Source of the DNA: Lysobacterales bacterium
GTDB lineage: Bacteria; Pseudomonadota; Gammaproteobacteria; Xanthomonadales; Xanthomonadaceae
Direction: 5' to 3'
Assembly (NCBI GenBank): GCA_019510125.1
Contig: JAEKKX010000004.1
Span: 310,001 to 374,000 of the forward strand
DNA: 64,000 nt
Part shown: in pieces, positions 1 to 64,000 of the stretch
How positions within the stretch are numbered: the stretch's first letter is position 1
How the letters are laid out: every line of letters starts with the position of its first letter
The notes under the pieces: generated by a model
Told to the model about the DNA's origin: nothing
Seen by the model: the letters and a program-made list of their open reading frames with translations, nothing else
Database searches by the model: none
Program-made: the position numbers and the translations under genes

Positions 1-1
1 G

Positions 2-1108
2 ATGCTGCTGATGCTCGGCGGCATCGTCGCGCTGCTGATCCTGATGACCCTCGTGGTGCTCAAGAACGCGACCTCGAAGAAGGAAGAGGACGTCAAGAAG
101 CCGCGTGAGGAAAAGGTCGTCATTCCCGACCTGCCGAAGGGCGCGGGCTCGCCGACCGGCCCCGACTTCGCCGACGTCCAGCCGCAGCCGCAGCCGGTGC
201 CGGTCCAGGAACTGCCGCCGCTGCCGCCGGAAGATCCGGTCCGCGCCACCGCCGATCGCGCCACGCGCGAGCGCGATGGCCGCGACGCCGGTCCCGCCCA
301 GCCGATGGGGCCGCAGGGCCCGACCCTGGCCGAGCGCCGCATGGGCATGACCGAGGGCAGCGGTGGCCGTCCCGGCGCACCCGGCTCCAGCCCCGACAAC
401 ATGCTGCAGTCCTACCTCAACAACATCGAACGGCTCAGCCCGCAACAGCAGGCCGCGGCGGCCAACGCCGGGCAGGCGCGCGACGGCGGCAACAAGATCA
501 GCATCGCCCAGTACCAGCGCAATCCCGACACGCTGCTGGTGCGCGGCACCTACATCCGCTGCGTCCTGGAAACCCGCATCGTCACCGACGTCGACGGCTT
601 CACCTCCTGCATCGTCACCGAGCCGGTGTACTCGATCAACGGCCACAAGCTGCTGCTGCCGAAGGGCTCGAAGGCGCTCGGCCGCTACCAGGGCGAACCG
701 AAGGGTCCGCGCGTCGCCGTGCTGTGGGATCGCATCACCACGCCGAACGGCCTCGACATCACCCTCGAAGGCCCCGGTGTCGACAACCTCGGCGGCGCGG
801 GTCATCCGGGCGACTACAACGCGCACTGGTTCAGCAAGATGAGCTCGGCGCTGATGATCAGCCTGATCAGCGATACCTTCAAGTATTACGCGGCCGAAAA
901 CGGCCCGGCGACCGACTCGGTGACCACCGGCGGCAACATCGTCACCCAGCCGTTCGAGAGCAACACGGCGAAGACGATGGAACGCCTCGCCAACCAGGCG
1001 CTCAGCAAGTCGCTGGCGCGCCCGGCTACGGTGACCATCAACCAGGGCACCGTGCTGAACATCTACGTCGCCCAGGACGTGGACTTCTCGGGCGTCATCC
1101 GCCGCTGA
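2..1108 (+). CDS. virB10: VirB10/TrbI, type IV secretion core-complex protein (5' end outside window)
   Basis: VirB10 spans the cell envelope and joins the inner-membrane ATPases of a type IV secretion system to the outer-membrane pore. The frame is open at the window edge. The visible part begins at a Met directly before a transmembrane helix (about residues 2-21), so the short cytoplasmic N-terminus expected in this family is probably cut off. A Lys/Glu stretch and a long Pro/Gly-rich periplasmic linker (about 25-130) follow. The C-terminal beta-rich TrbI/VirB10 domain (about 165-368) contains the typical LLVRGTYIRCVLETRI segment and ends with the IYVAQDVDFSGV element. A hairpin terminator lies just downstream, and virB11 follows 213 bp later. 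Substrates of this system cannot be told from here; related chromosomal systems in this bacterial family deliver antibacterial effectors. Confidence 0.93.
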   Translation: MLLMLGGIVALLILMTLVVLKNATSKKEEDVKKPREEKVVIPDLPKGAGSPTGPDFADVQPQPQPVPVQELPPLPPEDPVRATADRATRERDGRDAGPAQPMGPQGPTLAERRMGMTEGSGGRPGAPGSSPDNMLQSYLNNIERLSPQQQAAAANAGQARDGGNKISIAQYQRNPDTLLVRGTYIRCVLETRIVTDVDGFTSCIVTEPVYSINGHKLLLPKGSKALGRYQGEPKGPRVAVLWDRITTPNGLDITLEGPGVDNLGGAGHPGDYNAHWFSKMSSALMISLISDTFKYYAAENGPATDSVTTGGNIVTQPFESNTAKTMERLANQALSKSLARPATVTINQGTVLNIYVAQDVDFSGVIRR

Positions 1109-1118
1109 TGCCGGCCAG

Positions 1119-1165
1119 ACGCGGCGCCGGGCGTGCCTGCGGGCACGTCCAGGCGCCGCGTTTTC
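1119..1165 (+). terminator. Hairpin terminator after virB10
   Basis: A 10-bp perfect outer stem (1119-1128 with 1152-1161) encloses an inner GTGCC/GGCAC hairpin and is followed by TTTTCGTTTC. It begins 11 bases after the virB10 stop codon. This suggests that some or all transcripts stop before virB11. Confidence 0.6.
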
Positions 1166-1321
1166 GTTTCCGGCCTTGCCGCAGCGGTGCGCGCCGCTCG
1201 CGCGGATCGCTTCGCGCGCCGCCGCGGCGGTACCCAGGCCGATCGCGCGCGTCTATGCTAGTCCTCTCCCGAACGCCGATCGCACCGGCGCCCACCGTTC
1301 CGACATTCGAGCCGCGCTGCC

Positions 1322-2371
1322 ATGGATATCGACAATTCACCCATCGCCAACGTTTCGAACGACTTCCTGGAATACCAGTACAGCGTGCTCGGCATCCTCG
1401 AGTACATGTCGTCGCCGGAAGTCACCGAAATCTGCATCAACCGTCCCGGTGAGCTGTACCTGGAAACCGTGCGCGGCTGGCAGCACATCGAAGTGCCCTC
1501 GCTGACCTTCGAGCGCGCGCGCCAGTTCTGCACCGCGGTCGTCAACGAGAGCAACACCGGCCAGCGCATCACCGACGTCGACCCGGTGGTCTCGCTGACC
1601 TTCCCGACCGGGCAGCGCGCCCAGTTCGTGATCCCGCCGGCCTGCGATTCGGGCAAGGTCTCGATCACCATCCGTCTTCCCGCCAAGCGCAACTTCACCC
1701 TGCAGAACTACGAGGAAAGCGGCTTCTTCAAGCAGATCCTCGAAGGCGCGCCGGAAGTCAGCGACTTCGACAAGGAGCTGCTGGGGCTGCGCGCCGAGCG
1801 CAACTACGCCGACTTCTTCAAGAAGGCGGTGCTGTACAAGAAGAACATCGTCGTCGCCGGCGCCACCGGCAGCGGCAAGACGACCTTCATGAAATCGCTG
1901 GTGGGCCACATCCCTCACGAGGAGCGCCTGGTCACCATCGAGGACGCCCGCGAACTGTTCATCGACCAGCCGAACATCGTCCACCTGCTGTATTCCAAGG
2001 GCGGCCAGAGCGCGAGCAACGTCACCGCGAAGAGTTGCATGGAGGCCTGCCTGCGCATGAAGCCGGACCGCATCATCCTGGCCGAGTTGCGCGGCGACGA
2101 AGCGTTCTACTTCATCCGCAACTGCGCGTCGGGCCACCCCGGTTCGATCACCAGTTGCCACGCCGGCAGCACCGCGCAGACCTGGGACCAGTTGGCGCTG
2201 ATGGTGAAGGCCTCGAACGAAGGCTCGGGCCTGGAGTTCTCGGTGATCAAGCGCCTGCTGATGCTGACCATCGACATCGTCGTCCACATCAAGGCGCATG
2301 CCGGCAAGCGCTACATCACCGGCATCGACTTCGATCCCAGCCGCTCGCTGGGCCTCGCCGGCGCGGGCTGA
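1322..2371 (+). CDS. virB11: VirB11-type secretion ATPase
   Basis: Hexameric cytoplasmic traffic ATPase of the type IV secretion system, 349 aa, full length for the family. The N-terminal domain covers about residues 1-150. The C-terminal RecA-like domain has Walker A GATGSGKTT (about 180-188), the Walker B segment RIILAELRGDEA, and the VirB11 His box SGHPGSITSCHAGS. The start ATG is the first in frame after the gap and gives the usual family N-terminus. A possible -10 (TATGCT, 1254-1259) lies in the 213-bp spacer, so the gene may have its own promoter beyond the virB10 terminator. It is the last gene of the secretion cluster: the next gene converges on it from the other strand. Confidence 0.95.
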   Translation: MDIDNSPIANVSNDFLEYQYSVLGILEYMSSPEVTEICINRPGELYLETVRGWQHIEVPSLTFERARQFCTAVVNESNTGQRITDVDPVVSLTFPTGQRAQFVIPPACDSGKVSITIRLPAKRNFTLQNYEESGFFKQILEGAPEVSDFDKELLGLRAERNYADFFKKAVLYKKNIVVAGATGSGKTTFMKSLVGHIPHEERLVTIEDARELFIDQPNIVHLLYSKGGQSASNVTAKSCMEACLRMKPDRIILAELRGDEAFYFIRNCASGHPGSITSCHAGSTAQTWDQLALMVKASNEGSGLEFSVIKRLLMLTIDIVVHIKAHAGKRYITGIDFDPSRSLGLAGAG

Positions 2372-2411
2372 TCCTCGGCGGTCTGCCCCGCGACCATCCC
2401 GCGACCGACGC

Positions 2412-2948
2412 TCAGTTGCGGGTCTGTTCGAGGGTCGCGGCGCCGTCCGCCGCGATCCGGATCTCGATCCTGCGGTCGTACTCGTCTTCGCGCATCGGCG
2501 CCACGACACAGCCGCACAGCGCGGCCGCGATCGCGGGCACGGTGTTGCTGTGGCCGACGACCAGGACCGTGCCGTGGCGCTGCGCCGCGCGCAGTTCGGC
2601 CGCGAAGGCGCCTGCCGGCCGTCGCGCGTCGTACGTGGTGACCGCGAGCGCGTGCGCCGCGGCCGTGGGCAGCGCCGTGAGCTGCGTCCGCCGGTAGCCG
2701 GTGGCGTAGACCGCGACCACCGGCGCACCCTCCAGCGACCGCGCGAGCCGCTGCGCGCGTGCGCGTCCGGCGTCGCTCAGCGACGGGTCGTCGGAGCTGT
2801 CCGCGGCCTTTTCCGCATGCCGGACCAGCACGAAGACCTGCGGCGCGGCGGCGGCCGCGGCTGGCGCGCGCACCCGCTGCGCGCAGCCGGCAACGAGCGC
2901 CGCGCACGCGACGGCCGCGACAAGGACGCGGGCGCGCCGACGCGTCAT
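2412..2948 (-). CDS. Histidine phosphatase (SixA/phosphoglycerate-mutase fold) lipoprotein
   Basis: A 178-aa protein with a lipoprotein signal: basic start, hydrophobic stretch, and lipobox LVAGC at about residues 18-22. It should therefore be membrane-anchored outside the cytoplasm. The histidine-phosphatase signature VLVRHAEKA supplies the catalytic RH pair, and VVGHSNT supplies the second catalytic His. The closest general type is the short SixA-like phosphatase group, but the substrate is unknown. Its ATG overlaps the mfd stop codon (ATGA), so it is translationally coupled to mfd and is the last gene of that transcript. Convergent with virB11. Confidence 0.85.
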   Translation of the reverse strand: MTRRRARVLVAAVACAALVAGCAQRVRAPAAAAAAPQVFVLVRHAEKAADSSDDPSLSDAGRARAQRLARSLEGAPVVAVYATGYRRTQLTALPTAAAHALAVTTYDARRPAGAFAAELRAAQRHGTVLVVGHSNTVPAIAAALCGCVVAPMREDEYDRRIEIRIAADGAATLEQTRN

Positions 2949-5900
2949 GCCGACGGCGCCAGGGTCGCGAGCAGCCCGCGCGCGGTGCGCACGCGGTCGG
3001 CCGGTTCGGGCAGGTCCAGTGTGATCCGCAGCTTGTCCGGCCCGTCCATGCGGTAGTGCTTGGGCTGGCCCTGGATCAGGCGGATCACCGACATCGGGTC
3101 GACCGATGGCTTCTCGACGAACTGGATGCGTCCGCCGGCGGGGCCGAGGTCGAGCTTGCGGATGCCCAGCGGCGTCGCCTCCAGCTTGAGCTCGGCGATC
3201 GCGAACAATTGCTTCGCCGGTTCGGGCAGCAGTCCGAACCGGTCGATCATCTCCACCTGCAGCTCGCGCAGGTCCTCGGCGTCGCGCGCGCTGCTGACGC
3301 GCTTGTAGAGGGTGAGGCGGGTATGCACGTCGGGCAGGTAGTCCTCGGGGATCAGCGCCGGCGCGTTGAGTTCGACCTCGGCGCCGCGCTGTTCGTCCAG
3401 GTCCAGCCCCAGCGCATCGACGCCGGGCAGCTTGCCCTGGCGGATGCTGCGCACCGCGCGCTCCAGCAGCTCGGTGTAGAGCGAGAAGCCGATCTCCGCC
3501 ATCTGGCCGCTCTGGTCCTCGCCCAGCAGTTCGCCCGCGCCGCGGATCTCCAGGTCGTGGGTCGACAGCGTGAAGCCGGCGCCGAGCTCGTCCATCGACG
3601 CGATCGCCTCCAGCCGCTTCTTCGCGTCGGCGGTGATGCTCCGCCCGTCCGGGATGACCAGGTAGGCGTAGGCGCGATGGTGCGAACGGCCGACGCGGCC
3701 GCGCAACTGGTGCAACTGCGCGAGGCCGAACTTGTCGGCGCGATTGATGATGATGGTGTTGGCGTTGGGGATGTCGATGCCCGACTCGATGATCGTCGAG
3801 CACAGCAACACGTTGAAGCGCTGCTTGTGGAAGTCGAGCATCACCTTCTCCAGCTCGCGCTCCGGCATCTGGCCGTGGGCGATGCCGATCCGCGCCTCGG
3901 GCACCAGCGCCTCGAGGTCGCGCTGCATGCGGCCGATGCTCTCGACGTCGTTGTGCAGGAAATAGGCCTGGCCGCCGCGCGACAGCTCGCGCTGGAAGGC
4001 CTCGCGCAACTGCGCGTCGTCCCAGGGCACGACGAAGGTCTGCACCGCCAGCCGATTCGGCGGCGGGGTGGCGATGATCGACAGGTCGCGCAGCCCGGTC
4101 ATCGCCATGTTCAGCGTGCGCGGGATCGGCGTGGCGGTCAGCGTGAGCAGGTGCACGTCGGCGCGCAGCGCCTTCAGCGCCTCCTTCTGGCGCACGCCGA
4201 AACGCTGCTCCTCGTCGACGATGACCAGGCCGAGGTCCTTGAACTTCACGTCCGGCTGCAGCAGGCGGTGGGTGCCGACGATCACGTCGATCCGGCCGTC
4301 GGCGACCTTCTCCAGTTCGGCCTTGATCTCCTTGGTGCTCTTGAAGCGCGACAGCACTTCGACCTTGAGCGGCCAGTCGGCGAAGCGGTCGCGGAAATTG
4401 CGGTAGTGCTGTTCGGCCAGCAGCGTGGTCGGCACCAGCACCGCGACCTGCTTGCCGGCCATCGCCGCGGCGAACGCGGCGCGCACCGCGACCTCGGTCT
4501 TGCCGAAGCCGACGTCGCCGCAGACCACCCGGTCCATCGGCCGCGACGACGACAGGTCGCGCAGCACCGCTTCGATCGCCGCGAGCTGGTCGGGCGTTTC
4601 CTCGAACGGGAAGGTCGCGGCGAACGGTTCGTACACGCTGCGGTCGATGTCCAGCGCCAGCCCGGCGCGGGCGTGGCGCTTGGCCTGGATTTCGAGCAGC
4701 TCCGCGGCGACGTCGCGGACCTTCTCCGCGGCCTTGCGCTTGGCCTTGCTCCAGGCCTCGCCGCCCAGCGAATGCAGCGGGGCGGTCTCCGGCGAGGCGC
4801 CGCTGTAGCGGCTGACCAAGTGCAGTTGGGTCACCGGCACGTACAGCCGGTCGCCCTTGGCGTATTCGATCTCGAGGTATTCGCCGCGCTGGCCGCCGGC
4901 CTCCAGCGTCACCAGGCCGCGGTAGCGGCCGACGCCGTGGTCCTCGTGGACGACCGGCGCGCCTTCGCTCAGCTCGCCCAGGTCGCGGATGATCGCCTCG
5001 GGCTCGCGCCCGGTGCGGCGTCGGCGGCGCGGCTGCGACGCGCGCTCGGGGAAGAACTGGCGCTCGGTGACCACCAGCCACGGCGCGGCCGGGTCGGCCT
5101 CGGCGTCCACGCCGAAGCCGTCGTCCAGCGGCGCGACCGCGATGCACAGCCGGGCGTCGGCGTTCGCCGCGGCGAGGAAGTCGCGGAAGCCGGCGAGCGT
5201 CCGCGGCTGCAGGCCGGCGCCGTGCAGGGTCTCGATCAGCGCCTCGCGGCGGCCGGCCGAATCCGATGCGATCAGCACCCGTCCCGGGTAGCTGCCCAGC
5301 AGCGACTGCAGCGCCGCCGCCGGGGCCGCGTCCTTGACCATCAGCGGCAGCTCTGGGGCCGGCTGCACGCCCAGCGGCAGCGCCTCCTCGCGGCGCGGAT
5401 GCGTCTGCCCGCAGACCTCGACCCGCTGCGTCTGGTTGAGCCGTTCGCGCAGCGCGTCCGGCGGCAGGTACAGCGCGTCCGGCGGCAGCAGCGGGTGCTC
5501 GATGTCGTGCCGGCGCTGCTCGTAGCGCTCGCCGGTGGTCCGCCAGAAGTGGTCGGCCGCCTCGGCGACGCCCTCGCCCAGCAGCGGCAGCGCGCTGTCG
5601 CCGAGATAGTCGAACAGGGTCGCGGTCTTCTCGAAGAACAGCGGCAGGTAGTACTCGATGCCGGCCGGCGCGAGCCCCGCCTTCAGGTCCTGGAACAGGG
5701 CGCTGCGGCGGGTGTCGATGTCGAAGCGGTCGCGCAGCGCATCGAGCGCGCGCTGCAGCGCGGGACCTTCCAGCGGCACTTCGCGGCCGGGCAGCATCCG
5801 CACCGAGTCGTACTTGTCCAGCGAGCGCTGCGATTCCGGGTCGAACGCGCGGATCGACTCGATCTCGTCGTCGAGCAGTTCGATGCGGTAGGGCTCGTCC

Positions 5901-6448
5901 GCGCCCATCGGGTACACGTCGAGCAGGCCGCCGCGCACCGCGAAGTCGCCGGGATCGAACACCTGCGGGACGTTGCGGTAGCCGGCGCCTTCGAGCCGGC
6001 GCTTTTCCGCATCCAGGTCCAGGCGCTGGCCGACCGCGACGTCGAAACTGCCGCCGACCAGGTGCGACAGCGGTGCCAGCCGCTGCATCAGCGTCTGCAC
6101 CGGCACCACGATCACGCCGCGGCGCAGCGACGGCATCCGGTGCAGCGCGGCGAGGCGCTGCGAGACGATGTCCGGATGCGGGCTGAACCGGTCGTAGGGC
6201 AGGGTTTCCCAGTCCGGGAACAGCAGTACCGGCAGCGCCGCGTCGTCGCCGACGAAGGTGCGCAGGTCCTGCTCGAGCTGGTGCGCGCTGTGGTTGTCGC
6301 GCATCACCGCCAGCAGCGGTCCCGCGTGGGTGCGCGCGACGCGGGCGATCGTCCACGCCAGCGCGCTCGCGCTGGCGGGCGCGCGCCACCAGGCGCGGGA
6401 CTGGCCGGAACGGGGCAGCAGGGAGGCGGGAAAAGCGTCGGAGGACAC
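2945..6448 (-). CDS. mfd: Transcription-repair coupling factor Mfd
   Basis: Mfd is a DNA translocase that removes RNA polymerase stalled at lesions and recruits UvrA. At 1167 aa it is full length. Domains in order are a UvrB-like N-terminal part (about 1-340), the polymerase-interacting domain (about 480-560, containing HEDHGVGRYRG), and a RecG-like helicase core with Walker A GDVGFGKTE near residue 645 and the DEEQ box VIVDEEQRFG. The autoinhibitory C-terminal TRCF domain follows. The start is GTG (GTG TCC TCC GAC), with a CCTCC-rich upstream region and no better ATG nearby. The phosphatase lipoprotein gene follows with a 4-base overlap. Confidence 0.97.
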   Translation of the reverse strand: MSSDAFPASLLPRSGQSRAWWRAPASASALAWTIARVARTHAGPLLAVMRDNHSAHQLEQDLRTFVGDDAALPVLLFPDWETLPYDRFSPHPDIVSQRLAALHRMPSLRRGVIVVPVQTLMQRLAPLSHLVGGSFDVAVGQRLDLDAEKRRLEGAGYRNVPQVFDPGDFAVRGGLLDVYPMGADEPYRIELLDDEIESIRAFDPESQRSLDKYDSVRMLPGREVPLEGPALQRALDALRDRFDIDTRRSALFQDLKAGLAPAGIEYYLPLFFEKTATLFDYLGDSALPLLGEGVAEAADHFWRTTGERYEQRRHDIEHPLLPPDALYLPPDALRERLNQTQRVEVCGQTHPRREEALPLGVQPAPELPLMVKDAAPAAALQSLLGSYPGRVLIASDSAGRREALIETLHGAGLQPRTLAGFRDFLAAANADARLCIAVAPLDDGFGVDAEADPAAPWLVVTERQFFPERASQPRRRRRTGREPEAIIRDLGELSEGAPVVHEDHGVGRYRGLVTLEAGGQRGEYLEIEYAKGDRLYVPVTQLHLVSRYSGASPETAPLHSLGGEAWSKAKRKAAEKVRDVAAELLEIQAKRHARAGLALDIDRSVYEPFAATFPFEETPDQLAAIEAVLRDLSSSRPMDRVVCGDVGFGKTEVAVRAAFAAAMAGKQVAVLVPTTLLAEQHYRNFRDRFADWPLKVEVLSRFKSTKEIKAELEKVADGRIDVIVGTHRLLQPDVKFKDLGLVIVDEEQRFGVRQKEALKALRADVHLLTLTATPIPRTLNMAMTGLRDLSIIATPPPNRLAVQTFVVPWDDAQLREAFQRELSRGGQAYFLHNDVESIGRMQRDLEALVPEARIGIAHGQMPERELEKVMLDFHKQRFNVLLCSTIIESGIDIPNANTIIINRADKFGLAQLHQLRGRVGRSHHRAYAYLVIPDGRSITADAKKRLEAIASMDELGAGFTLSTHDLEIRGAGELLGEDQSGQMAEIGFSLYTELLERAVRSIRQGKLPGVDALGLDLDEQRGAEVELNAPALIPEDYLPDVHTRLTLYKRVSSARDAEDLRELQVEMIDRFGLLPEPAKQLFAIAELKLEATPLGIRKLDLGPAGGRIQFVEKPSVDPMSVIRLIQGQPKHYRMDGPDKLRITLDLPEPADRVRTARGLLATLAPSA

Positions 6449-6580
6449 GATCGGAGGCGGCCGCGGCGGGCCGCTAGGGTAGCCCCGCGGGGAGGGCGCG
6501 TCATCCCGTGCGCCGCGCCACGACGGATCGGGCGAAATCCGGGGCCCGGCGGGTGTACGACCGCAGACGTGCGGCGACGG

Positions 6581-7135
6581 CTACGAGGCGTGCGGCGCCG
6601 TGGCCTCGAGGTCCAGCGCCACCCGCACCAGACCGGGCGTGTCGGCGGTTTCGCGGCGGAAGCCCAGCGAATGCGCCAGACCCAGCATCGCGGTGTTGTG
6701 TTCCAGCACGTCGCCGTACAGCCGCCGGAGCTGCTTGCGCCGGGCCCAGCGCACCAGGCGCAGCATCAGCAGCCGGCCCAGCCCCATGCCGCCGATGAAA
6801 TGGCTGACCAGGATCGCGAACTCGGCGTCGCGGGTGCCCGGCGCGATCGCCACCCGGGCCACGGCGCCGATCAGCGCCTCGCCGGGCGGCAAGGGCTCGG
6901 CGGCGACCAGCGCGAACTCGCGCTCGGGATCGGGGCGGGTCAGGCGGGCGGCGGTGTCGGGCGTCAGCTCCTTGATCGCGTACAGGAAGCGCTGGCGGAC
7001 CTCGTCCGGGCGCAGCAGCGAGAACCCGGCGCGCAGCGGCTCGGCGTCCTCGGGACGGATCGGCCGGATGAGCAGCTCGCGGCCGTTGAGCAGCCGCTTG
7101 TACTCGTGCCAGGGCGGGAGGCGATCGCGCTTCAC
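6581..7135 (-). CDS. GNAT-family N-acetyltransferase (Pat/AAC-like domain)
   Basis: A 184-aa single-domain acetyltransferase. The family N-terminus LLIRPIRPEDAEPLRAGF is followed by an acetyl-CoA binding region around GGMGLGRLLMLRLVRWAR. It resembles the catalytic domain of Pat-type protein acetyltransferases, which modify lysines such as that of acetyl-CoA synthetase. It lacks their large acyl-CoA-synthetase-like part, so the substrate is open. I chose GTG at 7135, which gives AVKRDRLPPWHEYKR. The longer frame to an ATG at 7261 would run into the promoter of the divergent efflux gene, and its extra residues look non-coding. Confidence 0.75.
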   Translation of the reverse strand: MKRDRLPPWHEYKRLLNGRELLIRPIRPEDAEPLRAGFSLLRPDEVRQRFLYAIKELTPDTAARLTRPDPEREFALVAAEPLPPGEALIGAVARVAIAPGTRDAEFAILVSHFIGGMGLGRLLMLRLVRWARRKQLRRLYGDVLEHNTAMLGLAHSLGFRRETADTPGLVRVALDLEATAPHAS

Positions 7136-7279
7136 GGCGGCATCTTCGCACAGCGGAAGTGAAGGAACGCTCCAATCGTCGGCGCGCGGGCGACGCCCCG
7201 TCGGCAGCGGGCGGATCGCCGGCGATCGGCACAAGTGCCTGTTAAACTTGCCGTTTCGCATTCAGCAAAGGAAATACCG

Positions 7280-8194
7280 ATGTCCGGCGGCGGCGATTCC
7301 ACCCGAGCGATCCTGTTCGCCCTAGGCGCCAATTTCGCCATCGCCTGCGCCAAGGGCGTGGCCGCGTTCTTCACCGGCTCCGGCGCCATGCTCGCCGAGA
7401 CCGTGCACTCGCTGGCCGACTGCGGCAACCAGCTCCTGCTGATGCTGGGCATGAAGCAGGCGCGGCGCGCGCCTTCCGCCGACTATCCGCTGGGTTACGG
7501 CAAGGCCATCTATTTCTGGTCGTTCCTGGTCGCGCTGATGCTGTTCAGCGTCGGCGGCATGTATTCGATCTACGAGGGCGTCCACAAGCTCCAGCACCCG
7601 GAGCCGCTGCGCCAGTGGTGGTGGGCGGTCGGCGTACTCGTGTTCGGCATCGTCGCCGAAGGCATGTCGATGCGCGCCTGCCTGCAGGAAGTGAAGAAGG
7701 CCCGCGGCGACCGCTCGCTCTGGCAGTGGTTCCGCGAGAGTCGCCAGGCCGAACTGGTGGTGATCTTCGGCGAGGATCTCGCCGCGCTGGCGGGCCTGGC
7801 CCTCGCGCTGCTGGCGGTGGTGCTCAGCGTGCTCACCGGCGACCCGATCTGGGACGCCATCGGCACCCTCGCCATCGGCCTGCTGCTGGTGGTGGTCGCG
7901 GTGTTCGTCGCGGTCGAGGTCAAGGCGCTGCTGATCGGGCAGAGCATGGATCCGGAGCGCGAGCAGGAAGTCCGCGCCTTCATCGCCGCGCGCCCGGAAG
8001 TGGCGGGCGTGATCAGCCTGATCACGCTGCAGCTCGGCAACGACGTGATGCTGTCGGTGCAGGCCGAGATGACGCCGGCGGACAGCGCCGACGCGCTGAT
8101 CGAGGCGATCAACCGGGTCGAGCGCGCGGTGAAGCAGCGCTTCCCGGAAGTGCGCTGGAGCTTCTTCGAGCCGGACAGCCGTTCCGGCGATTGA
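7280..8194 (+). CDS. Cation diffusion facilitator transporter
   Basis: Inner-membrane metal/proton antiporter of the CDF family, 304 aa with about six transmembrane helices. Helix 2 carries the metal-site motif HSLAD. The usual second HxxxD is replaced by GEDLAAL, as in the SLC30A9/ZnT9-like branch, so the metal specificity (Zn, Fe or Mn) is uncertain. A cytoplasmic C-terminal domain of about 80 residues follows. The start ATG at 7280 is preceded by a strong AAAGGAA site. An upstream in-frame ATG at 7235 would add a hydrophilic stretch without a ribosome site. Divergent from the acetyltransferase gene. Confidence 0.9.
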   Translation: MSGGGDSTRAILFALGANFAIACAKGVAAFFTGSGAMLAETVHSLADCGNQLLLMLGMKQARRAPSADYPLGYGKAIYFWSFLVALMLFSVGGMYSIYEGVHKLQHPEPLRQWWWAVGVLVFGIVAEGMSMRACLQEVKKARGDRSLWQWFRESRQAELVVIFGEDLAALAGLALALLAVVLSVLTGDPIWDAIGTLAIGLLLVVVAVFVAVEVKALLIGQSMDPEREQEVRAFIAARPEVAGVISLITLQLGNDVMLSVQAEMTPADSADALIEAINRVERAVKQRFPEVRWSFFEPDSRSGD

Positions 8195-8227
8195 GGCGGG
8201 CGCCGATCGCGGCGGATGCGATCGGAG

Positions 8228-8264
8228 GGTTCGATCGAGCGGTTCGATCGAGCGGTTCGATCGG
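8228..8264. repeat. 13-bp short tandem repeat
   Basis: GGTTCGATCGAGC occurs twice (8228-8240, 8241-8253) and a third partial copy follows. It lies in the gap between the convergent efflux and rlmJ genes. No function is visible. Confidence 0.8.
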
Positions 8265-8288
8265 ATGGCGCGGGCGAGGCGGCCCGGC

Positions 8289-9146
8289 TCAGGCCGGCGC
8301 GCGCAGCCATTCGGTGCGCGCCGACGCGCCGGCTTCGCCCAGCGCGTCGTGCAGGGCGGTCGCGATCCCGGCGGCGGCCGCGTCGAACTTCCACGGCGCA
8401 TTGAGCACGAGCAGGCCGCTGCCGTTCATGCGCAGCGGCGAGTCGTCGGGCCGCACCAGCAGTTCGCAGACCAGCGCCGACTTCGCCTCCAGCGCCGCGG
8501 CGGCGCGCAGGAACGGCATCAGCGCGCTGCGCCGCTTGATCGGGTACCACAGCGCGACCGCCGCCTGCGGCCAGCGGGCGAGACCGCCGCGGATCGCCGC
8601 GAGCGCGGTGTCGAATTCGGCGAGCTGGGCCTCGTAGGGCGGATCGATCAGCACCAGGCCGCGGCCGAACTTCACCCCGTCCACCTTCGGCGGCAGCAGC
8701 GCGCGCATCGCCGCGTAGCCGTCGCGCAGGTGCACGCCGATGCGCGGGTCGCCGGCGAGGGCCTGCTTCAGCAGCCCGGCGTCGTCCTCGCGCAGTTCGC
8801 AGCAGGCGATCCGGTCCTGCGCGCGCAGCGCGTGCGCGAGCAGCCAGGGCGAGCCGGGATAGGCGTCGTCGCCGCAGGCGGCGCGGCAGGCGCGCACGGC
8901 GTCGAGATAGCGTGCCACCCCGGGTTCCGGGGGCGGCGCGGCGAGCAGCCGGCCGATGCCGTCCGCGGCCTCGCCGGTGCGCGCGGCCGCCTCGCCGGCC
9001 AGCGCGTAGACGCCGGCGCCGGCATGGGTGTCGAGCGCGAACAGCGGCGCCGGCTTGGCGACCAGCGCCTCGCACAGCGCCAGCAGCAGGGCGTGCTTGA
9101 GCGCGTCGGCATGGTTGCCGGCATGGAAGGCGTGGCGGTAGTTCAT
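8289..9146 (-). CDS. rlmJ: 23S rRNA (adenine-2030-N6)-methyltransferase RlmJ
   Basis: RlmJ methylates A2030 of 23S rRNA using S-adenosylmethionine. The protein is 285 aa, typical for the family. It starts with the near-invariant MNYRHAFHAGNHADALKH, binds SAM around LDTHAGAGVY, and has the catalytic motif IDPPYE at about residue 168. An inserted helical region (about 50-110) is characteristic. A plausible -10 for this gene lies about 30 bases upstream, back to back with the creB promoter. Confidence 0.96.
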   Translation of the reverse strand: MNYRHAFHAGNHADALKHALLLALCEALVAKPAPLFALDTHAGAGVYALAGEAAARTGEAADGIGRLLAAPPPEPGVARYLDAVRACRAACGDDAYPGSPWLLAHALRAQDRIACCELREDDAGLLKQALAGDPRIGVHLRDGYAAMRALLPPKVDGVKFGRGLVLIDPPYEAQLAEFDTALAAIRGGLARWPQAAVALWYPIKRRSALMPFLRAAAALEAKSALVCELLVRPDDSPLRMNGSGLLVLNAPWKFDAAAAGIATALHDALGEAGASARTEWLRAPA

Positions 9147-9235
9147 GCGCGGGCGGGACGGGCGGGGCCGTCATGGTATGCCAATCCCGCGGCGCGGACG
9201 GCCTACAATGCCGCCATCCTCCGGCCCTCCCGTCC

Positions 9236-9943
9236 ATGAGCGCGACCTCCACCATCCTCGTCGTCGAAGACGAGACCGCGATCGCCGAGACCGTGCTGTA
9301 CGCGCTGCGCGCCGAGGGCTTCGCGGCGGAGCACGTCGCCGTGGGCGGCGCGGCGGCGCCGCGGCTGCGCGCGGGCGGTATCGATCTGGTCGTGCTCGAC
9401 GTCGGGCTGCCGGACACCACCGGGTTCGAGGTCTGCCGCGCGATCCGCGCCTTCAGCGAAGTGCCGGTGATCTTCCTCACCGCCCGCGACGGCGAGATCG
9501 ACCGCGTCGTCGGCCTGGAGCTCGGCGCCGACGACTACGTGGTCAAGCCCTTCTCGCCGCGCGAACTGGTCGCCCGCGTGCGTGCGCGGCTGCGCCGGCG
9601 GGTGCAGGCAGACGCCTCCGCGTGGCGCGCACACGGCGCGTTCGCGATCGATCGCGAAGGCCGGCGCATCCGTTACCGCGAGCGCGCGCTCGACCTCACC
9701 CGCTATGAATACGGCCTGCTCGAAGCGCTGCTGCAGCGGCCCGGCGCGGTGCTGTCGCGGGCGCAGTTGATGGACCGGGTCTGGGCCGACGCGCTGGACA
9801 GCGGCGACCGCACCGTCGACACCCACGTCAAGACCGTGCGCGGCAAGCTGCGCGCGGTGGACGATGCCGCCGGGCACGCCGACGCCGACCCGATCCGCAC
9901 CCATCGCGGCCTCGGCTACTCGGTCGAGACCGGGGAAGGCTGA
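9236..9943 (+). CDS. creB: Response regulator CreB
   Basis: OmpR/PhoB-class regulator, 235 aa: receiver domain with phospho-acceptor Asp55 (VLDVGLPD) and the switch Lys in DDYVVKPFSPREL, followed by a winged-helix DNA-binding domain. It is assigned to CreB because the partner kinase and the downstream creD complete the CreBCD set, a system known for carbon/acetate responses and, in Aeromonas and relatives, beta-lactam response. ATG 9236 gives the normal start MSATSTILVVEDE. The longer frame to 9173 overlaps the promoter. A TACAAT -10 lies at 9204-9209. creC follows after 8 bases. Confidence 0.92.
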   Translation: MSATSTILVVEDETAIAETVLYALRAEGFAAEHVAVGGAAAPRLRAGGIDLVVLDVGLPDTTGFEVCRAIRAFSEVPVIFLTARDGEIDRVVGLELGADDYVVKPFSPRELVARVRARLRRRVQADASAWRAHGAFAIDREGRRIRYRERALDLTRYEYGLLEALLQRPGAVLSRAQLMDRVWADALDSGDRTVDTHVKTVRGKLRAVDDAAGHADADPIRTHRGLGYSVETGEG

Positions 9944-9951
9944 GCCGGCGC

Positions 9952-11406
9952 ATGCGCATCGGCCTCCGCATCCTGCTCGGCTACTTCCTGATCGTCGCGA
10001 TCGCCGCGCTGCTGCTGGGCCGCGTGTTCCTGCAGGAAGTGAAGCCCGGCGTGCGCCAGGCGATGGAAGACACGCTGGTCGACACCGCCAACCTGCTCGC
10101 CGAGCAGGCCGCGGACGACATGCTCGCCGGCCACATCGACGACGGCCGCTTCGCCGCCCACGTGCGCGCGCTGACCGACCGCGACCTCGGCGCCGACATC
10201 TGGGGCTTCAGGAAACGGCGCGTCAGCACCCGGATCTACGTCACCGACGCCCGCGGCATCGTCGTGTTCGATTCCGACGGCCACGACGTGGGCAAGGACT
10301 ATTCGCGCTGGAACGACGTCTACCTCACCCTGCGCGGCAGGTACGGCGCGCGCTCGACCCAGGTCGACCCGGACGACGAGGCCTCGTCGGTGATGCACGT
10401 CGCCGCGCCGATCAAGCATCGTGACGGCAACGGCGAGCGCATCATCGGCGTGCTCACCGTCGCCAAGCCGAACCAGACGATCGCGCCGTTCATCGCGCGC
10501 AGCCAGACGGTGATCCTGCGCTGGGGCTTCGTGCTGCTGGGCGTGGCGCTGGCGATCGGCCTGCTCGCGGCCTGGTGGCTGTCGCGCCAGCTCGGCGCGC
10601 TGCGCCGCTACGCCGACGCGGTGACCGCCGGCGAGCGCGCCAGCCTGCCGGACAGCGCCGGCGAGTTCGGCGACCTCGGCCGCGCGCTGGAGACGATGCG
10701 CGCGAAACTCGAAGGCAAGCAGTACGTCGAGCAGTACGTGCATGCGCTGACCCACGAGCTGAAGAGCCCGCTTGCCGCGATCCGCGGCAGCGCCGAGCTG
10801 CTCGAATCCGCCGGCGGCGCGATGCCCGAGGCCGACCGCGCCCGCTTCGTCGCCACCATCCACGCCCAGAGCGAGCGCATGGCCGAGATGATCGACAAGC
10901 TGCTGGCGCTGGCGGCGGTGGAGCACCGGCAGCGGATCGAGCAGCCGCAGCGGCTGGCGCTGCGCACGCTCGCGGACGAGGCCGCGGAGCGGATCGCGCC
11001 GAAATGCGCGCAGAAATCGCTGCGCCTGGAGATCGCCGAGGACGAGGCGGCGCGGGGCGCCCGCGTGTCCGGCGACGCCTTCCTGCTGCGCCAGTCGCTG
11101 TTGAACCTGCTGGAGAACGCCGCGGACTTCGCGCCGGCCGGCAGCGTCGTCGAACTGCGGCTGCGCCGCGAGGGCGACGTCGTCGTGGTCGAGGTGCTGG
11201 ACCGCGGCCCGGGCGTGCCCGACTACGCGCTGGAGCGTGCGTTCGAGCGATTCTATTCGCTGGCCCGTCCCGCGGGCGGCAGCCGCAGCAGCGGCCTGGG
11301 GCTGTGCTTCGTCGCCGAGGCCGCCGGACTGCACGGCGGCAGCGCCGCGCTCGACAATCGCGAAGGCGGCGGCGCCGTCGCCTCGCTGCGCCTGCCGCTG
11401 GCCTGA
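9952..11406 (+). CDS. creC: Sensor histidine kinase CreC
   Basis: Membrane-bound partner of CreB, 484 aa. An N-terminal transmembrane helix (about 4-24) is followed by a periplasmic/CHASE-like sensor region (about 25-180) and a second membrane helix (about 183-205). A HAMP-type linker leads to the H box HALTHELKSPLAAIRG with phosphorylated His268. The ATPase domain has N box NLLENAADFAP, DRGPGVPD and the G box SSGLGLCFV. It is cotranscribed with creB. The REP element and a 286-bp gap separate it from creD. Confidence 0.92.
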   Translation: MRIGLRILLGYFLIVAIAALLLGRVFLQEVKPGVRQAMEDTLVDTANLLAEQAADDMLAGHIDDGRFAAHVRALTDRDLGADIWGFRKRRVSTRIYVTDARGIVVFDSDGHDVGKDYSRWNDVYLTLRGRYGARSTQVDPDDEASSVMHVAAPIKHRDGNGERIIGVLTVAKPNQTIAPFIARSQTVILRWGFVLLGVALAIGLLAAWWLSRQLGALRRYADAVTAGERASLPDSAGEFGDLGRALETMRAKLEGKQYVEQYVHALTHELKSPLAAIRGSAELLESAGGAMPEADRARFVATIHAQSERMAEMIDKLLALAAVEHRQRIEQPQRLALRTLADEAAERIAPKCAQKSLRLEIAEDEAARGARVSGDAFLLRQSLLNLLENAADFAPAGSVVELRLRREGDVVVVEVLDRGPGVPDYALERAFERFYSLARPAGGSRSSGLGLCFVAEAAGLHGGSAALDNREGGGAVASLRLPLA

Positions 11407-11438
11407 GCGGGCCCCCGGCAGCACGCCCGCCGCAACCC

Positions 11439-11508
11439 GGTAGAGCGGCCTTCAGGCCGCTGCTTTTCACCGTCGAACCGAGTGCAGCGGCCTGAAGGCC
11501 GCTCTACC
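11439..11508. repeat. REP-like palindromic element, copy 1
   Basis: Two perfectly complementary 25-bp arms (11439-11463 and 11484-11508) are separated by 20 bases. The arm core GGTAGAGCGGCCTTCAGGCC recurs at 56814. Each arm itself contains the small palindrome CGGCCTTCAGGCCG-like core. The element lies in the creC-creD gap, where it could limit read-through or stabilise the creBC message. A 15-bp direct repeat (CAGGCATCGTCGCGG at 11513 and 11553) follows it. Confidence 0.9.
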
Positions 11509-11692
11509 GAGTCAGGCATCGTCGCGGTTGGGTGGACGTCGTCGCCGACAGGCAGGCATCGTCGCGGGCAGGTGCGCGGCGAGGCCGGGGACGCAGGGGC
11601 GCCGGCCGGCTTCACCGTCGCTTCACGCGAGCGCCATCGCCAGCCCGCGCGGGCCTCCGAGACTGGGCGCGTTCCCAACCCCGGAGGCCGCG

Positions 11693-13096
11693 ATGCGCCT
11701 GCTTTTCAAGACCCTGATGGTGATCGGCATGACCATCCTGCTCCTCGTCCCGCTGATGATGATCCGCGGCACCATCCAGGAGCGGCAGTACTACCGCGAC
11801 GAAGCCGTGCGCAAGGTCACCAGCACCAGTGCCGGCGCGCAGTCGCTGGTCGGGCCGGTGCTGGTGGTGCCCTACGTCGACACGATCGAAGTGGAGGAAA
11901 AGAACAAGGACGGCGTCGTGGTCCGCAAGGTGAAGAAGGACGGCGAGTCCGGGCAGTGGGTGTTCTTTCCGACGACGATGGACGTGCAGGGCACGATCGT
12001 GCCGCGCAGCCGGTTCCTCGGCCTGCACGAAGTGCGCGGCTACGAGCTGCAGGACGTCACCACCGCGACGTTCGCGGCGAAGATCCCCGCCGACGAGAAT
12101 CCCGAGCTTCCGCGTCGCATCGGCCAGCCCTGGCTGATGTACGGCATCGGCGACGTGCGCGGACTGGCGGGCCTGCAGAAACTGCGCATCGGCAGCGCCG
12201 AGACGCCGCTGGTCCGCGGCCTGGGCGGGCGCGAGGGCAGCGGCCTGCACGCGCGACTGGCGACGCCGAAGGCCGGCGACACGATGGCCTTCGACACCCG
12301 GCTCGAATTCTCGCTGGAAGGCACCGAGACGCTGGCGATCGCGCCGCTGGGCGAGCGCAACCGGATCGTGCTGGATTCGGAGTGGCCGCACCCGCAGTTC
12401 AACGGTTCGTTCACGGCGCGCAAGCAGTCGATCACCGCCGACGGTTTCCACGGCGAATGGGAGGTGTCGGCGCTGGCGACCAACGCGCAGGCGCAATACC
12501 TCGGCGGCAAGATCCAGCCGAACATGGGCGCGGTCGGCTACCGCGAGAGCGAGGGCGACACCGGCCTGGACGTGGTCTCGGTGTCGCTGGTCGATCCGGT
12601 CAACATCTACTCGCAGGCCGATCGCGCCACCAAGTACGGCGTCCTGTTCGTGCTGCTGACCTTCGTCGGCTTCTTCATGTTCGAGCTGATCAAGCAACTG
12701 CGCATCCACCCGGTGCAGTACGGACTGGTCGGGCTGGCGCTGGCGATCTTCTTCCTGCTGCTGGTCGCGCTGTCGGAGCATTTCCCGTTCGGCCAGGCCT
12801 ACCTCGCCGCCAGCGCCGCCTGCATCGGCCTGCTCGGCTACTACGTCAGCCACGTCCTGCACTCGTGGACGCGCGGGTTCGGCTTCGCGGCGATGCTGGC
12901 CCTGCTGTACGGCGTGCTCTACGGCCTGCTGATCTCCGAGGACAACGCGATGGTGCTCGGCGCCGGCCTGCTGTTCCTGATCCTGGCCGCGATCATGATC
13001 GTCACCCGCAAGGTCGACTGGTACGCCCTGGGCAGCGCGCTGCCGACCCGCAGCGCGTCGCCGATACCCAAGTCGCCCACGGCGCCGACGGCCTGA
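11693..13096 (+). CDS. creD: Inner-membrane protein CreD
   Basis: CreD is an inner-membrane protein controlled by CreBC and linked to envelope integrity, colicin tolerance and beta-lactam response; its biochemical role is unknown. The protein is 467 aa. An N-terminal helix (about 8-25) precedes a large periplasmic beta-rich domain (about 30-300) and five to six C-terminal helices (about 318-440). The start ATG at 11693 follows a clear GGAGG site at 11683. Longer frames upstream have no ribosome site and unlikely residues. Confidence 0.9.
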   Translation: MRLLFKTLMVIGMTILLLVPLMMIRGTIQERQYYRDEAVRKVTSTSAGAQSLVGPVLVVPYVDTIEVEEKNKDGVVVRKVKKDGESGQWVFFPTTMDVQGTIVPRSRFLGLHEVRGYELQDVTTATFAAKIPADENPELPRRIGQPWLMYGIGDVRGLAGLQKLRIGSAETPLVRGLGGREGSGLHARLATPKAGDTMAFDTRLEFSLEGTETLAIAPLGERNRIVLDSEWPHPQFNGSFTARKQSITADGFHGEWEVSALATNAQAQYLGGKIQPNMGAVGYRESEGDTGLDVVSVSLVDPVNIYSQADRATKYGVLFVLLTFVGFFMFELIKQLRIHPVQYGLVGLALAIFFLLLVALSEHFPFGQAYLAASAACIGLLGYYVSHVLHSWTRGFGFAAMLALLYGVLYGLLISEDNAMVLGAGLLFLILAAIMIVTRKVDWYALGSALPTRSASPIPKSPTAPTA

Positions 13097-13110
13097 ACGG
13101 AGCCGCCACG

Positions 13111-13419
13111 ATGACACCGGGCCACCGCTTCGCCGCCACGCTGTTCGCGCTGTTCCTCGCCACCGCGGCGTTGACCAGCGTGCGACTCTACGGCGAACTG
13201 CTCCGCGGGGACTGCGGCCTGCAGGACACGCAGGCCCGGTCCATCGTCACCGAGGACCTGCTGGCGCGCGGCATGACCCGCGGCCGCCTCGAACCGGCCG
13301 GCGGCGGCCGCTGCCGGCTGGACTACCGCTACATCGACGGCGAGGCGACCGTGGACTACGCGGTCCGCGGCGACTGGCGGGGCGAGGTCCGCCTCGCGCG
13401 GGAGGACCACCGGCGCTGA
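13111..13419 (+). CDS. Small exported protein of unknown function downstream of creD
   Basis: A 102-aa protein beginning 14 bases after creD with a GGAGCC ribosome site. Residues 5-25 form a hydrophobic signal or anchor segment. The rest is hydrophilic with two Cys (about 34 and 68) that could form a disulfide outside the cytoplasm. I do not recognise the family. Its position as last gene behind creBCD makes it a candidate CreBC-regulated envelope protein. Confidence 0.7.
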   Translation: MTPGHRFAATLFALFLATAALTSVRLYGELLRGDCGLQDTQARSIVTEDLLARGMTRGRLEPAGGGRCRLDYRYIDGEATVDYAVRGDWRGEVRLAREDHRR

Positions 13420-13489
13420 GGCGTATCGCCCCGCCACTGCACGACGCCGCGGCCGCGCCCGCGGCGTCGCTTTGTCCGCGGCCAGCCTC

Positions 13490-13502
13490 TAGAATCCGCG
13501 GA
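13490..13502 (+). promoter_or_regulatory. -10 box placed for a leaderless start
   Basis: TAGAAT at 13490-13495, then six bases (CCGCGG), then the ATG at 13502. No Shine-Dalgarno sequence precedes the ATG. The predicted transcription start coincides with the start codon. Confidence 0.6.
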
Positions 13503-14116
13503 TGCCCGCCACCGACCTCGCGATCCGTCGCTGTTCCGGCGCCGACGTGCGCCGTCACCTCGATGCGGTCGCCGCGCTGCGCATCGCGGTGTTCCGCGAC
13601 TGGCCCTACCTGTACGACGGCAATCCGGCCTACGAGCGCGAATATCTCGACGCCTATGCCGCCTCGTCCGACAGCGTGTTCGTGCTCGCCTTCGACGGCG
13701 ACGCGGTGGTCGGCGCCGCCACCGGGCTGCCACTGGCCGACGACACCGCAGAATTCCGCGCGCCGTTCGACGCCGCCGGCCTCGACGTCGATCGCGTGTT
13801 CTATTTCGGCGAATCGGTGCTGCAGCCGGCATACCGCGGTCGCGGCGTGGGCCATGCCTTCTTCGACCATCGCGAGGCGCACGCCGCCGCGCTGGGCCGG
13901 TTCGCGCTGACCGCCTTCTGCGCGGTCGATCGTCCCGACGACGACCCGCGGCGGCCGCCCGGCCATCGCGGCAACGACCGCTTCTGGACCGGGCGCGGCT
14001 ACGTGCGCCAGCCGGGCATGGCCGTGCGCCTGCACTGGAACGAACTCGGCCGCGGCGACGTCGAACACGCGCTGACCTTCTGGACCCGCCCGCTGGCGGC
14101 GGAGCGCGCCGCGTGA
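13502..14116 (+). CDS. GNAT-family N-acetyltransferase paired with a nitrilase-family enzyme
   Basis: A 204-aa acetyltransferase with core FYFGESVLQPAYRGRGVGHAF, where RGRGVG is the acetyl-CoA pyrophosphate loop. The substrate is unknown. Its stop overlaps the GTG start of the next gene (GTGA), so the two are translated together. Single-chain proteins with a GNAT domain followed by a carbon-nitrogen hydrolase domain exist in other bacteria, and this pair looks like the split form. The transcript is probably leaderless. Confidence 0.85.
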   Translation: MPATDLAIRRCSGADVRRHLDAVAALRIAVFRDWPYLYDGNPAYEREYLDAYAASSDSVFVLAFDGDAVVGAATGLPLADDTAEFRAPFDAAGLDVDRVFYFGESVLQPAYRGRGVGHAFFDHREAHAAALGRFALTAFCAVDRPDDDPRRPPGHRGNDRFWTGRGYVRQPGMAVRLHWNELGRGDVEHALTFWTRPLAAERAA

Positions 14117-14997
14117 AGGTCGCCGTCGCCAAGTACCCGATCGACGCGCCGGCGCGGTTCGACGACTTCGCCGACAAGCAGGCGCGCTGGCTGCGCGAGG
14201 CCGCGGCGCTCGGCGCGCGCATCGCGGTGCTGCCCGAGTACCTGTCGCTGGAGCTCGGCGCGACCTTCGCGCCCGCGGTGCGCGGCGACCTGCACGCCTC
14301 GCTGGCTGCGATCCAGCGCCATCGCGCGGCCTGGTGCGACCTGTACGCCGGGCTGGCGCGCGCCCTCGACCTGCATGTCGTCGCCGGGACCTTCCTGCTC
14401 GACGCCGGCGACGGCCGTCACCGCAATCGCGCCGACCTGTTCACGGCGGACGGCGGCCACGCCTGGCAGGACAAGCTGCAGCTCACCGGCTTCGAGAAGC
14501 GGACCGGCGTGATCGACGGCGGCGACGCATTGAAGGTGTTCTATCTCGACGGCGTCCGCGTCGGGATCGCGATCTGCTACGACATCGAATTCCCGCTGCC
14601 GGTGCGCGCGCAGTGCGAAGCAGGCGCGCGGCTGCTGCTGGTCCCGAGCTGCACCGACACCGCCGCCGGGGCGACCCGCGTGCGGGTGGGCGCACTCGCG
14701 CGCGCGCTGGAGAACCGCGCCTTCGTCGCGCAGGCGGTCACCGCCGGCGAGGCGCCGTGGAGTCCGGCGCTGGACGTCAACACCGGCGAGGCGACCGTCT
14801 ACGCGCCGATGGACGCCGGCCTGCCCGCCGACGGCCTGCTGTCGGTCACCGACCGGGCCAGCGGCTGGGCCTGCGCCGACTGCGACCCGCAGGCGCTCGC
14901 CGACAGCCGCGCGCAGGCGCAGGTCGCGAACGATCGCGACTGGCCGGGACAACTGGCGCCCGGTCTGCGGCAGGCGCGGGTGGAGGCCGCGGACTGA
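14113..14997 (+). CDS. Carbon-nitrogen hydrolase (nitrilase superfamily)
   Basis: A 294-aa amidase-type enzyme with the full Glu-Lys-Cys triad: Glu in VLPEYLSL (about 42), Lys in WQDKLQLTGFE (about 120) and nucleophile Cys in IAICYDIEFP (about 157). It hydrolyses a C-N bond, probably an amide; the substrate is unknown. The GTG start overlaps the preceding acetyltransferase stop by four bases, and no ATG lies nearby. The tight coupling suggests the two enzymes act on the same small molecule or on each other's product. Confidence 0.88.
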   Translation: MKVAVAKYPIDAPARFDDFADKQARWLREAAALGARIAVLPEYLSLELGATFAPAVRGDLHASLAAIQRHRAAWCDLYAGLARALDLHVVAGTFLLDAGDGRHRNRADLFTADGGHAWQDKLQLTGFEKRTGVIDGGDALKVFYLDGVRVGIAICYDIEFPLPVRAQCEAGARLLLVPSCTDTAAGATRVRVGALARALENRAFVAQAVTAGEAPWSPALDVNTGEATVYAPMDAGLPADGLLSVTDRASGWACADCDPQALADSRAQAQVANDRDWPGQLAPGLRQARVEAAD

Positions 14998-15091
14998 ATT
15001 CGTGGGCGAGGAAGTCGTCCCGATGCGCTTTCCGGGTCGACGCGCCATCCGGAATCGGAGACCCGGAGGGCGGCGGACAGGAGGTCCGTCG

Positions 15092-15207
15092 TTTTTCGAC
15101 GAGGCAGGACGCCTCGTCGAAAAATCCCGGCCGCGGTCCGGACGGCAGATTTGCCGTGGAACTGAATGTTTTCTTTGGTGACTTTCTTTGCGCCAAAGAA
15201 AGTCACC
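15092..15207. repeat. Palindromic intergenic repeat (two inverted repeats)
   Basis: The gap 14998-15331 holds no gene that I can support. It contains two perfect palindromes: a 14-bp arm pair 15092-15105/15111-15124 (TTTTTCGACGAGGC arm) and a 14-bp arm pair 15177-15190/15194-15207 (GGTGACTTTCTTTG arm, CGC loop). In one reading frame the second reads as DFLCAKESHPR, a phrase I associate with dispersed intergenic repeats of beta- and gammaproteobacteria. In both palindromes the T run precedes the stem, so they are not standard terminators. Confidence 0.7.
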
Positions 15208-15331
15208 CGCGCGTGAGCGCGGAAACGATTCCGGGCGGTGCCGTATGCGCGTGAGCATTGGATGATCGAATCCCGGATCAACGCGTCGTGCCTACGCCGG
15301 CCTGCCGCGATGACGCGCTCGTGATGCCGAC

Positions 15332-15886
15332 TCAGACCAGCAACCCCACCACGTCCTCACGCACCCAGAGCGATCCCGCCGCCAGCGCGCTGCCGATTCC
15401 CGTCGCGGCAAGCACGTCGCTGGGGTAGTGCAGGCCGAGCACCACGCGCGAGGCGGCGACGCTGGCCGCGAACGGGATCAGCAGCCAGGCCAGCGCCGGC
15501 ACGTACCACAGCGTTACGATGGTGAAGGCGACCGCATGCAGCGTATGGCCCGACGGAAAGCTGAATTCGTCCAGCGGCGCGACCCGCGCGCGGATGCGCA
15601 GGTCCGCGGCGCACGGGCGCGGGCGACGGGTCCAGCGCTTCAGCGCCTTGTACAGCACCAGCGACACGACTCCGACCGCCGCCAGGTGCAAGGCCGCGCC
15701 GCGCCCTGCGTCGCCGCCGAACAGGGCGAGCGCGGCCATCAGCGCATACCAGAACATGCCGTCGCCGAGCCGGCTGACGGCGGCGAAGAAGCGCAGGGTG
15801 GTGCGGCGATCGCACAGCGCGTTGGCGCGCAGGCACCAGGCCGATTCATTCGCCCGCAGGCGACGGCGCAGCGAGATGGGGCTCAT
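15332..15886 (-). CDS. PAP2-family phosphatase
   Basis: A 184-aa membrane phosphatase with all three PAP2 motifs: KRWTRRPRP, FPSGH and SRVVLGLHYPSD. It has about five transmembrane helices. Members dephosphorylate phosphatidic acid, phosphatidylglycerophosphate or undecaprenyl pyrophosphate; the sequence alone does not decide which. The ATG at 15886 has a good GGAGG site, and its first 41 bases overlap the end of the upstream glycosyltransferase, so the two form one transcript. With that partner and the phosphate-control genes upstream, dephosphorylation of phosphatidic acid to diacylglycerol is an attractive but unproven role. Confidence 0.88.
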   Translation of the reverse strand: MSPISLRRRLRANESAWCLRANALCDRRTTLRFFAAVSRLGDGMFWYALMAALALFGGDAGRGAALHLAAVGVVSLVLYKALKRWTRRPRPCAADLRIRARVAPLDEFSFPSGHTLHAVAFTIVTLWYVPALAWLLIPFAASVAASRVVLGLHYPSDVLAATGIGSALAAGSLWVREDVVGLLV

Positions 15887-17021
15887 GGCGGACCTCCGTT
15901 TGGGCGAGGCGTTGCAGGATGGCGTCGAAATCGGCGGCGACCCGTTCGGGACGCAGCGCCGACACCGCGTCGCGCGTCGCCAGGCGCATCCGCGCGCGCG
16001 CGGCGGCATCGGTCGCGATGCGCACCGCCGCATCGACGAAGGCGTCGTCCGCGCCGTCGCCGTCGTCGCCGACCGCCGCGCCGTGGACGCCGTCGCGCAG
16101 GCATTCGCGCGCGGCGCCGTAGTCGAAGGCCACCGTCGGCAAGCCGCTGGCCATCGCTTCGAGGGTGACGTTGCCGTAGGTCTCGCTGCGGCTGGGGAAG
16201 AGGAACAGGTCGGCGCTGGCGAAATGCCGCGCCAGCGCCTCGTCGCGCTGGATCCCGCAGAACACGAAGTCGGGATGCTCGCGCTCGAGCTGCGCACGCG
16301 CCGGGCCGTCGCCGACCCAGACGAAACGCGCGGACGGCACCGCCCGCTGCAGGGTGCGGAACGCGCGGACCGCCAGCGGCAGGTTCTTCTCCGGCGCGAT
16401 CCGGCCGACGTGGATCACCGCGAGGTCCTCCGCGCGCAGGCCCCAGGCGGCGCGCAGCGCGTCGTCGCGGCGGGTCGGGCGGAACAGTGCGGTGTCGACC
16501 GCGCGCGGCAGCCGCACCGCCCGGTTGAAGCCGAGGCCGCCGAGCTCCGCGCGCAGCGCTTCGGTCGGCACCAGCGTCGCCTGCGCACGGTTGTGGAAGC
16601 GGCGCATCCAGGCCAGCGCGACCGGCTCGAGGAACGCGGCGCCGTAGTCGCGCATGTAACGGTCGAAACGGGTGTGGAACCCGGTCGCGACAGGGATGTG
16701 CAGTGCGCGCGCCGCGCGCAGCGCCGCCCACCCCAACGGGCCTTCCGTGGCCACGTAGATCGCGTCCGGGCGCTGGAGACGCCAGTCGGCGGCCAGCCGG
16801 CCGGGGGCCGACAGGCCGAAGCGCAGGCCCGGGTAGCGCGGCAGGGGCAGGCCGGGCACCAGCCGCTCGCGCGGCGCCGGTGCCTGCGCGCGTGTCTGCC
16901 GCGGGCGGACCAGGCTGACCGTGTGTCCGCGCGCGCGAAGTCCCTGCTCGAGGCCCTGCACGGTCAGTGCGACGCCATTGATCTCCGGCGGCCAGGTTTC
17001 GGTGACGATCGCGTAGTGCAT
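15846..17021 (-). CDS. GT4-family glycosyltransferase
   Basis: A 391-aa GT-B fold enzyme. The N-terminus IVTETWPPEINGVALTV is typical of the branch containing SqdX, Agt/MgtA-like glycolipid synthases and mannosyltransferases. The C-terminal donor domain has IHVGRIAPEKNL, the nucleotide-sugar E-x7-E motif in SETYGNVTLEAMASG, and a following GAARE loop. No signal peptide; such enzymes work at the inner face of the membrane. It is followed by the overlapping PAP2 phosphatase gene. A Pho-box-like site lies 82 bases upstream, which together suggests glycolipid synthesis from diacylglycerol under phosphate limitation (inference). Confidence 0.85.
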   Translation of the reverse strand: MHYAIVTETWPPEINGVALTVQGLEQGLRARGHTVSLVRPRQTRAQAPAPRERLVPGLPLPRYPGLRFGLSAPGRLAADWRLQRPDAIYVATEGPLGWAALRAARALHIPVATGFHTRFDRYMRDYGAAFLEPVALAWMRRFHNRAQATLVPTEALRAELGGLGFNRAVRLPRAVDTALFRPTRRDDALRAAWGLRAEDLAVIHVGRIAPEKNLPLAVRAFRTLQRAVPSARFVWVGDGPARAQLEREHPDFVFCGIQRDEALARHFASADLFLFPSRSETYGNVTLEAMASGLPTVAFDYGAARECLRDGVHGAAVGDDGDGADDAFVDAAVRIATDAAARARMRLATRDAVSALRPERVAADFDAILQRLAQTEVRHEPHLAAPSPAGE

Positions 17022-17102
17022 CTGCGGACTCCGGTTTCGCAGAGTCTGCGCGGCGACGATGAAGCGCCGGTGGCGTGGCGATGGCGCGTCGATGGCGCCA
17101 CG

Positions 17103-17118
17103 ATGACCGCGGGATGAC
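17103..17118 (-). promoter_or_regulatory. Candidate Pho box upstream of the glycosyltransferase
   Basis: Read on the minus strand, GTCAT occurs twice exactly 11 bases apart (17118-17114 and 17107-17103), the spacing of PhoB half-sites. A strong -10 is not visible downstream. Confidence 0.45.
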
Positions 17119-17173
17119 GCTGCGCACTGAGGACGCACGCCGACGATGCCGGCGCGCGGCGCCCGGGTCGTCG

Positions 17174-18709
17174 CTAGACCGGCACCTGCAGCGCGATGCC
17201 CAGGCCGGCCATGCCCTCGGGCTCGTGCGCGAGGTCGGAGTGCAGCAGCGGACGTTCGTCCAGCCACGCCGGCGACAACGCGATCGCCAGCGTGCCGTTG
17301 GCGACGCGCAGTTCGAGCCGCGGGATCGATTCGGCCTCGTGCGAGCGGTGCAGCAGCACCGCCAGCCGCAGCAGCGCGGTGCAGCGCCTGGCGGGCAGCA
17401 GCAGGCGGTCGGGCAGGGCGTCCAGCAGCTTGTTCGAGATGTTGCGGCGGTGGTTGCGCACCAGCGCGGCGAGGAAAAGCTGCTCCTGCCGGGTGAAGCC
17501 GGAAATGTCGGAGTGCTCCAGCACGTAGGCGCCGTGCACGTGGTACTGGCTGTGCGCGATCGCCAGTCCGAGTTCGTGCACGCGCGCGGCCCACAGCAGC
17601 ATGCGCCGCTCGTCCTCGCCGAGGTTCCAGCGTTCGGCGACCTGGTCGAACAGCCGCATCGCGGTCTCCTCGACGCGCGCGGCCTGCGCGCGGTCGATGC
17701 CGTAGCGCTGCACCAGCGCGTCGATCGAGCCGTCGCGCGGGTCGTCGGCGCCGCCGCGGCCGAGCATGTCGTGCAGCACGCCCTCGCGCATCGCCGCCTT
17801 GCTCACGAGCATGCGCTTGAGCCCCAGCGTCTCGAACGCCGCCTCCAGCACCAGCACGCCGCCGGCGATGATCGGCCGGCGGTCCTCGGACAGCCCGGGC
17901 AGGTCGATGGCCTCGATGCGGTCGGCGGACAGCAGGCGGTCGCGGACCACCGGCAGCGCCTCGGCGGTCACCGCGCCCTTGGTCAGCTTCATCGCCGCGC
18001 AGATCTCGCCGATCGCCTTGTTGGTGCCGGACGAACCGATCGCTTCCTGCCAGCCCAGCGTGCGGTACAGGCCCGCGAACTGCTGGAACTCGGCCTCGAT
18101 CTCGGTCAGCGCCTCCTTCCAGCGCTTCTTGGTCAGCTTGCCGTTGGGGAAGAAGCGGCGGGTGCTGGCGACGCAGCCGATCTGCAGGCTCTCGCGCTCG
18201 ATCGCATCGAAGCCCGAGCCGATGATGCATTCGGTCGAGCCGCCGCCGATGTCGATCACCAGCCGCCGCTGCGCCGGCTTCGGCGGCTGGGCGTGGGCCA
18301 CGCCGAGGTAGATCAGGCGCGCCTCCTCGCGGCCCGACACGACTTCGATGGCGTGGCCGAGCGCGACTTCGCCCTCGCCGAGGAACACCTGCGGCTGGCG
18401 CAGCGCGCGCACCGTGTTGGTGGCGATCGCGCGCACCGCGTGCGGCGGGAAGTCGCGGATGCGCTCGCCGAAGCGCGACAGGCAGTCCAGGGCGCGCTGG
18501 CGGGCCTCGGGCGAGAGCCCGCCGCGCTCGTCGAGGCCGTCGGCCAGGCGCACGGTCTCGCGCAGGCGGTCGATGGTCCGCAACTGGCCCAGCACGTTGC
18601 GGGCGACGACCATGTGGAAGCTGTTCGAGCCGAGGTCGATGGCGGCGAGCAGGTCGCCTTCCTGCAACGGAAGGACGGGCGCGCGGCCGGAGGCGACGGA
18701 TCGATTCAA
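17174..18709 (-). CDS. ppx: Exopolyphosphatase (Ppx/GppA family)
   Basis: Hydrolyses terminal phosphate from inorganic polyphosphate and/or pppGpp. The protein is 511 aa, like E. coli Ppx. The actin-like ATPase fold starts with AAIDLGSNSFHMVVA (about 22-36) and carries the phosphate loop IDIGGGSTE. The C-terminal half includes an HD-like helical domain (about 320-510) as in the long Ppx form. It lies 152 bp downstream of ppk1 on the same strand, the usual ppk-ppx pairing for making and breaking polyphosphate. Confidence 0.93.
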   Translation of the reverse strand: MNRSVASGRAPVLPLQEGDLLAAIDLGSNSFHMVVARNVLGQLRTIDRLRETVRLADGLDERGGLSPEARQRALDCLSRFGERIRDFPPHAVRAIATNTVRALRQPQVFLGEGEVALGHAIEVVSGREEARLIYLGVAHAQPPKPAQRRLVIDIGGGSTECIIGSGFDAIERESLQIGCVASTRRFFPNGKLTKKRWKEALTEIEAEFQQFAGLYRTLGWQEAIGSSGTNKAIGEICAAMKLTKGAVTAEALPVVRDRLLSADRIEAIDLPGLSEDRRPIIAGGVLVLEAAFETLGLKRMLVSKAAMREGVLHDMLGRGGADDPRDGSIDALVQRYGIDRAQAARVEETAMRLFDQVAERWNLGEDERRMLLWAARVHELGLAIAHSQYHVHGAYVLEHSDISGFTRQEQLFLAALVRNHRRNISNKLLDALPDRLLLPARRCTALLRLAVLLHRSHEAESIPRLELRVANGTLAIALSPAWLDERPLLHSDLAHEPEGMAGLGIALQVPV

Positions 18710-18861
18710 GCGGAGGCCTTCTGGGGCTGGCCGGCGCGTACGCCGGCGAATGCCGCGCAGACTACCAACACGCCGGCCCGAACGGAACCGGTTTCACGCC
18801 TTCGACGATGGTCGGATCGACGAAGCGATCATCACTCGCATCGGCGCGGCCATCGACGCCG

Positions 18862-20988
18862 TCACAGGCCGAGCACGCCCAGCAGCGCGGCCTGCGCCGA
18901 GTGCGGCGGATGCGCGTCGTCGGGTTCGATCCGGCGGTAGCTGCCGTCCGCGAGCAGTTCCCAGGCGTTGAGGGTGTCGCGCAGGTAATTGTCCAGCGAT
19001 TCGGTCTTGACCCGCTTCGCCAGCTCCGGATCGAGGATCGGGAACCCGGTCTCCACCCGGCGCAGCAGGTTGCGCTCCAGCCAGTCGGCGCTGGAGCAGA
19101 ACAGTTCGGGCGCGTCGTCGTTGGCGAACCACCAGACCCGGCTGTGCTCGAGGAAGCGGCCGACGATCGAGCGCACGCGGATGCGGTCGGACACGCCGGG
19201 CATGCCCGGGCGCAGGGTGCAGGCGCTGCGCACGATCAGGTCGACCTCCACCCCCGCCTGCGAGGCCGCGTACAGCGCGCGGATCACCTGCGGCTCGTTC
19301 AGCGCGTTCATCTTGGCGATGATCCGCGCCGGGCGGCCGGCGAGCGCGTGCGCGGTCTCGCGCTCGATGCGCTCGAGCACGCCGGCGTGCAGCGTGAACG
19401 GCGACTGCAGCAGCCGGCGCAGCCGGATCGCCGGGGCGAGGCCGGAGATCTGCTGGAAGATCTGCTGCACGTCGCTGCCGATGGCGGGGTCGGCGGTGAT
19501 CAGGCCGAAGTCGGTGTACGCGCGCGAGGTGCCGGCGTGGTAGTTGCCGGTGCTCAGGTGGGTGTAGCGGCGCAGCGCGCGGCCTTCGCGGCGCACGATC
19601 AGCAGCATCTTGGCGTGGGTCTTGTAGCCGACCACGCCGTAGACCACCTGCACGCCGGCGTCCTGCAGGCGGTCGGCGAGGCGCAGGTTGGCCTCCTCGT
19701 CGAAGCGCGCGCGCAGTTCGACCACCACGGTCACGTCCTTGCCGTTGCGCGCGGCCTGGACCAGGTGCTCGACGATCGGCGAATCGCGGCCGGCGCGGTA
19801 CAGCGTCTGCTTGATCGCGAGGACGTTCGGGTCCTCGGCCGCCTGGCGGATGAGGTCGAGCACCGGCGAGAAGGCGTCGAACGGATGGTGCAGCAGCAGG
19901 TCGCCGGCGGCGACCCGCGCGAACACCGATTCGCCCTCCAGCGGTGTGCGCGGCTGGAACGTCGGGAACTTCAGGTCGGGGCGGTCCTCGAGGTCGTAGA
20001 CCTGGACGACGCGGTTGAGGTTGACCGGGCCGTTGATGCGGTAGACCGCGTTCTCGGGCAGGTCGAAGTTCTGCAGCAGGAAATGGACGATGTCCTGCGG
20101 GCACTGCTCGGCGATCTCCAGCCGCACCGCGCGCAGGTAGCCGCGGCCGAGCAGCTCGTCGCGCAGCGCCAGCGCGAGGTTCTCGACCTCCTCCTCGTCG
20201 ACGATCAGCTCGGAGTTGCGGGTGACGCGGAACTGGTAGGCGCCCTTGACCTTCATCCCCGGGAACAGCTCGCCGACGAATTCGGACAGGATCGACGACA
20301 GGAACACGTAATCGTGGCTGTCGTCCTCGCCGCGGTCTTCGTCGGGCACCCGGATGATCCGCGGCAGCGAGCGCGGCGCGCGCACGATCGCCAGGTGGGC
20401 CTCGCGGCCGAAGGCGTCGCGGCCTTCCAGCACCACCACCACGTTCAGCGACTTGTTGAGGATCTTCGGGAACGGGTGCGAGGGGTCCAGGCCCAGCGGC
20501 GAGAGCACCGGCATGATCTCGTCGAGGAAGTACTGCCGCAGCCAGGCGTTCTGCGCTTCGGTCCACTGCTCGCGCTGGAGCAGGCGGATGCCGGCGTCGA
20601 ACAGCGCCGGGCGCACGTCCTCGTAGAAGCAGCGGTACTGCTCGCGGACCAGTTCGGCGGCGCGCTCGTGGATGCGCTTGAGCAGGCTGGCGTGGGGGAT
20701 GCCGTCGGCGGCCAGCGGCATCCCGAAGTCGAGCGCGTGGCGCACGGTGGCGGCGCGGATCTCGAAGAACTCGTCGAGGTTGGTGCAGGAGATGCACAGG
20801 TAGCGCAGCCGTTCGAGCAGCGGCACCGACGGGTCCTGCGCCTGCGCCAGCACCCGGAAGTTGAAGTCGAGCTGCGACAGCTCGCGGTTGAGGTACAGCG
20901 CGCTGTCGCGCAGCGGATCGGCGTCCTGCGCGATCTCGGCGGCGGGCTGCGGGCGTGGGCGGGGGCGTTGCGCTCGACGGGGGCTCAT
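18862..20988 (-). CDS. ppk1: Polyphosphate kinase 1
   Basis: Reversible synthesis of polyphosphate from ATP, a peripheral membrane enzyme. The protein is 708 aa, typical length. The N-terminal domain has LNRELSQLDFNFRVL. The catalytic region contains VVGYKTHAKML with the autophosphorylated His (near residue 457) and RYTHLSTGNYH. The C-terminal domain includes SSADWLERNL. A basic, Pro/Arg-rich extension precedes the domain. Its ATG overlaps the phoR stop codon (ATGA), so phoR and ppk1 are translationally coupled, which links polyphosphate synthesis directly to Pho regulation. Confidence 0.97.
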   Translation of the reverse strand: MSPRRAQRPRPRPQPAAEIAQDADPLRDSALYLNRELSQLDFNFRVLAQAQDPSVPLLERLRYLCISCTNLDEFFEIRAATVRHALDFGMPLAADGIPHASLLKRIHERAAELVREQYRCFYEDVRPALFDAGIRLLQREQWTEAQNAWLRQYFLDEIMPVLSPLGLDPSHPFPKILNKSLNVVVVLEGRDAFGREAHLAIVRAPRSLPRIIRVPDEDRGEDDSHDYVFLSSILSEFVGELFPGMKVKGAYQFRVTRNSELIVDEEEVENLALALRDELLGRGYLRAVRLEIAEQCPQDIVHFLLQNFDLPENAVYRINGPVNLNRVVQVYDLEDRPDLKFPTFQPRTPLEGESVFARVAAGDLLLHHPFDAFSPVLDLIRQAAEDPNVLAIKQTLYRAGRDSPIVEHLVQAARNGKDVTVVVELRARFDEEANLRLADRLQDAGVQVVYGVVGYKTHAKMLLIVRREGRALRRYTHLSTGNYHAGTSRAYTDFGLITADPAIGSDVQQIFQQISGLAPAIRLRRLLQSPFTLHAGVLERIERETAHALAGRPARIIAKMNALNEPQVIRALYAASQAGVEVDLIVRSACTLRPGMPGVSDRIRVRSIVGRFLEHSRVWWFANDDAPELFCSSADWLERNLLRRVETGFPILDPELAKRVKTESLDNYLRDTLNAWELLADGSYRRIEPDDAHPPHSAQAALLGVLGL

Positions 20989-22325
20989 GCGGGATCCGCG
21001 GATGTGGCGTTGCTGGAATGCGATTCTCGCGCACGGACGCGCTCGCGTCCGAAGCGGCAGGCGAAACGGCTGCCGCGGCCGACCTCGCTCTCGATCTCCA
21101 GCCGCGCCTGGTGCAGGTTCAGCACGTGCTTGACGATCGACAGGCCGAGGCCGGTGCCGCCGCTCTCGCGCGAGCGGCTGGTGGAGACGCGGTAGAAGCG
21201 CTCGGTGATCCGCGGCAGGTGCGAGGCCGGGATGCCGTAGCCGGTGTCCTCGACCGCCAGCGACACGCCGCCGTCGGCCTCCGGCACGAATCGGACGCGG
21301 ATCGCGCCGCCCGCGGGGGTGTAGCGGATCGCGTTGCTGACGAGGTTGGAGAACGCGCTGTGCAGTTCCTTGGACGAGCCCTCGAGGTCGACGCCGGCCT
21401 CGTCCTGCACCGAGATCGTGTGCCGGCGCTGGCTCAGCGCCTCGGCCTCGCGGCGCATGGTCGCCAGCATCGACGCCATCGACACGGTTTCCTCGGGCAG
21501 GGCGTCCTGGGCCTCGAGCCGCGACAGGGTCAGCAGGTCCTCGACCAGTTGGGTCATCCGCTGCGACTGCCGCTGCATCTCGGTGAGCATCGGCGCCCAG
21601 TCCGGCTTTTCGTCGGGATCGAGCATGTCGAGGTAGCCGTGGACCACGGTCAGCGGCGTGCGCAGTTCGTGCGAGACGTTGGCGACGAAGTCGCGGCGCA
21701 TCTGCTCCAGGCGCATCACCTTGCTGACGTCGCGCGCGACCAGCAGCCACAGTTCGTCGGAATACGGGATCAGCCGCAGGCTCAGGCGCAGGTCGGGGCC
21801 GACCGGCGAGGCCACGTCGAGCAGCGGTTCGGCGTTGCGCCCGGTCGCCAGCCAGTGCGCCACCGGCAGCGGCTGCAGGCGCTCGCCGAGCGAGGCGCCG
21901 ATGTCGCGCGGGTAGCGCAGGCCGAGCAGCCGGGTCGAGGCCTCGTTGAACCACTGGATGCGCTGGCTGTTGCGCTCGACCACGACGATCGCGTCGGGCA
22001 GGGCGGCGGCCGCGGCGCGGTAGGCGCGCAGCATCGCCACCAGCCGGCGCTTGCGGCCGCGGACTTCGGCCTGGCTGCGGTGCAGCAGCCGGTCGAGCTG
22101 GTTCCACACGCCGTCGCCCGCCGGCGGCGCCTCGCGCTTGCGCGCGGTCAGGCGCAGCAGCAGCTTGCGCAGTTTCCAGTAGTGCCAGGCGACGACGCCC
22201 AGCGCGGCGAAGGTGAGCACCGGCCACGGCTGGCCGACGGCCAGGCCCAGCGCGAGCGCGATCGCCAGCACCAGGGCGAGCTGCCCCAGCGTCCTGAACC
22301 ACGCGTTGCGGGCGTCGATCGGCAT
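20985..22325 (-). CDS. phoR: Phosphate-sensing histidine kinase PhoR
   Basis: Membrane kinase that phosphorylates PhoB when phosphate is scarce, 446 aa. Two N-terminal helices (about 11-50) with almost no periplasmic loop are typical of PhoR. A PAS domain (about 105-200) follows. The H box ANVSHELRTPLTVVHGYL has its phosphorylated His near 219. The ATPase domain has NLVSNAIRYTP, DTGYGIP and GGTGLGLSIVKH. It lies 41 bp after phoB and overlaps ppk1. Confidence 0.95.
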   Translation of the reverse strand: MPIDARNAWFRTLGQLALVLAIALALGLAVGQPWPVLTFAALGVVAWHYWKLRKLLLRLTARKREAPPAGDGVWNQLDRLLHRSQAEVRGRKRRLVAMLRAYRAAAAALPDAIVVVERNSQRIQWFNEASTRLLGLRYPRDIGASLGERLQPLPVAHWLATGRNAEPLLDVASPVGPDLRLSLRLIPYSDELWLLVARDVSKVMRLEQMRRDFVANVSHELRTPLTVVHGYLDMLDPDEKPDWAPMLTEMQRQSQRMTQLVEDLLTLSRLEAQDALPEETVSMASMLATMRREAEALSQRRHTISVQDEAGVDLEGSSKELHSAFSNLVSNAIRYTPAGGAIRVRFVPEADGGVSLAVEDTGYGIPASHLPRITERFYRVSTSRSRESGGTGLGLSIVKHVLNLHQARLEIESEVGRGSRFACRFGRERVRARESHSSNATSADPA

Positions 22326-22366
22326 CCGTGCAGTCTACCGGCGTTCGCCCGCGGCGACCCGGACGG

Positions 22367-23056
22367 TCAAAGCGTCGCCGAGAAACGGTAGCCGGCGCCG
22401 CGCACGGTCTGCACCATCCCTTCGAGCTGCACCGGCTCCAGCGCGCGCCGCAGCCGGCGGATGTGCACGTCGACGGTGCGCTCCTCGACGTAGGTGTTGC
22501 CGCCCCAGACGTGGTCGAGCAACTGGTTGCGGGTGTAGACCCGCTCGGCGTGGGTCATGAAGAAGTGCAGCAGGCGGTATTCGGTCGGGCCCATCTGGAC
22601 CTGGGACTCGCCGGCGTACACGCGGTGCGAGGCGCCGTCGATGCGCAGGCCGCCGACCAGCACGCTGCCGTCCTCGTCGTCGTCGCGCGACCGGCGCAGC
22701 ACCGCGCGGATGCGGGCCAGCAGTTCGCGCGCCGAGAACGGCTTGACCACGTAGTCGTCGACCCCGGCCTCGAGCCCGCCGACGCGATCGTTCTCCTCGC
22801 CGCGGGCGGTGAGCATGATGATCGGGATCTCGCGGGTCAGGGTGTCGCGACGCCAGCGCCGCGCCAGCTCCAGGCCGCTGGTGCCGGGCAGCATCCAGTC
22901 GAGCAGGATCAGGTCGGGCACGCGCTCGGCGATGACGGTCTGGGCTTCGCGGGCGTCGCCGGCATGGACCGGCTCGTATTCGCCCTTGCGCAGGGCGAAG
23001 GCGACCATGTCGCGGATCGCGGGTTCGTCGTCGACGATGAGGATGCGCTTCTGCAT
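22367..23056 (-). CDS. phoB: Phosphate regulon response regulator PhoB
   Basis: A 229-aa OmpR-class regulator. The receiver has DDE-type acidic residues (ILIVDDEPAIRD), the acceptor Asp in LILLDWMLPGTSG (about 54) and the Lys in DDYVVKPFSARELLARI. The winged-helix domain includes GPTEYRLLHFFMTH and the recognition helix RTVDVHIRRLRRAL. It binds Pho boxes (tandem CTGTCAT-like half-sites with an 11-bp period). A matching site lies upstream of this gene, suggesting autoregulation, and heads the phoB-phoR-ppk1-ppx-GT4-PAP2 block. Confidence 0.96.
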   Translation of the reverse strand: MQKRILIVDDEPAIRDMVAFALRKGEYEPVHAGDAREAQTVIAERVPDLILLDWMLPGTSGLELARRWRRDTLTREIPIIMLTARGEENDRVGGLEAGVDDYVVKPFSARELLARIRAVLRRSRDDDEDGSVLVGGLRIDGASHRVYAGESQVQMGPTEYRLLHFFMTHAERVYTRNQLLDHVWGGNTYVEERTVDVHIRRLRRALEPVQLEGMVQTVRGAGYRFSATL

Positions 23057-23116
23057 GGGGATGACGGGTCTGCTGCGGGGGAGGTCCGGGCCGACGGTGC
23101 CGACCGGGCGCAGATC

Positions 23117-23150
23117 ACAGTAGACGACACTTTTGTGACCGGACGGTGAC
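23117..23150 (-). promoter_or_regulatory. phoB promoter with candidate Pho box
   Basis: On the minus strand GTCAC occurs at 23150-23146 and again at 23139-23135, an 11-bp period. A TACTGT -10 (23122-23117) follows 12 bases after the second half-site, the normal geometry of a PhoB-activated promoter where the box replaces the -35. Confidence 0.6.
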
Positions 23151-23290
23151 GACGGACATGCGCCGTCGAGGCGGGTTCCGCGGCGCCGCTCGACGTCGCG
23201 CAGGCGCAGCCGCCGGGGGTCGGAGACCGTCCGATCGGATGTGCCCGGGCCGTGCCTCCGGCTCAGGCCTCCGGGTCAGGCTTCCGCATC

Positions 23291-23318
23291 AGACCTGTCA
23301 GATCAGACCTGTCAGATC
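23291..23318. repeat. 14-bp perfect tandem duplication at the protease stop codon
   Basis: AGACCTGTCAGATC is present twice in tandem (23291-23304, 23305-23318). The second copy includes the stop codon of the minus-strand protease gene. Probably a recent slippage duplication. Confidence 0.85.
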
Positions 23319-24892
23319 CTGCGCTCGAGTTCGTCGTCGCGGACGCCCTGGCGGCGCAGTTCCAGCACCGAGGGGGTGATCTCGGCGATCCGCGCCTCGA
23401 TCCGGGCGCGGGCGTAGTAGTCGACTTCGGGCCGCTTGAGCAGGGTGTTGAGCTGGACCAGCGCCCGTTCCGGGCGGCCGTTCAGGACCTCGGCCTCGGC
23501 GTAGGCCTCGCCGGCGCGGACCGGGTCGCCCGCGGCCTCGCTGGCGCGGGCGAAGGTCTGCTGGAAGATCGGGTCGTCCTTCGCCGTGAGCAGCAGCGGC
23601 CGCAGCACGTTCTGGGCCCGGCGCCCGGCTTCGGCGTCGTTGCGCTCGACCAGCAGGCGGGCGTAGCTGAGGCTGGCGGCGCGGTGCCGCGGCATCCGCG
23701 CCAGCAGCGCCTCCAGGCGCCGGTCGGCCCCGGCGAGATCGCCGCCGTGGGCCTCGGACTCGGCCATCGCGATCACGATCCACGGATCGGCCGGATGGTC
23801 GGCGAGCAGCGGCGCGAGTTCCTTCTTCGCGGCGGCATGGTCGCCGTTGCGTTCGTGGGCGAGCGCCAGGCCGTAGCGCTGCGGGTCGGTGAGCGGCTTC
23901 GCCTTGCGCATGCGCTCGTATTCGCGGACGGCCTCGGCGGCGGTGTTGGCGCTGAGCACCCGGATGCGCTCGCGCGCCCAGCCGAACTGCACGTCGTCGC
24001 TGCCGGCCGCGTCGCCGGACACGCGCAGCCCCGGCGGCAGCAGCGGATTGCCGCCCGGCACGCCGCCGGCATCGATCGCCGGCGGCTTCGCCGCGAGGGT
24101 CTCGGCGCGGGCGCGGGCCTCGCTGATGCGGGTGGTCGTGACCGGGTGGGTCTGCAGGTAGCTCGGCGTGCGCTCGCGCTCGCCGCCCTGGTTCACCCGC
24201 GAGATCGACTGCATCTCCTCGAACATGCGGACCATCGCCTGCGGGTCGTAGCCGGCGCGCACGAGGGTCTGGATGCCGATCCGGTCGGCCTCCGCCTCGT
24301 TCGAGCGGGTGTAGTCGATCTGGCGCTGGACCATCAGCCCCTGCGCGGTGGCCAGCGCGGCCATGGAGGCGTCGTCCGACGACGAACCGCCGGCCGACTC
24401 CGCCACCGCGATCGCGCCGAGCATCGCCAGCAGGATCGGCACGCTGTCCTTCTGCGCCCGTTCGGCGGCGCGCAGGACGTGGGTCTGGGTGACGTGGGCG
24501 ACTTCGTGGGCGAGCACGCCGGCGACTTCGTCCTCGTTCTCGGCCGCCAGGATCATGCCGGCGTTCGCGCCGATGTAGCCGCCGAGCGTCGCGAACGCGT
24601 TGAACTGGCGGTCCTTGAGCATGAAGAAGGTGAACGACTGCTGCGGCTTGTCGCTCGCGGCCGCCAGCCGGTGCCCCACCGACTGCAGCCAGCCGTCGAC
24701 CAGCGGGTCGTCGAGCACGTAGTCGTAGTGGCGCAACTGGGCCAGCATCATGCCGCCGTATTCGGCCTGCTTGGCCGGGTTCAGCAGCTCGTTCGCGGAC
24801 GAGCCGATGTCCGGCAGCTTCGTCTCCTGCGCCGGCGCGACGGTCGCGGCGATCGCGAGGGTGAAGGCGGCGAGGGTGGCCGGCAGGCGCAT
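23312..24892 (-). CDS. Periplasmic M48 metalloprotease with TPR repeats (BepA-like)
   Basis: BepA-type zinc proteases act in the periplasm on outer-membrane protein and LPS-transport assembly. The protein is 526 aa. A signal peptide (about 1-21, cleavage after APA) is followed by the M48 domain with zinc motif LAHEVAHVTQTH and the third ligand in EAEADRIG, then a C-terminal TPR array (about 330-510). The start MRLPATLAAFTLAIAA is chosen because the longer frame would bury the signal peptide. The gene is divergent from the glutaredoxin gene. Confidence 0.93.
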   Translation of the reverse strand: MRLPATLAAFTLAIAATVAPAQETKLPDIGSSANELLNPAKQAEYGGMMLAQLRHYDYVLDDPLVDGWLQSVGHRLAAASDKPQQSFTFFMLKDRQFNAFATLGGYIGANAGMILAAENEDEVAGVLAHEVAHVTQTHVLRAAERAQKDSVPILLAMLGAIAVAESAGGSSSDDASMAALATAQGLMVQRQIDYTRSNEAEADRIGIQTLVRAGYDPQAMVRMFEEMQSISRVNQGGERERTPSYLQTHPVTTTRISEARARAETLAAKPPAIDAGGVPGGNPLLPPGLRVSGDAAGSDDVQFGWARERIRVLSANTAAEAVREYERMRKAKPLTDPQRYGLALAHERNGDHAAAKKELAPLLADHPADPWIVIAMAESEAHGGDLAGADRRLEALLARMPRHRAASLSYARLLVERNDAEAGRRAQNVLRPLLLTAKDDPIFQQTFARASEAAGDPVRAGEAYAEAEVLNGRPERALVQLNTLLKRPEVDYYARARIEARIAEITPSVLELRRQGVRDDELERRI

Positions 24893-25108
24893 GGACGGGA
24901 TCCGCAGCGGAATGTTCGGTGGACAGGATGACGCCTGCGGTCGCCGGCGGCGTGAATGTGCTGTTAATCGGGCCCTGGGCGGCGCCACCGGCGTCTGGTG
25001 GATCGCAGCGTTTCCCGATCCGCGACGCCGCGCGGGTGGAAATGGCCCGCACGCCCCCCCATGATGGCCCCGTTGCGCGCCGACCGCCGGCGCCGCCAGG
25101 AGACTCCC

Positions 25109-25387
25109 TTGAGCCAGCCGTCCCAGCCGCCGATCACGCTGTACACCACCGCGATCTGCCCCTACTGCATTTCCGCCAAGAACTTCCTGAAGAGCAAGGG
25201 CCTGTCGTGGACCGAGGTCCGGGTCGACACCGATCCGGCCGAGCGCGAGCGCATGGTCGAACGCGCCGGCCGCACCAGCGTGCCGCAGATCTTCGTCGGC
25301 GACGTCCACGTCGGCGGCTTCGACGACATGATGGCGCTGCACCGCGCCGGCAAGTTCGAGCCGCTGTTGTCGGGGGCCGGCGCATGA
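25109..25387 (+). CDS. grxC: Glutaredoxin 3
   Basis: A 92-aa dithiol glutaredoxin with active site TAICPYCISAK and the glutathione-site residues TSVPQIFVGD and GGFDD. It reduces disulfides and glutathionylated proteins in the cytoplasm. The start is TTG at 25109, six bases after an AGGAG site; the upstream frame is open but has no ribosome site and an implausible sequence. It overlaps the next gene by ATGA, so the two redox proteins are made together. Confidence 0.92.
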   Translation: MSQPSQPPITLYTTAICPYCISAKNFLKSKGLSWTEVRVDTDPAERERMVERAGRTSVPQIFVGDVHVGGFDDMMALHRAGKFEPLLSGAGA

Positions 25388-25782
25388 GCGCCGCGGACCG
25401 CGACGAGAAGGACCGCGTCGCCGAGTTCACCGCGTTCCGCCAGCGCATGAACGCGCGCATCCTCGCCGAGCCCAACCAGGTCGTCCGCCGGTTCTTCGCG
25501 CTGGACACCCAGACCTACCAGGCCGGTGCGCTCGACGTGAAGACCAAGGAGCTGCTGGGCCTGGTCGCTTCGCTGGTGCTGCGTTGCGACGACTGCATCA
25601 GCTACCACGTCGCCCAGTGCCGCGAGGCCGGGGTGAACCGCGACGAGATGTTCGAAGCGTTCTCGGTCGGGCTGGTGGTCGGCGGTTCGATCGTGATCCC
25701 GCACCTGCGCCGCGCGGTCGACTTCCTCGACCGGCTGGAGCAGGGCGAAGCCGCCGCCGCGCCGGCCCACGACCACGCCTGA
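25384..25782 (+). CDS. AhpD-like carboxymuconolactone-decarboxylase-family protein
   Basis: A 132-aa all-helical protein with the redox-active motif LRCDDCISYHVAQC (CxxC followed by His), as in AhpD-type peroxidase partners rather than true decarboxylases. The start ATG overlaps the grxC stop codon. Coupling to glutaredoxin suggests a thiol-dependent peroxidase or disulfide-relay function (inference). The His-rich tail AHDHA is of unknown relevance. Confidence 0.85.
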   Translation: MSAADRDEKDRVAEFTAFRQRMNARILAEPNQVVRRFFALDTQTYQAGALDVKTKELLGLVASLVLRCDDCISYHVAQCREAGVNRDEMFEAFSVGLVVGGSIVIPHLRRAVDFLDRLEQGEAAAAPAHDHA

Positions 25783-26056
25783 CGGGCCCGGGCCGCGCCT
25801 GCGGCCGCCACGCCAGCCCCGCGGGCGTCGCCGCGCCGGCCTGCGACCATCGTCTGAACGCGCCGTTCGAGCAGGGGCGGCGCGGTTCCGGCATAATTCG
25901 GCAGTTGTTGCGCCGCCTTCCGTCCTCCGGACGCGCCCGCGGCGGTCCCTGACGCTTCCCGACGACGCCGGGCGCCCGCGCATGCGCACCGGGCCGCCGG
26001 AACCGTGTCGGAGCCGTGTCTGAATTCGCGCCGGAACCCACGCTGGAACACACCCC

Positions 26057-27064
26057 ATGACCCAAACGATCACCGTCATCCGCGGCGATGGCATCGGCCC
26101 CGAAATCATGGAGGCCGCCCTGTTCGTCCTCGATGCGATGGACACCGGCCTGGCCTATGAAGAAGCCGACGCCGGCATGGTCGCGCTCGAGAAGCACGGC
26201 GAACTGCTGCCGCAGGCGACCCTCGACTCGATCCGCCGCAACCGCATCGCGCTCAAGAGTCCGCTGACCACCCCGGTCGGCGAGGGCTTCAGTTCGATCA
26301 ACGTCGAGCTGCGCAAGCGCTTCGACCTCTACGCCAACGTGCGCCCGGCGAAGTCGTTCCCGAACACCAAGTCGCGCTTCCCCGCGGGCGTGGACCTGAT
26401 CACCGTCCGCGAGAACACCGAGGGCGCGTACATCGGCGAGGGCCAGGCGCTGTCGGAAGACGGCGAGACCGCGGTGCTGACCCAGAAGATCACCCGCCGC
26501 GGCTCCGAGCGCATCGTCCGCTACGCCTTCGAGCTGGCCCGCAAGACCGGCCGCAGGAAGGTCACCGTGGTCCACAAGGCCAACATCCTGAAGTCGACCT
26601 CGGGCCTGTTCCTGAAGACCGCGCGCGCGGTCGCCGCGGAATACCCGGACATCCAGTGCAACGAGATGATCGTCGACAACACCTGCATGCAGTTGGTGAT
26701 GCGGCCGGAGCAGTTCGACATCATCGTCACCACCAACCTGTTCGGCGACATCATCTCCGACCTGTGCGCCGGCCTCGTCGGCGGCCTGGGCCTGGCGCCG
26801 GGCGCCAACATCGGCACCGAGGCGGCGATCTTCGAGGCGGTCCACGGTTCGGCACCGGATATCGCCGGCAAGGGCGTGGCCAATCCGTGCGCGCTGCTGC
26901 TCGCGGTCGGCCAGATGCTCGACCACGTCGGCCAGCCGGAAAACGCCGCCCGCCTGCGCGCGGCGATCATCGCCACGCTCGAGGCGAAGGATTCGCTGAC
27001 CCCGGACCTCGGCGGCGCCGGCAACACGATGTCGTTCGCGAAGGCGATCGCCAGCCGGCTCTGA
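26057..27064 (+). CDS. NAD-dependent isocitrate dehydrogenase
   Basis: Oxidative decarboxylation of isocitrate in the TCA cycle. The protein is 335 aa, the short homo-oligomeric type also found in Xanthomonas. Substrate residues lie in GFSSINVELRKRFDLYANVRP. The cofactor loop reads HGSAPDIAGK: Asp-Ile at the position where NADP enzymes have Lys-Tyr, which predicts NAD use. A CATAAT -10 lies at 25892-25897. The 274-bp gap before the gene shows nothing else. A strong terminator follows. Confidence 0.93.
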   Translation: MTQTITVIRGDGIGPEIMEAALFVLDAMDTGLAYEEADAGMVALEKHGELLPQATLDSIRRNRIALKSPLTTPVGEGFSSINVELRKRFDLYANVRPAKSFPNTKSRFPAGVDLITVRENTEGAYIGEGQALSEDGETAVLTQKITRRGSERIVRYAFELARKTGRRKVTVVHKANILKSTSGLFLKTARAVAAEYPDIQCNEMIVDNTCMQLVMRPEQFDIIVTTNLFGDIISDLCAGLVGGLGLAPGANIGTEAAIFEAVHGSAPDIAGKGVANPCALLLAVGQMLDHVGQPENAARLRAAIIATLEAKDSLTPDLGGAGNTMSFAKAIASRL

Positions 27065-27094
27065 GCTTCGCGGCCCGCGCGATGCCCGAAACGG

Positions 27095-27122
27095 AACGGG
27101 GCGCCAGCGGCGCCCCGTTTTT
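27095..27122 (+). terminator. Intrinsic terminator after isocitrate dehydrogenase
   Basis: An 11-bp perfect stem (27095-27105 with 27109-27119), AGC loop and a five-T run. It lies between two converging genes and may work weakly in reverse. Confidence 0.88.
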
Positions 27123-27148
27123 CATGCCCGGACCGGCGGCGGTCGCGA

Positions 27149-27907
27149 TCAGCGACGCTGCAGCTTCGACAGCAGCCGCAGGAACTCGATGTACAGCCAC
27201 ACCAGCGTGACCATCAGCCCGAAGGCGCCGTACCACTCCATGTACTTCGGCGCGCCGGCCTCGACGCCGGTCTCGATGAAGTCGAAGTCCAGCACCAGGT
27301 TCAGCGCCGCCACGACCACCACGAACAGGCTGAAGCCGATGCCGATCAGCCCGGACTCGTGGATGTAGGGGATGTTGATGCCGAAGAAGCCCAGCGCGAT
27401 CGTCGCCAGGTAGATCAGCGCGATGCCGCCGGTGGCGGCGACCACGCCGAGCTTGAAGTTCTCGGTGGCGCGGATCAGGCCGGAGCGGTAGGCGAACAGC
27501 AGCGCGAACAGGGTGCCGAAGGTCAGCAGCACCGCCTGCAGCACGATGCCCTGGAACTGGGCGTTGTAGATGGCCGAGATCGAGCCGAGGAAGAAGCCCT
27601 CGACCAGCGCGTACAGCGGCGCGGTCACCGGCGACCATTCCTTCTTGAAGGTCGTCACCAGCGCCAGCACCAGGCCGCCGAGCGCGCCGCCCCACATGAA
27701 GATCGCCGCGCCCGGGGCCAGTTCGCCCGCGTCGGTGAAGGTCTTCGACCAGGCGAAGGCGGCGGTCAGCACCGACAGCAGCAGCAGGAAGCCGGTCTTG
27801 TTGACCGTGCCGTTGAGGGTCATCGCGTTGCCGCCGCCGCTGACGACGCGGCCGCTGCTCAGGTCGAGGAAGGTGGAGTCCGAAAGGACCGGATTGCCGC
27901 TGCGCAT
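27149..27907 (-). CDS. Bax inhibitor-1/YccA-family membrane protein
   Basis: A 252-aa polytopic membrane protein with about seven transmembrane helices after a hydrophilic N-terminus of about 40 residues. The LVLDFDFIETGVEAGAPKYM segment is characteristic of the bacterial YccA-like branch of the TMBIM family. Homologues include FtsH-modulating YccA and calcium-leak proteins; the actual role is not known. The ATG at 27907 has a GGGAG site. A longer frame to 28000 overlaps the tRNA promoter on the other strand and is rejected. Confidence 0.9.
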   Translation of the reverse strand: MRSGNPVLSDSTFLDLSSGRVVSGGGNAMTLNGTVNKTGFLLLLSVLTAAFAWSKTFTDAGELAPGAAIFMWGGALGGLVLALVTTFKKEWSPVTAPLYALVEGFFLGSISAIYNAQFQGIVLQAVLLTFGTLFALLFAYRSGLIRATENFKLGVVAATGGIALIYLATIALGFFGINIPYIHESGLIGIGFSLFVVVVAALNLVLDFDFIETGVEAGAPKYMEWYGAFGLMVTLVWLYIEFLRLLSKLQRR

Positions 27908-27972
27908 GGTGGCTCCCTTGGAAATGTGCGGTCGGAAGCCGGCAGGATACCCGGTCGCCGCCGCCGTGTGCG

Positions 27973-28001
27973 TTGACAGCGGCGGCGACGCTCCCGACAA
28001 T
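27973..28001 (+). promoter_or_regulatory. Promoter of the tRNA cluster
   Basis: A perfect TTGACA -35 (27973-27978), 17-bp spacer and GACAAT -10 (27996-28001). Predicted start about 28008, 13 bases before the tRNA-Pro gene. Confidence 0.8.
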
Positions 28002-28020
28002 AGCCGGCCGAATGCACCGG

Positions 28021-28097
28021 CGGGGTATAGCGCAGTCTGGTAGCGCGCCTGCTTTGGGAGCAGGATGTCGGGGGTTCGAATCCCTCTACCCCGACCA
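28021..28097 (+). tRNA. tRNA-Pro (anticodon TGG)
   Basis: 77 nt with encoded CCA. The acceptor stem CGGGGTA/TACCCCG pairs fully. The anticodon loop TTTGGGA gives TGG. Confidence 0.97.
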
Positions 28098-28154
28098 TCT
28101 CCGCGGCGCCCGCCACCGCGTTCATGTTCTGTCCGCCGGCTATCATGCGCCTGT

Positions 28155-28231
28155 GCGCCCGTAGCTCAACCGGATAGAGCACCGGCCTTCTAAGCCGGCG
28201 GTTGCAGGTTCGAGTCCTGCCGGGCGCGCCA
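28155..28231 (+). tRNA. tRNA-Arg (anticodon TCT)
   Basis: 77 nt with encoded CCA. Acceptor stem GCGCCCG/CGGGCGC. Anticodon loop CTTCTAA gives TCT. A TATCAT -10 at 28141-28146 suggests a promoter of its own. Confidence 0.97.
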
Positions 28232-28322
28232 TCCGCACGCCGGGCCGGGGCAGGGGACACGAGGGGTTCGCCCGGCGGGGCGCCAGGGATGGAAACCGCG
28301 CAATGTTCCAAGCGTTCCAATG

Positions 28323-28399
28323 GTGGCTGTAGCTCAGTTGGTTAGAGTACTGGATTGTGATTCCAGTGGTCGGGGGTTCGAATCCCCTCAGCCACCCCA
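28323..28399 (+). tRNA. tRNA-His (anticodon GTG)
   Basis: Acceptor stem GTGGCTG/CAGCCAC with encoded CCA. The extra G at 28322 opposite discriminator C supplies the G(-1) identity base of tRNA-His. Anticodon loop TTGTGAT gives GTG. Confidence 0.97.
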
Positions 28400-28474
28400 G
28401 ATTCGAGGTACCGCGGCGTTTTCGCCGCAACGCGCACGATCGTCCGGGAATCTCGGCGGTGTTCGCCAGGTGGA

Positions 28475-28504
28475 TTGCGACCGGGCGGAGAAGTGCGTTA
28501 TCCT
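28475..28504 (+). promoter_or_regulatory. Promoter before tRNA-Lys
   Basis: TTGCGA (28475-28480), 18-bp spacer, TATCCT (28499-28504), about 10 bases before the tRNA. Confidence 0.65.
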
Positions 28505-28514
28505 TTGCAGCATC

Positions 28515-28590
28515 GGGCCGTTAGCTCAGTTGGTAGAGCAGTTGACTCTTAATCAATAGGTCCAAGGTTCGAATCCTTGACGGCCCACCA
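28515..28590 (+). tRNA. tRNA-Lys (anticodon CTT)
   Basis: 76 nt with encoded CCA. Acceptor stem GGGCCGT/ACGGCCC. Anticodon loop CTCTTAA gives CTT, which reads the AAG codon favoured in this GC-rich genome. Confidence 0.96.
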
Positions 28591-28599
28591 GTTCCAGCG

Positions 28600-28630
28600 A
28601 CGCCCGGCTCCGGCCGGGCGTTTCGTTTTT
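28600..28630 (+). terminator. Terminator after tRNA-Lys
   Basis: A 9-bp stem ACGCCCGGC/GCCGGGCGT with a TCCG loop (28600-28621) followed by TTCGTTTTT. Confidence 0.8.
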
Positions 28631-28657
28631 CGTCTCCGGGAAGCCGGCGATGGCCGC

Positions 28658-28742
<85 letters not shown>

Positions 28743-28780
28743 CGCCGCAGTGGCCTTGCCGCCCCTGTGGAGATGAACGA

Positions 28781-29080
28781 GCCGTGGCGAGGGTCAGCCT
28801 CAACACGTCGAAGTCCCAGTCCTGAACGAGCGATCGCGAGTGAACGCCCCAAAGCCGCGGGCGTTTCCGCGACCAGCCCGGCCGTGGCGAGGGTCAGCCT
28901 CAACACGCCGAAGTCCCGGCCGTGAACGAGCGATCGCGAGTGAACGCCCCAAAGCCGCGGGCGTTTCCGCGACCAGCCCGGCCGTCGCGACGGCCAGCCT
29001 CGATACGCCGACGCGCCTGCCCTGAACGAGCGATCGCGAGGGGACGCCCGGAAGCCACGGGCGTTTCCCCGGGCCGATCC
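28781..29080 (+). repeat. Three tandem copies of a 100-bp unit downstream of tRNA-Leu
   Basis: Copies at 28781-28880, 28881-28980 and 28981-29080. Copies 1 and 2 differ at four positions; copy 3 is clearly more diverged. Each unit carries a conserved GAACGAGCGATCGCGAG block and a terminator-like hairpin AACGCCC/GGGCGTT followed by T's (28843-28866 in copy 1). Because 100 is not a multiple of three, the reading frames through the array are not conserved, so it is unlikely to encode protein. The stretch 29081-29301 up to tig shows nothing further. Confidence 0.92.
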
Positions 29081-29315
29081 GGCCATTCCGCGCCCCTGTC
29101 CACCGCGTCTCCCCGTCCCGCCCGCCGTCCGAGGCCCGCCCGCACGCCTCTCACGCGCCCGCGCATCGCCGCAAACTGGCGGGACGCGCCGTAATCGGCC
29201 AAACTAGTCCGTTCCGCCGGGGGCTTGCCTCCCAGAGGCCGTCCGGCCAGGCGGTCGAGAACCAATACCCCTTTCATCGCCGGTCGCGAGGGCGCGGCCG
29301 CAGGAGTCGCCAGCA

Positions 29316-30620
29316 ATGCAAGTTTCAGTCGAATCCGTGGGCAACCTCGAACGCCGCATGACCCTGCGCGTGCCGGCCGAGCGCATCGACAGCCAGGTCG
29401 GCGGCCGTCTGCGCGAGATCGCGCGCAGCGCCCAGATCAAGGGCTTCCGCCCGGGCAAGGTGCCGGCCAAGGTCATCGAGCAGCGCTACGGCGCGCAGGT
29501 CCGCGGCGAGATCCTCGACGACCTGCTGCAGCAGGGCTTCGACCAAGGCATCCGCGAGAACGCGCTGCGCCTGGCCGGCAACCCGCGGATCGAGCCGTCC
29601 ACGGACGCCGGCGAGGGCGAACTGGCCTACGTCGCGACCTTCGAGGTGGTGCCGGACTTCGGCGAGATCGACGTGACCAAGCTCGAGGTCGAGCGTGCGA
29701 CCGCCGAGGTCACCGAGGACGACATCGACCGGATGATCGAGAACCTGCGCATGCAGCGCCGGAGCTGGACGATCGTCGATCGCCCGGCCCAGGTCGGCGA
29801 CGCGGTGGACCTGGAGACCTGGTCGATGGTCGACGGCGAGCGCCTGCCGGCCGAGGGCGCCGAGCGCGGCGTGACCATGATCGGTTCCGGCGGCATGTAC
29901 CCGGAGATCGAGAACGCCCTGGTCGGCCTGTCGGCCGGCGGCGACAAGACCCTGACCGTCGATTTCCCGGCCGACTGGCGCGTGCCGCAACTGGCGGGCA
30001 AGCAGGCGGTCGTGAACGTGAAGCTCGAGGCGGTGTCCGAGCCGGTGCTGCCGGAGGTCGACGCCGCGTTCATCCGCAGTTTCGGCGTGAAGTCGGGCGA
30101 GATGGCCCAGTTCCGCACCGAGATCCGCAGCAACCTCGAGCGCGAGCTCAAGGGCGCGCTGATGAACCGCCTGCGCCGCGAAGTCGGCGAGCAGCTCATC
30201 CTGACCTACGCCCACGTCGAGATGCCGCCGCGCCTGGTCGAGACCGAGGCCCGCGCCATGCTGGCCCAGCGGCTCGAGCAGGCCCAGCGCCAGGGCCACC
30301 AGGTCGAGGCGCCGGAAGACGCCTGGCGCGACTTCCTGGAGCCGGCGCGCAAGCGGATCACGGTCGCGCTGCTGGTCGGCGAGATCGCCACCCGCAACCA
30401 GCTCGTCCTCGATCCCAAGCGCCTGAACGAAACGCTGCGTCTCATCGCCTCGACCTACGAAGAGCCCCAGCAGGTCATTGATTTGTACCGCAGCGACCGC
30501 CAGCTCATGGCCGGCCTGCAGAATCGCGTCATGGAGGAGCAGGTCATCGACTGGATCGCCGAGCGCGCCGTCCACACCGACCGCGCCCTCAGCTTCCAGG
30601 AAGCGATCGCCCCGCAGTAA
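29316..30620 (+). CDS. tig: Trigger factor
   Basis: Ribosome-bound chaperone and peptidyl-prolyl isomerase that meets nascent chains at the exit tunnel. The protein is 434 aa. The N-terminal ribosome-binding domain has the signature KGFRPGKVP (about residues 45-53). The FKBP-like isomerase domain lies at about 150-245 and the helical chaperone domain at about 250-430. An AGGAG site precedes the ATG by nine bases. It heads the conserved tig-clpP-clpX-lon-hup-ppiD protein-quality block. Confidence 0.97.
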
Positions 30621-30686
30621 CCTGCGGGCCCAGCCCAGCCAGGACCGCGGCGACGCGGTCCCCGCCCACGACCGGTGCGCCTACGC

Positions 30687-31316
30687 ATGAACAGTCTCCA
30701 GACCCAAGCCCTCAACCTCGTGCCGATGGTGGTCGAACAGACCAGCCGCGGCGAGCGCGCCTACGACATCTACTCCCGGCTGCTGAAGGAGCGGGTGATC
30801 TTCCTGGTCGGCGGCATCGACGACTACATGGCCAACGTGGTCGTCGCCCAGTTGCTGTTCCTCGAGGCCGAGAACCCCGAGAAGGACATCAGCCTGTACA
30901 TCAACTCTCCGGGCGGCGTGGTCACCGCCGGCATGGCGATCTACGACACCATGCAGTTCATCAAGCCGGACGTGAGCACGATCTGCGTCGGCCAGGCCGC
31001 GAGCATGGGCGCGCTGCTGCTGGCCTCCGGCGCGAAGGGCAAGCGCTACGCCCTGCCGAACTCGCGGGTGATGATCCACCAGCCGCTGGGCGGCTTCCAG
31101 GGCCAGGCGACGGACATCGACATCCACGCCCGCGAGATCCTGACCCTGCGCCAGCGCCTGAACGAGATCCTGTCCCACCACACCGGCCAGGCGCTGGAGA
31201 CCATCGCCCGCGACACCGAGCGCGACAATTTCAAGAGCGCCGAGGCCTCTCGCGACTACGGTCTGGTCGACCACGTGCTCGAACGGCGTCCGGAAGAGTC
31301 GATCCAGCCCGCCTGA
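30687..31316 (+). CDS. clpP: ATP-dependent Clp protease proteolytic subunit
   Basis: Serine protease that forms a 14-subunit barrel with ClpX or ClpA. The protein is 209 aa. Nucleophile Ser106 is in GQAASMGA, the catalytic His in MIHQPLGG, and the Asp about 50 residues later. The ATG at 30687 gives the family N-terminus [26 protein letters not shown] four codons earlier (30675) is also possible, and no strong ribosome site decides between them. It lies 66 bp after tig. Confidence 0.96.
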
Positions 31317-31381
31317 TCGCCCGGATGGATAGGCGCAAGTCGCTGATTCCAGTGAAATTCATCGATCCCGCCCTGGCCGAC

Positions 31382-31409
31382 TTGCGGCCGGGAGTGCGGA
31401 TGCTATCCT
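31382..31409 (+). promoter_or_regulatory. Sigma-70-type promoter of clpX
   Basis: TTGCGG (31382-31387), 16-bp spacer, and TATCCT (31404-31409) preceded by an extended -10 TGC. It lies 31 bases before the clpX start. Confidence 0.6.
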
Positions 31410-31440
31410 CCCCCTACCTGCGTCAGAGAACCCCAGCAGC

Positions 31441-32721
<1,281 letters not shown>

Positions 32722-32748
32722 CGGCGGCGCCACGGCCACCCTCCGCGC

Positions 32749-32774
32749 GGGCATCCGGGACTTCCCGGGTGCCC
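32749..32774 (+). terminator. Hairpin after clpX
   Basis: An 11-bp stem GGGCATCCGGG/CCCGGGTGCCC with a 4-base loop and a poor T run. It may be a weak terminator or RNA-stabilising hairpin before lon. Confidence 0.45.
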
Positions 32775-32861
32775 GTCGCGTTTCCGGGCGCCGTCGCCCC
32801 CGCGATGGCGACGCGCCCGGCCCCCGTTCCTTGACCGCGGCCTCCCGTTCGGCGGGCCGCG

Positions 32862-32890
32862 CTTGCATCCCTTGCGCAGCGGCCCCATAA
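32862..32890 (+). promoter_or_regulatory. Sigma-32 (heat-shock) promoter of lon
   Basis: CTTGCAT (32862-32868), 14-bp spacer, CCCCATAA (32883-32890), close to the heat-shock consensus CTTGAAA-N11-16-CCCCATNT. The predicted start is about 45 bases before the lon ATG. Confidence 0.7.
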
Positions 32891-32941
32891 CGGGCCGAAG
32901 GTCGGCGTCCACCGGGCGCCGGCGTCCCGATCGGAGCCCCC

Positions 32942-35410
<2,469 letters not shown>

Positions 35411-35425
35411 CCGCGCCGATCCTGT

Positions 35426-35463
35426 CGCGATCGCTCGCTGAACCGCGGGCGATCGCGCTTTTC
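35426..35463 (+). terminator. Terminator after lon
   Basis: Stem CGCGATCGC/GCGATCGCG-type arms (35426-35434 with 35449-35457) followed by CTTTTCC. Confidence 0.7.
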
Positions 35464-35512
35464 CGACGATCGGTCGAATGCGCGTTTTCCCCGCAAATTC
35501 AAGCGATTTCTG

Positions 35513-35541
35513 TTGCGCGGGGGACCCCCGGCCTGTATAAC
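35513..35541 (+). promoter_or_regulatory. Sigma-70 promoter of hup
   Basis: TTGCGC (35513-35518), 17-bp spacer, TATAAC (35536-35541). About 113 bases of leader precede the HU gene. Confidence 0.8.
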
Positions 35542-35660
35542 GAACGCCCGCGGACGCCCCGTCCGTTCGCTCGGCGCCGAGGCGTTTCCCAGTCCGCGCA
35601 CGCTGCACCGCGATGGCGAATCCCGCCGTCGTCGCCCCTCTTTCGACCCGGAGTCCATTC

Positions 35661-35933
35661 ATGAACAAAGCCGACCTCATCGACGCGATCGCTGCTTCCG
35701 CCGAACTGTCCAAGGCCGATGCCGGACGTGCGCTCGACGCCACCGTCGCCGCCGTCACCAAGGCGCTGAAGCAGGGCGACACCGTCGCGATCCTCGGCTT
35801 CGGCTCGTTCGTCGTGCGCGAACGCGCGGCGCGCACGGGCCGCAACCCCAAGACCAAGGAAGAGATCCAGATCCCGGCCTCCAAGAACCCGGTGTTCAAG
35901 GCTGGCAAGGCGCTCAAGGATGCCGTAAACTGA
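35661..35933 (+). CDS. hup: DNA-binding protein HU
   Basis: A 90-aa histone-like nucleoid protein, full length. It begins [23 protein letters not shown] and has the DNA-binding arm signature [20 protein letters not shown]. It forms dimers that bend DNA. The ATG at 35661 has a GGAG site. A longer in-frame start (35613) adds an implausible stretch. In many proteobacteria this gene (hupB) follows lon and precedes ppiD, as here. tRNA-Val begins 16 bases after the stop and may be cotranscribed. Confidence 0.97.
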
Positions 35934-35949
35934 ACGACAGTTCCCGTTT

Positions 35950-36024
35950 GGGTGCTTAGCTCAGCGGTAGAGCGTCTCCTTTACACGGAGAGGGTCGGGG
36001 GTTCGAAACCCTCAGCACCCACCA
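35950..36024 (+). tRNA. tRNA-Val (anticodon TAC)
   Basis: 75 nt with encoded CCA. Acceptor stem GGGTGCT/AGCACCC. Anticodon loop TTTACAC gives TAC. Confidence 0.97.
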
Positions 36025-36127
36025 GGGCAGGCGGTTCGGAGAGGGCTTCCGTTTCGTCCGCATCCTGCGCTAGAATGTTCGGCCCGGGCGGTCCGCAGGA
36101 TCGTTCGGGCGAGAAGGTCAAAACAGC

Positions 36128-36204
36128 GGAGTGGTAGTTCAGTCGGTTAGAATGCTGGCCTGTCACGCCGGAGGTCGCGGGTTCGAGTCCCGTCCACTCC
36201 GCCA
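36128..36204 (+). tRNA. tRNA-Asp (anticodon GTC)
   Basis: 77 nt with encoded CCA. Acceptor stem GGAGTGG/CCACTCC. Anticodon loop CTGTCAC gives GTC. A TAGAAT -10 at 36071-36076 suggests a separate promoter. Confidence 0.97.
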
Positions 36205-36233
36205 ATCCTTCCAAAACATCGCTGTACCCGTCG

Positions 36234-36256
36234 AAGGCACCGGAAACGGTGCCTTT
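36234..36256 (+). terminator. Terminator after tRNA-Asp
   Basis: A 9-bp stem AAGGCACCG/CGGTGCCTT with GAAA tetraloop and a short T run. Confidence 0.75.
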
Positions 36257-36378
36257 CGCGTTTCCGGCCGCGGCGGCGGACGCCGTCGCGCGCCCGGGCG
36301 GCCCCCCCGGAGGCCGGGCATGCCGACGCCGGCCGCAGCCGGTACACTAGGCGGCTCCTCTTCCGTCGACGTTCGCCA

Positions 36379-38355
36379 ATGCTTCAGGCCCTCCGCGACA
36401 AATCCTCTGGCTGGATCGCCACCGTCATCCTCGGACTGCTGATCGTCCCGTTCGCGTTCTTCGGCGTCGAGCAGTACCTCGTCCAGCGCAACGACACCTA
36501 CGTCGCGCGGATCCAGATGCCGCCGAAGTGGTGGCCGAACGCGCCGGACTGGGCGATCGTGCGCAAGCTCGCGTGGCAGACCGAGGACATCGGCACGGAC
36601 GAGTTCCGCAACCGCTTCGAGCAGGTGCGCCAGCAGCAGCGCGCGCAGGCCGGCGACGCTTTCGATCCGCGCGCCTTCGAGAGCGTGGACACCAAGCGCC
36701 GGATCCTCGATGCCCTGATCGACCAGCGCGTGATGCGCATGGCCGCCGAGCGCGACGGCCTGGTGGTGGGCGACGCCCAGCTCCGTGCCGAGATCGAGGC
36801 GATCCCGGACTTCCAGGTCGACGGCAAGTTCGATCCGCAGCGCTATCGCACGCTGCTGGCCACGATGCCGACGCCGCAGACCCCGCTGCAGTTCCAGCAG
36901 ACCATCCGCGACTCGCTGCGCGACCGACTGCTCGCGCAGCGCCTGTCGGCATCGGCGTTCGTGACGCCGTCGGAAGGCCAGCGCCTGATCAAACTGCTGA
37001 GCGAGAAGCGCGACGTGACCTTCGCGATCCTGCCGCCCGCGCCGGTCGACGAGACGCCGCCGAGCGCGGCCGACATCGCCGCCTGGTACAAGGCGCATCC
37101 GTCCGACTTCCGCACGCCGGAAATGGTCACGATCGAGTACGTGGACGTCGATGGCGCCGCCCTCCCGGCCCCGCCGCCGGCGGACGAGAAGATGCTGAAG
37201 GAGCGCTACGAGCAGGAGAAGGCGCGCTTCGTCGAACCGGAGCAGCGCCTGACCTCGCACATCCTGGTCAAGGTCGATGCGAAGGCCGACGCCGCGGCGC
37301 AGAAGGCCGCCGAGGCCAAGATCCGCGACCTTCTGAAGCAGGTGCGCGCCGGCGCCGACTTCGCGACGCTGGCACGCCAGGTCTCCGACGACGCCACCCG
37401 GAACGCCGGCGGCGACCTCGGCTGGATCCAGAAGAACGGGCAGATGGTGAAGCCGTTCGAGGACGCGGTGTTCGCGACCCCGGCCGGCAGCGTCTCCGAG
37501 CCGGTGAAGACCGAATACGGCTGGCACCTGGTGCAGGTCCGCGAGATCAAGCCCAGCCACGGCAAGACCTTCGAGGAAGCGAGGCCCGAGCTGGAGCGGC
37601 TGGTCGCCGACAGCGAGCGCGAGCGCGCGTACAACGACCTCGCCGGTCGCCTGGCCGACGAAGTGCTCAAGAATCCGAACTCGCTCGCGTCGGTGGCGAA
37701 GGTCGCCAACCTGCAGGTCCAGCGCCTCGGGCCGTTCGCGCGCGGGCAGGGCGGCGGCATCGCCGCCGACCCGGCGGTGCAGCGCTTCATCTTCTCCGAC
37801 GAGGCCAAGGAGCGCCGCCAGAGCAGCGATCCGATCGAGATCGCGCCGAACCACAGCGTGCTGGTGCGGGTGGTCGAGCACACCGCCGAGCAGGTGCAGC
37901 CGCTGGACAAGGTCGGCGCCCAGGTCGTCGCCGCGATCCGCGCGGACCGCGCGCACAAGGCGGCCGAAGCCGAGGCCGACGCCGCGCTGGCCCGCCTGAA
38001 GAAGGGCGAGGCGCTCGCCGCGATCGCGACCGAAAAGCGCTGGCAGCTCAATCCCGTCCCCGGCGTGCCGCGCGGCGCGCCGGTGCCGGACGCGCTGGCG
38101 AACGAAGCCTACTTCCAGGTGGCGCCGCCGGCCGAGGGCAAGTCCTCGCCGGGCAAGGCGCGCACCGCGGACGGGCGCTGGATCGTGTTCGAGGTGACCA
38201 AGGTCGGCCATGCCGACGAGAGCGAGATCAAGCCCGAGCAGCGGGTGGAGTTCCTGCGCGGGCAGGCCGAACGCCTGGGCGACGAGGACGCGCTCGCGAC
38301 CAGCCGCCAGGAACGCAAGCGGATGCGGGTCGACATCGCCGAAGACCGGTTCTGA
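36379..38355 (+). CDS. ppiD: Periplasmic folding chaperone PpiD (SurA N-domain and parvulin domain)
   Basis: Inner-membrane-anchored chaperone that assists proteins leaving the Sec translocon. The protein is 658 aa. One transmembrane helix (about 12-30) follows a short cytoplasmic tip, and the rest is periplasmic. A SurA-like N-terminal chaperone domain covers about 40-230. A parvulin domain (about 285-390) contains LTSHILVKVD and GGDLGWIQKNGQMVKPFEDAV. A second, degenerate half follows. TACACT at 36343 may be its -10. A bidirectional terminator separates it from fabI. Confidence 0.94.
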   Translation: MLQALRDKSSGWIATVILGLLIVPFAFFGVEQYLVQRNDTYVARIQMPPKWWPNAPDWAIVRKLAWQTEDIGTDEFRNRFEQVRQQQRAQAGDAFDPRAFESVDTKRRILDALIDQRVMRMAAERDGLVVGDAQLRAEIEAIPDFQVDGKFDPQRYRTLLATMPTPQTPLQFQQTIRDSLRDRLLAQRLSASAFVTPSEGQRLIKLLSEKRDVTFAILPPAPVDETPPSAADIAAWYKAHPSDFRTPEMVTIEYVDVDGAALPAPPPADEKMLKERYEQEKARFVEPEQRLTSHILVKVDAKADAAAQKAAEAKIRDLLKQVRAGADFATLARQVSDDATRNAGGDLGWIQKNGQMVKPFEDAVFATPAGSVSEPVKTEYGWHLVQVREIKPSHGKTFEEARPELERLVADSERERAYNDLAGRLADEVLKNPNSLASVAKVANLQVQRLGPFARGQGGGIAADPAVQRFIFSDEAKERRQSSDPIEIAPNHSVLVRVVEHTAEQVQPLDKVGAQVVAAIRADRAHKAAEAEADAALARLKKGEALAAIATEKRWQLNPVPGVPRGAPVPDALANEAYFQVAPPAEGKSSPGKARTADGRWIVFEVTKVGHADESEIKPEQRVEFLRGQAERLGDEDALATSRQERKRMRVDIAEDRF

Positions 38356-38403
38356 GCAGGCCGGCATCGCAAGACCGGCGCTGACCGGTCCGCGGACGCA
38401 ATG

Positions 38404-38431
38404 AAAAAGCCCGGCGCAGGCCGGGCTTTTT
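38404..38431. terminator. Bidirectional terminator between ppiD and fabI
   Basis: An 11-bp stem AAAAAGCCCGG/CCGGGCTTTTT with a six-base loop. The A and T runs make it an intrinsic terminator for both converging genes. Confidence 0.92.
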
Positions 38432-38462
38432 CGTGGGCGGCGTCGCGGCGTGCGGCCGGCGC

Positions 38463-39254
38463 TTATTCCTTGTCGATGCCGGTCATGCCGAGGATGTTGT
38501 AGCCGGCGTCGACGTAGGTGACTTCACCGGTGACGCCTGCGGCCAGGTCCGAGCACAGGAACGCGGCGACGTTGCCGACGTCCTCGATGGTGACCGTGCG
38601 GCGCAGCGGCGCGTTGTGCTCGACGTGGCCGAGGATCTTGCGGAACCCGGCGATGCCGGCGGCGGCGAGGGTCTTGATCGGCCCGGCCGAGATCGCGTTG
38701 ACGCGGGTGCCTTCGGGACCGAGGTTGCAGGCCAGGTAGCGGACGTTGGCCTCCAGGCTGGCCTTGGCCAGGCCCATGAGGTTGTAGCCGACCAGCGCGC
38801 GCTCGGCGCCGAGGTAGGTGAGGGTGAGGATCGAGCCGTTGCGGCCGGCCATCAGCGGTCGCGCGGCCTTGGCCAGCGCGGCCAGCGAGTACGACGACAC
38901 GTCGTGGGCGATCGCGAAGTTCTCGCGGGTCAGGCCGTCGAGGAACTGGCCCGCGATGGCCTCGCGCGGGGCGAAGGCGATCGCGTGGACCAGGATGTCG
39001 AAGCCGTCCCAGTGCTGGCCCAGCGTGTCGAAACAGGCGGCGATCTGGGCGTCGTCGGCGACGTCCAGCGGGATCACGATGCTGGAACCGTGTTCGGCCG
39101 CGGCGCTTTCGACCCGCGATTTCAGCTTCTCGTTCTGGTAGGTGAAGGCCAGTTCGGCGCCTTCGCGGCGCATGGCTTCGGCGATGCCGGTGGCGATCGA
39201 ACGCTCGCTGGCGATGCCGGTGATGAGCGCGCGCTTGCCTTGCAGGAAACCCAT
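38463..39254 (-). CDS. fabI: Enoyl-[acyl-carrier-protein] reductase (NADH) FabI
   Basis: Last step of each fatty-acid elongation cycle and the target of triclosan. The protein is 263 aa, a short-chain dehydrogenase fold. It starts [21 protein letters not shown], has the cofactor Gly motif, and the catalytic Tyr-x6-Lys in [15 protein letters not shown]. The [13 protein letters not shown] substrate loop is typical of FabI. Monocistronic on the minus strand with its own upstream gap. Confidence 0.97.
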
Positions 39255-39345
39255 GGGCGGTCTCGTCTTTCGTCGGGGCGGTTAGTGTGCCATGCGGGTC
39301 CCACCGTGGGCGTCCGTATGGTGGGGCGCGCCGCCGCCGGCGCGG

Positions 39346-40131
39346 TCAGGCGCGGAAGCCGTCCTTCCAGCCGCGCAGCGCGGCGAAGGTCTCGACGCGG
39401 TCGGCGGGCGCGCGTCCGAGGCGCGCCGCGGCGGCCTCGCGCACGGCCGGGTCGTCGCAGCGCAGGAACGGGTTGGTCGCGCGCTCCAGCGCGATCGTCG
39501 ACGGCAGCGTGGACGCGCCGACGGCGCGCAGCGCGCGCACCGCGTCGGCGCGCGCCTGCAGCGCGGCGTTGCCGGGATCGACCGTGCGCGCGAAGGCCGC
39601 GTTGGCGGCGGTGTATTCGTGGGCGCAGCACACCCGGGTATCGCCGGGCAGCGCGGCGAGCCGGTCGAGCGAGGCCAGCATCTGCGCCGGCGTGCCCTCG
39701 AACAGCCGCCCGCAGCCGAGGCTGAAGAGGGTGTCGCCGCAGAACGCGACGCCGGCCCCGGCGTCGCCGGGCGTCGCGCAGACGTAGGCGACGTGGCTGC
39801 GGGTATGCCCGGGCACCGCGAGCGTTTCGAACGCCAGGCCCGCGGCCTCGACCCGGTCGCCGTCGGCGACTCGTCCGGTGGCGTGGGCGATGCGCTCGTC
39901 GTGCGGGGCGTGGATCGCGATGCCGGGCCAGCGCGCGCGCAGCGCCGGCAGGCCGGCGATGTGGTCGCCGTGATGGTGGGTGACCAGCACCGCGACCGGC
40001 CGCAGGCCTTCGTCCGCGGCCGCGAGCACCGGTGCGGCGTCGCCCGGATCGACGACCACCGCGGCGCCGTCGTCGGCCACGAGGGCCCAGATGTAGTTGT
40101 CGTCGAAGGCGGGCAGGGCGATCAGGCGCAT
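39346..40131 (-). CDS. gloB: Hydroxyacylglutathione hydrolase (glyoxalase II)
   Basis: Hydrolyses S-lactoylglutathione to lactate and glutathione in methylglyoxal detoxification. The protein is 261 aa. The binuclear metal motif [10 protein letters not shown] (about residues 51-60) is followed by metal ligands in [12 protein letters not shown] and [17 protein letters not shown], and the C-terminal glutathione-binding part has ERATNPFLR. The start ATG is that of [15 protein letters not shown]. Divergent from yafS-rnhA-dnaQ, the same arrangement as in E. coli. Confidence 0.96.
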
Positions 40132-40215
40132 GGGCGACGGAGGGGACGGGTGGACGGGGCGGGTGGTGCGGGTGGCATGGCGTCTTCGCGGGGACGGCGG
40201 TGCGGGGCGACGGCA

Positions 40216-40228
40216 TACAATGGCGCGA
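40216..40228 (+). promoter_or_regulatory. -10 box placed for a leaderless start
   Basis: TACAAT at 40216-40221, six bases, then ATG at 40228. No ribosome site precedes the ATG. Confidence 0.6.
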
Positions 40229-40890
40229 TGCCCGGATTGTCCCACCAACCGCCGACCGATGCCGCGATGCAGTGGTTCGCGCTGCCGGCCGGCCGTGCGG
40301 TGCTCGACAGCGAGACCACGGTGGTGGCCGATGCGCTCGCCGCGCATCCGGTGATCGGCCTGCCCTGGCTGTGGCTGTCGCCGTCGCTGGCGGGCGAGTC
40401 GCCCGAGGGCCGAGGGCTGCGCCTGGCGGCCAGCGGCCCCGGCTGGTCGGGGGCGATCCGCTGCGGCCTGCCGCTGCCGCTGGCCAGCGAATCGCTGGGC
40501 GCGATCGTGCTCCAGCACGTCCCGGGCGAGGGTCCCGGCGAGGCCGCCGCCCTGCTCGAGGAATGCGTCCGGCTGCTGGTGCCCGGCGGCCGCCTCGCGC
40601 TGCTCGCGCTCAATCCGCTGTCGCCGTACCGCCTGCGCTGGCGCGGCCGGCGGCTGATCGCGCGCGATCCGATCGTCTGGCGCCGGCGCATGGCCGACGC
40701 CGGGCTCACCCCGGAACCGGCGGCCCAGGGCATCGGCCCGCAATGGTCGCCGACCGCGTCCCCGACCCTGCAGTCCGCCGCCGGGCTGCGCGCCGCCTTC
40801 CTCCAGCGCGCCGAGAAGCGCGCCGTGCCCATGACCCCGATCCGCCCGCGGCTGCCGCTGGCGATCGCCGAAGGAGTTCCTGCCGCTTGA
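40228..40890 (+). CDS. YafS-like SAM-methyltransferase-fold protein
   Basis: A 220-aa protein in the position of E. coli yafS between gloB and rnhA. The C-terminal half of a methyltransferase fold is visible ([36 protein letters not shown]). The Gly-rich SAM motif expected near the N-terminus is not recognisable, so catalytic activity is doubtful. The start is the ATG six bases after a TACAAT box. The stop overlaps the TTG start of rnhA (TTGA). Function unknown. Confidence 0.8.
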
Positions 40891-41369
40891 ACGTTTCCGC
40901 CACGCCCGCCCCGGCCCTGAAACAGGTCGAGATCCACACCGACGGCGCCTGCCTGGGCAATCCCGGCCCCGGCGGCTGGGCCGCGCTGCTGCGCTACAAC
41001 GCCACCGAGCGCGAGATCGCCGGCGGCGAGCCGCAGACCACCAACAACCGGATGGAGCTGATGGCCGCGATCATGGGCCTGGAGTCGCTCAGCCGGCCCT
41101 GCACGGTGGTCCTGTTCACCGACTCGCAGTACGTGCGGCAGGGCATCACCGAATGGATGCCCAACTGGGTGCGCCGCCACTGGAAGACCGCCGGCGGCGA
41201 TCCGGTGAAGAACCGCGACCTGTGGGAACGGCTGCATGCGGCCGCGCAGCGCCACCGGATCGACTGGCGCTGGGTGAAGGGCCACTCCGGCGATCCCGAC
41301 AACGAACGCGTCGACACGCTCGCCCGCGACCAGGCGGTCGCGTTCCGCGCGGGAGGCGTCCGCGCATGA
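40887..41369 (+). CDS. rnhA: Ribonuclease HI
   Basis: Cleaves RNA in RNA-DNA hybrids. The protein is 160 aa. The acidic active site is complete: Asp in [16 protein letters not shown], Glu in NNRMELMAA, Asp in FTDSQYV and Asp in NERVDTLA. The start is TTG at 40887, overlapping the previous stop codon and ten bases after an AAGGAG site. No ATG occurs before the catalytic region. The stop overlaps the dnaQ ATG (ATGA). Confidence 0.95.
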
Positions 41370-42082
41370 GGCAGATCGTCCTCGATACCGAAACCACCGG
41401 CCTGGAGTGGAAGAAGGGCAACCGCGTGGTCGAGATCGGCTGCGTCGAACTGGTCGAGCGCCGGCCGACCGGCCGCACCTGGCAGCAGTACATCCACCCG
41501 GAGCGCGAATTCGAGCCCGGCGCGCAGGAAGTCACCGGCCTGACCCTCGAATTCCTCGCCGACAAGCCGAAATTCGCCGAGATCGCCGACGCCTTCCTCG
41601 ACTTTATCGACGGCGCCGAACTGGTGATCCACAACGCCGCGTTCGACGTCGGCTTCCTCGATCACGAACTGTCACTGCTCGGACCGGGCTACGGCCGCCT
41701 GCGCGACCGCGTGGCCGGGGTCGAGGATTCGCTGGACCTGGCGCGCCAGCGCTATCCGGGGCAGCGCAACTCGCTCGACGCCCTGTGCCGCCGACTCGGC
41801 GTGGACAACGCCCACCGCCAGTTGCACGGCGCGCTGCTCGACGCCCAGTTGCTGGCCGAGGTCTACCTCGCGCTGACCTCCGGCCAGAGCGAGATCGGGT
41901 TCGGCCAGCCTGTCGCCGCCGAAGGCGCCACGCCGGCCGCCGAGGCCGCGTTCGCCCACGCCGTCGCCGATGCCGCCCTGCGTCCGCGGGTGCGCGCCAG
42001 CGAGGCGGAACTGGCCGCCCACGCCGCGCGGCTGGAGAGCCTGCGCAAGAAGTCCGGACGCTGCGTCTGGGACGCGGCCTGA
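41366..42082 (+). CDS. dnaQ: DNA polymerase III epsilon subunit (proofreading exonuclease)
   Basis: 3'-5' proofreading exonuclease of the replicative polymerase. The protein is 238 aa. The DEDDh motifs are present: [11 protein letters not shown], the [14 protein letters not shown] block, and [11 protein letters not shown] with the catalytic His. The C-terminal segment that binds the alpha subunit follows. The gene is coupled to rnhA by a 4-base overlap, as in many gammaproteobacteria. Confidence 0.96.
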
Positions 42083-42177
42083 CCCGGGCGTTCAGTTTCG
42101 CGGCCGGCGAACCGCTGGCCGTACGGATCGGCCGAGTACAATCCGGGGTTCGTCCACAGCGACCAGGGAGTCTTCGC

Positions 42178-43233
42178 GTGCCGACATGGTTCGTGACTGG
42201 CGGTGCCGGTTTCATCGGTGGGAATTTCGTGCTGGAGGCGGTCGCGAAGGGCGTCCGCGTCGTCAACCTCGACGCGCTGACCTATGCCGGCAACCTCGAT
42301 ACCCTGGCGACGCTGGCGGATCGTCCGGACCACGTCTTCGTGCAGGGCGACATCGGCGATCGCGAGCTCGTCGCGTCGCTGCTGGCGACCCATCGCCCCG
42401 ACGCGATCGTCAATTTCGCGGCCGAGAGCCACGTCGACCGCTCGATCGACGGCCCGGCGGCGTTCGTCCAGACCAACGTCGTCGGCACGCTGAACCTGCT
42501 CGAATGCGCCCGCGACCACTGGAAGTCGCTCGAGGGCGACGCGCGCGACGGCTTCCGCTTCCTGCACGTTTCGACCGACGAGGTCTACGGCTCGCTCGGC
42601 GACACCGGCCAGTTCACCGAGAGCACGCCGTACGCGCCGAATTCGCCGTATTCGGCGTCGAAGGCGGCGTCCGACCACCTGGTGCGCGCTTTCCACCACA
42701 CCTATGGACTGCCGACGCTGACCACCAACTGCTCGAACAACTACGGGCCGTTCCAGTTCCCCGAGAAGCTCATCCCGCTGATCGTCGCGAAGGCGCTGGC
42801 CGGCGAGACGCTGCCGGTCTACGGCGACGGCCGCAACGTCCGCGACTGGCTGTACGTCGGCGACCACTGCAGCGCGATCCGCACCGTGCTCGAGCGCGGC
42901 CGGGTCGGCGAGGTCTACAACGTCGGCGGCGACGCCGAGCGCGAGAACATCGTGGTGGTGAAGACGATCTGCGCGCTGCTCGACGCGCGTCGGCCGCTGG
43001 CCGACGGCCGCGCCCGCGAATCGCTGATCGCGTTCGTCAGGGATCGCCCCGGCCACGACCGCCGCTACGCCATCGACGCGACCAAGCTCAAGTCCGAACT
43101 GGGCTGGGCGCCCTCGGTCAGCTTCGAACAGGGCATCGCGCGCACCGTCGACTGGTACCTCGACCACCAGGACTGGGTGTCCCGCGTGCTCGACGGCCGC
43201 TATCGCCTGGAGCGCATCGGAGCGGCGGCATGA
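42178..43233 (+). CDS. rmlB: dTDP-glucose 4,6-dehydratase
   Basis: Second step of dTDP-L-rhamnose synthesis. The protein is 351 aa, extended short-chain dehydrogenase. NAD binding at [12 protein letters not shown], catalytic [11 protein letters not shown] and YSASKAASD (Tyr-x3-Lys), and the C-terminal [15 protein letters not shown]. The start is GTG at 42178 with an AGGGAG site; a TACAAT -10 lies at 42137-42142. It opens the rmlBACD operon that supplies rhamnose for surface polysaccharide, and its stop overlaps rmlA (ATGA). Confidence 0.96.
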
Positions 43234-44117
43234 CCGCGCGCCGCGGCATCATCCTCGCCGGCGGTTCCGGCACCCGGCTGTATCCGATCACCCAGGCGAT
43301 CAGCAAGCAACTGCTGCCGGTGTACGACAAGCCGATGATCTACTACCCGCTGAGCGTGCTGATGCTCGCCGGCATCCGCGAGGTGCTGGTGATCAACACC
43401 CCGCACGAGCAGGCGCTGTTCAAGGCGCTGCTCGGCGACGGCTCGCAGTGGGGCATGCGCATCGAATACGCGGTGCAGCCGAGCCCGGACGGGCTGGCGC
43501 AGGCGTACCTGATCGGCCGCGAGTTCGTCGACGGCGGTCCGAGCTGCCTGGTCCTCGGCGACAACATCTTCCACGGCCCCGGGCTGACCGCGATGCTGCG
43601 CCAGGCCGATGCGCGCGCCACCGGCGCGACCGTGTTCGGCTACTGGGTGCGCGACCCCGAGCGCTACGGCGTCGCCGAGTTCGACGCCGACGGGCGCGTG
43701 GTCGGCCTCGAGGAGAAGCCGGCCAAGCCGCGCTCGAACTACGCCGTCACCGGCCTGTACTTCTACGACGGCCGCGCCAGCGACTTCGCCGCGGCGCTGA
43801 AGCCCTCGCCGCGCGGGGAACTGGAGATCACCGACCTCAACCGCATGTACCTCGACGAGGGCGACCTGCACCTGCAGCGCCTCGGCCGCGGCTACGCGTG
43901 GCTGGACACCGGCACCCACCAGTCGCTGCTGGAGGCCTCGAACTACATCGAGACCATCGAGGCGCGGCAGGGCCTGCGCGTGTGCTGCCCGGAGGAGATC
44001 GCCTGGAACAACCGCTGGATCGACGACGCCCAGCTCCAGGCGCTGGCGAAACCGCTGTCGAAGAACGGCTACGGCCAGTACCTGCTCGGCCTGGCCGAGC
44101 GCGGCTTCGTGCCCTGA
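43230..44117 (+). CDS. rmlA: Glucose-1-phosphate thymidylyltransferase
   Basis: First step of dTDP-rhamnose synthesis: glucose-1-phosphate plus dTTP to dTDP-glucose. The protein is 295 aa. Nucleotide loop [24 protein letters not shown], and the sugar site [19 protein letters not shown]. The ATG overlaps the rmlB stop codon. rmlC follows after 13 bases. Confidence 0.97.
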
Positions 44118-44130
44118 TCGGAAGCTTCGC

Positions 44131-44691
44131 ATGCGCATCATCGAGACCGACCTCCCCGGCTGCGTGATCGTCGAACCGCAGGTGTTCGGCGACAGCCGCG
44201 GGTTCTTCTTCGAATCGTTCAACACGCCGCGGCTCGCCGCCGCGGGGCTGGCGCTGCCGGCGTTCGTGCAGGGCAACGTGTCCTCGTCCGCGCGCGGCGT
44301 GCTGCGCGGCCTGCACTACCAGTGGCCGCGGCCGCAGGGCAAGTACGTCTCGGTGATCGAAGGCGAGGTGTGGGACGTGGCGGTCGACATCCGCCGCGGC
44401 TCGCCCACGTTCGGGCGCTGGACCGCGGTCGTGCTGAGCGCGGAGAACCGCCGCCATTTCTGGATCCCGCCGGGCTTCGCGCACGGCTTCGTCGCGCTCA
44501 GCGAACGCGCGGTGTTCACCTACCTGTGCACCGAGCCCTACGACCGCGAGGCCGACGCCGCGCTGCGCTGGAACGACGCGGCCTTCGCGATCGACTGGCC
44601 GGTCGGCGCGCCGACGCTGTCGGACAAGGACGCGAAGGCGCCGTTCCTGGCGGACGTCGCGCCCGAACGCCTGCCGGTCCACGCGGGCTGA
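44131..44691 (+). CDS. rmlC: dTDP-4-dehydrorhamnose 3,5-epimerase
   Basis: Third step of dTDP-rhamnose synthesis. The protein is 186 aa, a cupin. The catalytic His is in RGLHYQWP, the active-site Tyr in FTYLCTEPYD, and the conserved WIPPGFAHGF lies between them. It has typical length and sits between rmlA and rmlD. Confidence 0.97.
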   Translation: MRIIETDLPGCVIVEPQVFGDSRGFFFESFNTPRLAAAGLALPAFVQGNVSSSARGVLRGLHYQWPRPQGKYVSVIEGEVWDVAVDIRRGSPTFGRWTAVVLSAENRRHFWIPPGFAHGFVALSERAVFTYLCTEPYDREADAALRWNDAAFAIDWPVGAPTLSDKDAKAPFLADVAPERLPVHAG

Positions 44692-44698
44692 GGCGACG

Positions 44699-45613
44699 AT
44701 GCGGATCCTGCTGTTCGGCGCCAACGGCCAGGTCGGAACCGAGCTCCGGCGCAGCCTCGCGCCGTTGGGGGCGGTGGTCGCGACCACGCGCAGCGGCACG
44801 TTCGAGGACGGCGGCAGGTGCGAGGTCGCCGACTTCGACGCGCCGGAATCGCTGCCGGGCCTGATCGAACGCGTCGCCCCCGACGTCGTCGTCAACGCCG
44901 CCGCCTACACCGCGGTCGATCGCGCCGAGTCCGATCGCGACGCCGCGTTCCGCGCGAATGCGGACGCGCCCGCGCGCATCGCCGCCGCCTGCGCGGCGCG
45001 CGGCGCGCGGCTGGTCCACTATTCGACCGACTACGTCTTCGACGGCCACGGCACGCGTCCGTACCGCGAAGACGACCCGACCCGGCCCGCGGGCGTGTAC
45101 GGCGCCAGCAAGCGCGCCGGCGAGGAGGCGATCGCCGCCGCGGGCGCCGACCACCTGATCCTGCGCACCGCCTGGGTGTACGCCGCGCACGGCAGGAACT
45201 TCCTGCGCACGATGCTGCGGCTCGCGGCGGAGCGCGACGCGCTGCGCGTCGTCGCCGACCAGACCGGCACGCCGACCTCCGCCGCGCTGATCGCCGACGT
45301 CACCGCGCTGGCGCTGGCGCAGCCCGGCGTCTCCGGCATCCGCCATCTCACCGCGTCGGGCCACACCACCTGGCACGGATTCGCCGAGGCCATCGTCGCC
45401 GGCGCGCATGCGCGCGGCCTGCTGCCGCGCGCCGTACCGGTCGTGCCGATCGCGACCGCGGAGTATCCGACTCCGGCGGCCCGACCGGTGTATTCTGTGC
45501 TCGACATCTCCCGATTGCAGGACGAAATGCATGCATCCTTCCCTGCATGGGGCGATGCGCTGTCCGCAACGCTCGATGCGCTCGCATCGGCCGCGCACGG
45601 GAATCCGGCCTGA
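44699..45613 (+). CDS. rmlD: dTDP-4-dehydrorhamnose reductase
   Basis: Final NAD(P)H-dependent step to dTDP-L-rhamnose. The protein is 304 aa. Cofactor loop LLFGANGQVGTEL, VNAAAYTAVDRAE, and the catalytic YGASKRAGEEA. It starts seven bases after rmlC. The next gene, a secreted peptidase, begins 23 bases after its stop with a strong ribosome site, so read-through is likely. Confidence 0.96.
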   Translation: MRILLFGANGQVGTELRRSLAPLGAVVATTRSGTFEDGGRCEVADFDAPESLPGLIERVAPDVVVNAAAYTAVDRAESDRDAAFRANADAPARIAAACAARGARLVHYSTDYVFDGHGTRPYREDDPTRPAGVYGASKRAGEEAIAAAGADHLILRTAWVYAAHGRNFLRTMLRLAAERDALRVVADQTGTPTSAALIADVTALALAQPGVSGIRHLTASGHTTWHGFAEAIVAGAHARGLLPRAVPVVPIATAEYPTPAARPVYSVLDISRLQDEMHASFPAWGDALSATLDALASAAHGNPA

Positions 45614-45636
45614 ATACGGGCCTCGTGGGGGAAATC

Positions 45637-47646
45637 ATGAAGTCATCTGCCGTCCTGATCGCCGCTGTTCTGTCCGTCGCTTCCGTGCTCGCGCCCGCAC
45701 GTGCGCAGACGCCCGCGCAGGCGCCCGCCGCCGCGCCCGCGCCGCACGACATCGAGGACTTCATCCGCAAGGACAAGTTCCAGACCCTGAAGATTTCGCC
45801 GACCGGCGAATACTTCGCGGCCACGGTCCCGGTCGAACGCAAGACGATGCTCGTCATCCTGCGCCGGTCCGACAACAAGTTGATGGCCAGTACGGCGATC
45901 CCCGGGGACTACACGCAGATCCTGGATTTCTGGTGGGTCAGCGACGAGCGCGTCGTGTTCAGCGGTGCGGAAAAGATCGGAGCGCTCGAAAGGCCGCAGC
46001 CCACCGGCGAACTGTATGCGATCAACTTCGACGGCAGCCGCGGCGATCTGCTCGTGGGCCTGCGCGTGCGCGGCGAAGGCCTGGGGACGCGCGTCCAGAA
46101 GAAGAAGGTCGAGGCGGTGGCGGCGTACCTGGTGGACGATCTGACCGGCGACGACAAGAACGTCATCATCGCGGTCCGCCCCTTCAGTTACGATCCCTAC
46201 ACCCGCGTCGAACGGATGAACGTCTACACCGGCCAGCGCATCGGCATCAGCGTGGCGCCGGTCCGCAACGCCGACTTCCTCACCGACCATGCCGGCAATG
46301 TCCGCCTGGCGATGGGCGAGGACGTCGATCTCAGCACCCGCACGTACCATCGCAAGGCCAGCGGCGGCGATTGGGTGCTGATCAACGACACCCACGTGTC
46401 GGGCGTGAGCAAGACGCCGCTCGGATTCTCCGCCGACGACAAACTCGTCTATCTGCTCGTCGAACACGACAAGGGCCCGGACTCGATCGACGCGTGGGAC
46501 CCGCAGACCGGGGAAAGCCACGAAGTCTTCCGCGACGACGACACCGATCCGAAACCGCTGTACCTCGGCGGCGAGCTGGTCGGCGTCGAAGTGATGGACG
46601 GCCTGCCGCGCAAGGAATTCTTCGACCCGGACTCGAAGTACGCGCTCCTCTACCGCAAGCTCGAGCGCGCGTTCCCGCAGCAGAACGTGACCGTCACGTC
46701 GATCACGCGCGACGGCGGCCAGGCCCTGGTCTACGCCGAATCGGACCGGACTCCGGGCGATTTCTACGTGTTCGACGCGAAGACCAACCGCGCCGAGTAC
46801 GTGCTCAGCCGGCAGGACTGGGTGGACCCCAAGCGGACGGTGAAGGTCGCCCCGGTCGATTTCGCCTCGCGCGACGGCAAGCGCATCCATGGCTACCTGG
46901 CGTCGCCCGCGGTCAAGACCGCGGGCAAGCCGCCGCTGATCGTGTTCGTCCACGGCGGGCCTTTCGGCGTCCGCGACGTCTGGGGCTTCGATCGCGACGT
47001 GCAGATGCTGGCGGCCTACGGCTACGCGGTGCTGCAGGTGAATTTCCGCGGCTCCGGCGGCTACGGGCGCGACTTCCAGGAAGCCGGCCGTCGCCAGTGG
47101 GGCGGCACGATGCAGGACGACCTCACCGATGCGACCCGCTGGGCGATCGCGCAGGGGATCGCAGACCCGGACCGCATCTGCATCTACGGCGCGAGCTACG
47201 GCGCCTATGCGGCGCTGATGGGCGCCGTCAAGGAACCGACGCTGTACCGGTGCGCCGTGGGCTACGTCGGCGTCTACGACCTGCCGACGTTGCACACCGA
47301 TGGCGACACCCAGGAATCGACTTCGGGCAAGAACTTCGTCGACGAGTGGATCGGCCCGCGCGACACCGTCACCAAGGTGTCGCCGACGCGCCTGGCCGAT
47401 CGCATCAAGGTCCCGGTGCTGCTCGCCGCGGGCGGCGAGGACGAGCGCGCGCCGATCCAGCACACGCAGATGATGGAGAAGGCGCTTCGCGCCGCCGGCG
47501 TGCCGGTGGAGGCCCACTACTACCCGACCGAGGGCCACGGCTTCTACAAGGTCGAGAACGCGCGCGACTACTACACCAGTCTGCTGGCCTTCTTCCACAA
47601 GCACCTCGGCGGCCGCGAACCGGCGGCGGCCGCGAAGCAGGACTGA
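45637..47646 (+). CDS. Secreted S9-family prolyl-oligopeptidase-type peptidase
   Basis: A 669-aa exported serine peptidase. The signal peptide covers about residues 1-23 (cleavage near ARAQ), followed by a Pro/Ala linker. A beta-propeller domain (about 35-400) precedes the alpha/beta hydrolase domain. Nucleophile Ser520 is in YGASYGAYAA, the acid in AGGEDERAP, and the His in EGHGFYKVE. Such enzymes release dipeptides or short peptides in the periplasm or medium and are multiplied in Lysobacteraceae. The ATG at 45637 has a GGGGGAA site. A TTCG-loop terminator follows. Confidence 0.92.
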   Translation: MKSSAVLIAAVLSVASVLAPARAQTPAQAPAAAPAPHDIEDFIRKDKFQTLKISPTGEYFAATVPVERKTMLVILRRSDNKLMASTAIPGDYTQILDFWWVSDERVVFSGAEKIGALERPQPTGELYAINFDGSRGDLLVGLRVRGEGLGTRVQKKKVEAVAAYLVDDLTGDDKNVIIAVRPFSYDPYTRVERMNVYTGQRIGISVAPVRNADFLTDHAGNVRLAMGEDVDLSTRTYHRKASGGDWVLINDTHVSGVSKTPLGFSADDKLVYLLVEHDKGPDSIDAWDPQTGESHEVFRDDDTDPKPLYLGGELVGVEVMDGLPRKEFFDPDSKYALLYRKLERAFPQQNVTVTSITRDGGQALVYAESDRTPGDFYVFDAKTNRAEYVLSRQDWVDPKRTVKVAPVDFASRDGKRIHGYLASPAVKTAGKPPLIVFVHGGPFGVRDVWGFDRDVQMLAAYGYAVLQVNFRGSGGYGRDFQEAGRRQWGGTMQDDLTDATRWAIAQGIADPDRICIYGASYGAYAALMGAVKEPTLYRCAVGYVGVYDLPTLHTDGDTQESTSGKNFVDEWIGPRDTVTKVSPTRLADRIKVPVLLAAGGEDERAPIQHTQMMEKALRAAGVPVEAHYYPTEGHGFYKVENARDYYTSLLAFFHKHLGGREPAAAAKQD

Positions 47647-47682
47647 GGGCGAGCGGCGTCCCGCTTCGCCCCGCGCAACGCG

Positions 47683-47709
47683 AAACGGCGCCCTTCGGGG
47701 CGCCGTTTT
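47683..47709 (+). terminator. Terminator after the S9 peptidase
   Basis: An 11-bp stem AAACGGCGCCC/GGGCGCCGTTT with a TTCG tetraloop and four T's. Confidence 0.9.
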
Positions 47710-47763
47710 CTTTCGCGCCGCGACTGCCGCGCCTGTCGTGCCGTCCCGCCTCGCGGCGCGCGG

Positions 47764-47786
47764 CAGGGTCAGGGTCAGGGTCAGGG
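47764..47786. repeat. Hexanucleotide repeat covering the pyrH stop codon
   Basis: CAGGGT is repeated almost four times. On the minus strand this gives TGA stop codons at six-base steps in the pyrH frame (47783, 47777, 47771), so termination is backed up twice. Confidence 0.8.
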
Positions 47787-48503
47787 CGCGGCAGTGACCA
47801 GCGTGCCGATGTCGGCGCCGCGCAGGATCTTCAGCAGCACGCCGGGCTGGCTCATGTCGAAGATGCGCAGCGGCAGCCGGCTGTCGCGGCACAGCGCGAA
47901 CGCGGCGGTGTCCATTACCTGCAGGTCGCGGGCGATCACTTCGTCGTAGGTCAGGGTGTCGTAGCGGCGGGCGTCGGCGTGCTTCTTCGGGTCGCGGTCG
48001 TAGACGCCATCGACCTTGGTCGCCTTCAGCAGCAGGTCGGCGCCGATCTCGATCGCGCGCAGCGCCGCGCCCGAGTCGGTGGTGAAGAACGGGTTGCCGG
48101 TGCCGGCGGCGAAGATCGTGATCCGGCCCTTCTCGAGGTGGCGCACCGCGCGGCGGCGGATGTAGTCCTCGCAGACGTCGTTGATCTTGATCGCGCTCAT
48201 CACCCGGCACTTGGCGCCGAGCTTCTCCAGCGCGTCCTGCATCGCCAGCGCGTTGATGACGGTGGCGAGCATGCCCATCTGGTCGCCGGTCACCCGGTCC
48301 ATGCCGCCGGCGGCGAGGCCGGCGCCGCGGAAGATGTTGCCGCCGCCGATGACCAGGGCGACCTCGGCGCCGGCGTCGCGGGCCTCGATGACTTCGCGGG
48401 CGAGGCGGCCGATGACCTTGGGATCGATGCCGTAGTCCTCGTCGCCCATCAGGGCCTCGCCGGAAAGTTTGAGCAGGACGCGGCGGTAGGCGAGGGTCGA
48501 CAT
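47781..48503 (-). CDS. pyrH: UMP kinase
   Basis: Phosphorylates UMP to UDP; hexameric and essential. The protein is 240 aa. KLSGEALMG at the N-terminus, GGGNIFRG, the UMP/ATP region [10 protein letters not shown] and [11 protein letters not shown]. The ATG at 48503 has a GGAG site; a longer frame adds unlikely residues. Usually pyrH lies between tsf and frr. Here tsf is 1.7 kb upstream across an inserted region, and frr is absent downstream, where a convergent peptidase gene sits instead. Confidence 0.96.
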
Positions 48504-48640
48504 GGGAAACTCCGGGGCTGGCAAACCGCGAAATTCTAACCTGCGCCGGGGCGAGCCGGTGCTCGAATGCGCTTGCCGCCGCCGCGGACGCCGTCCGCTG
48601 TGCACGGTCGCAGCGGGCGCCCTCCTATGCCGGGCGCGTC

Positions 48641-49380
48641 ATGGCGATCGACCCCTTCGATGCATTCCCCGCCGACGCCGCCGGAGGCGATCCGGTCGAC
48701 GCCGCGTTCGCGCCGGCGCGCGGGCGCATGCCCGAGGCGGGCGTGGGCGGCAGGGCCGCCCCAGCGCGGGGCGAACCGCTGTTCATCAACGGCCACGAGG
48801 CGCTCGCGTTCGAGGCCGGCATCGGCGGCGAGATCCGGATGCTGCGCCGCGCAGCGGCCATGCTCGGCGGCGGCCTGTTCAATGTCCGCCTGGTCGACGT
48901 CAGCCTCGACGGACACCGCTGGTCGCGATCGCCTCGCACGACGACCCGTCGACCCTGCCGGTGAGCGCCGCGACCGGCCGGATGTTCACCGATCCGAATG
49001 CCACGGCGGCCTGGTCCCGCGGACTTTCGCCGGAACTGTTGCTGGACGTGAGCCTGAAGACCTTCGCCAGCCTCTGCTCCGGCGAGAGCCCGCAATTGAA
49101 CTTCGAGGACGAGGGCTGGGTGGTGCTGCCTCACGGAGATGTGCCGTCGCAGCATCGCGCGCGTGGACGGGGTGACGGTGTTCTGGCGCGGCGAGCGGAT
49201 GCGCCGTCCAGGCCGCTGCGCACCGTCGCAATGCTCGCGCTGGCCCGGTCGAACGACATGAAGCGGGCACATGTCCGCGCCGTGCGGGCCGCGATCGATC
49301 CGCGTCCGCAGGACGTCGGACGCGCGTTCCGTAACCTCGCCTTGGATTACCTGCGCGTACGGAACGACGGCGACCATGGG
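48641..49380 (+). pseudogene. Frameshifted remnant of an unrecognised gene
   Basis: Protein-like sequence alternates between two reading frames. Frame A runs 48641 to about 48922 (MAIDPFDAFPADAAGGD to VRLVDVSLDGHR). Frame B continues with LVAIASHDDPSTLPVS and MFTDPNATAAW to about 49148. Frame A resumes with IARVDGVTVFWRGERM to about 49205. Frame B returns with LRTVAMLALARSND and AFRNLALDYLRVRNDG to about 49380. At least three shifts are needed to read one product of about 240 residues, so it is decayed or the sequence has errors. I do not recognise the family. Its end overlaps the tail of the methyltransferase gene on the other strand. Confidence 0.6.
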
Positions 49381-50111
49381 GTGTCGCGATCATCCCTCGC
49401 GATCATGATCACATCATGGTTATCGGCCCACCCGCGTTCCATGTAGCCGACCATGCGCACGCCGGGAATTTCGCGTACCACGCCGATCATCGTCTCAGGC
49501 CGCGACAACGACACCCCGTAGTCGCCGAAACGGCCGTGCGGGTACGGGGCGTAGCCGTAGCCGGAGGCGCGGTAGCCGTCGAGGATACGCTCCCAGGAAA
49601 CGGGGTCGATCATCGGGTAGAAATCCTGGTGCATGCGAATGCTCCAGTCGCCATGGAAGCTCGCCACGAGCACTCCATCCGGCGTCAGCGATTCGCAAAG
49701 ATGGCGCAGCCAGCGCCGCGTGCGCTCCAGGTCGACATGCGTGAAGAGCGAGCCGACCCAGATCAGGTCGACCTGAGGCAGTGCGACTTCCGTCAGTTCA
49801 GGCCTGGAATGGATGGCTGTGCCGTCGAATGTGCTCGCGCAGAAGTCCGCCCCATCGGCGTCGATGTCGCAGAAATGGAGCTTCGCATCCGGATAACCCG
49901 AACGAAGATAGCGGGCGACGCGGCCGTGCCCGCAGGGCAGGTCGAGGATGCTTGAGATGCGCGGCAACCACGATGCCCGGGCTGCGATGTCGACCAGCCG
50001 CAGCGCACTCCTGCCGGTCGCGAAATACCAGGATTCTTCCGGTTGCCACATCCGGTCTGCAGGATGGATGGTTCGGATCGGGGCTTCGTAGCGGGCAGTC
50101 TCGGAATCCAT
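49347..50111 (-). CDS. Class I SAM-dependent methyltransferase, substrate unknown
   Basis: A 254-aa methyltransferase. SAM motif I is ILDLPCGHGRVARYLRSG (about 63-80), an acidic motif II is in HFCDIDADG, and a motif-IV-like stretch is LIWVGSLFTHVD. The N-terminus DRMWQPEESWYFATGRSALR resembles methyltransferases found in polysaccharide or glycan clusters (inference). Base composition looks less GC-rich than the flanking housekeeping genes, with more mixed third positions. Placed between pyrH and tsf beside a decayed gene, it looks like an acquired insertion. Confidence 0.82.
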   Translation of the reverse strand: MDSETARYEAPIRTIHPADRMWQPEESWYFATGRSALRLVDIAARASWLPRISSILDLPCGHGRVARYLRSGYPDAKLHFCDIDADGADFCASTFDGTAIHSRPELTEVALPQVDLIWVGSLFTHVDLERTRRWLRHLCESLTPDGVLVASFHGDWSIRMHQDFYPMIDPVSWERILDGYRASGYGYAPYPHGRFGDYGVSLSRPETMIGVVREIPGVRMVGYMERGWADNHDVIMIARDDRDTPWSPSFRTRR

Positions 50112-50162
50112 GCGCGGCCGATGGACTTGGGCGGCGCGAGCATACCACGGTGTGTCGACCAT

Positions 50163-50190
50163 AAAAAAAACCCGCGGTTTCCCGCGGGTT
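50163..50190 (-). terminator. Terminator of the rpsB-tsf transcript
   Basis: On the minus strand a 9-bp stem AACCCGCGG/CCGCGGGTT with GAAA tetraloop is followed by eight T's. A textbook intrinsic terminator, 29 bases after the tsf stop. Confidence 0.95.
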
Positions 50191-50218
50191 CTTCGTGACG
50201 CCTCGAAGGGGCGATCGA

Positions 50219-51097
<879 letters not shown>

Positions 51098-51196
51098 GAC
51101 AAAAACCTCGATGTTGAATGTGATCTCGAACCCCCCGGCCATCGGCCGAGGGGGTGGGGCGCGTCGCGCGGCGATGGCGGGCGTCCGGTCCGACGG

Positions 51197-51240
51197 CCCT
51201 CATCCGGCGCGTTGCGCCACCCTCTCCCGCGGGAGAAGGG
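51197..51240. repeat. REP-like palindrome in the rpsB-tsf gap
   Basis: CCCTCATCCGGCGCGTTGCG begins the element, followed by CACCCTCTCCCGCGGGAGAA and GGG. It contains a GGCGC/GCGCC hairpin and the 14-base palindrome TCTCCCGCGGGAGA. It matches the general form of REP elements common in proteobacteria and is unrelated to the elements at 11439 and 56814. Confidence 0.75.
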
Positions 51241-51300
51241 AAAAGCGGGGCGGCCGCGCATCGTCGCGCGACCGCATGACGCGGGCGTGAAACCGGCCGG

Positions 51301-52128
51301 TTACTCGGCGGCGGCTTCGGCCGGGGCGTCGTCGGCCTTCTTGCCGGCGCCGGCGCCCTTGCGGGCCGGGGCGCGGCCGCGCTTGTCGCCCTTGCCTTCG
51401 CCGGCGTCGGCGAAGTCTTCCTCGCGGACGGCGGCGGCCGACGGCGCGGCGGCCTTGCCTTCCAGCACGGCGTCGGCAGCGGCGCGGGCGTACAACTGCA
51501 CGGCGCGGATGGCGTCGTCATTGCCCGGGATGGCGTAGTCGACCAGGGCCGGGTCGTAGTTGGTGTCGACGACGGCGATGACCGGGATGCCGAGCTTCTT
51601 GGCTTCCTTGATCGCGATGTCCTCGTGGCCGATGTCGATCACGAACAGCGCGTCGGGCAGGCGGTTCATTTCCTTGATGCCGCCCAGCGAGGCTTCCAGC
51701 TTGTCGCGCTCGCGGCGCAGGTTCAGCACTTCGTGCTTGACCAGCTTCTGGAACGTGCCGTCGGTCTCGCCGGCTTCCAGTTCCTTCAGGCGGGCGACCG
51801 ACTGCTTCACGGTGCGGAAGTTGGTCAGCGTGCCGCCCAGCCAGCGCTGGGTCATGTACGGCATGCCGCAGCGCTCGGCCTCTTCCTTCACCGCGTCGCG
51901 CGCGCTGCGCTTGGTGCCGACGAAGAGGATGACGCCGCGCTTCTGGGCGACGCCCGAGAGGAAGTTCATCGCGTCGTTGAACAGCGGAACGGTCTTCTCG
52001 AGGTTGATGATGTGGATCTTGCCGCGGGCGCCGAAGATGTACGGACCCATCTTCGGGTTCCAGTAGCGGGTCTGGTGGCCGAAGTGGACGCCGGCTTCGA
52101 GCATCTGGCGCATGGTGATCTGGGGCAT
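51301..52128 (-). CDS. rpsB: 30S ribosomal protein S2
   Basis: Ribosomal protein of the small-subunit head. The protein is 275 aa. It starts [20 protein letters not shown] and has the family signatures [12 protein letters not shown] and [14 protein letters not shown]-terminal Lys/Ala-rich extension of about 45 residues goes beyond the core. It heads the rpsB-tsf transcript. The 360-bp divergent gap to map (52129-52488) should hold its promoter and a leader that may mediate S2 autoregulation, but I could not identify these elements. Confidence 0.98.
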
Positions 52129-52476
52129 TGCGAAAACTCCGATCGGGGAACCCGCCGCCCGGCAGGAAAGGGAAGGGCGGTGCGCCGCCAGGGGCGGTCG
52201 CGGGGTTCCGGGGTTGGGCCTCCCCGTCGCGCCGTTTCCAGATCCCTCGCTTGATCCGCCCCGGCCTTGGCCTGGACTGCGAAGAACACCCCGGAACGGG
52301 ACTGTGCGGCGGGTGTGGATTCGACGGTGACGCCCGTCGTGGGCGGTTTCGCGGGTCCGGGCCGGAAGGCGGGGCCAGCAGGCAAGGGCCCGGCGAAGCC
52401 GCGGGATTCTAGCCCGGAAGGCCGGTCCGGGCAACTCCGGGGCCGCCCGGGGGAGGCGTCCCGCGGCCGGATCGGC

Positions 52477-52489
52477 CATAATCCGCGGA
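52477..52489 (+). promoter_or_regulatory. -10 box placed for a leaderless map transcript
   Basis: CATAAT at 52477-52482, then CCGCGG, then ATG at 52489. The AATCCGCGGATG string is identical to that at 13493-13504. Confidence 0.6.
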
Positions 52490-53268
52490 TGGCAATGACT
52501 CTCAAGACGCCCGAAGACATCGAACGCATGCGCATCGCCGGCCGCCTGGCCGCGGAGGTGCTGCAGGTGGTCGCCCCCCACGTGAAGGCCGGGGTGAGCA
52601 CCGCCGAACTGGACCGCATCTGCCACGACCACATCGTGAACGTGCAGCAGGCGATCCCCGCCAACGTCGGCTACAAGGGCTTCCCGGCCACGGTCTGCAC
52701 GTCGGTCAACAACGTGATCTGCCACGGCATCCCGGGGCCGACCAAGATCCTCAAGGACGGCGACATCATCAACATCGACGTCACCGTCATCAAGGACGGC
52801 TGGCACGGCGACACCAGCCGCATGTACTGCGTCGGCACGCCGTCGGTGATGGCGAAGCGGCTGGTCGACGTCACCCGCGAGGCGATGTTCCGCGGCATCC
52901 GCGCGGTGAAGCCGGGCGCGACCCTGGGCGACATCGGCCGCGCGATCCAGACCTACGCCGAGGCCGAGCGTTTCTCGGTGGTGCGCGAGTACTGCGGCCA
53001 CGGCATCGGCCGGGTCTACCACGAGGACCCGCAGGTGCTGCACTACTACACGCCGCACGGCGACAGCGTGGTGCTCAGGCCCGGCATGACCTTCACCATC
53101 GAGCCGATGATCAACGAGGGCACGCGCCACACCCGGCTGCTGCCGGACGGCTGGACCGTGGTCACCAAGGACCGCAAGCTCTCGGCGCAGTGGGAACACA
53201 CCATCGCGGTCACCGAGACCGGGGCCGAGATCCTCACCCGCCTGCCCGGCGACGACAACGACCTCTGA
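52489..53268 (+). CDS. map: Methionine aminopeptidase, type I
   Basis: Removes the N-terminal Met of nascent proteins. The protein is 259 aa. The five metal ligands are present: two Asp in [17 protein letters not shown], His in [14 protein letters not shown], Glu in FTIEPMIN and Glu in [10 protein letters not shown]. It is divergent from rpsB, the common arrangement. No ribosome site precedes the ATG, and translation is probably leaderless. glnD follows after three bases. Confidence 0.97.
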
Positions 53269-53271
53269 GCG

Positions 53272-55902
53272 ATGGACGCCGCTGCGCCCACGACCGCGGA
53301 CGGCCCTGCCTTTCCTGCCACGCCCGACGGCGACGCCGCCTGGGCGGCGGCCGCGCGGGCGCGCCTGGCCGACGCCGACGCCGCGCTCGCGGCGCGCTTC
53401 GACCGCGACGATCCGGTCGATGCGCTGGTGTCGGCGCGCGCGGCGACCGCCGATGCGCTGATCCGCGCGGCCTGGAGCCGCTGCCTGCCGGGCGATACCG
53501 GCGCGGCGCTGTTCGCGGTCGGCGGCTACGGCCGCGGCGAACTGTTCCCGCAGTCGGACATCGACCTGCTGGTGCTGGCCGACGAGCCGGTGCAGGCCGC
53601 GCAGCGCGAGGCGCTGGCGCGGTTCCTCGCGCTGCTCTGGGACGCCGGCCTGCAGGCCAGCCAGGCGGTGCGCTCGGCGGCGCAGTGCACCGAAGCCGCG
53701 GCCGACCAGACCGTGCTCACCGCGCTGATGGAAGGCCGGGCGCTGGTCGCCACGCCCGCGGACTGCGATGCGCTGCGCGCGGCGATCGCGCCGGAGCGGG
53801 TCTGGCCGGCGGCCGAGTTCTTCCGCGCCAAGGTCGAGGAGCAGCGGCAGCGTCACGCGCGCTTCGGCGACACCGCCGACAACCTCGAACCCAACCTCAA
53901 GGACGGGCCCGGCGGGCTGCGCGACATCCAGACCCTGCGCTGGATGGCGCAGCGCGTGCTGGGCAGCGGCAACCTCGAATCGATGCTCGCGTTCGGGCAG
54001 CTCGGCGCGGTCGAGTTCGACACGCTCGAGCACGTGCGCAAGATCCTGTCGCGGCTGCGGTTCGGCCTGCACCTGGTGGCCGGCCGGCGCGAAGAGCGCC
54101 TGCGCTTCGACTACCAGAAGCGCCTGGCGGCGCGGCTGGGCCACACCGACGACGCCGATGCGCTCGCGGTCGAGCGGATGATGCAGGGCTTCTACCGCAG
54201 CGCCGGGCGCGTGCTGCGCATCGGCGACCGCCTGCTGCAGCGCTTCGAGGAACAGCTCGAGGGCGCGGGCGAACCGGTCGCGATCGACGACCGCTTCGAG
54301 CTGCGACGCGGCTACCTGGCGGTGCGCGATCGCGCCTGGCTGCGCGGTCCCGCCGAGGTCTTCGAGCTGTTCGCCGCCTGGGCCGCGCGGCCCGACTGCC
54401 GCGGCCTGCATTCGATGACCGCCTGGGCGCTGGCGGAGACGCTGCCGGCGATCCCCGGCTACGACGAGGCCGACCACCTGCTGCGCCAGCAGTTCCTCAG
54501 CCTGCTGCGCGGCCCGCAGCCGGTGAAGACGCTGGAGCGGATGGCCCGGCTCGGCGTGCTCGGACGCTGGATCCCGGCGTTCGCGCAGGTGTCCGGGCGC
54601 ATGCAGTTCGACCTGTTCCACGTCTACACCGTCGACCAGCACACCCTCGCGGTGCTGCGCAATCTGGCGAACTTCGCCTCCGGTACGGTCGATCCGCGGT
54701 TCTCCAGCGCGCACCTGGTGTGGCCGTCGCTGCGCAAGCCCGAACTGCTGCTGCTCGCCGGCCTGTTCCACGACATCGGCAAGGGCCGCGGCGGCGACCA
54801 TTCCGAACTGGGCGCGGTCGACGCCCGCGAATTCTGCATCGCCCACGGCCTGTCCGAGGCCGACGCGTCGCTGGTCGAATGGCTGGTCCGTCGCCACCTG
54901 CTGATGTCGGTGACCGCGCAGAAGCAGGACGTCACCGACCCGGGCGTGATCCACCGCTTCGCCGCGGAAGTGGCCGACCGGCAGCGCCTCGACCATCTCT
55001 ACCTGCTCACCTGCGCCGACATCGCCGGCACCTCGCCCAAGCTGTGGAACGCGTGGAAGGACCGGCTGCTGGCCGACCTGCACACCGCGACCCGCCTGGC
55101 GCTGCGCCGCGGCCTCGAGCATCCGGTCGCCGCCGAGGAGCGCATCGTCGAGAACCGCGGCGCCGCGCGCGAGCTGCTGCAGGACGCCGGCTTCGCCGAC
55201 GCCGAGATCGATGCGGTGTTCGCGCGCATGCCGCGCGAGAATTTCCTGCGCAGCCGGCCCGACCAGATCGCCTGGCAGGCCGGGGCGCTGCTCGCGGGCG
55301 AGGACGGCGCGACGGTGGTGCGGGCCCGGCGGCTGCGGCCGGAAGCCGGCGATCGCGAGATCTTCGTCCACGCGCCCGACCGCGACGGCCTGTTCGCGGC
55401 GATCGTCATCACCCTCGACCGCCTCGGGCTCGCGATCCAGCAGGCGCGCGCGCTGGACGGGCCGAATCGCCGCATCTTCGACACCTTCCACGTGCTGCCG
55501 ACCGATCCGGCCAACGCGCTCGCGTCGAACGACATCGAGGCCGCGCTGCAGCGCGCCCTGGCCGGCGATCTCGCCCGGCTGCTGCCGTCGAGACGGACCC
55601 AGCCGCGGCACCTCAAGCACTTCCGGATCGCGCCGCGGATCGAGCTGGAGCCGATCGATGGCGGGCGCTGCACGCGCCTGAGCCTGGTCTGCACCGACCG
55701 TCCCGGCCTGCTCGCCGACGTTGCGCACGTCCTGCGCACCGAGCACGTCCGCGTGCACGACGCGCGCATCGCGACCTTCGGCGAACGCGCCGAGGACATG
55801 TTCCTGATCGCCGGCGCCGACGACCGCGCGCTCGACGCGGCGCAGGCCGATGCGCTGCGCGATGCGCTGCGCGCGACCCTCGACGCCGCCGTTCCTGCAT
55901 GA
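53272..55902 (+). CDS. glnD: PII uridylyltransferase/uridylyl-removing enzyme GlnD
   Basis: Senses glutamine and modifies PII proteins, linking nitrogen status to glutamine synthetase and transcription. The protein is 876 aa. The nucleotidyltransferase domain has [19 protein letters not shown] (about 84-102). The uridylyl-removing HD domain has [13 protein letters not shown] (about 497-509). Two ACT glutamine-binding domains lie at about 700-780 and 805-876. It is transcribed with map. Its presence beside dapD and asnB places a nitrogen sensor in the same string as amide-nitrogen synthesis. Confidence 0.97.
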
Positions 55903-55948
55903 TGTCCCCCTCGATCCGCACGCCCAAGACCCCGACCCCACGCACCGC

Positions 55949-56791
55949 ATGAATATCGACGCCCCCGCACTGCAAGCCCTGATCGACGACGCCTGGGAGC
56001 GTCGCGCCGACCTCACCGCCGAGGAGATCGGCGACCGCGTCCGTCCCGCCGTCGACCGCGCCATCGCCGGTCTCGAATCCGGCGAATTCCGGGTCGCCTC
56101 GCCCGACGTCGACGGCGGCTGGACCGTCAACCAGTGGCTGAAGAAAGCCGTGCTGCTGTTCTTCCGCACCCAGGACATGGCTGTGGTCGAGGCGCAGCCG
56201 GCGCCGTTCTGGGACAAGGTGCCGGCCCGTTTCGCCGGCTACGGCGAGGCCGACTTCCGCGCGCTCGGCGTGCGCGTGGTCCCGGGCGCGATCGCGCGCC
56301 GCGGCGCCCACATCGCGAAGGACGTGGTCCTGATGCCGAGCTTCGTGAACATCGGCGCCTACGTGGGCGAGGGCACGATGGTCGACACCTGGGCCACGGT
56401 CGGCAGTTGCGCGCAGATCGGCAGGCACTGCCACCTGTCCGGCGGCGCCGGCATCGGCGGCGTGCTCGAACCGCTGCAGGCCGGGCCGACGATCATCGAG
56501 GACCACTGCTTCATCGGCGCGCGTTCGGAAGTCGTCGAAGGCGTGGTCGTCGGCCACCACAGCGTGATCGGCATGGGCGTGTTCCTCGGCCAGAGCACCC
56601 GCATCTACAACCGCGCGACGAAGGAAATCAGCTACGGCTACGTGCCGCCGGGCAGCGTCGTGGTGTCCGGGCAACTCCCCGCCGCCGACGGTTCGCACTC
56701 GCTGTACTGCGCGGTGATCGTCAAGCAGGTCGACGAGAAGACCCGCGGCAAGACCTCGATCAACGACCTGCTGCGCGGGTTGGCGGATTGA
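55949..56791 (+). CDS. dapD: 2,3,4,5-tetrahydropyridine-2,6-dicarboxylate N-succinyltransferase
   Basis: Succinylase step of lysine/diaminopimelate synthesis. The protein is 280 aa. N-terminal helical domain to about 90, then a left-handed beta-helix of hexapeptide repeats containing [20 protein letters not shown] and [16 protein letters not shown], ending [19 protein letters not shown]. The start [19 protein letters not shown] is the family N-terminus. dapE follows two genes later, after a REP-like element and the arsC-like gene. Confidence 0.97.
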
Positions 56792-56813
56792 TGCGCGGAT
56801 CGAACGATCTCCC

Positions 56814-56880
56814 GGTAGAGCGGCCTTCAGGCCGCTTTCCGGTGTCGGCAGACCATCAGCGGGCTGAAGCCCGCTTTACC
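56814..56880. repeat. REP-like palindromic element, copy 2
   Basis: The left arm GGTAGAGCGGCCTTCAGGCC begins at 56814 and matches the arm at 11439. The right arm (56858-56880, AGCGGGCTGAAGCCCGC core followed by TTTACC) is a diverged inverted copy. It fills the dapD-arsC gap, 11 bases before the next ATG. Confidence 0.85.
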
Positions 56881-56891
56881 ACGAAGATGCC

Positions 56892-57248
56892 ATGACCACG
56901 CTCTACGGTTTGAACAACTGCGACACCTGCAAGAAGGCCCGCAACTGGCTGAAGCGGTTCGGGATCGAGCATGATTTCGTCGACTACCGCGACAACAGGC
57001 AGTCGCCGGAGACGCTGGTGGCGTGGAAGGACGCGCTCGGCGGATGGGAGGCGATGATCAACAAGTCGTCGACCACGTGGCGGCAGTTGCCCGACCTGCG
57101 CAAGTCGCCGGGCTCCGACGCCGAGTGGAAGCTGCTGCTGAAGGAATACCCGCAGTTGATCCGGCGTCCGGTCGTCGTCACCGACGACGGCGTCGTCAGC
57201 CAGGGCTTCAGCGACAACGGTTTCAAGAAGCGTTTCGGAGTCGGCTGA
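56892..57248 (+). CDS. ArsC/Spx-family reductase-like protein (YffB type)
   Basis: A 118-aa thioredoxin-fold protein of the ArsC family. The active-site segment [14 protein letters not shown] has CxxC rather than the single Cys of arsenate reductases, and [10 protein letters not shown] supplies the conserved cis-Pro/Arg region. It resembles the Spx/MgsR and YffB group of unknown function commonly encoded beside dapE. Stop and start overlap by one base with dapE (TGATG), so the two are translationally coupled. Confidence 0.9.
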
Positions 57249-58396
57249 TGTCCGACGTGCTCGACCTCACCCGCGACCTGATCGCGCGCCGTTCGGTCAC
57301 GCCGGAAGACGCCGGTTGCCAGGCGCTGATCGCCGAGCGCCTCGAACGCGCAGGCTTCCGCTGCGAGCACCTGCGCTTCGGGCAGACCGACAACCTCTGG
57401 GCGACGCACGGCGGACCTTCGGACGAAACGCCTGGGCCCGTGCTCATCCTGCTGGGCCACACCGACGTGGTGCCGCCGGGACCGGTCGAAGCCTGGACCA
57501 GCGATCCGTTCGCGCCGACGATCCGCGACGGCATGCTCTACGGGCGCGGTGCGGCCGACATGAAGGGCAGCGTCGCCGCGTTCGTGGTCGCGTTGGAGCG
57601 CTTCGTCGCCGCGCATCCCGACCATCCCGGCACCGTCGGCCTGCTGCTGACCTCCGACGAGGAAGGCGACGCCATCGACGGCGTGCCGAAGGTCGCGGCC
57701 TTGTTCCGCAAACGCGGTCAGCGCATCGACTGGTGCATCACCGGCGAGCCGTCGTCGAAGGCGGTGCTCGGCGACCTGCTGCGCGTCGGCCGGCGCGGCA
57801 CGCTGTCGGCGACGCTGACGGTGCAGGGCATCCAGGGTCACGTCGCGTATCCGGAGAAGGCGCGCAATCCGATCCACCAGGCGCTGCCGGCGCTGGCCGA
57901 ACTCGCCGCGCGCCGCTGGGACGACGGCTACGAGAATTTCCCGCCGACCAGCTTCCAGATCAGCAACGTCCACGCCGGCACCGGTGCGAACAACGTCATC
58001 CCGGGCGCGCTGGAGGTGCTGTTCAACCTGCGCTACAACCCGACGTGGACCGCGGCGCGGCTCGAAGCCGAATGCGAAGCGGTGCTGCGTGCGCACGGGC
58101 TCGACTACGCGATCCGCTGGCATCGCGGCGGCGAGCCGTTCTACACGCCGGAAGGCCCGCTGCGCAGCGCCGCGCGCGCGGTGCTGACCGCGTTCGCCGG
58201 CGCGCCGCCGGAGGAGAACACCGCCGGCGGCACGTCAGACGCACGCTTCATCGCGCCGCTGGGCGCGCAGTGCGTCGAACTCGGCCCGGTCAACGCGAGC
58301 ATCCACAAGGTCGACGAGCACGTGTCGGTGGCCGATCTGGAACGCCTGCCGGACCTGTACCAGGCGCTCATCGGCAGGCTGCTGGTCGGCGCCTGA
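57248..58396 (+). CDS. dapE: Succinyl-diaminopimelate desuccinylase
   Basis: Zinc hydrolase that releases LL-diaminopimelate for lysine and peptidoglycan. The protein is 382 aa, M20 family. Metal ligands: His in [11 protein letters not shown], Asp in GRGAADMKG, Glu-Glu in [11 protein letters not shown], and a C-terminal His in [11 protein letters not shown]. The dimerisation domain (about 180-295) has [10 protein letters not shown]. The asnB leader region follows 118 bases after the stop. Confidence 0.97.
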
Positions 58397-58478
58397 CCGC
58401 GTCGTGCGCCTTCCCCCGCCTGCGGGGGAACGTCGGGATGGGGATGGTCGACGCGGCTCCCCGCGCCGACGGACGGAC

Positions 58479-58508
58479 TTGCCACCGCCCCCGGGGCCCG
58501 GTTAGGGT
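58479..58508 (+). promoter_or_regulatory. Putative promoter of the asnB leader
   Basis: TTGCCA (58479-58484), 18-bp spacer, TAGGGT (58503-58508). The -10 ends six bases before the leader ATG at 58515, so the transcript would start at or next to the start codon. The -10 is a moderate match. Confidence 0.5.
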
Positions 58509-58514
58509 GGCTCC

Positions 58515-58613
58515 ATGAGCCGCTGCCCCGCCAACCGCAATCGCGCCAACAACCGCAATTCGAATAATTGCGGATTCACCGTGCGCGCGAGGCGAACCGG
58601 CGACCAGGCATAA
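58515..58613 (+). CDS. Asparagine-rich leader peptide upstream of asnB (candidate attenuator peptide)
   Basis: A 32-residue frame with ATG start and TAA stop, too short for ordinary gene finding. Residues 6-19 read ANRNRANNRNSNNC: seven Asn codons within twelve (residues 7, 9, 12, 13, 15, 17, 18). Four of the seven are AAT, unusual in a genome that strongly prefers AAC, which would make translation more sensitive to charged tRNA-Asn. Four Arg are interspersed among them or just before. It ends 91 bases before asparagine synthetase. The arrangement matches biosynthetic leader peptides (such as those of his, thr and ilv), in which the ribosome stalls on codons for the end product. It is probably leaderless. 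Confidence 0.65.
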   Translation: MSRCPANRNRANNRNSNNCGFTVRARRTGDQA

Positions 58614-58675
58614 GTTCCAGCAACACCGCCCAGTCCCAGAAACCCGCGCCGGAAGCGCGGGTTTCGCGCTTCCGG
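58553..58675 (+). promoter_or_regulatory. Candidate transcription attenuator of asnB
   Basis: Hairpin 1:2, inside the Asn codons: CCGCAATT (58553-58560) pairs perfectly with AATTGCGG (58566-58573). Hairpin 3:4, terminator-like: GAAACCCGCGC (58639-58649) pairs perfectly with GCGCGGGTTTC (58655-58665). Region 2 (GCGGATTC, 58570-58577) is partly complementary to region 3 (58639-58647), giving a possible antiterminator. A further perfect stem, CCGGAAGCGCG (58649-58659) with CGCGCTTCCGG (58665-58675), excludes hairpin 3:4. Stalling on the Asn codons would cover region 1 and favour read-through. The U run after 3:4 is only three bases, so termination strength is uncertain. Confidence 0.55.
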
Positions 58676-58704
58676 GGTACCGAAAACCCCCAGGAGCCCT
58701 GCCC

Positions 58705-60411
58705 ATGTGTTCGATTCTCGGTGTCTTCGACCTGCGCGCCGGCGCCGATCTCGGCCCGCTGCGTCCCCTCGCGCTCTCGCTGTCGGCGCGACAGCGCCAT
58801 CGCGGTCCCGACTGGTCCGGCGTGCACGTCGAACCCCGCGCGCTGCTGGTGCACGAGCGCCTCGCGATCGTCGATCCCGCCGGCGGCGCGCAGCCGCTGC
58901 TGTCGGAGGACGGCGCGCTGGTGCTGGCGGTCAACGGCGAGATCTACAACCACCGCCTGCTCGAAGGCGCACTGAAGCAGCCGTACGCCTTCCAGAGCGG
59001 CTCCGACTGCGAGGTGATCAACGCGCTGTACGCCGAGTCGAAGGAGCGCGGCGGCGATGTCGGCGCGTGGATCGACCGCCTCAACGGCATCTTCGCCTTC
59101 GTGCTGTGGGACGGCGCGGCCGGGCGCTTCGTCGTCGCCCGCGACCCCATCGGCGTCTGCCCGCTGTACTGGGGCCACGACGCCGACGGCCGGGTCTGGG
59201 TGGCGTCGGAAATGAAGGCGCTGGTGCGCGTGTGCGACGACGTCGCTCAGTTCCCGCCGGGCCACTGGTACGACAGCGCCACCGGCACGCTGCGCCGCTA
59301 CCACGAGCGCGCCTGGCGCGACCACGCCGCCACCGACGGGGTGCAGGTGTCCGCGCGCGAACTGCGCGAAGCGTTCGAGGCTGCCGTGCATCGCCAGTTG
59401 ATGAGCGACGTGCCCTACGGCGTGCTGCTGTCGGGCGGCCTGGATTCGTCGCTGGTCGCGGCCTGCGCCGCGCGCTTCGCCCGCAAGCGCGTCGAGGACG
59501 GCGATCAGACCGAGGCGTGGTGGCCGCGGCTGCACTCGTTCGCGATCGGCCTGAAGGGCTCGCCCGACCTCGCCGCCGCCGAAGTCGCGGCGAAGGCGCT
59601 GGGCACCGTGCACCACGGCTTTACCTACACCTTCGAGGAAGGCCTGGACGCGCTGCCGGAGGTGATCCGCCACATCGAGACCTACGACGTGACCACGATC
59701 CGCGCGTCCACGCCGATGTTCCTGCTGGCGCGTCGGATCAAGGCGATGGGCGTCAAGATGGTGCTGTCGGGCGAGGGCAGCGACGAGGTGTTCGGCGGCT
59801 ATCTCTACTTCCACAAGGCGCCGGACGCGCGCGAATTCCACGCCGAGACCATCCGCAAGCTCGACGCGCTCTACAACTACGACTGCCTGCGCGCCAACAA
59901 GTCGATGATGGCCTGGGGCGTCGAGGCGCGCGTCCCGTTCCTCGACACCGAATTCCTCGACGTGGCGATGCGCATGGACGCGGCGGCGAAGATGGTGCGC
60001 CCCGGGCCCGACGGCGGCCGCGCGATCGAGAAGGCGGTGCTGCGCGAGGCGTTCGAGGGCTATCTGCCGAAGGAAATCCTCTGGCGGCAGAAGGAACAGT
60101 TCAGCGACGGCGTCGGCTACGGCTGGATCGACGGCCTCAAGGCGCATGCCGAGGCGCAAGTCAGTGACGCCGATTTCGCCGCCGCCGCGCAGCGCTTCCC
60201 GATCAACCCGCCGCAGACCAAGGAAGCGTATTTCTACCGCCGCCTGTTCGAGGAGCAGTTCCCGGGCGACGCCTGCGCGGAGACGGTGCCGGGCGGCAAG
60301 TCGATCGCGTGCTCGTCGCCGGCGGCGATCGCCTGGGACGCGGCGTTCGCCAATGCCGCCGACCCGTCGGGGCGGGCGGTGGCGGGGGTGCACCAGGCGG
60401 CGCTGGCCTGA
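58705..60411 (+). CDS. asnB: Asparagine synthase B (glutamine-hydrolysing)
   Basis: Makes asparagine from aspartate, ATP and glutamine. The protein is 568 aa. The N-terminal glutaminase has nucleophile Cys2 (MCSILGVFD), RHRGPDWSG and VNGEIYNH. The synthetase domain has the PPi loop LLSGGLDSS starting near Ser243, MVLSGEGSDEVFGGY and VEARVPFLD. An AGGAG site lies eight bases before the ATG. The 91-base gap to the leader peptide contains the attenuator-like hairpins, so asparagine supply probably controls expression (inference). Confidence 0.97.
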   Translation: MCSILGVFDLRAGADLGPLRPLALSLSARQRHRGPDWSGVHVEPRALLVHERLAIVDPAGGAQPLLSEDGALVLAVNGEIYNHRLLEGALKQPYAFQSGSDCEVINALYAESKERGGDVGAWIDRLNGIFAFVLWDGAAGRFVVARDPIGVCPLYWGHDADGRVWVASEMKALVRVCDDVAQFPPGHWYDSATGTLRRYHERAWRDHAATDGVQVSARELREAFEAAVHRQLMSDVPYGVLLSGGLDSSLVAACAARFARKRVEDGDQTEAWWPRLHSFAIGLKGSPDLAAAEVAAKALGTVHHGFTYTFEEGLDALPEVIRHIETYDVTTIRASTPMFLLARRIKAMGVKMVLSGEGSDEVFGGYLYFHKAPDAREFHAETIRKLDALYNYDCLRANKSMMAWGVEARVPFLDTEFLDVAMRMDAAAKMVRPGPDGGRAIEKAVLREAFEGYLPKEILWRQKEQFSDGVGYGWIDGLKAHAEAQVSDADFAAAAQRFPINPPQTKEAYFYRRLFEEQFPGDACAETVPGGKSIACSSPAAIAWDAAFANAADPSGRAVAGVHQAALA

Positions 60412-60432
60412 TCCGCCCGCGCGGGACTTCGC

Positions 60433-60577
60433 TCAGCCGCAGGTGATGCGGACGATGCGGTTGTCGGCGTCGATCTCGACGTCGACACGGTCGTCGCGAC
60501 GGTCGCGGGTCAGGGCCAAGCCAGGGCCAGGCCAGGGCCGATGGGGCGGATCAGGCCGGCGCCGCTCTTGGGAAAGG
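60433..60577 (-). pseudogene. C-terminal remnant of an I78-type peptidase inhibitor
   Basis: On the minus strand the last codons read VDVEIDADNRIVRITCG followed by TGA at 60433, the typical C-terminus of the I78 inhibitor family. Just upstream, another frame gives AFPKSGAGLIRPIGPG, which fits the preceding part of the same fold. Between them lies a slippage-prone run of GGCCAGG/GGCCAAG units (about 60513-60540) that breaks the frame. The N-terminal half is missing where the acylase gene ends. A truncated, frameshifted relic. Confidence 0.5.
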
Positions 60578-60579
60578 CC

Positions 60580-62952
60580 TCATCTCGTGGCGGACAGCGT
60601 CAGCGTATGCTCGGTCGCGCCCGGCAGGAACGGCGTCGGCCTGCCGTGCACCCAATCGTCGTGGCCCGCGCCCCAGAACGGCGACAGCGGATGGCCGCTC
60701 TGGCCGCCGGGCATGTGGGTCAGGCCCTCGGCCTCGTGGCCGGGCGAGACGACCATGCGTTCGGAAGCGCCGAAATCCGGACCGACCACGCGCGGCATGC
60801 CGCCGTCGCCGGGGATGCGGTCGGCCGGCATGCACAGGAAGCGCTGGCCGAGCACTGGGATCGCCTTCGCAAGCGGGTGGCAGATCGCCGCGGTGTTGCG
60901 CTCGCCCCACGTGCGTTCGGCCAGCGGGCCCTGCGCCTGCAGGTCATCGCGCACCTGTTGCGCGGCGTCCTCCAGCAGCGCGTCCCAGCTCGCGTACTTG
61001 CGCGAGAGCAGGTGCGCGGGACGCTGCGTGACCAGCGGCCAGACCACGCCTTCGAGCTGCTGGAACGACGGCATCTCGAACGCATCGCCCAGCGCCGCGT
61101 GCGCCGGCGCGACCAGGCCCTCGGCGACGCGTTCGTGGACCGCCAGACGCCAGGCGCGGACGATGCGGTAGCTCGTCGATTCGACGCTCGCCCGGCCTTC
61201 CCAGCGCTTCGAGGCCCCGGCCAGCGCCTGCAGCGCCGGCGTCTTCGCCGAGGCCGCGCTGTCCAGCAGCAGGCGATGCCAGCCGGTCAGCAGCAGCGCG
61301 CGGTCGTCGAGCTGGATCGCCATCAGGTCGCGCTCGGTGAAGCGCGTCTTCGCGAACAGCCCGTCGCGGATCTGCTTGGCGCGCGCGGCGAAGGCGTAGC
61401 CGCCGTCGCCGACCCGGGCGAGGGCCTCGCCGTCCTGGGTGCGGTTGTTCGCGCTCCACAGCCGGTGCATCGGCGGATCGACCAGCCGCGGCGCGCGATC
61501 GGTCGCGATCGACCACGGCGGGCAGACGCCGGCCTGTTCGGCGTCGGTGGCCGGCAGCGCCGGCGTGCAGCCCGGCGCGCGCTGCGCCAGCGGGCCGATC
61601 AGGCGCCAGGCGAGGCGGCCGCTGCGGTCGCCGACGACGAAGTTCTGCGCCGGGACCGCGCTGCGGTCGGCGATGGCGAGCGCCTGGTCGACGTCGCCGG
61701 CCAGCGGCATGTCGGTGAGCCCGAAGCCGAGCGCGCCGGGCAGGTGGGCGTTCCAGCGCAGCGCGAACAGGCGGTCGCCCTCGCGATGCAGCACCGGGCC
61801 CCAATCGGTCTCCTGGACCTCGAATTCCACCGGCGCGGCGCCGGCGACGCGGATGAGCTCCGCATGCGAGGCCGGTTTCACGCAGGTGGACGCATCGACG
61901 CCGGGGCCGCCGCAGGCGGTGTGGATGCGCCAGTCCGCGCTGTCGATGTAGCCGTTGGTGAACGCCCAGGCGACATGCGTGTTGCTGCCGACGACCACCG
62001 CGGGCAGGCCGGGCAGGGTGAAGCCGGTGACATCGACCTTGCCGCCGGGCGCGCGCGCGTCGGCGTAGCGCAGCCGCGCGCGGAACCAGATGTTGGGCGC
62101 GCGCAGGCCGAGGTGCATGTCGTCGGCGACGATCGCGCGACCGTCCGCGGTGAGGGTGCCGTCGACCGCGAAGTTGTTGCTGCCGGGGACGATGTCGTCC
62201 GCGCCGATGGCGTGCCGCTCGGCCGGCGGCCCCGGCAGGGTGCGCAGATCGACCTCGTCGGCGGTCGGCAGCGTCGCGTCGCCGCGGGGCGCGCCGACCA
62301 GCGGCGCGTCCCAGCGCGTGCCGTCGCGCGTGAGCAGGGCGTACAGCGCGGGCGGCAGGTGCGGCTTGATCCGCCACAGCGCCAGTTCGTTGTGGTCGCT
62401 GGCGTCCTGCAGATCGAAATACATCGCGAACCCGACCAGCGCCGCGTCTTCCGGCGCCCAGCGCTTCGGCTGCTGGCCCAGCAGCAGATAGGGCCACGGC
62501 CGGGTGCGCAGCGCCGCCAGACCGGCGTTGGCGCCGTCGGTATAGGCGTCGAGCGCGACGCGCTGTTCCGCGGTCATGCGCGCGAGATCGGCGGCGACCC
62601 GTGCGCGGATGCGATGCACGCGCTGGGCCTTGTCCTTCTCGATCGCGATCGGGCCGAACAGCTCGGACAGCTCGCCGGCGGAGACCCGGCGCATCAGGTC
62701 CATCTCGAAATAGCGTTCCTGGGCGTGGACGTAGCCGAGCGCGCGCATGGCGTCGGCCTGGTTCGCGGCGTCGATGGTGACCGTGCCGTTGGCGTCGCGC
62801 GCCACCTGGACCGGAGCCGAGAGTCCGGTCAGCGCGACGTCCCCGTCGAGCGTCGCGAGACTGCCGCGCAGCAGCCACCAGCCGGTCGCGGTCGCCGCCA
62901 CGACCAGGAACAGCGCGAGGAAGATCAGGCGTTTGAGCCACTTGGTGATCAT
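60580..62952 (-). CDS. Penicillin acylase-family Ntn hydrolase
   Basis: A 790-aa exported or membrane-anchored amidase. The N-terminal hydrophobic segment (about 8-30) is a signal or anchor. The precursor is expected to cut itself before Ser258 in IVPGSNNFAVDG, giving alpha and beta chains with Ser as N-terminal nucleophile. NGYIDSADWRI is the conserved beta-chain oxyanion region, and WSANNRTQDG is also typical. Substrates in this family range from beta-lactams to acyl-homoserine lactones; which one is cleaved here cannot be told. The tpm gene lies 46 bp upstream on the same strand. Confidence 0.92.
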   Translation of the reverse strand: MITKWLKRLIFLALFLVVAATATGWWLLRGSLATLDGDVALTGLSAPVQVARDANGTVTIDAANQADAMRALGYVHAQERYFEMDLMRRVSAGELSELFGPIAIEKDKAQRVHRIRARVAADLARMTAEQRVALDAYTDGANAGLAALRTRPWPYLLLGQQPKRWAPEDAALVGFAMYFDLQDASDHNELALWRIKPHLPPALYALLTRDGTRWDAPLVGAPRGDATLPTADEVDLRTLPGPPAERHAIGADDIVPGSNNFAVDGTLTADGRAIVADDMHLGLRAPNIWFRARLRYADARAPGGKVDVTGFTLPGLPAVVVGSNTHVAWAFTNGYIDSADWRIHTACGGPGVDASTCVKPASHAELIRVAGAAPVEFEVQETDWGPVLHREGDRLFALRWNAHLPGALGFGLTDMPLAGDVDQALAIADRSAVPAQNFVVGDRSGRLAWRLIGPLAQRAPGCTPALPATDAEQAGVCPPWSIATDRAPRLVDPPMHRLWSANNRTQDGEALARVGDGGYAFAARAKQIRDGLFAKTRFTERDLMAIQLDDRALLLTGWHRLLLDSAASAKTPALQALAGASKRWEGRASVESTSYRIVRAWRLAVHERVAEGLVAPAHAALGDAFEMPSFQQLEGVVWPLVTQRPAHLLSRKYASWDALLEDAAQQVRDDLQAQGPLAERTWGERNTAAICHPLAKAIPVLGQRFLCMPADRIPGDGGMPRVVGPDFGASERMVVSPGHEAEGLTHMPGGQSGHPLSPFWGAGHDDWVHGRPTPFLPGATEHTLTLSATR

Positions 62953-62998
62953 GTCGTGAGCGCCGTCCGGGTCGGGGGAGCAGGTCTGGGTGGGCCGA

Positions 62999-63661
62999 TC
63001 AGGCGGAACGACGCGCGAGCCCGTACACGCAGGTCTCCAGCGCGGTCACGCCCTCGTCGATGAAGCTCTGCTGGGTGGCGAGGATGTCGCGGCGCTCGAG
63101 CAGGCGCACGTCCCATCGCGGCGAGAAGCGTTCGCGGACTTCCGCCTCGGGCACCGGGAACGGCGGGCCTTCCTTTTCGTGCGGCGGATAGTCCAGCGTG
63201 ATCAGCAGGCCGCGGCAGTGCGCGGGCAGGCACGGATAGAGCGCGTCAACGTAGCGCGCGCGCAGGTCGGGCGGGAGCGCGATCAGCGCCGCGCGGTCGT
63301 ACACCGCGCCGCAGCCGGCGAGCGCTTCGGCGTCCAGCCCGAAGGCGTCGCCGAGGATCAGTTCGATGCCGCCGGCGCGATGGTGCAGGCCGTAGCGCGA
63401 TTCGGTGATCTCGGGCATCAGCGCGTGCTCGGCGAAGAACTGCTCGACCGCCAGCGGCGACAGCTCGACGCCCAGCACGCGATGCCCCTGCGCGGCGAGC
63501 CAGACCATGTCGACCGACTTGCCCGCCAGCGGCACGAACACGGTGGCGCCGTCGGCGATGCCGGCCGATGCCCAGTGCTTGCACAGCAGCGGCGTCGGCT
63601 GGTCCTGGTGGAAGCCGATCTCGTTGTCCTGCCAGCGTCGCAGCCAGAAGTCCCGGTCCAT
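62999..63661 (-). CDS. tpm: Thiopurine S-methyltransferase
   Basis: SAM-dependent methyltransferase of the bacterial TPMT family, which methylates thiopurines and oxyanions such as selenite and tellurite. The protein is 220 aa. It begins DFWLRRWQDNEIGFHQDQPTP, binds SAM at VFVPLAGKSVDMVWL and VLGVELSPLAVEQFF, and has the DRAALIALPPDLR segment. It lies 13 bp downstream of parC and 46 bp before the acylase on the same strand. Confidence 0.94.
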   Translation of the reverse strand: MDRDFWLRRWQDNEIGFHQDQPTPLLCKHWASAGIADGATVFVPLAGKSVDMVWLAAQGHRVLGVELSPLAVEQFFAEHALMPEITESRYGLHHRAGGIELILGDAFGLDAEALAGCGAVYDRAALIALPPDLRARYVDALYPCLPAHCRGLLITLDYPPHEKEGPPFPVPEAEVRERFSPRWDVRLLERRDILATQQSFIDEGVTALETCVYGLARRSA

Positions 63662-63674
63662 GCGCCGCGCTCCG

Positions 63675-64000
63675 TCACTCGACCGACAGGCCGTCGACCT
63701 TCTGCCAGCCGCGCGGCAGCAGGCCGCCGCGGCTGCCGCGGACGCCGAGGTAGGGCTCGAGGTCGCGGTACGACAGCTTCATCGGCGTGCGCGAGCCGGA
63801 CGCCACCGCCAGCGTGCCGCCGACCGGGACCACGGCGATCGCGACGACCTTCTCGGTCCCGCGCTTGGCTTTCGGTATCTCGATGATCTTGTTGCCCTTG
63901 CCCTTGTCGAGCTCCGGCAGCTCGGCCAGCGGGAAGGCGAGCAGATGACCGGCGCTGGTGACCGCGACGATCCGGTCGCTGTCGACTTGGGTCGCCGGCG
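63675..64000 (-). CDS. parC: DNA topoisomerase IV subunit A, C-terminal part (5' end outside window)
   Basis: Only the last 108 codons or so are present; the frame is open at the window edge. The translated end includes AVTSAGHLLAFPLAELPEL, KGKGNKIIEIPKAKRG and GVRGSRGGLLPRGWQKVDGL, typical of the final beta-propeller blades of ParC. ParC decatenates daughter chromosomes together with ParE. The stop codon is TGA at 63675-63677. Confidence 0.88.
   Translation of the reverse strand, partial: PATQVDSDRIVAVTSAGHLLAFPLAELPELDKGKGNKIIEIPKAKRGTEKVVAIAVVPVGGTLAVASGSRTPMKLSYRDLEPYLGVRGSRGGLLPRGWQKVDGLSVE

Follow-up and report, generated by a model that had tools for sequence, protein, structure and literature searches.

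The his, thr, leu, ilv, phe and trp leaders of Proteobacteria are ribosome-mediated attenuators, and a 2004 survey of proteobacterial attenuators reportedly lists the same set. In Firmicutes, asparagine genes are preceded by Asn-specific T-box riboswitches that sense the charging of tRNA(Asn). We describe here a leader upstream of asnB, the gene for glutamine-dependent asparagine synthetase, in Lysobacterales. It was noticed in a single stretch of 64,000 nucleotides (the whole of the DNA analysed, hereafter ‘the window’) and was then compared across the order. On the strength of that comparison we consider it likely that asnB is preceded by an asparagine-specific, ribosome-mediated transcription attenuator.

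The leader region of asnB

The gene that precedes the leader is dapE (TIGR01246). The product of asnB matches NF006949 (asparagine synthase B) with 836 bits, against a cut-off of 499 bits. Between and including these landmarks the window contains the following elements.

58479–58508, + strand: promoter-like element TTGCCA, 18 nt, TAGGGT (read from the sequence)
58515–58613, + strand: leader ORF of 32 codons, ATG at 58515 and TAA at 58611–58613, peptide MSRCPANRNRANNRNSNNCGFTVRARRTGDQA
58533–58568, + strand: run of Asn codons, candidate control codons (from the sequence and the single occurrence of their 5-in-7 pattern in the genome)
58553–58573, + strand: perfect 8-bp hairpin CCGCAATT-CGAAT-AATTGCGG within the Asn codons, candidate 1:2 hairpin
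58587–58592, + strand: GCGAGG, candidate antiterminator core, at the site of GCGGG in relatives
58614–58638: C-rich spacer after the leader stop
58639–58665, + strand: hairpin A, perfect 11 bp, GAAACCCGCGC-CGGAA-GCGCGGGTTTC, at the terminator position of relatives
58649–58675, + strand: hairpin B, 11 bp, CCGGAAGCGCG/CGCGCTTCCGG, overlapping and excluding hairpin A
58692–58696, + strand: Shine-Dalgarno-like AGGAG of asnB (read from the sequence)
58705–60411, + strand: asnB, glutamine-dependent asparagine synthetase (PF00733, PF13537, NF006949, TIGR01536)

The preliminary description of this DNA had reported a frame at 58515–58613 in which seven of twelve successive codons are for Asn, including four AAT, together with a perfect 8-bp hairpin at 58553–58573 within those codons. 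The coordinates of the frame are right (the Asn residues are numbers 7, 9, 12, 13, 15, 17 and 18 of the peptide), and the hairpin is present and appears when the window is folded without translation. A motif of five Asn in seven codons has a single match in the 4.08-Mb genome, at the asnB leader, and a reversed-pattern control has none. An NCBIfam scan of three leader peptides, with E-values up to 10, returned no family.

Two further observations concern the surroundings of the locus. An intergenic repeat of the CCCCCGCCTGCGGGGG type lies just 3' of dapE (58401–58443) and has three further matches in the genome at 86–92% identity; similar repeats are found between leader and asnB in two related loci (L106 and L143). 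Elsewhere in the window, positions 28021–28742 hold a cluster of five tRNA genes (Pro, Arg, His, Lys and Leu).

Asn-rich frames before asnB in related genomes

Upstream regions of asnB were taken from the best 80 of at least 591 relatives and from whole-genome searches, in which asnB was present in all 11 genomes from the window's genus and in 221 of 247 from its family; the upstream region was read for 107 of those 221. The resulting 187 regions comprise 140 of Lysobacterales type, 131 of them distinct (nine are duplicates), and 47 others, made up of 37 loci of other groups plus L185–L191 and L021, L028 and L036. Rows L089 and L192 were dropped as the asnB start was not located, and L193, the second half of a split asnB, was replaced by the first half (L194). 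Measurements were made on 128 regions, namely the 131 distinct ones minus L106, L143 and L181, with 118 of these outside the window's genus and ten inside it.

If the frame were a functional leader, the preliminary description had argued, Asn-rich frames with divergent nucleotides should precede asnB in related genomes. By reading, such a frame precedes asnB in 130 of the 131 distinct Lysobacterales-type regions, that of L143 being judged from its relative L106. An automated count used three thresholds. An ORF with at least five Asn in 14 codons within 450 nt of asnB was found in 109/131 regions as compared with 0/47 other loci; with at least four Asn the counts were 122/131 and 6/47, and with at least three they were 129/131 and 12/47. 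The weakest leaders, with three Asn in 14 codons, are those of L020, L035, L047, L141, L160 and L173. The apparent lack of a leader at L106 and L143 proved to be an artefact of the 450-nt cut and of the start codon demanded inside it: the leader of L106 lies farther upstream, where NLNRNTNPRPPQAGD-stop is whole in the raw sequence, and in L143 only the last codons of NLNRNTNPRPPQAGD-stop appear at the edge of the stretch, with the Asn codons beyond the cut. L181, which has a main-type asnB, shows no convincing leader in 450 nt, though it passes the three-Asn threshold.

Reading of the 47 set-aside regions found no Asn-rich leader in 46, the exception being L060. Five regions with four Asn in 14 codons (L051, L055, L068, L075 and L079) were rejected as leaders, since they lie in DNA of 63–70% A+T and the rest of the arrangement is absent. 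In four of the five, the following 80 nt form no stable hairpin; at L075 there is a hairpin of −13.3 kcal/mol, yet the frame resembles the end of an upstream gene.

Among the set-aside regions are those of a second AsnB type. In seven family genomes (L185–L191) the best AsnB is only 63–64% identical to that of the window, and no Asn-rich leader precedes asnB. The AsnB of L021, L028 and L036, whose records are titled Holophagales, Rhodococcus and Deltaproteobacteria, is 74–80% identical, likewise with no leader, and may represent transfer or mislabelled contigs; these three were grouped with the other loci on the basis of their record titles.

Clade types can be told apart among the leader peptides (NNNNRNNASLPRAGD, NNRNNLRANNRARPMRVCD and NNNRANNNANRWRARA are examples), and the 3' codons differ from type to type. 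The N-termini and lengths of the peptides are variable (20–48 codons in 106 loci), and the parts kept across leaders are the Asn run and those 3' codons that also take part in RNA pairing. AAT is over-used in the leaders relative to asnB: the 128 leader clusters contain 761 Asn codons, of which 371 are AAT, as compared with 54 of 332 when the first 1650 nt of asnB are counted in 40 loci.

An in-frame start codon (ATG in 105) lies 5–8 nt after a promoter-like pattern in 106 of the 128 regions, where shuffled sequences would give 0.2. A stricter promoter pattern is found in 58/128 regions, among them the ten measured in the window's genus. In the window itself the ATG at 58515 lies 6 nt after the −10-like TAGGGT, and its leader is probably translated leaderless; the spacing across the order suggests that transcripts generally begin at the leader AUG. 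A transcript that starts with the leader ATG has been reported for trpL of S. meliloti in the available passages of PMC7298713.

The downstream hairpin and its predicted pairing with the leader

A hairpin begins 7–36 nt (median 26) 3' of the leader stop in the 128 regions. Outside the window's genus, the 12 nt after its GCGGG core contain at least five T in 118/118 regions and at least six in 117. The stem core, CCCGC/GCGGG, is nearly invariant, and the flanking pairs co-change. At stem position 5 the pair is A-T in 74 regions, G-C in 32, C-G in 4 and T-A in 2, the stem having ended in 16; position 6 is C-G in 69, T-A in 35 and T-G in 4, with the stem ended in the remainder. The stems are best hairpins, so their pairing is by construction; the changes of letter are not.

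The motif GCRGG, which mirrors the terminator's 3' arm, occurs between the Asn run and the leader stop in 108 of 128 leaders, as compared with 24.3 expected from shuffles. The mean leader:terminator-arm duplex is −18.1 kcal/mol for a leader with its own arm, −15.6 kcal/mol when arms of other species are swapped in and −12.3 kcal/mol for shuffled sequence; the own duplex is better than the mean swap in 97/128 regions and reaches p ≤ 0.05 against shuffles in 75/128. Compensatory changes in the stems, which the preliminary description had named as a mark of the proposed switch, are thus seen as covarying terminator stems, alongside mirrored antiterminator cores.

The RNA was also folded with a masked ribosome, as proposed there. 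When the ribosome occupies the stop codon, the mean probability of the terminator is 0.98 (117 loci). With the ribosome on an Asn codon and the second arm absent, pairing of the first arm with the leader is 0.69, versus 0.49 for shuffled and 0.59 for swapped sequence (118 loci). Such pairing is at least 0.5 in 115/118 loci and also in 228/472 shuffles, and exceeds all four of a region's own shuffles in 71/128. Taken region by region, neither this test nor the duplex comparison settles the pairing at many of the loci. At equilibrium, with the whole terminator present, its probability falls under 0.5 for one or more stalled states in 22 of the 118 loci outside the window's genus. Equilibrium folding was consequently rejected as proof of switching; as the terminator mostly persists on stalling in these calculations, the switch has to operate kinetically, in line with the classical model. 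A 1:2 hairpin appears in the folds of L019 and L033.

The one set-aside region with a leader, L060, comes from a record titled Rubrivirga (Rhodothermota, Rhodothermales); there, an Asn-bearing frame and a terminator with a U-tract precede asnB. An asnB match was found in 14 of 80 Rhodothermales genomes. Among 13 loci of that order, six (L204–L208 and L201, which is the same place as L060) have a frame with three to five Asn codons before asnB and a terminator 22–25 nt after the leader stop; the remaining seven (L209–L215) have no such frame, and L216 stands outside the count. Antiterminator pairing was rejected for these Rhodothermales leaders, leader:terminator pairing being above shuffles in none of the six.

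Two overlapping hairpins in the window's genus

The window's own genus departs from this arrangement. Ten genomes were compared, with the identical L006 and L088 counted once; the best-hairpin pick gave hairpin B in four of them, and hairpin A was used for the measurements. The Asn codons of these leaders shift, appear and vanish in frame, and the other parts of the leader vary little. Hairpin A is unchanged in all ten.

The preliminary description had called the 11-bp hairpin at 58639–58665 terminator-like. The hairpin is there and is perfect, but a continuous U-tract is absent. From the GCGGG core of hairpin A the window reads UUUCGCGCUUCC, an interrupted tail with five T in 12 nt, and tails in the genus have five to seven T in 12 nt with G and C interrupting the run (TTTCGCGC or TTTCGTG). 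A consensus scan of 58300–58800 gave no hit to a terminator or to a sigma-70 promoter. In an Rfam scan of 58000–59000 the lowest E-value belonged to Leu_leader, which lies over hairpin A and scores 18.7 bits where the gathering score is 50; no match came close to its gathering score, and none of the five matches at E-values up to 5 was a T-box. A search of the window's genome for hairpin A with up to three mismatches found no second copy, and a search for the hairpin with its tail, allowing few mismatches, found only the asnB locus. Given that confinement, the tail could not be shown to be a usual terminator in this genome. Owing to the interrupted tail, hairpin A alone is not accepted without reserve as an ordinary terminator in the genus.

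The antiterminator side is likewise altered. GCRGG is absent from eight of the ten genus leaders, that of the window included, and GCGAGG stands in its place; as GCG-A-GG with a bulged A, it pairs with CCCGC of hairpin A in the stalled folds of some relatives, L006 among them. As to the partial complementarity between region 2 and the 5' arm of the hairpin that had been described for the window, leader:arm pairing in the genus is not above shuffled sequence by duplex energy or longest helix (p = 0.23 for the window duplex), and a strong 2:3 pairing in the window is unsupported by these comparisons. In stalled-state folds of the genus, arm-leader pairing is 0.63 as compared with 0.42 for shuffled sequence.

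A second hairpin, absent from the preliminary description, overlaps the first. Hairpin B (58649–58675) is formed by the stretch of the interrupted tail together with the loop and 3' arm of hairpin A. It is paired in 110 of 110 cells across the ten genomes. One of its pairs is changed on both sides (G-C in five genomes, A-U in four and G-U in one), and two others vary via G-U; the covariation score was reached by 12 of 500 shuffles. In a nucleotide tree of asnB, in which deep splits are unresolved, L092 (A-U) falls inside a group with L093 and L094 (G-C) with a support of 0.997, apart from the other A-U genomes L005, L006 and L087. That placement indicates that the double change occurred more than once. 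A single compensated pair of this kind lends support to hairpin B and falls short of proof.

In equilibrium folding, the probability of hairpin A in the window is 0.96 with a ribosome at the stop and 0.46–0.68 with a ribosome on the Asn codons. An equilibrium shift from A to B on stalling is seen in three of the ten genus genomes (the window, L091 and L095); five hardly move, and the folds of L093 and L094 deviate from the expected A/B behaviour. The genus keeps the Asn codons, the switch appears altered, and how the switch works there is less certain than in the rest of the order.

Proposed mechanism and its alternatives

The features that comparison of these genomes brings out are the conserved Asn codons, the preference for AAT, the T-tailed hairpin of the relatives, the mirrored core and the spacing between promoter and ATG. 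In the mechanism that we propose, transcription would start at or next to the leader AUG, as the promoter spacing implies, and a ribosome would translate the Asn-rich leader. With ample Asn-tRNA(Asn) the ribosome would reach the stop codon and cover the 3' half of the leader, the downstream hairpin would form, and RNA polymerase would stop before asnB. When Asn-tRNA is scarce, the ribosome would instead stall on the Asn codons, leaving the 3' half of the leader (GCGGG in most relatives) to capture CCCGC in the 5' arm of the hairpin, and asnB would be transcribed. In the window's genus the same sensor would be retained, with hairpin A (off) competing against an on state that combines hairpin B with a short 2:3 pairing containing a bulge; hairpin B would secure read-through after the short pairing has formed. 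Stalling, termination and the response to asparagine are steps that we infer from the sequences. Ribosome-mediated attenuation through the Asn codons, as first suggested for the window, passed the comparative test across the order, while the pairing given for the window itself is weaker.

Of 20 genomes searched, 16 have AsnRS above the family cut-off, among them that of the window; of the four genomes without it, three are listed at 75–86% completeness and one (G009) at 99%. With AsnRS in the genome, the free asparagine that AsnB produces can limit the charging of tRNA(Asn), and the proposed feedback is sensible on that account.

The altered region 3' of the leader stop invites other readings for the window's genus. 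The Asn leader might sense as proposed and act through Rho on the spacer 58614–58638, or else hairpins A and B might govern how asnB is translated or how its RNA decays. A non-intrinsic output of this sort would account for the interrupted U-tract after hairpin A and the lack of a match in the terminator scan, for the C-rich spacer 3' of the leader stop, and for the retention of hairpin B without a U-tail. We nevertheless judge it unlikely: hairpin A sits at the relatives' terminator site and is unchanged in all ten genus genomes, and the asnB Shine-Dalgarno sequence lies outside both hairpins. The same losses (the GCRGG core in eight of ten genomes and the continuous U-tract) could also mean that the attenuator is a decaying relic in this genus and functional in the rest of the order. 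We regard that as quite improbable, given that the Asn run survives in-frame insertions and deletions, that hairpin A is unchanged and that hairpin B carries a compensated pair.

Two further explanations concern the leader frame itself. The peptide could act in its own right, as a small protein or a trans-acting leader peptide, and a role in trans has been reported for peTrpL of Sinorhizobium meliloti in the available passages of PMC7298713; yet in the asnB leaders it is the Asn run and the 3' pairing codons that are kept, with N-termini and length left to vary, and an acting peptide seems highly improbable. That the frame is a chance Asn-rich reading of a non-coding gap deserves almost no credence: short frames are indeed common in the six-frame list, but the Asn pattern is unique in 4 Mb and the frame recurs before asnB in 130 of the 131 related regions, L143 being judged from L106.

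Discussion

If the proposal is true, asparagine joins the amino acids that are sensed by a leader peptide, and an order to which widely studied soil and plant-associated bacteria belong gains a predictable readout of Asn-tRNA charging. It also offers many natural versions of one switch, in which the RNA parts change and the sensor is retained. The broader statement, that asparagine attenuation is Lysobacterales-wide with a leaderless leader and is found also, perhaps independently, in Rhodothermales, which belong to a different phylum, and that the switch of the window's genus has been remodelled into two hairpins that overlap and exclude each other, seems to us evenly poised between right and wrong.

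The preliminary description had suggested a new attenuator class. No asparagine leader peptide or attenuator is described among the literature matches listed, whose coverage leaves out most subscription papers, and none appears in the passages matched by word search in PMC2965389, PMC1262725, PMC8632094, PMC5009743 and PMC1183508. The proposed attenuator itself is of a known type.

Among described systems, T-box riboswitches bind tRNA directly and need no leader ORF, and the asnB leader gives no match to them in the Rfam scan. The Trp, Cys, Leu and ilvB leaders of Actinobacteria (PMC1262725, available passages) likewise are comparative predictions, some without obvious terminators; a word search of that paper turned up neither asparagine nor Asn. 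As far as the available passages of PMC7298713 go, S. meliloti trpL/rnTrpL resembles the asnB leader in that a leader peptide is translated from a transcript beginning at the ATG, with an attenuator after it, and differs from it in its Trp codons, its alphaproteobacterial host and the role reported in trans.

The asnB leader is close to the classical amino-acid attenuators, with which it shares a leader rich in codons for the product and, in the order outside the window's genus, a putative downstream terminator and a leader segment that mirrors the terminator's 3' arm. It is unlike them in matching no Rfam family, in a start codon placed right after a −10-like element, in having asnB as its target, and in its specificity for asparagine. 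As far as we have found, it is this specificity that is new in an attenuator of otherwise known type.
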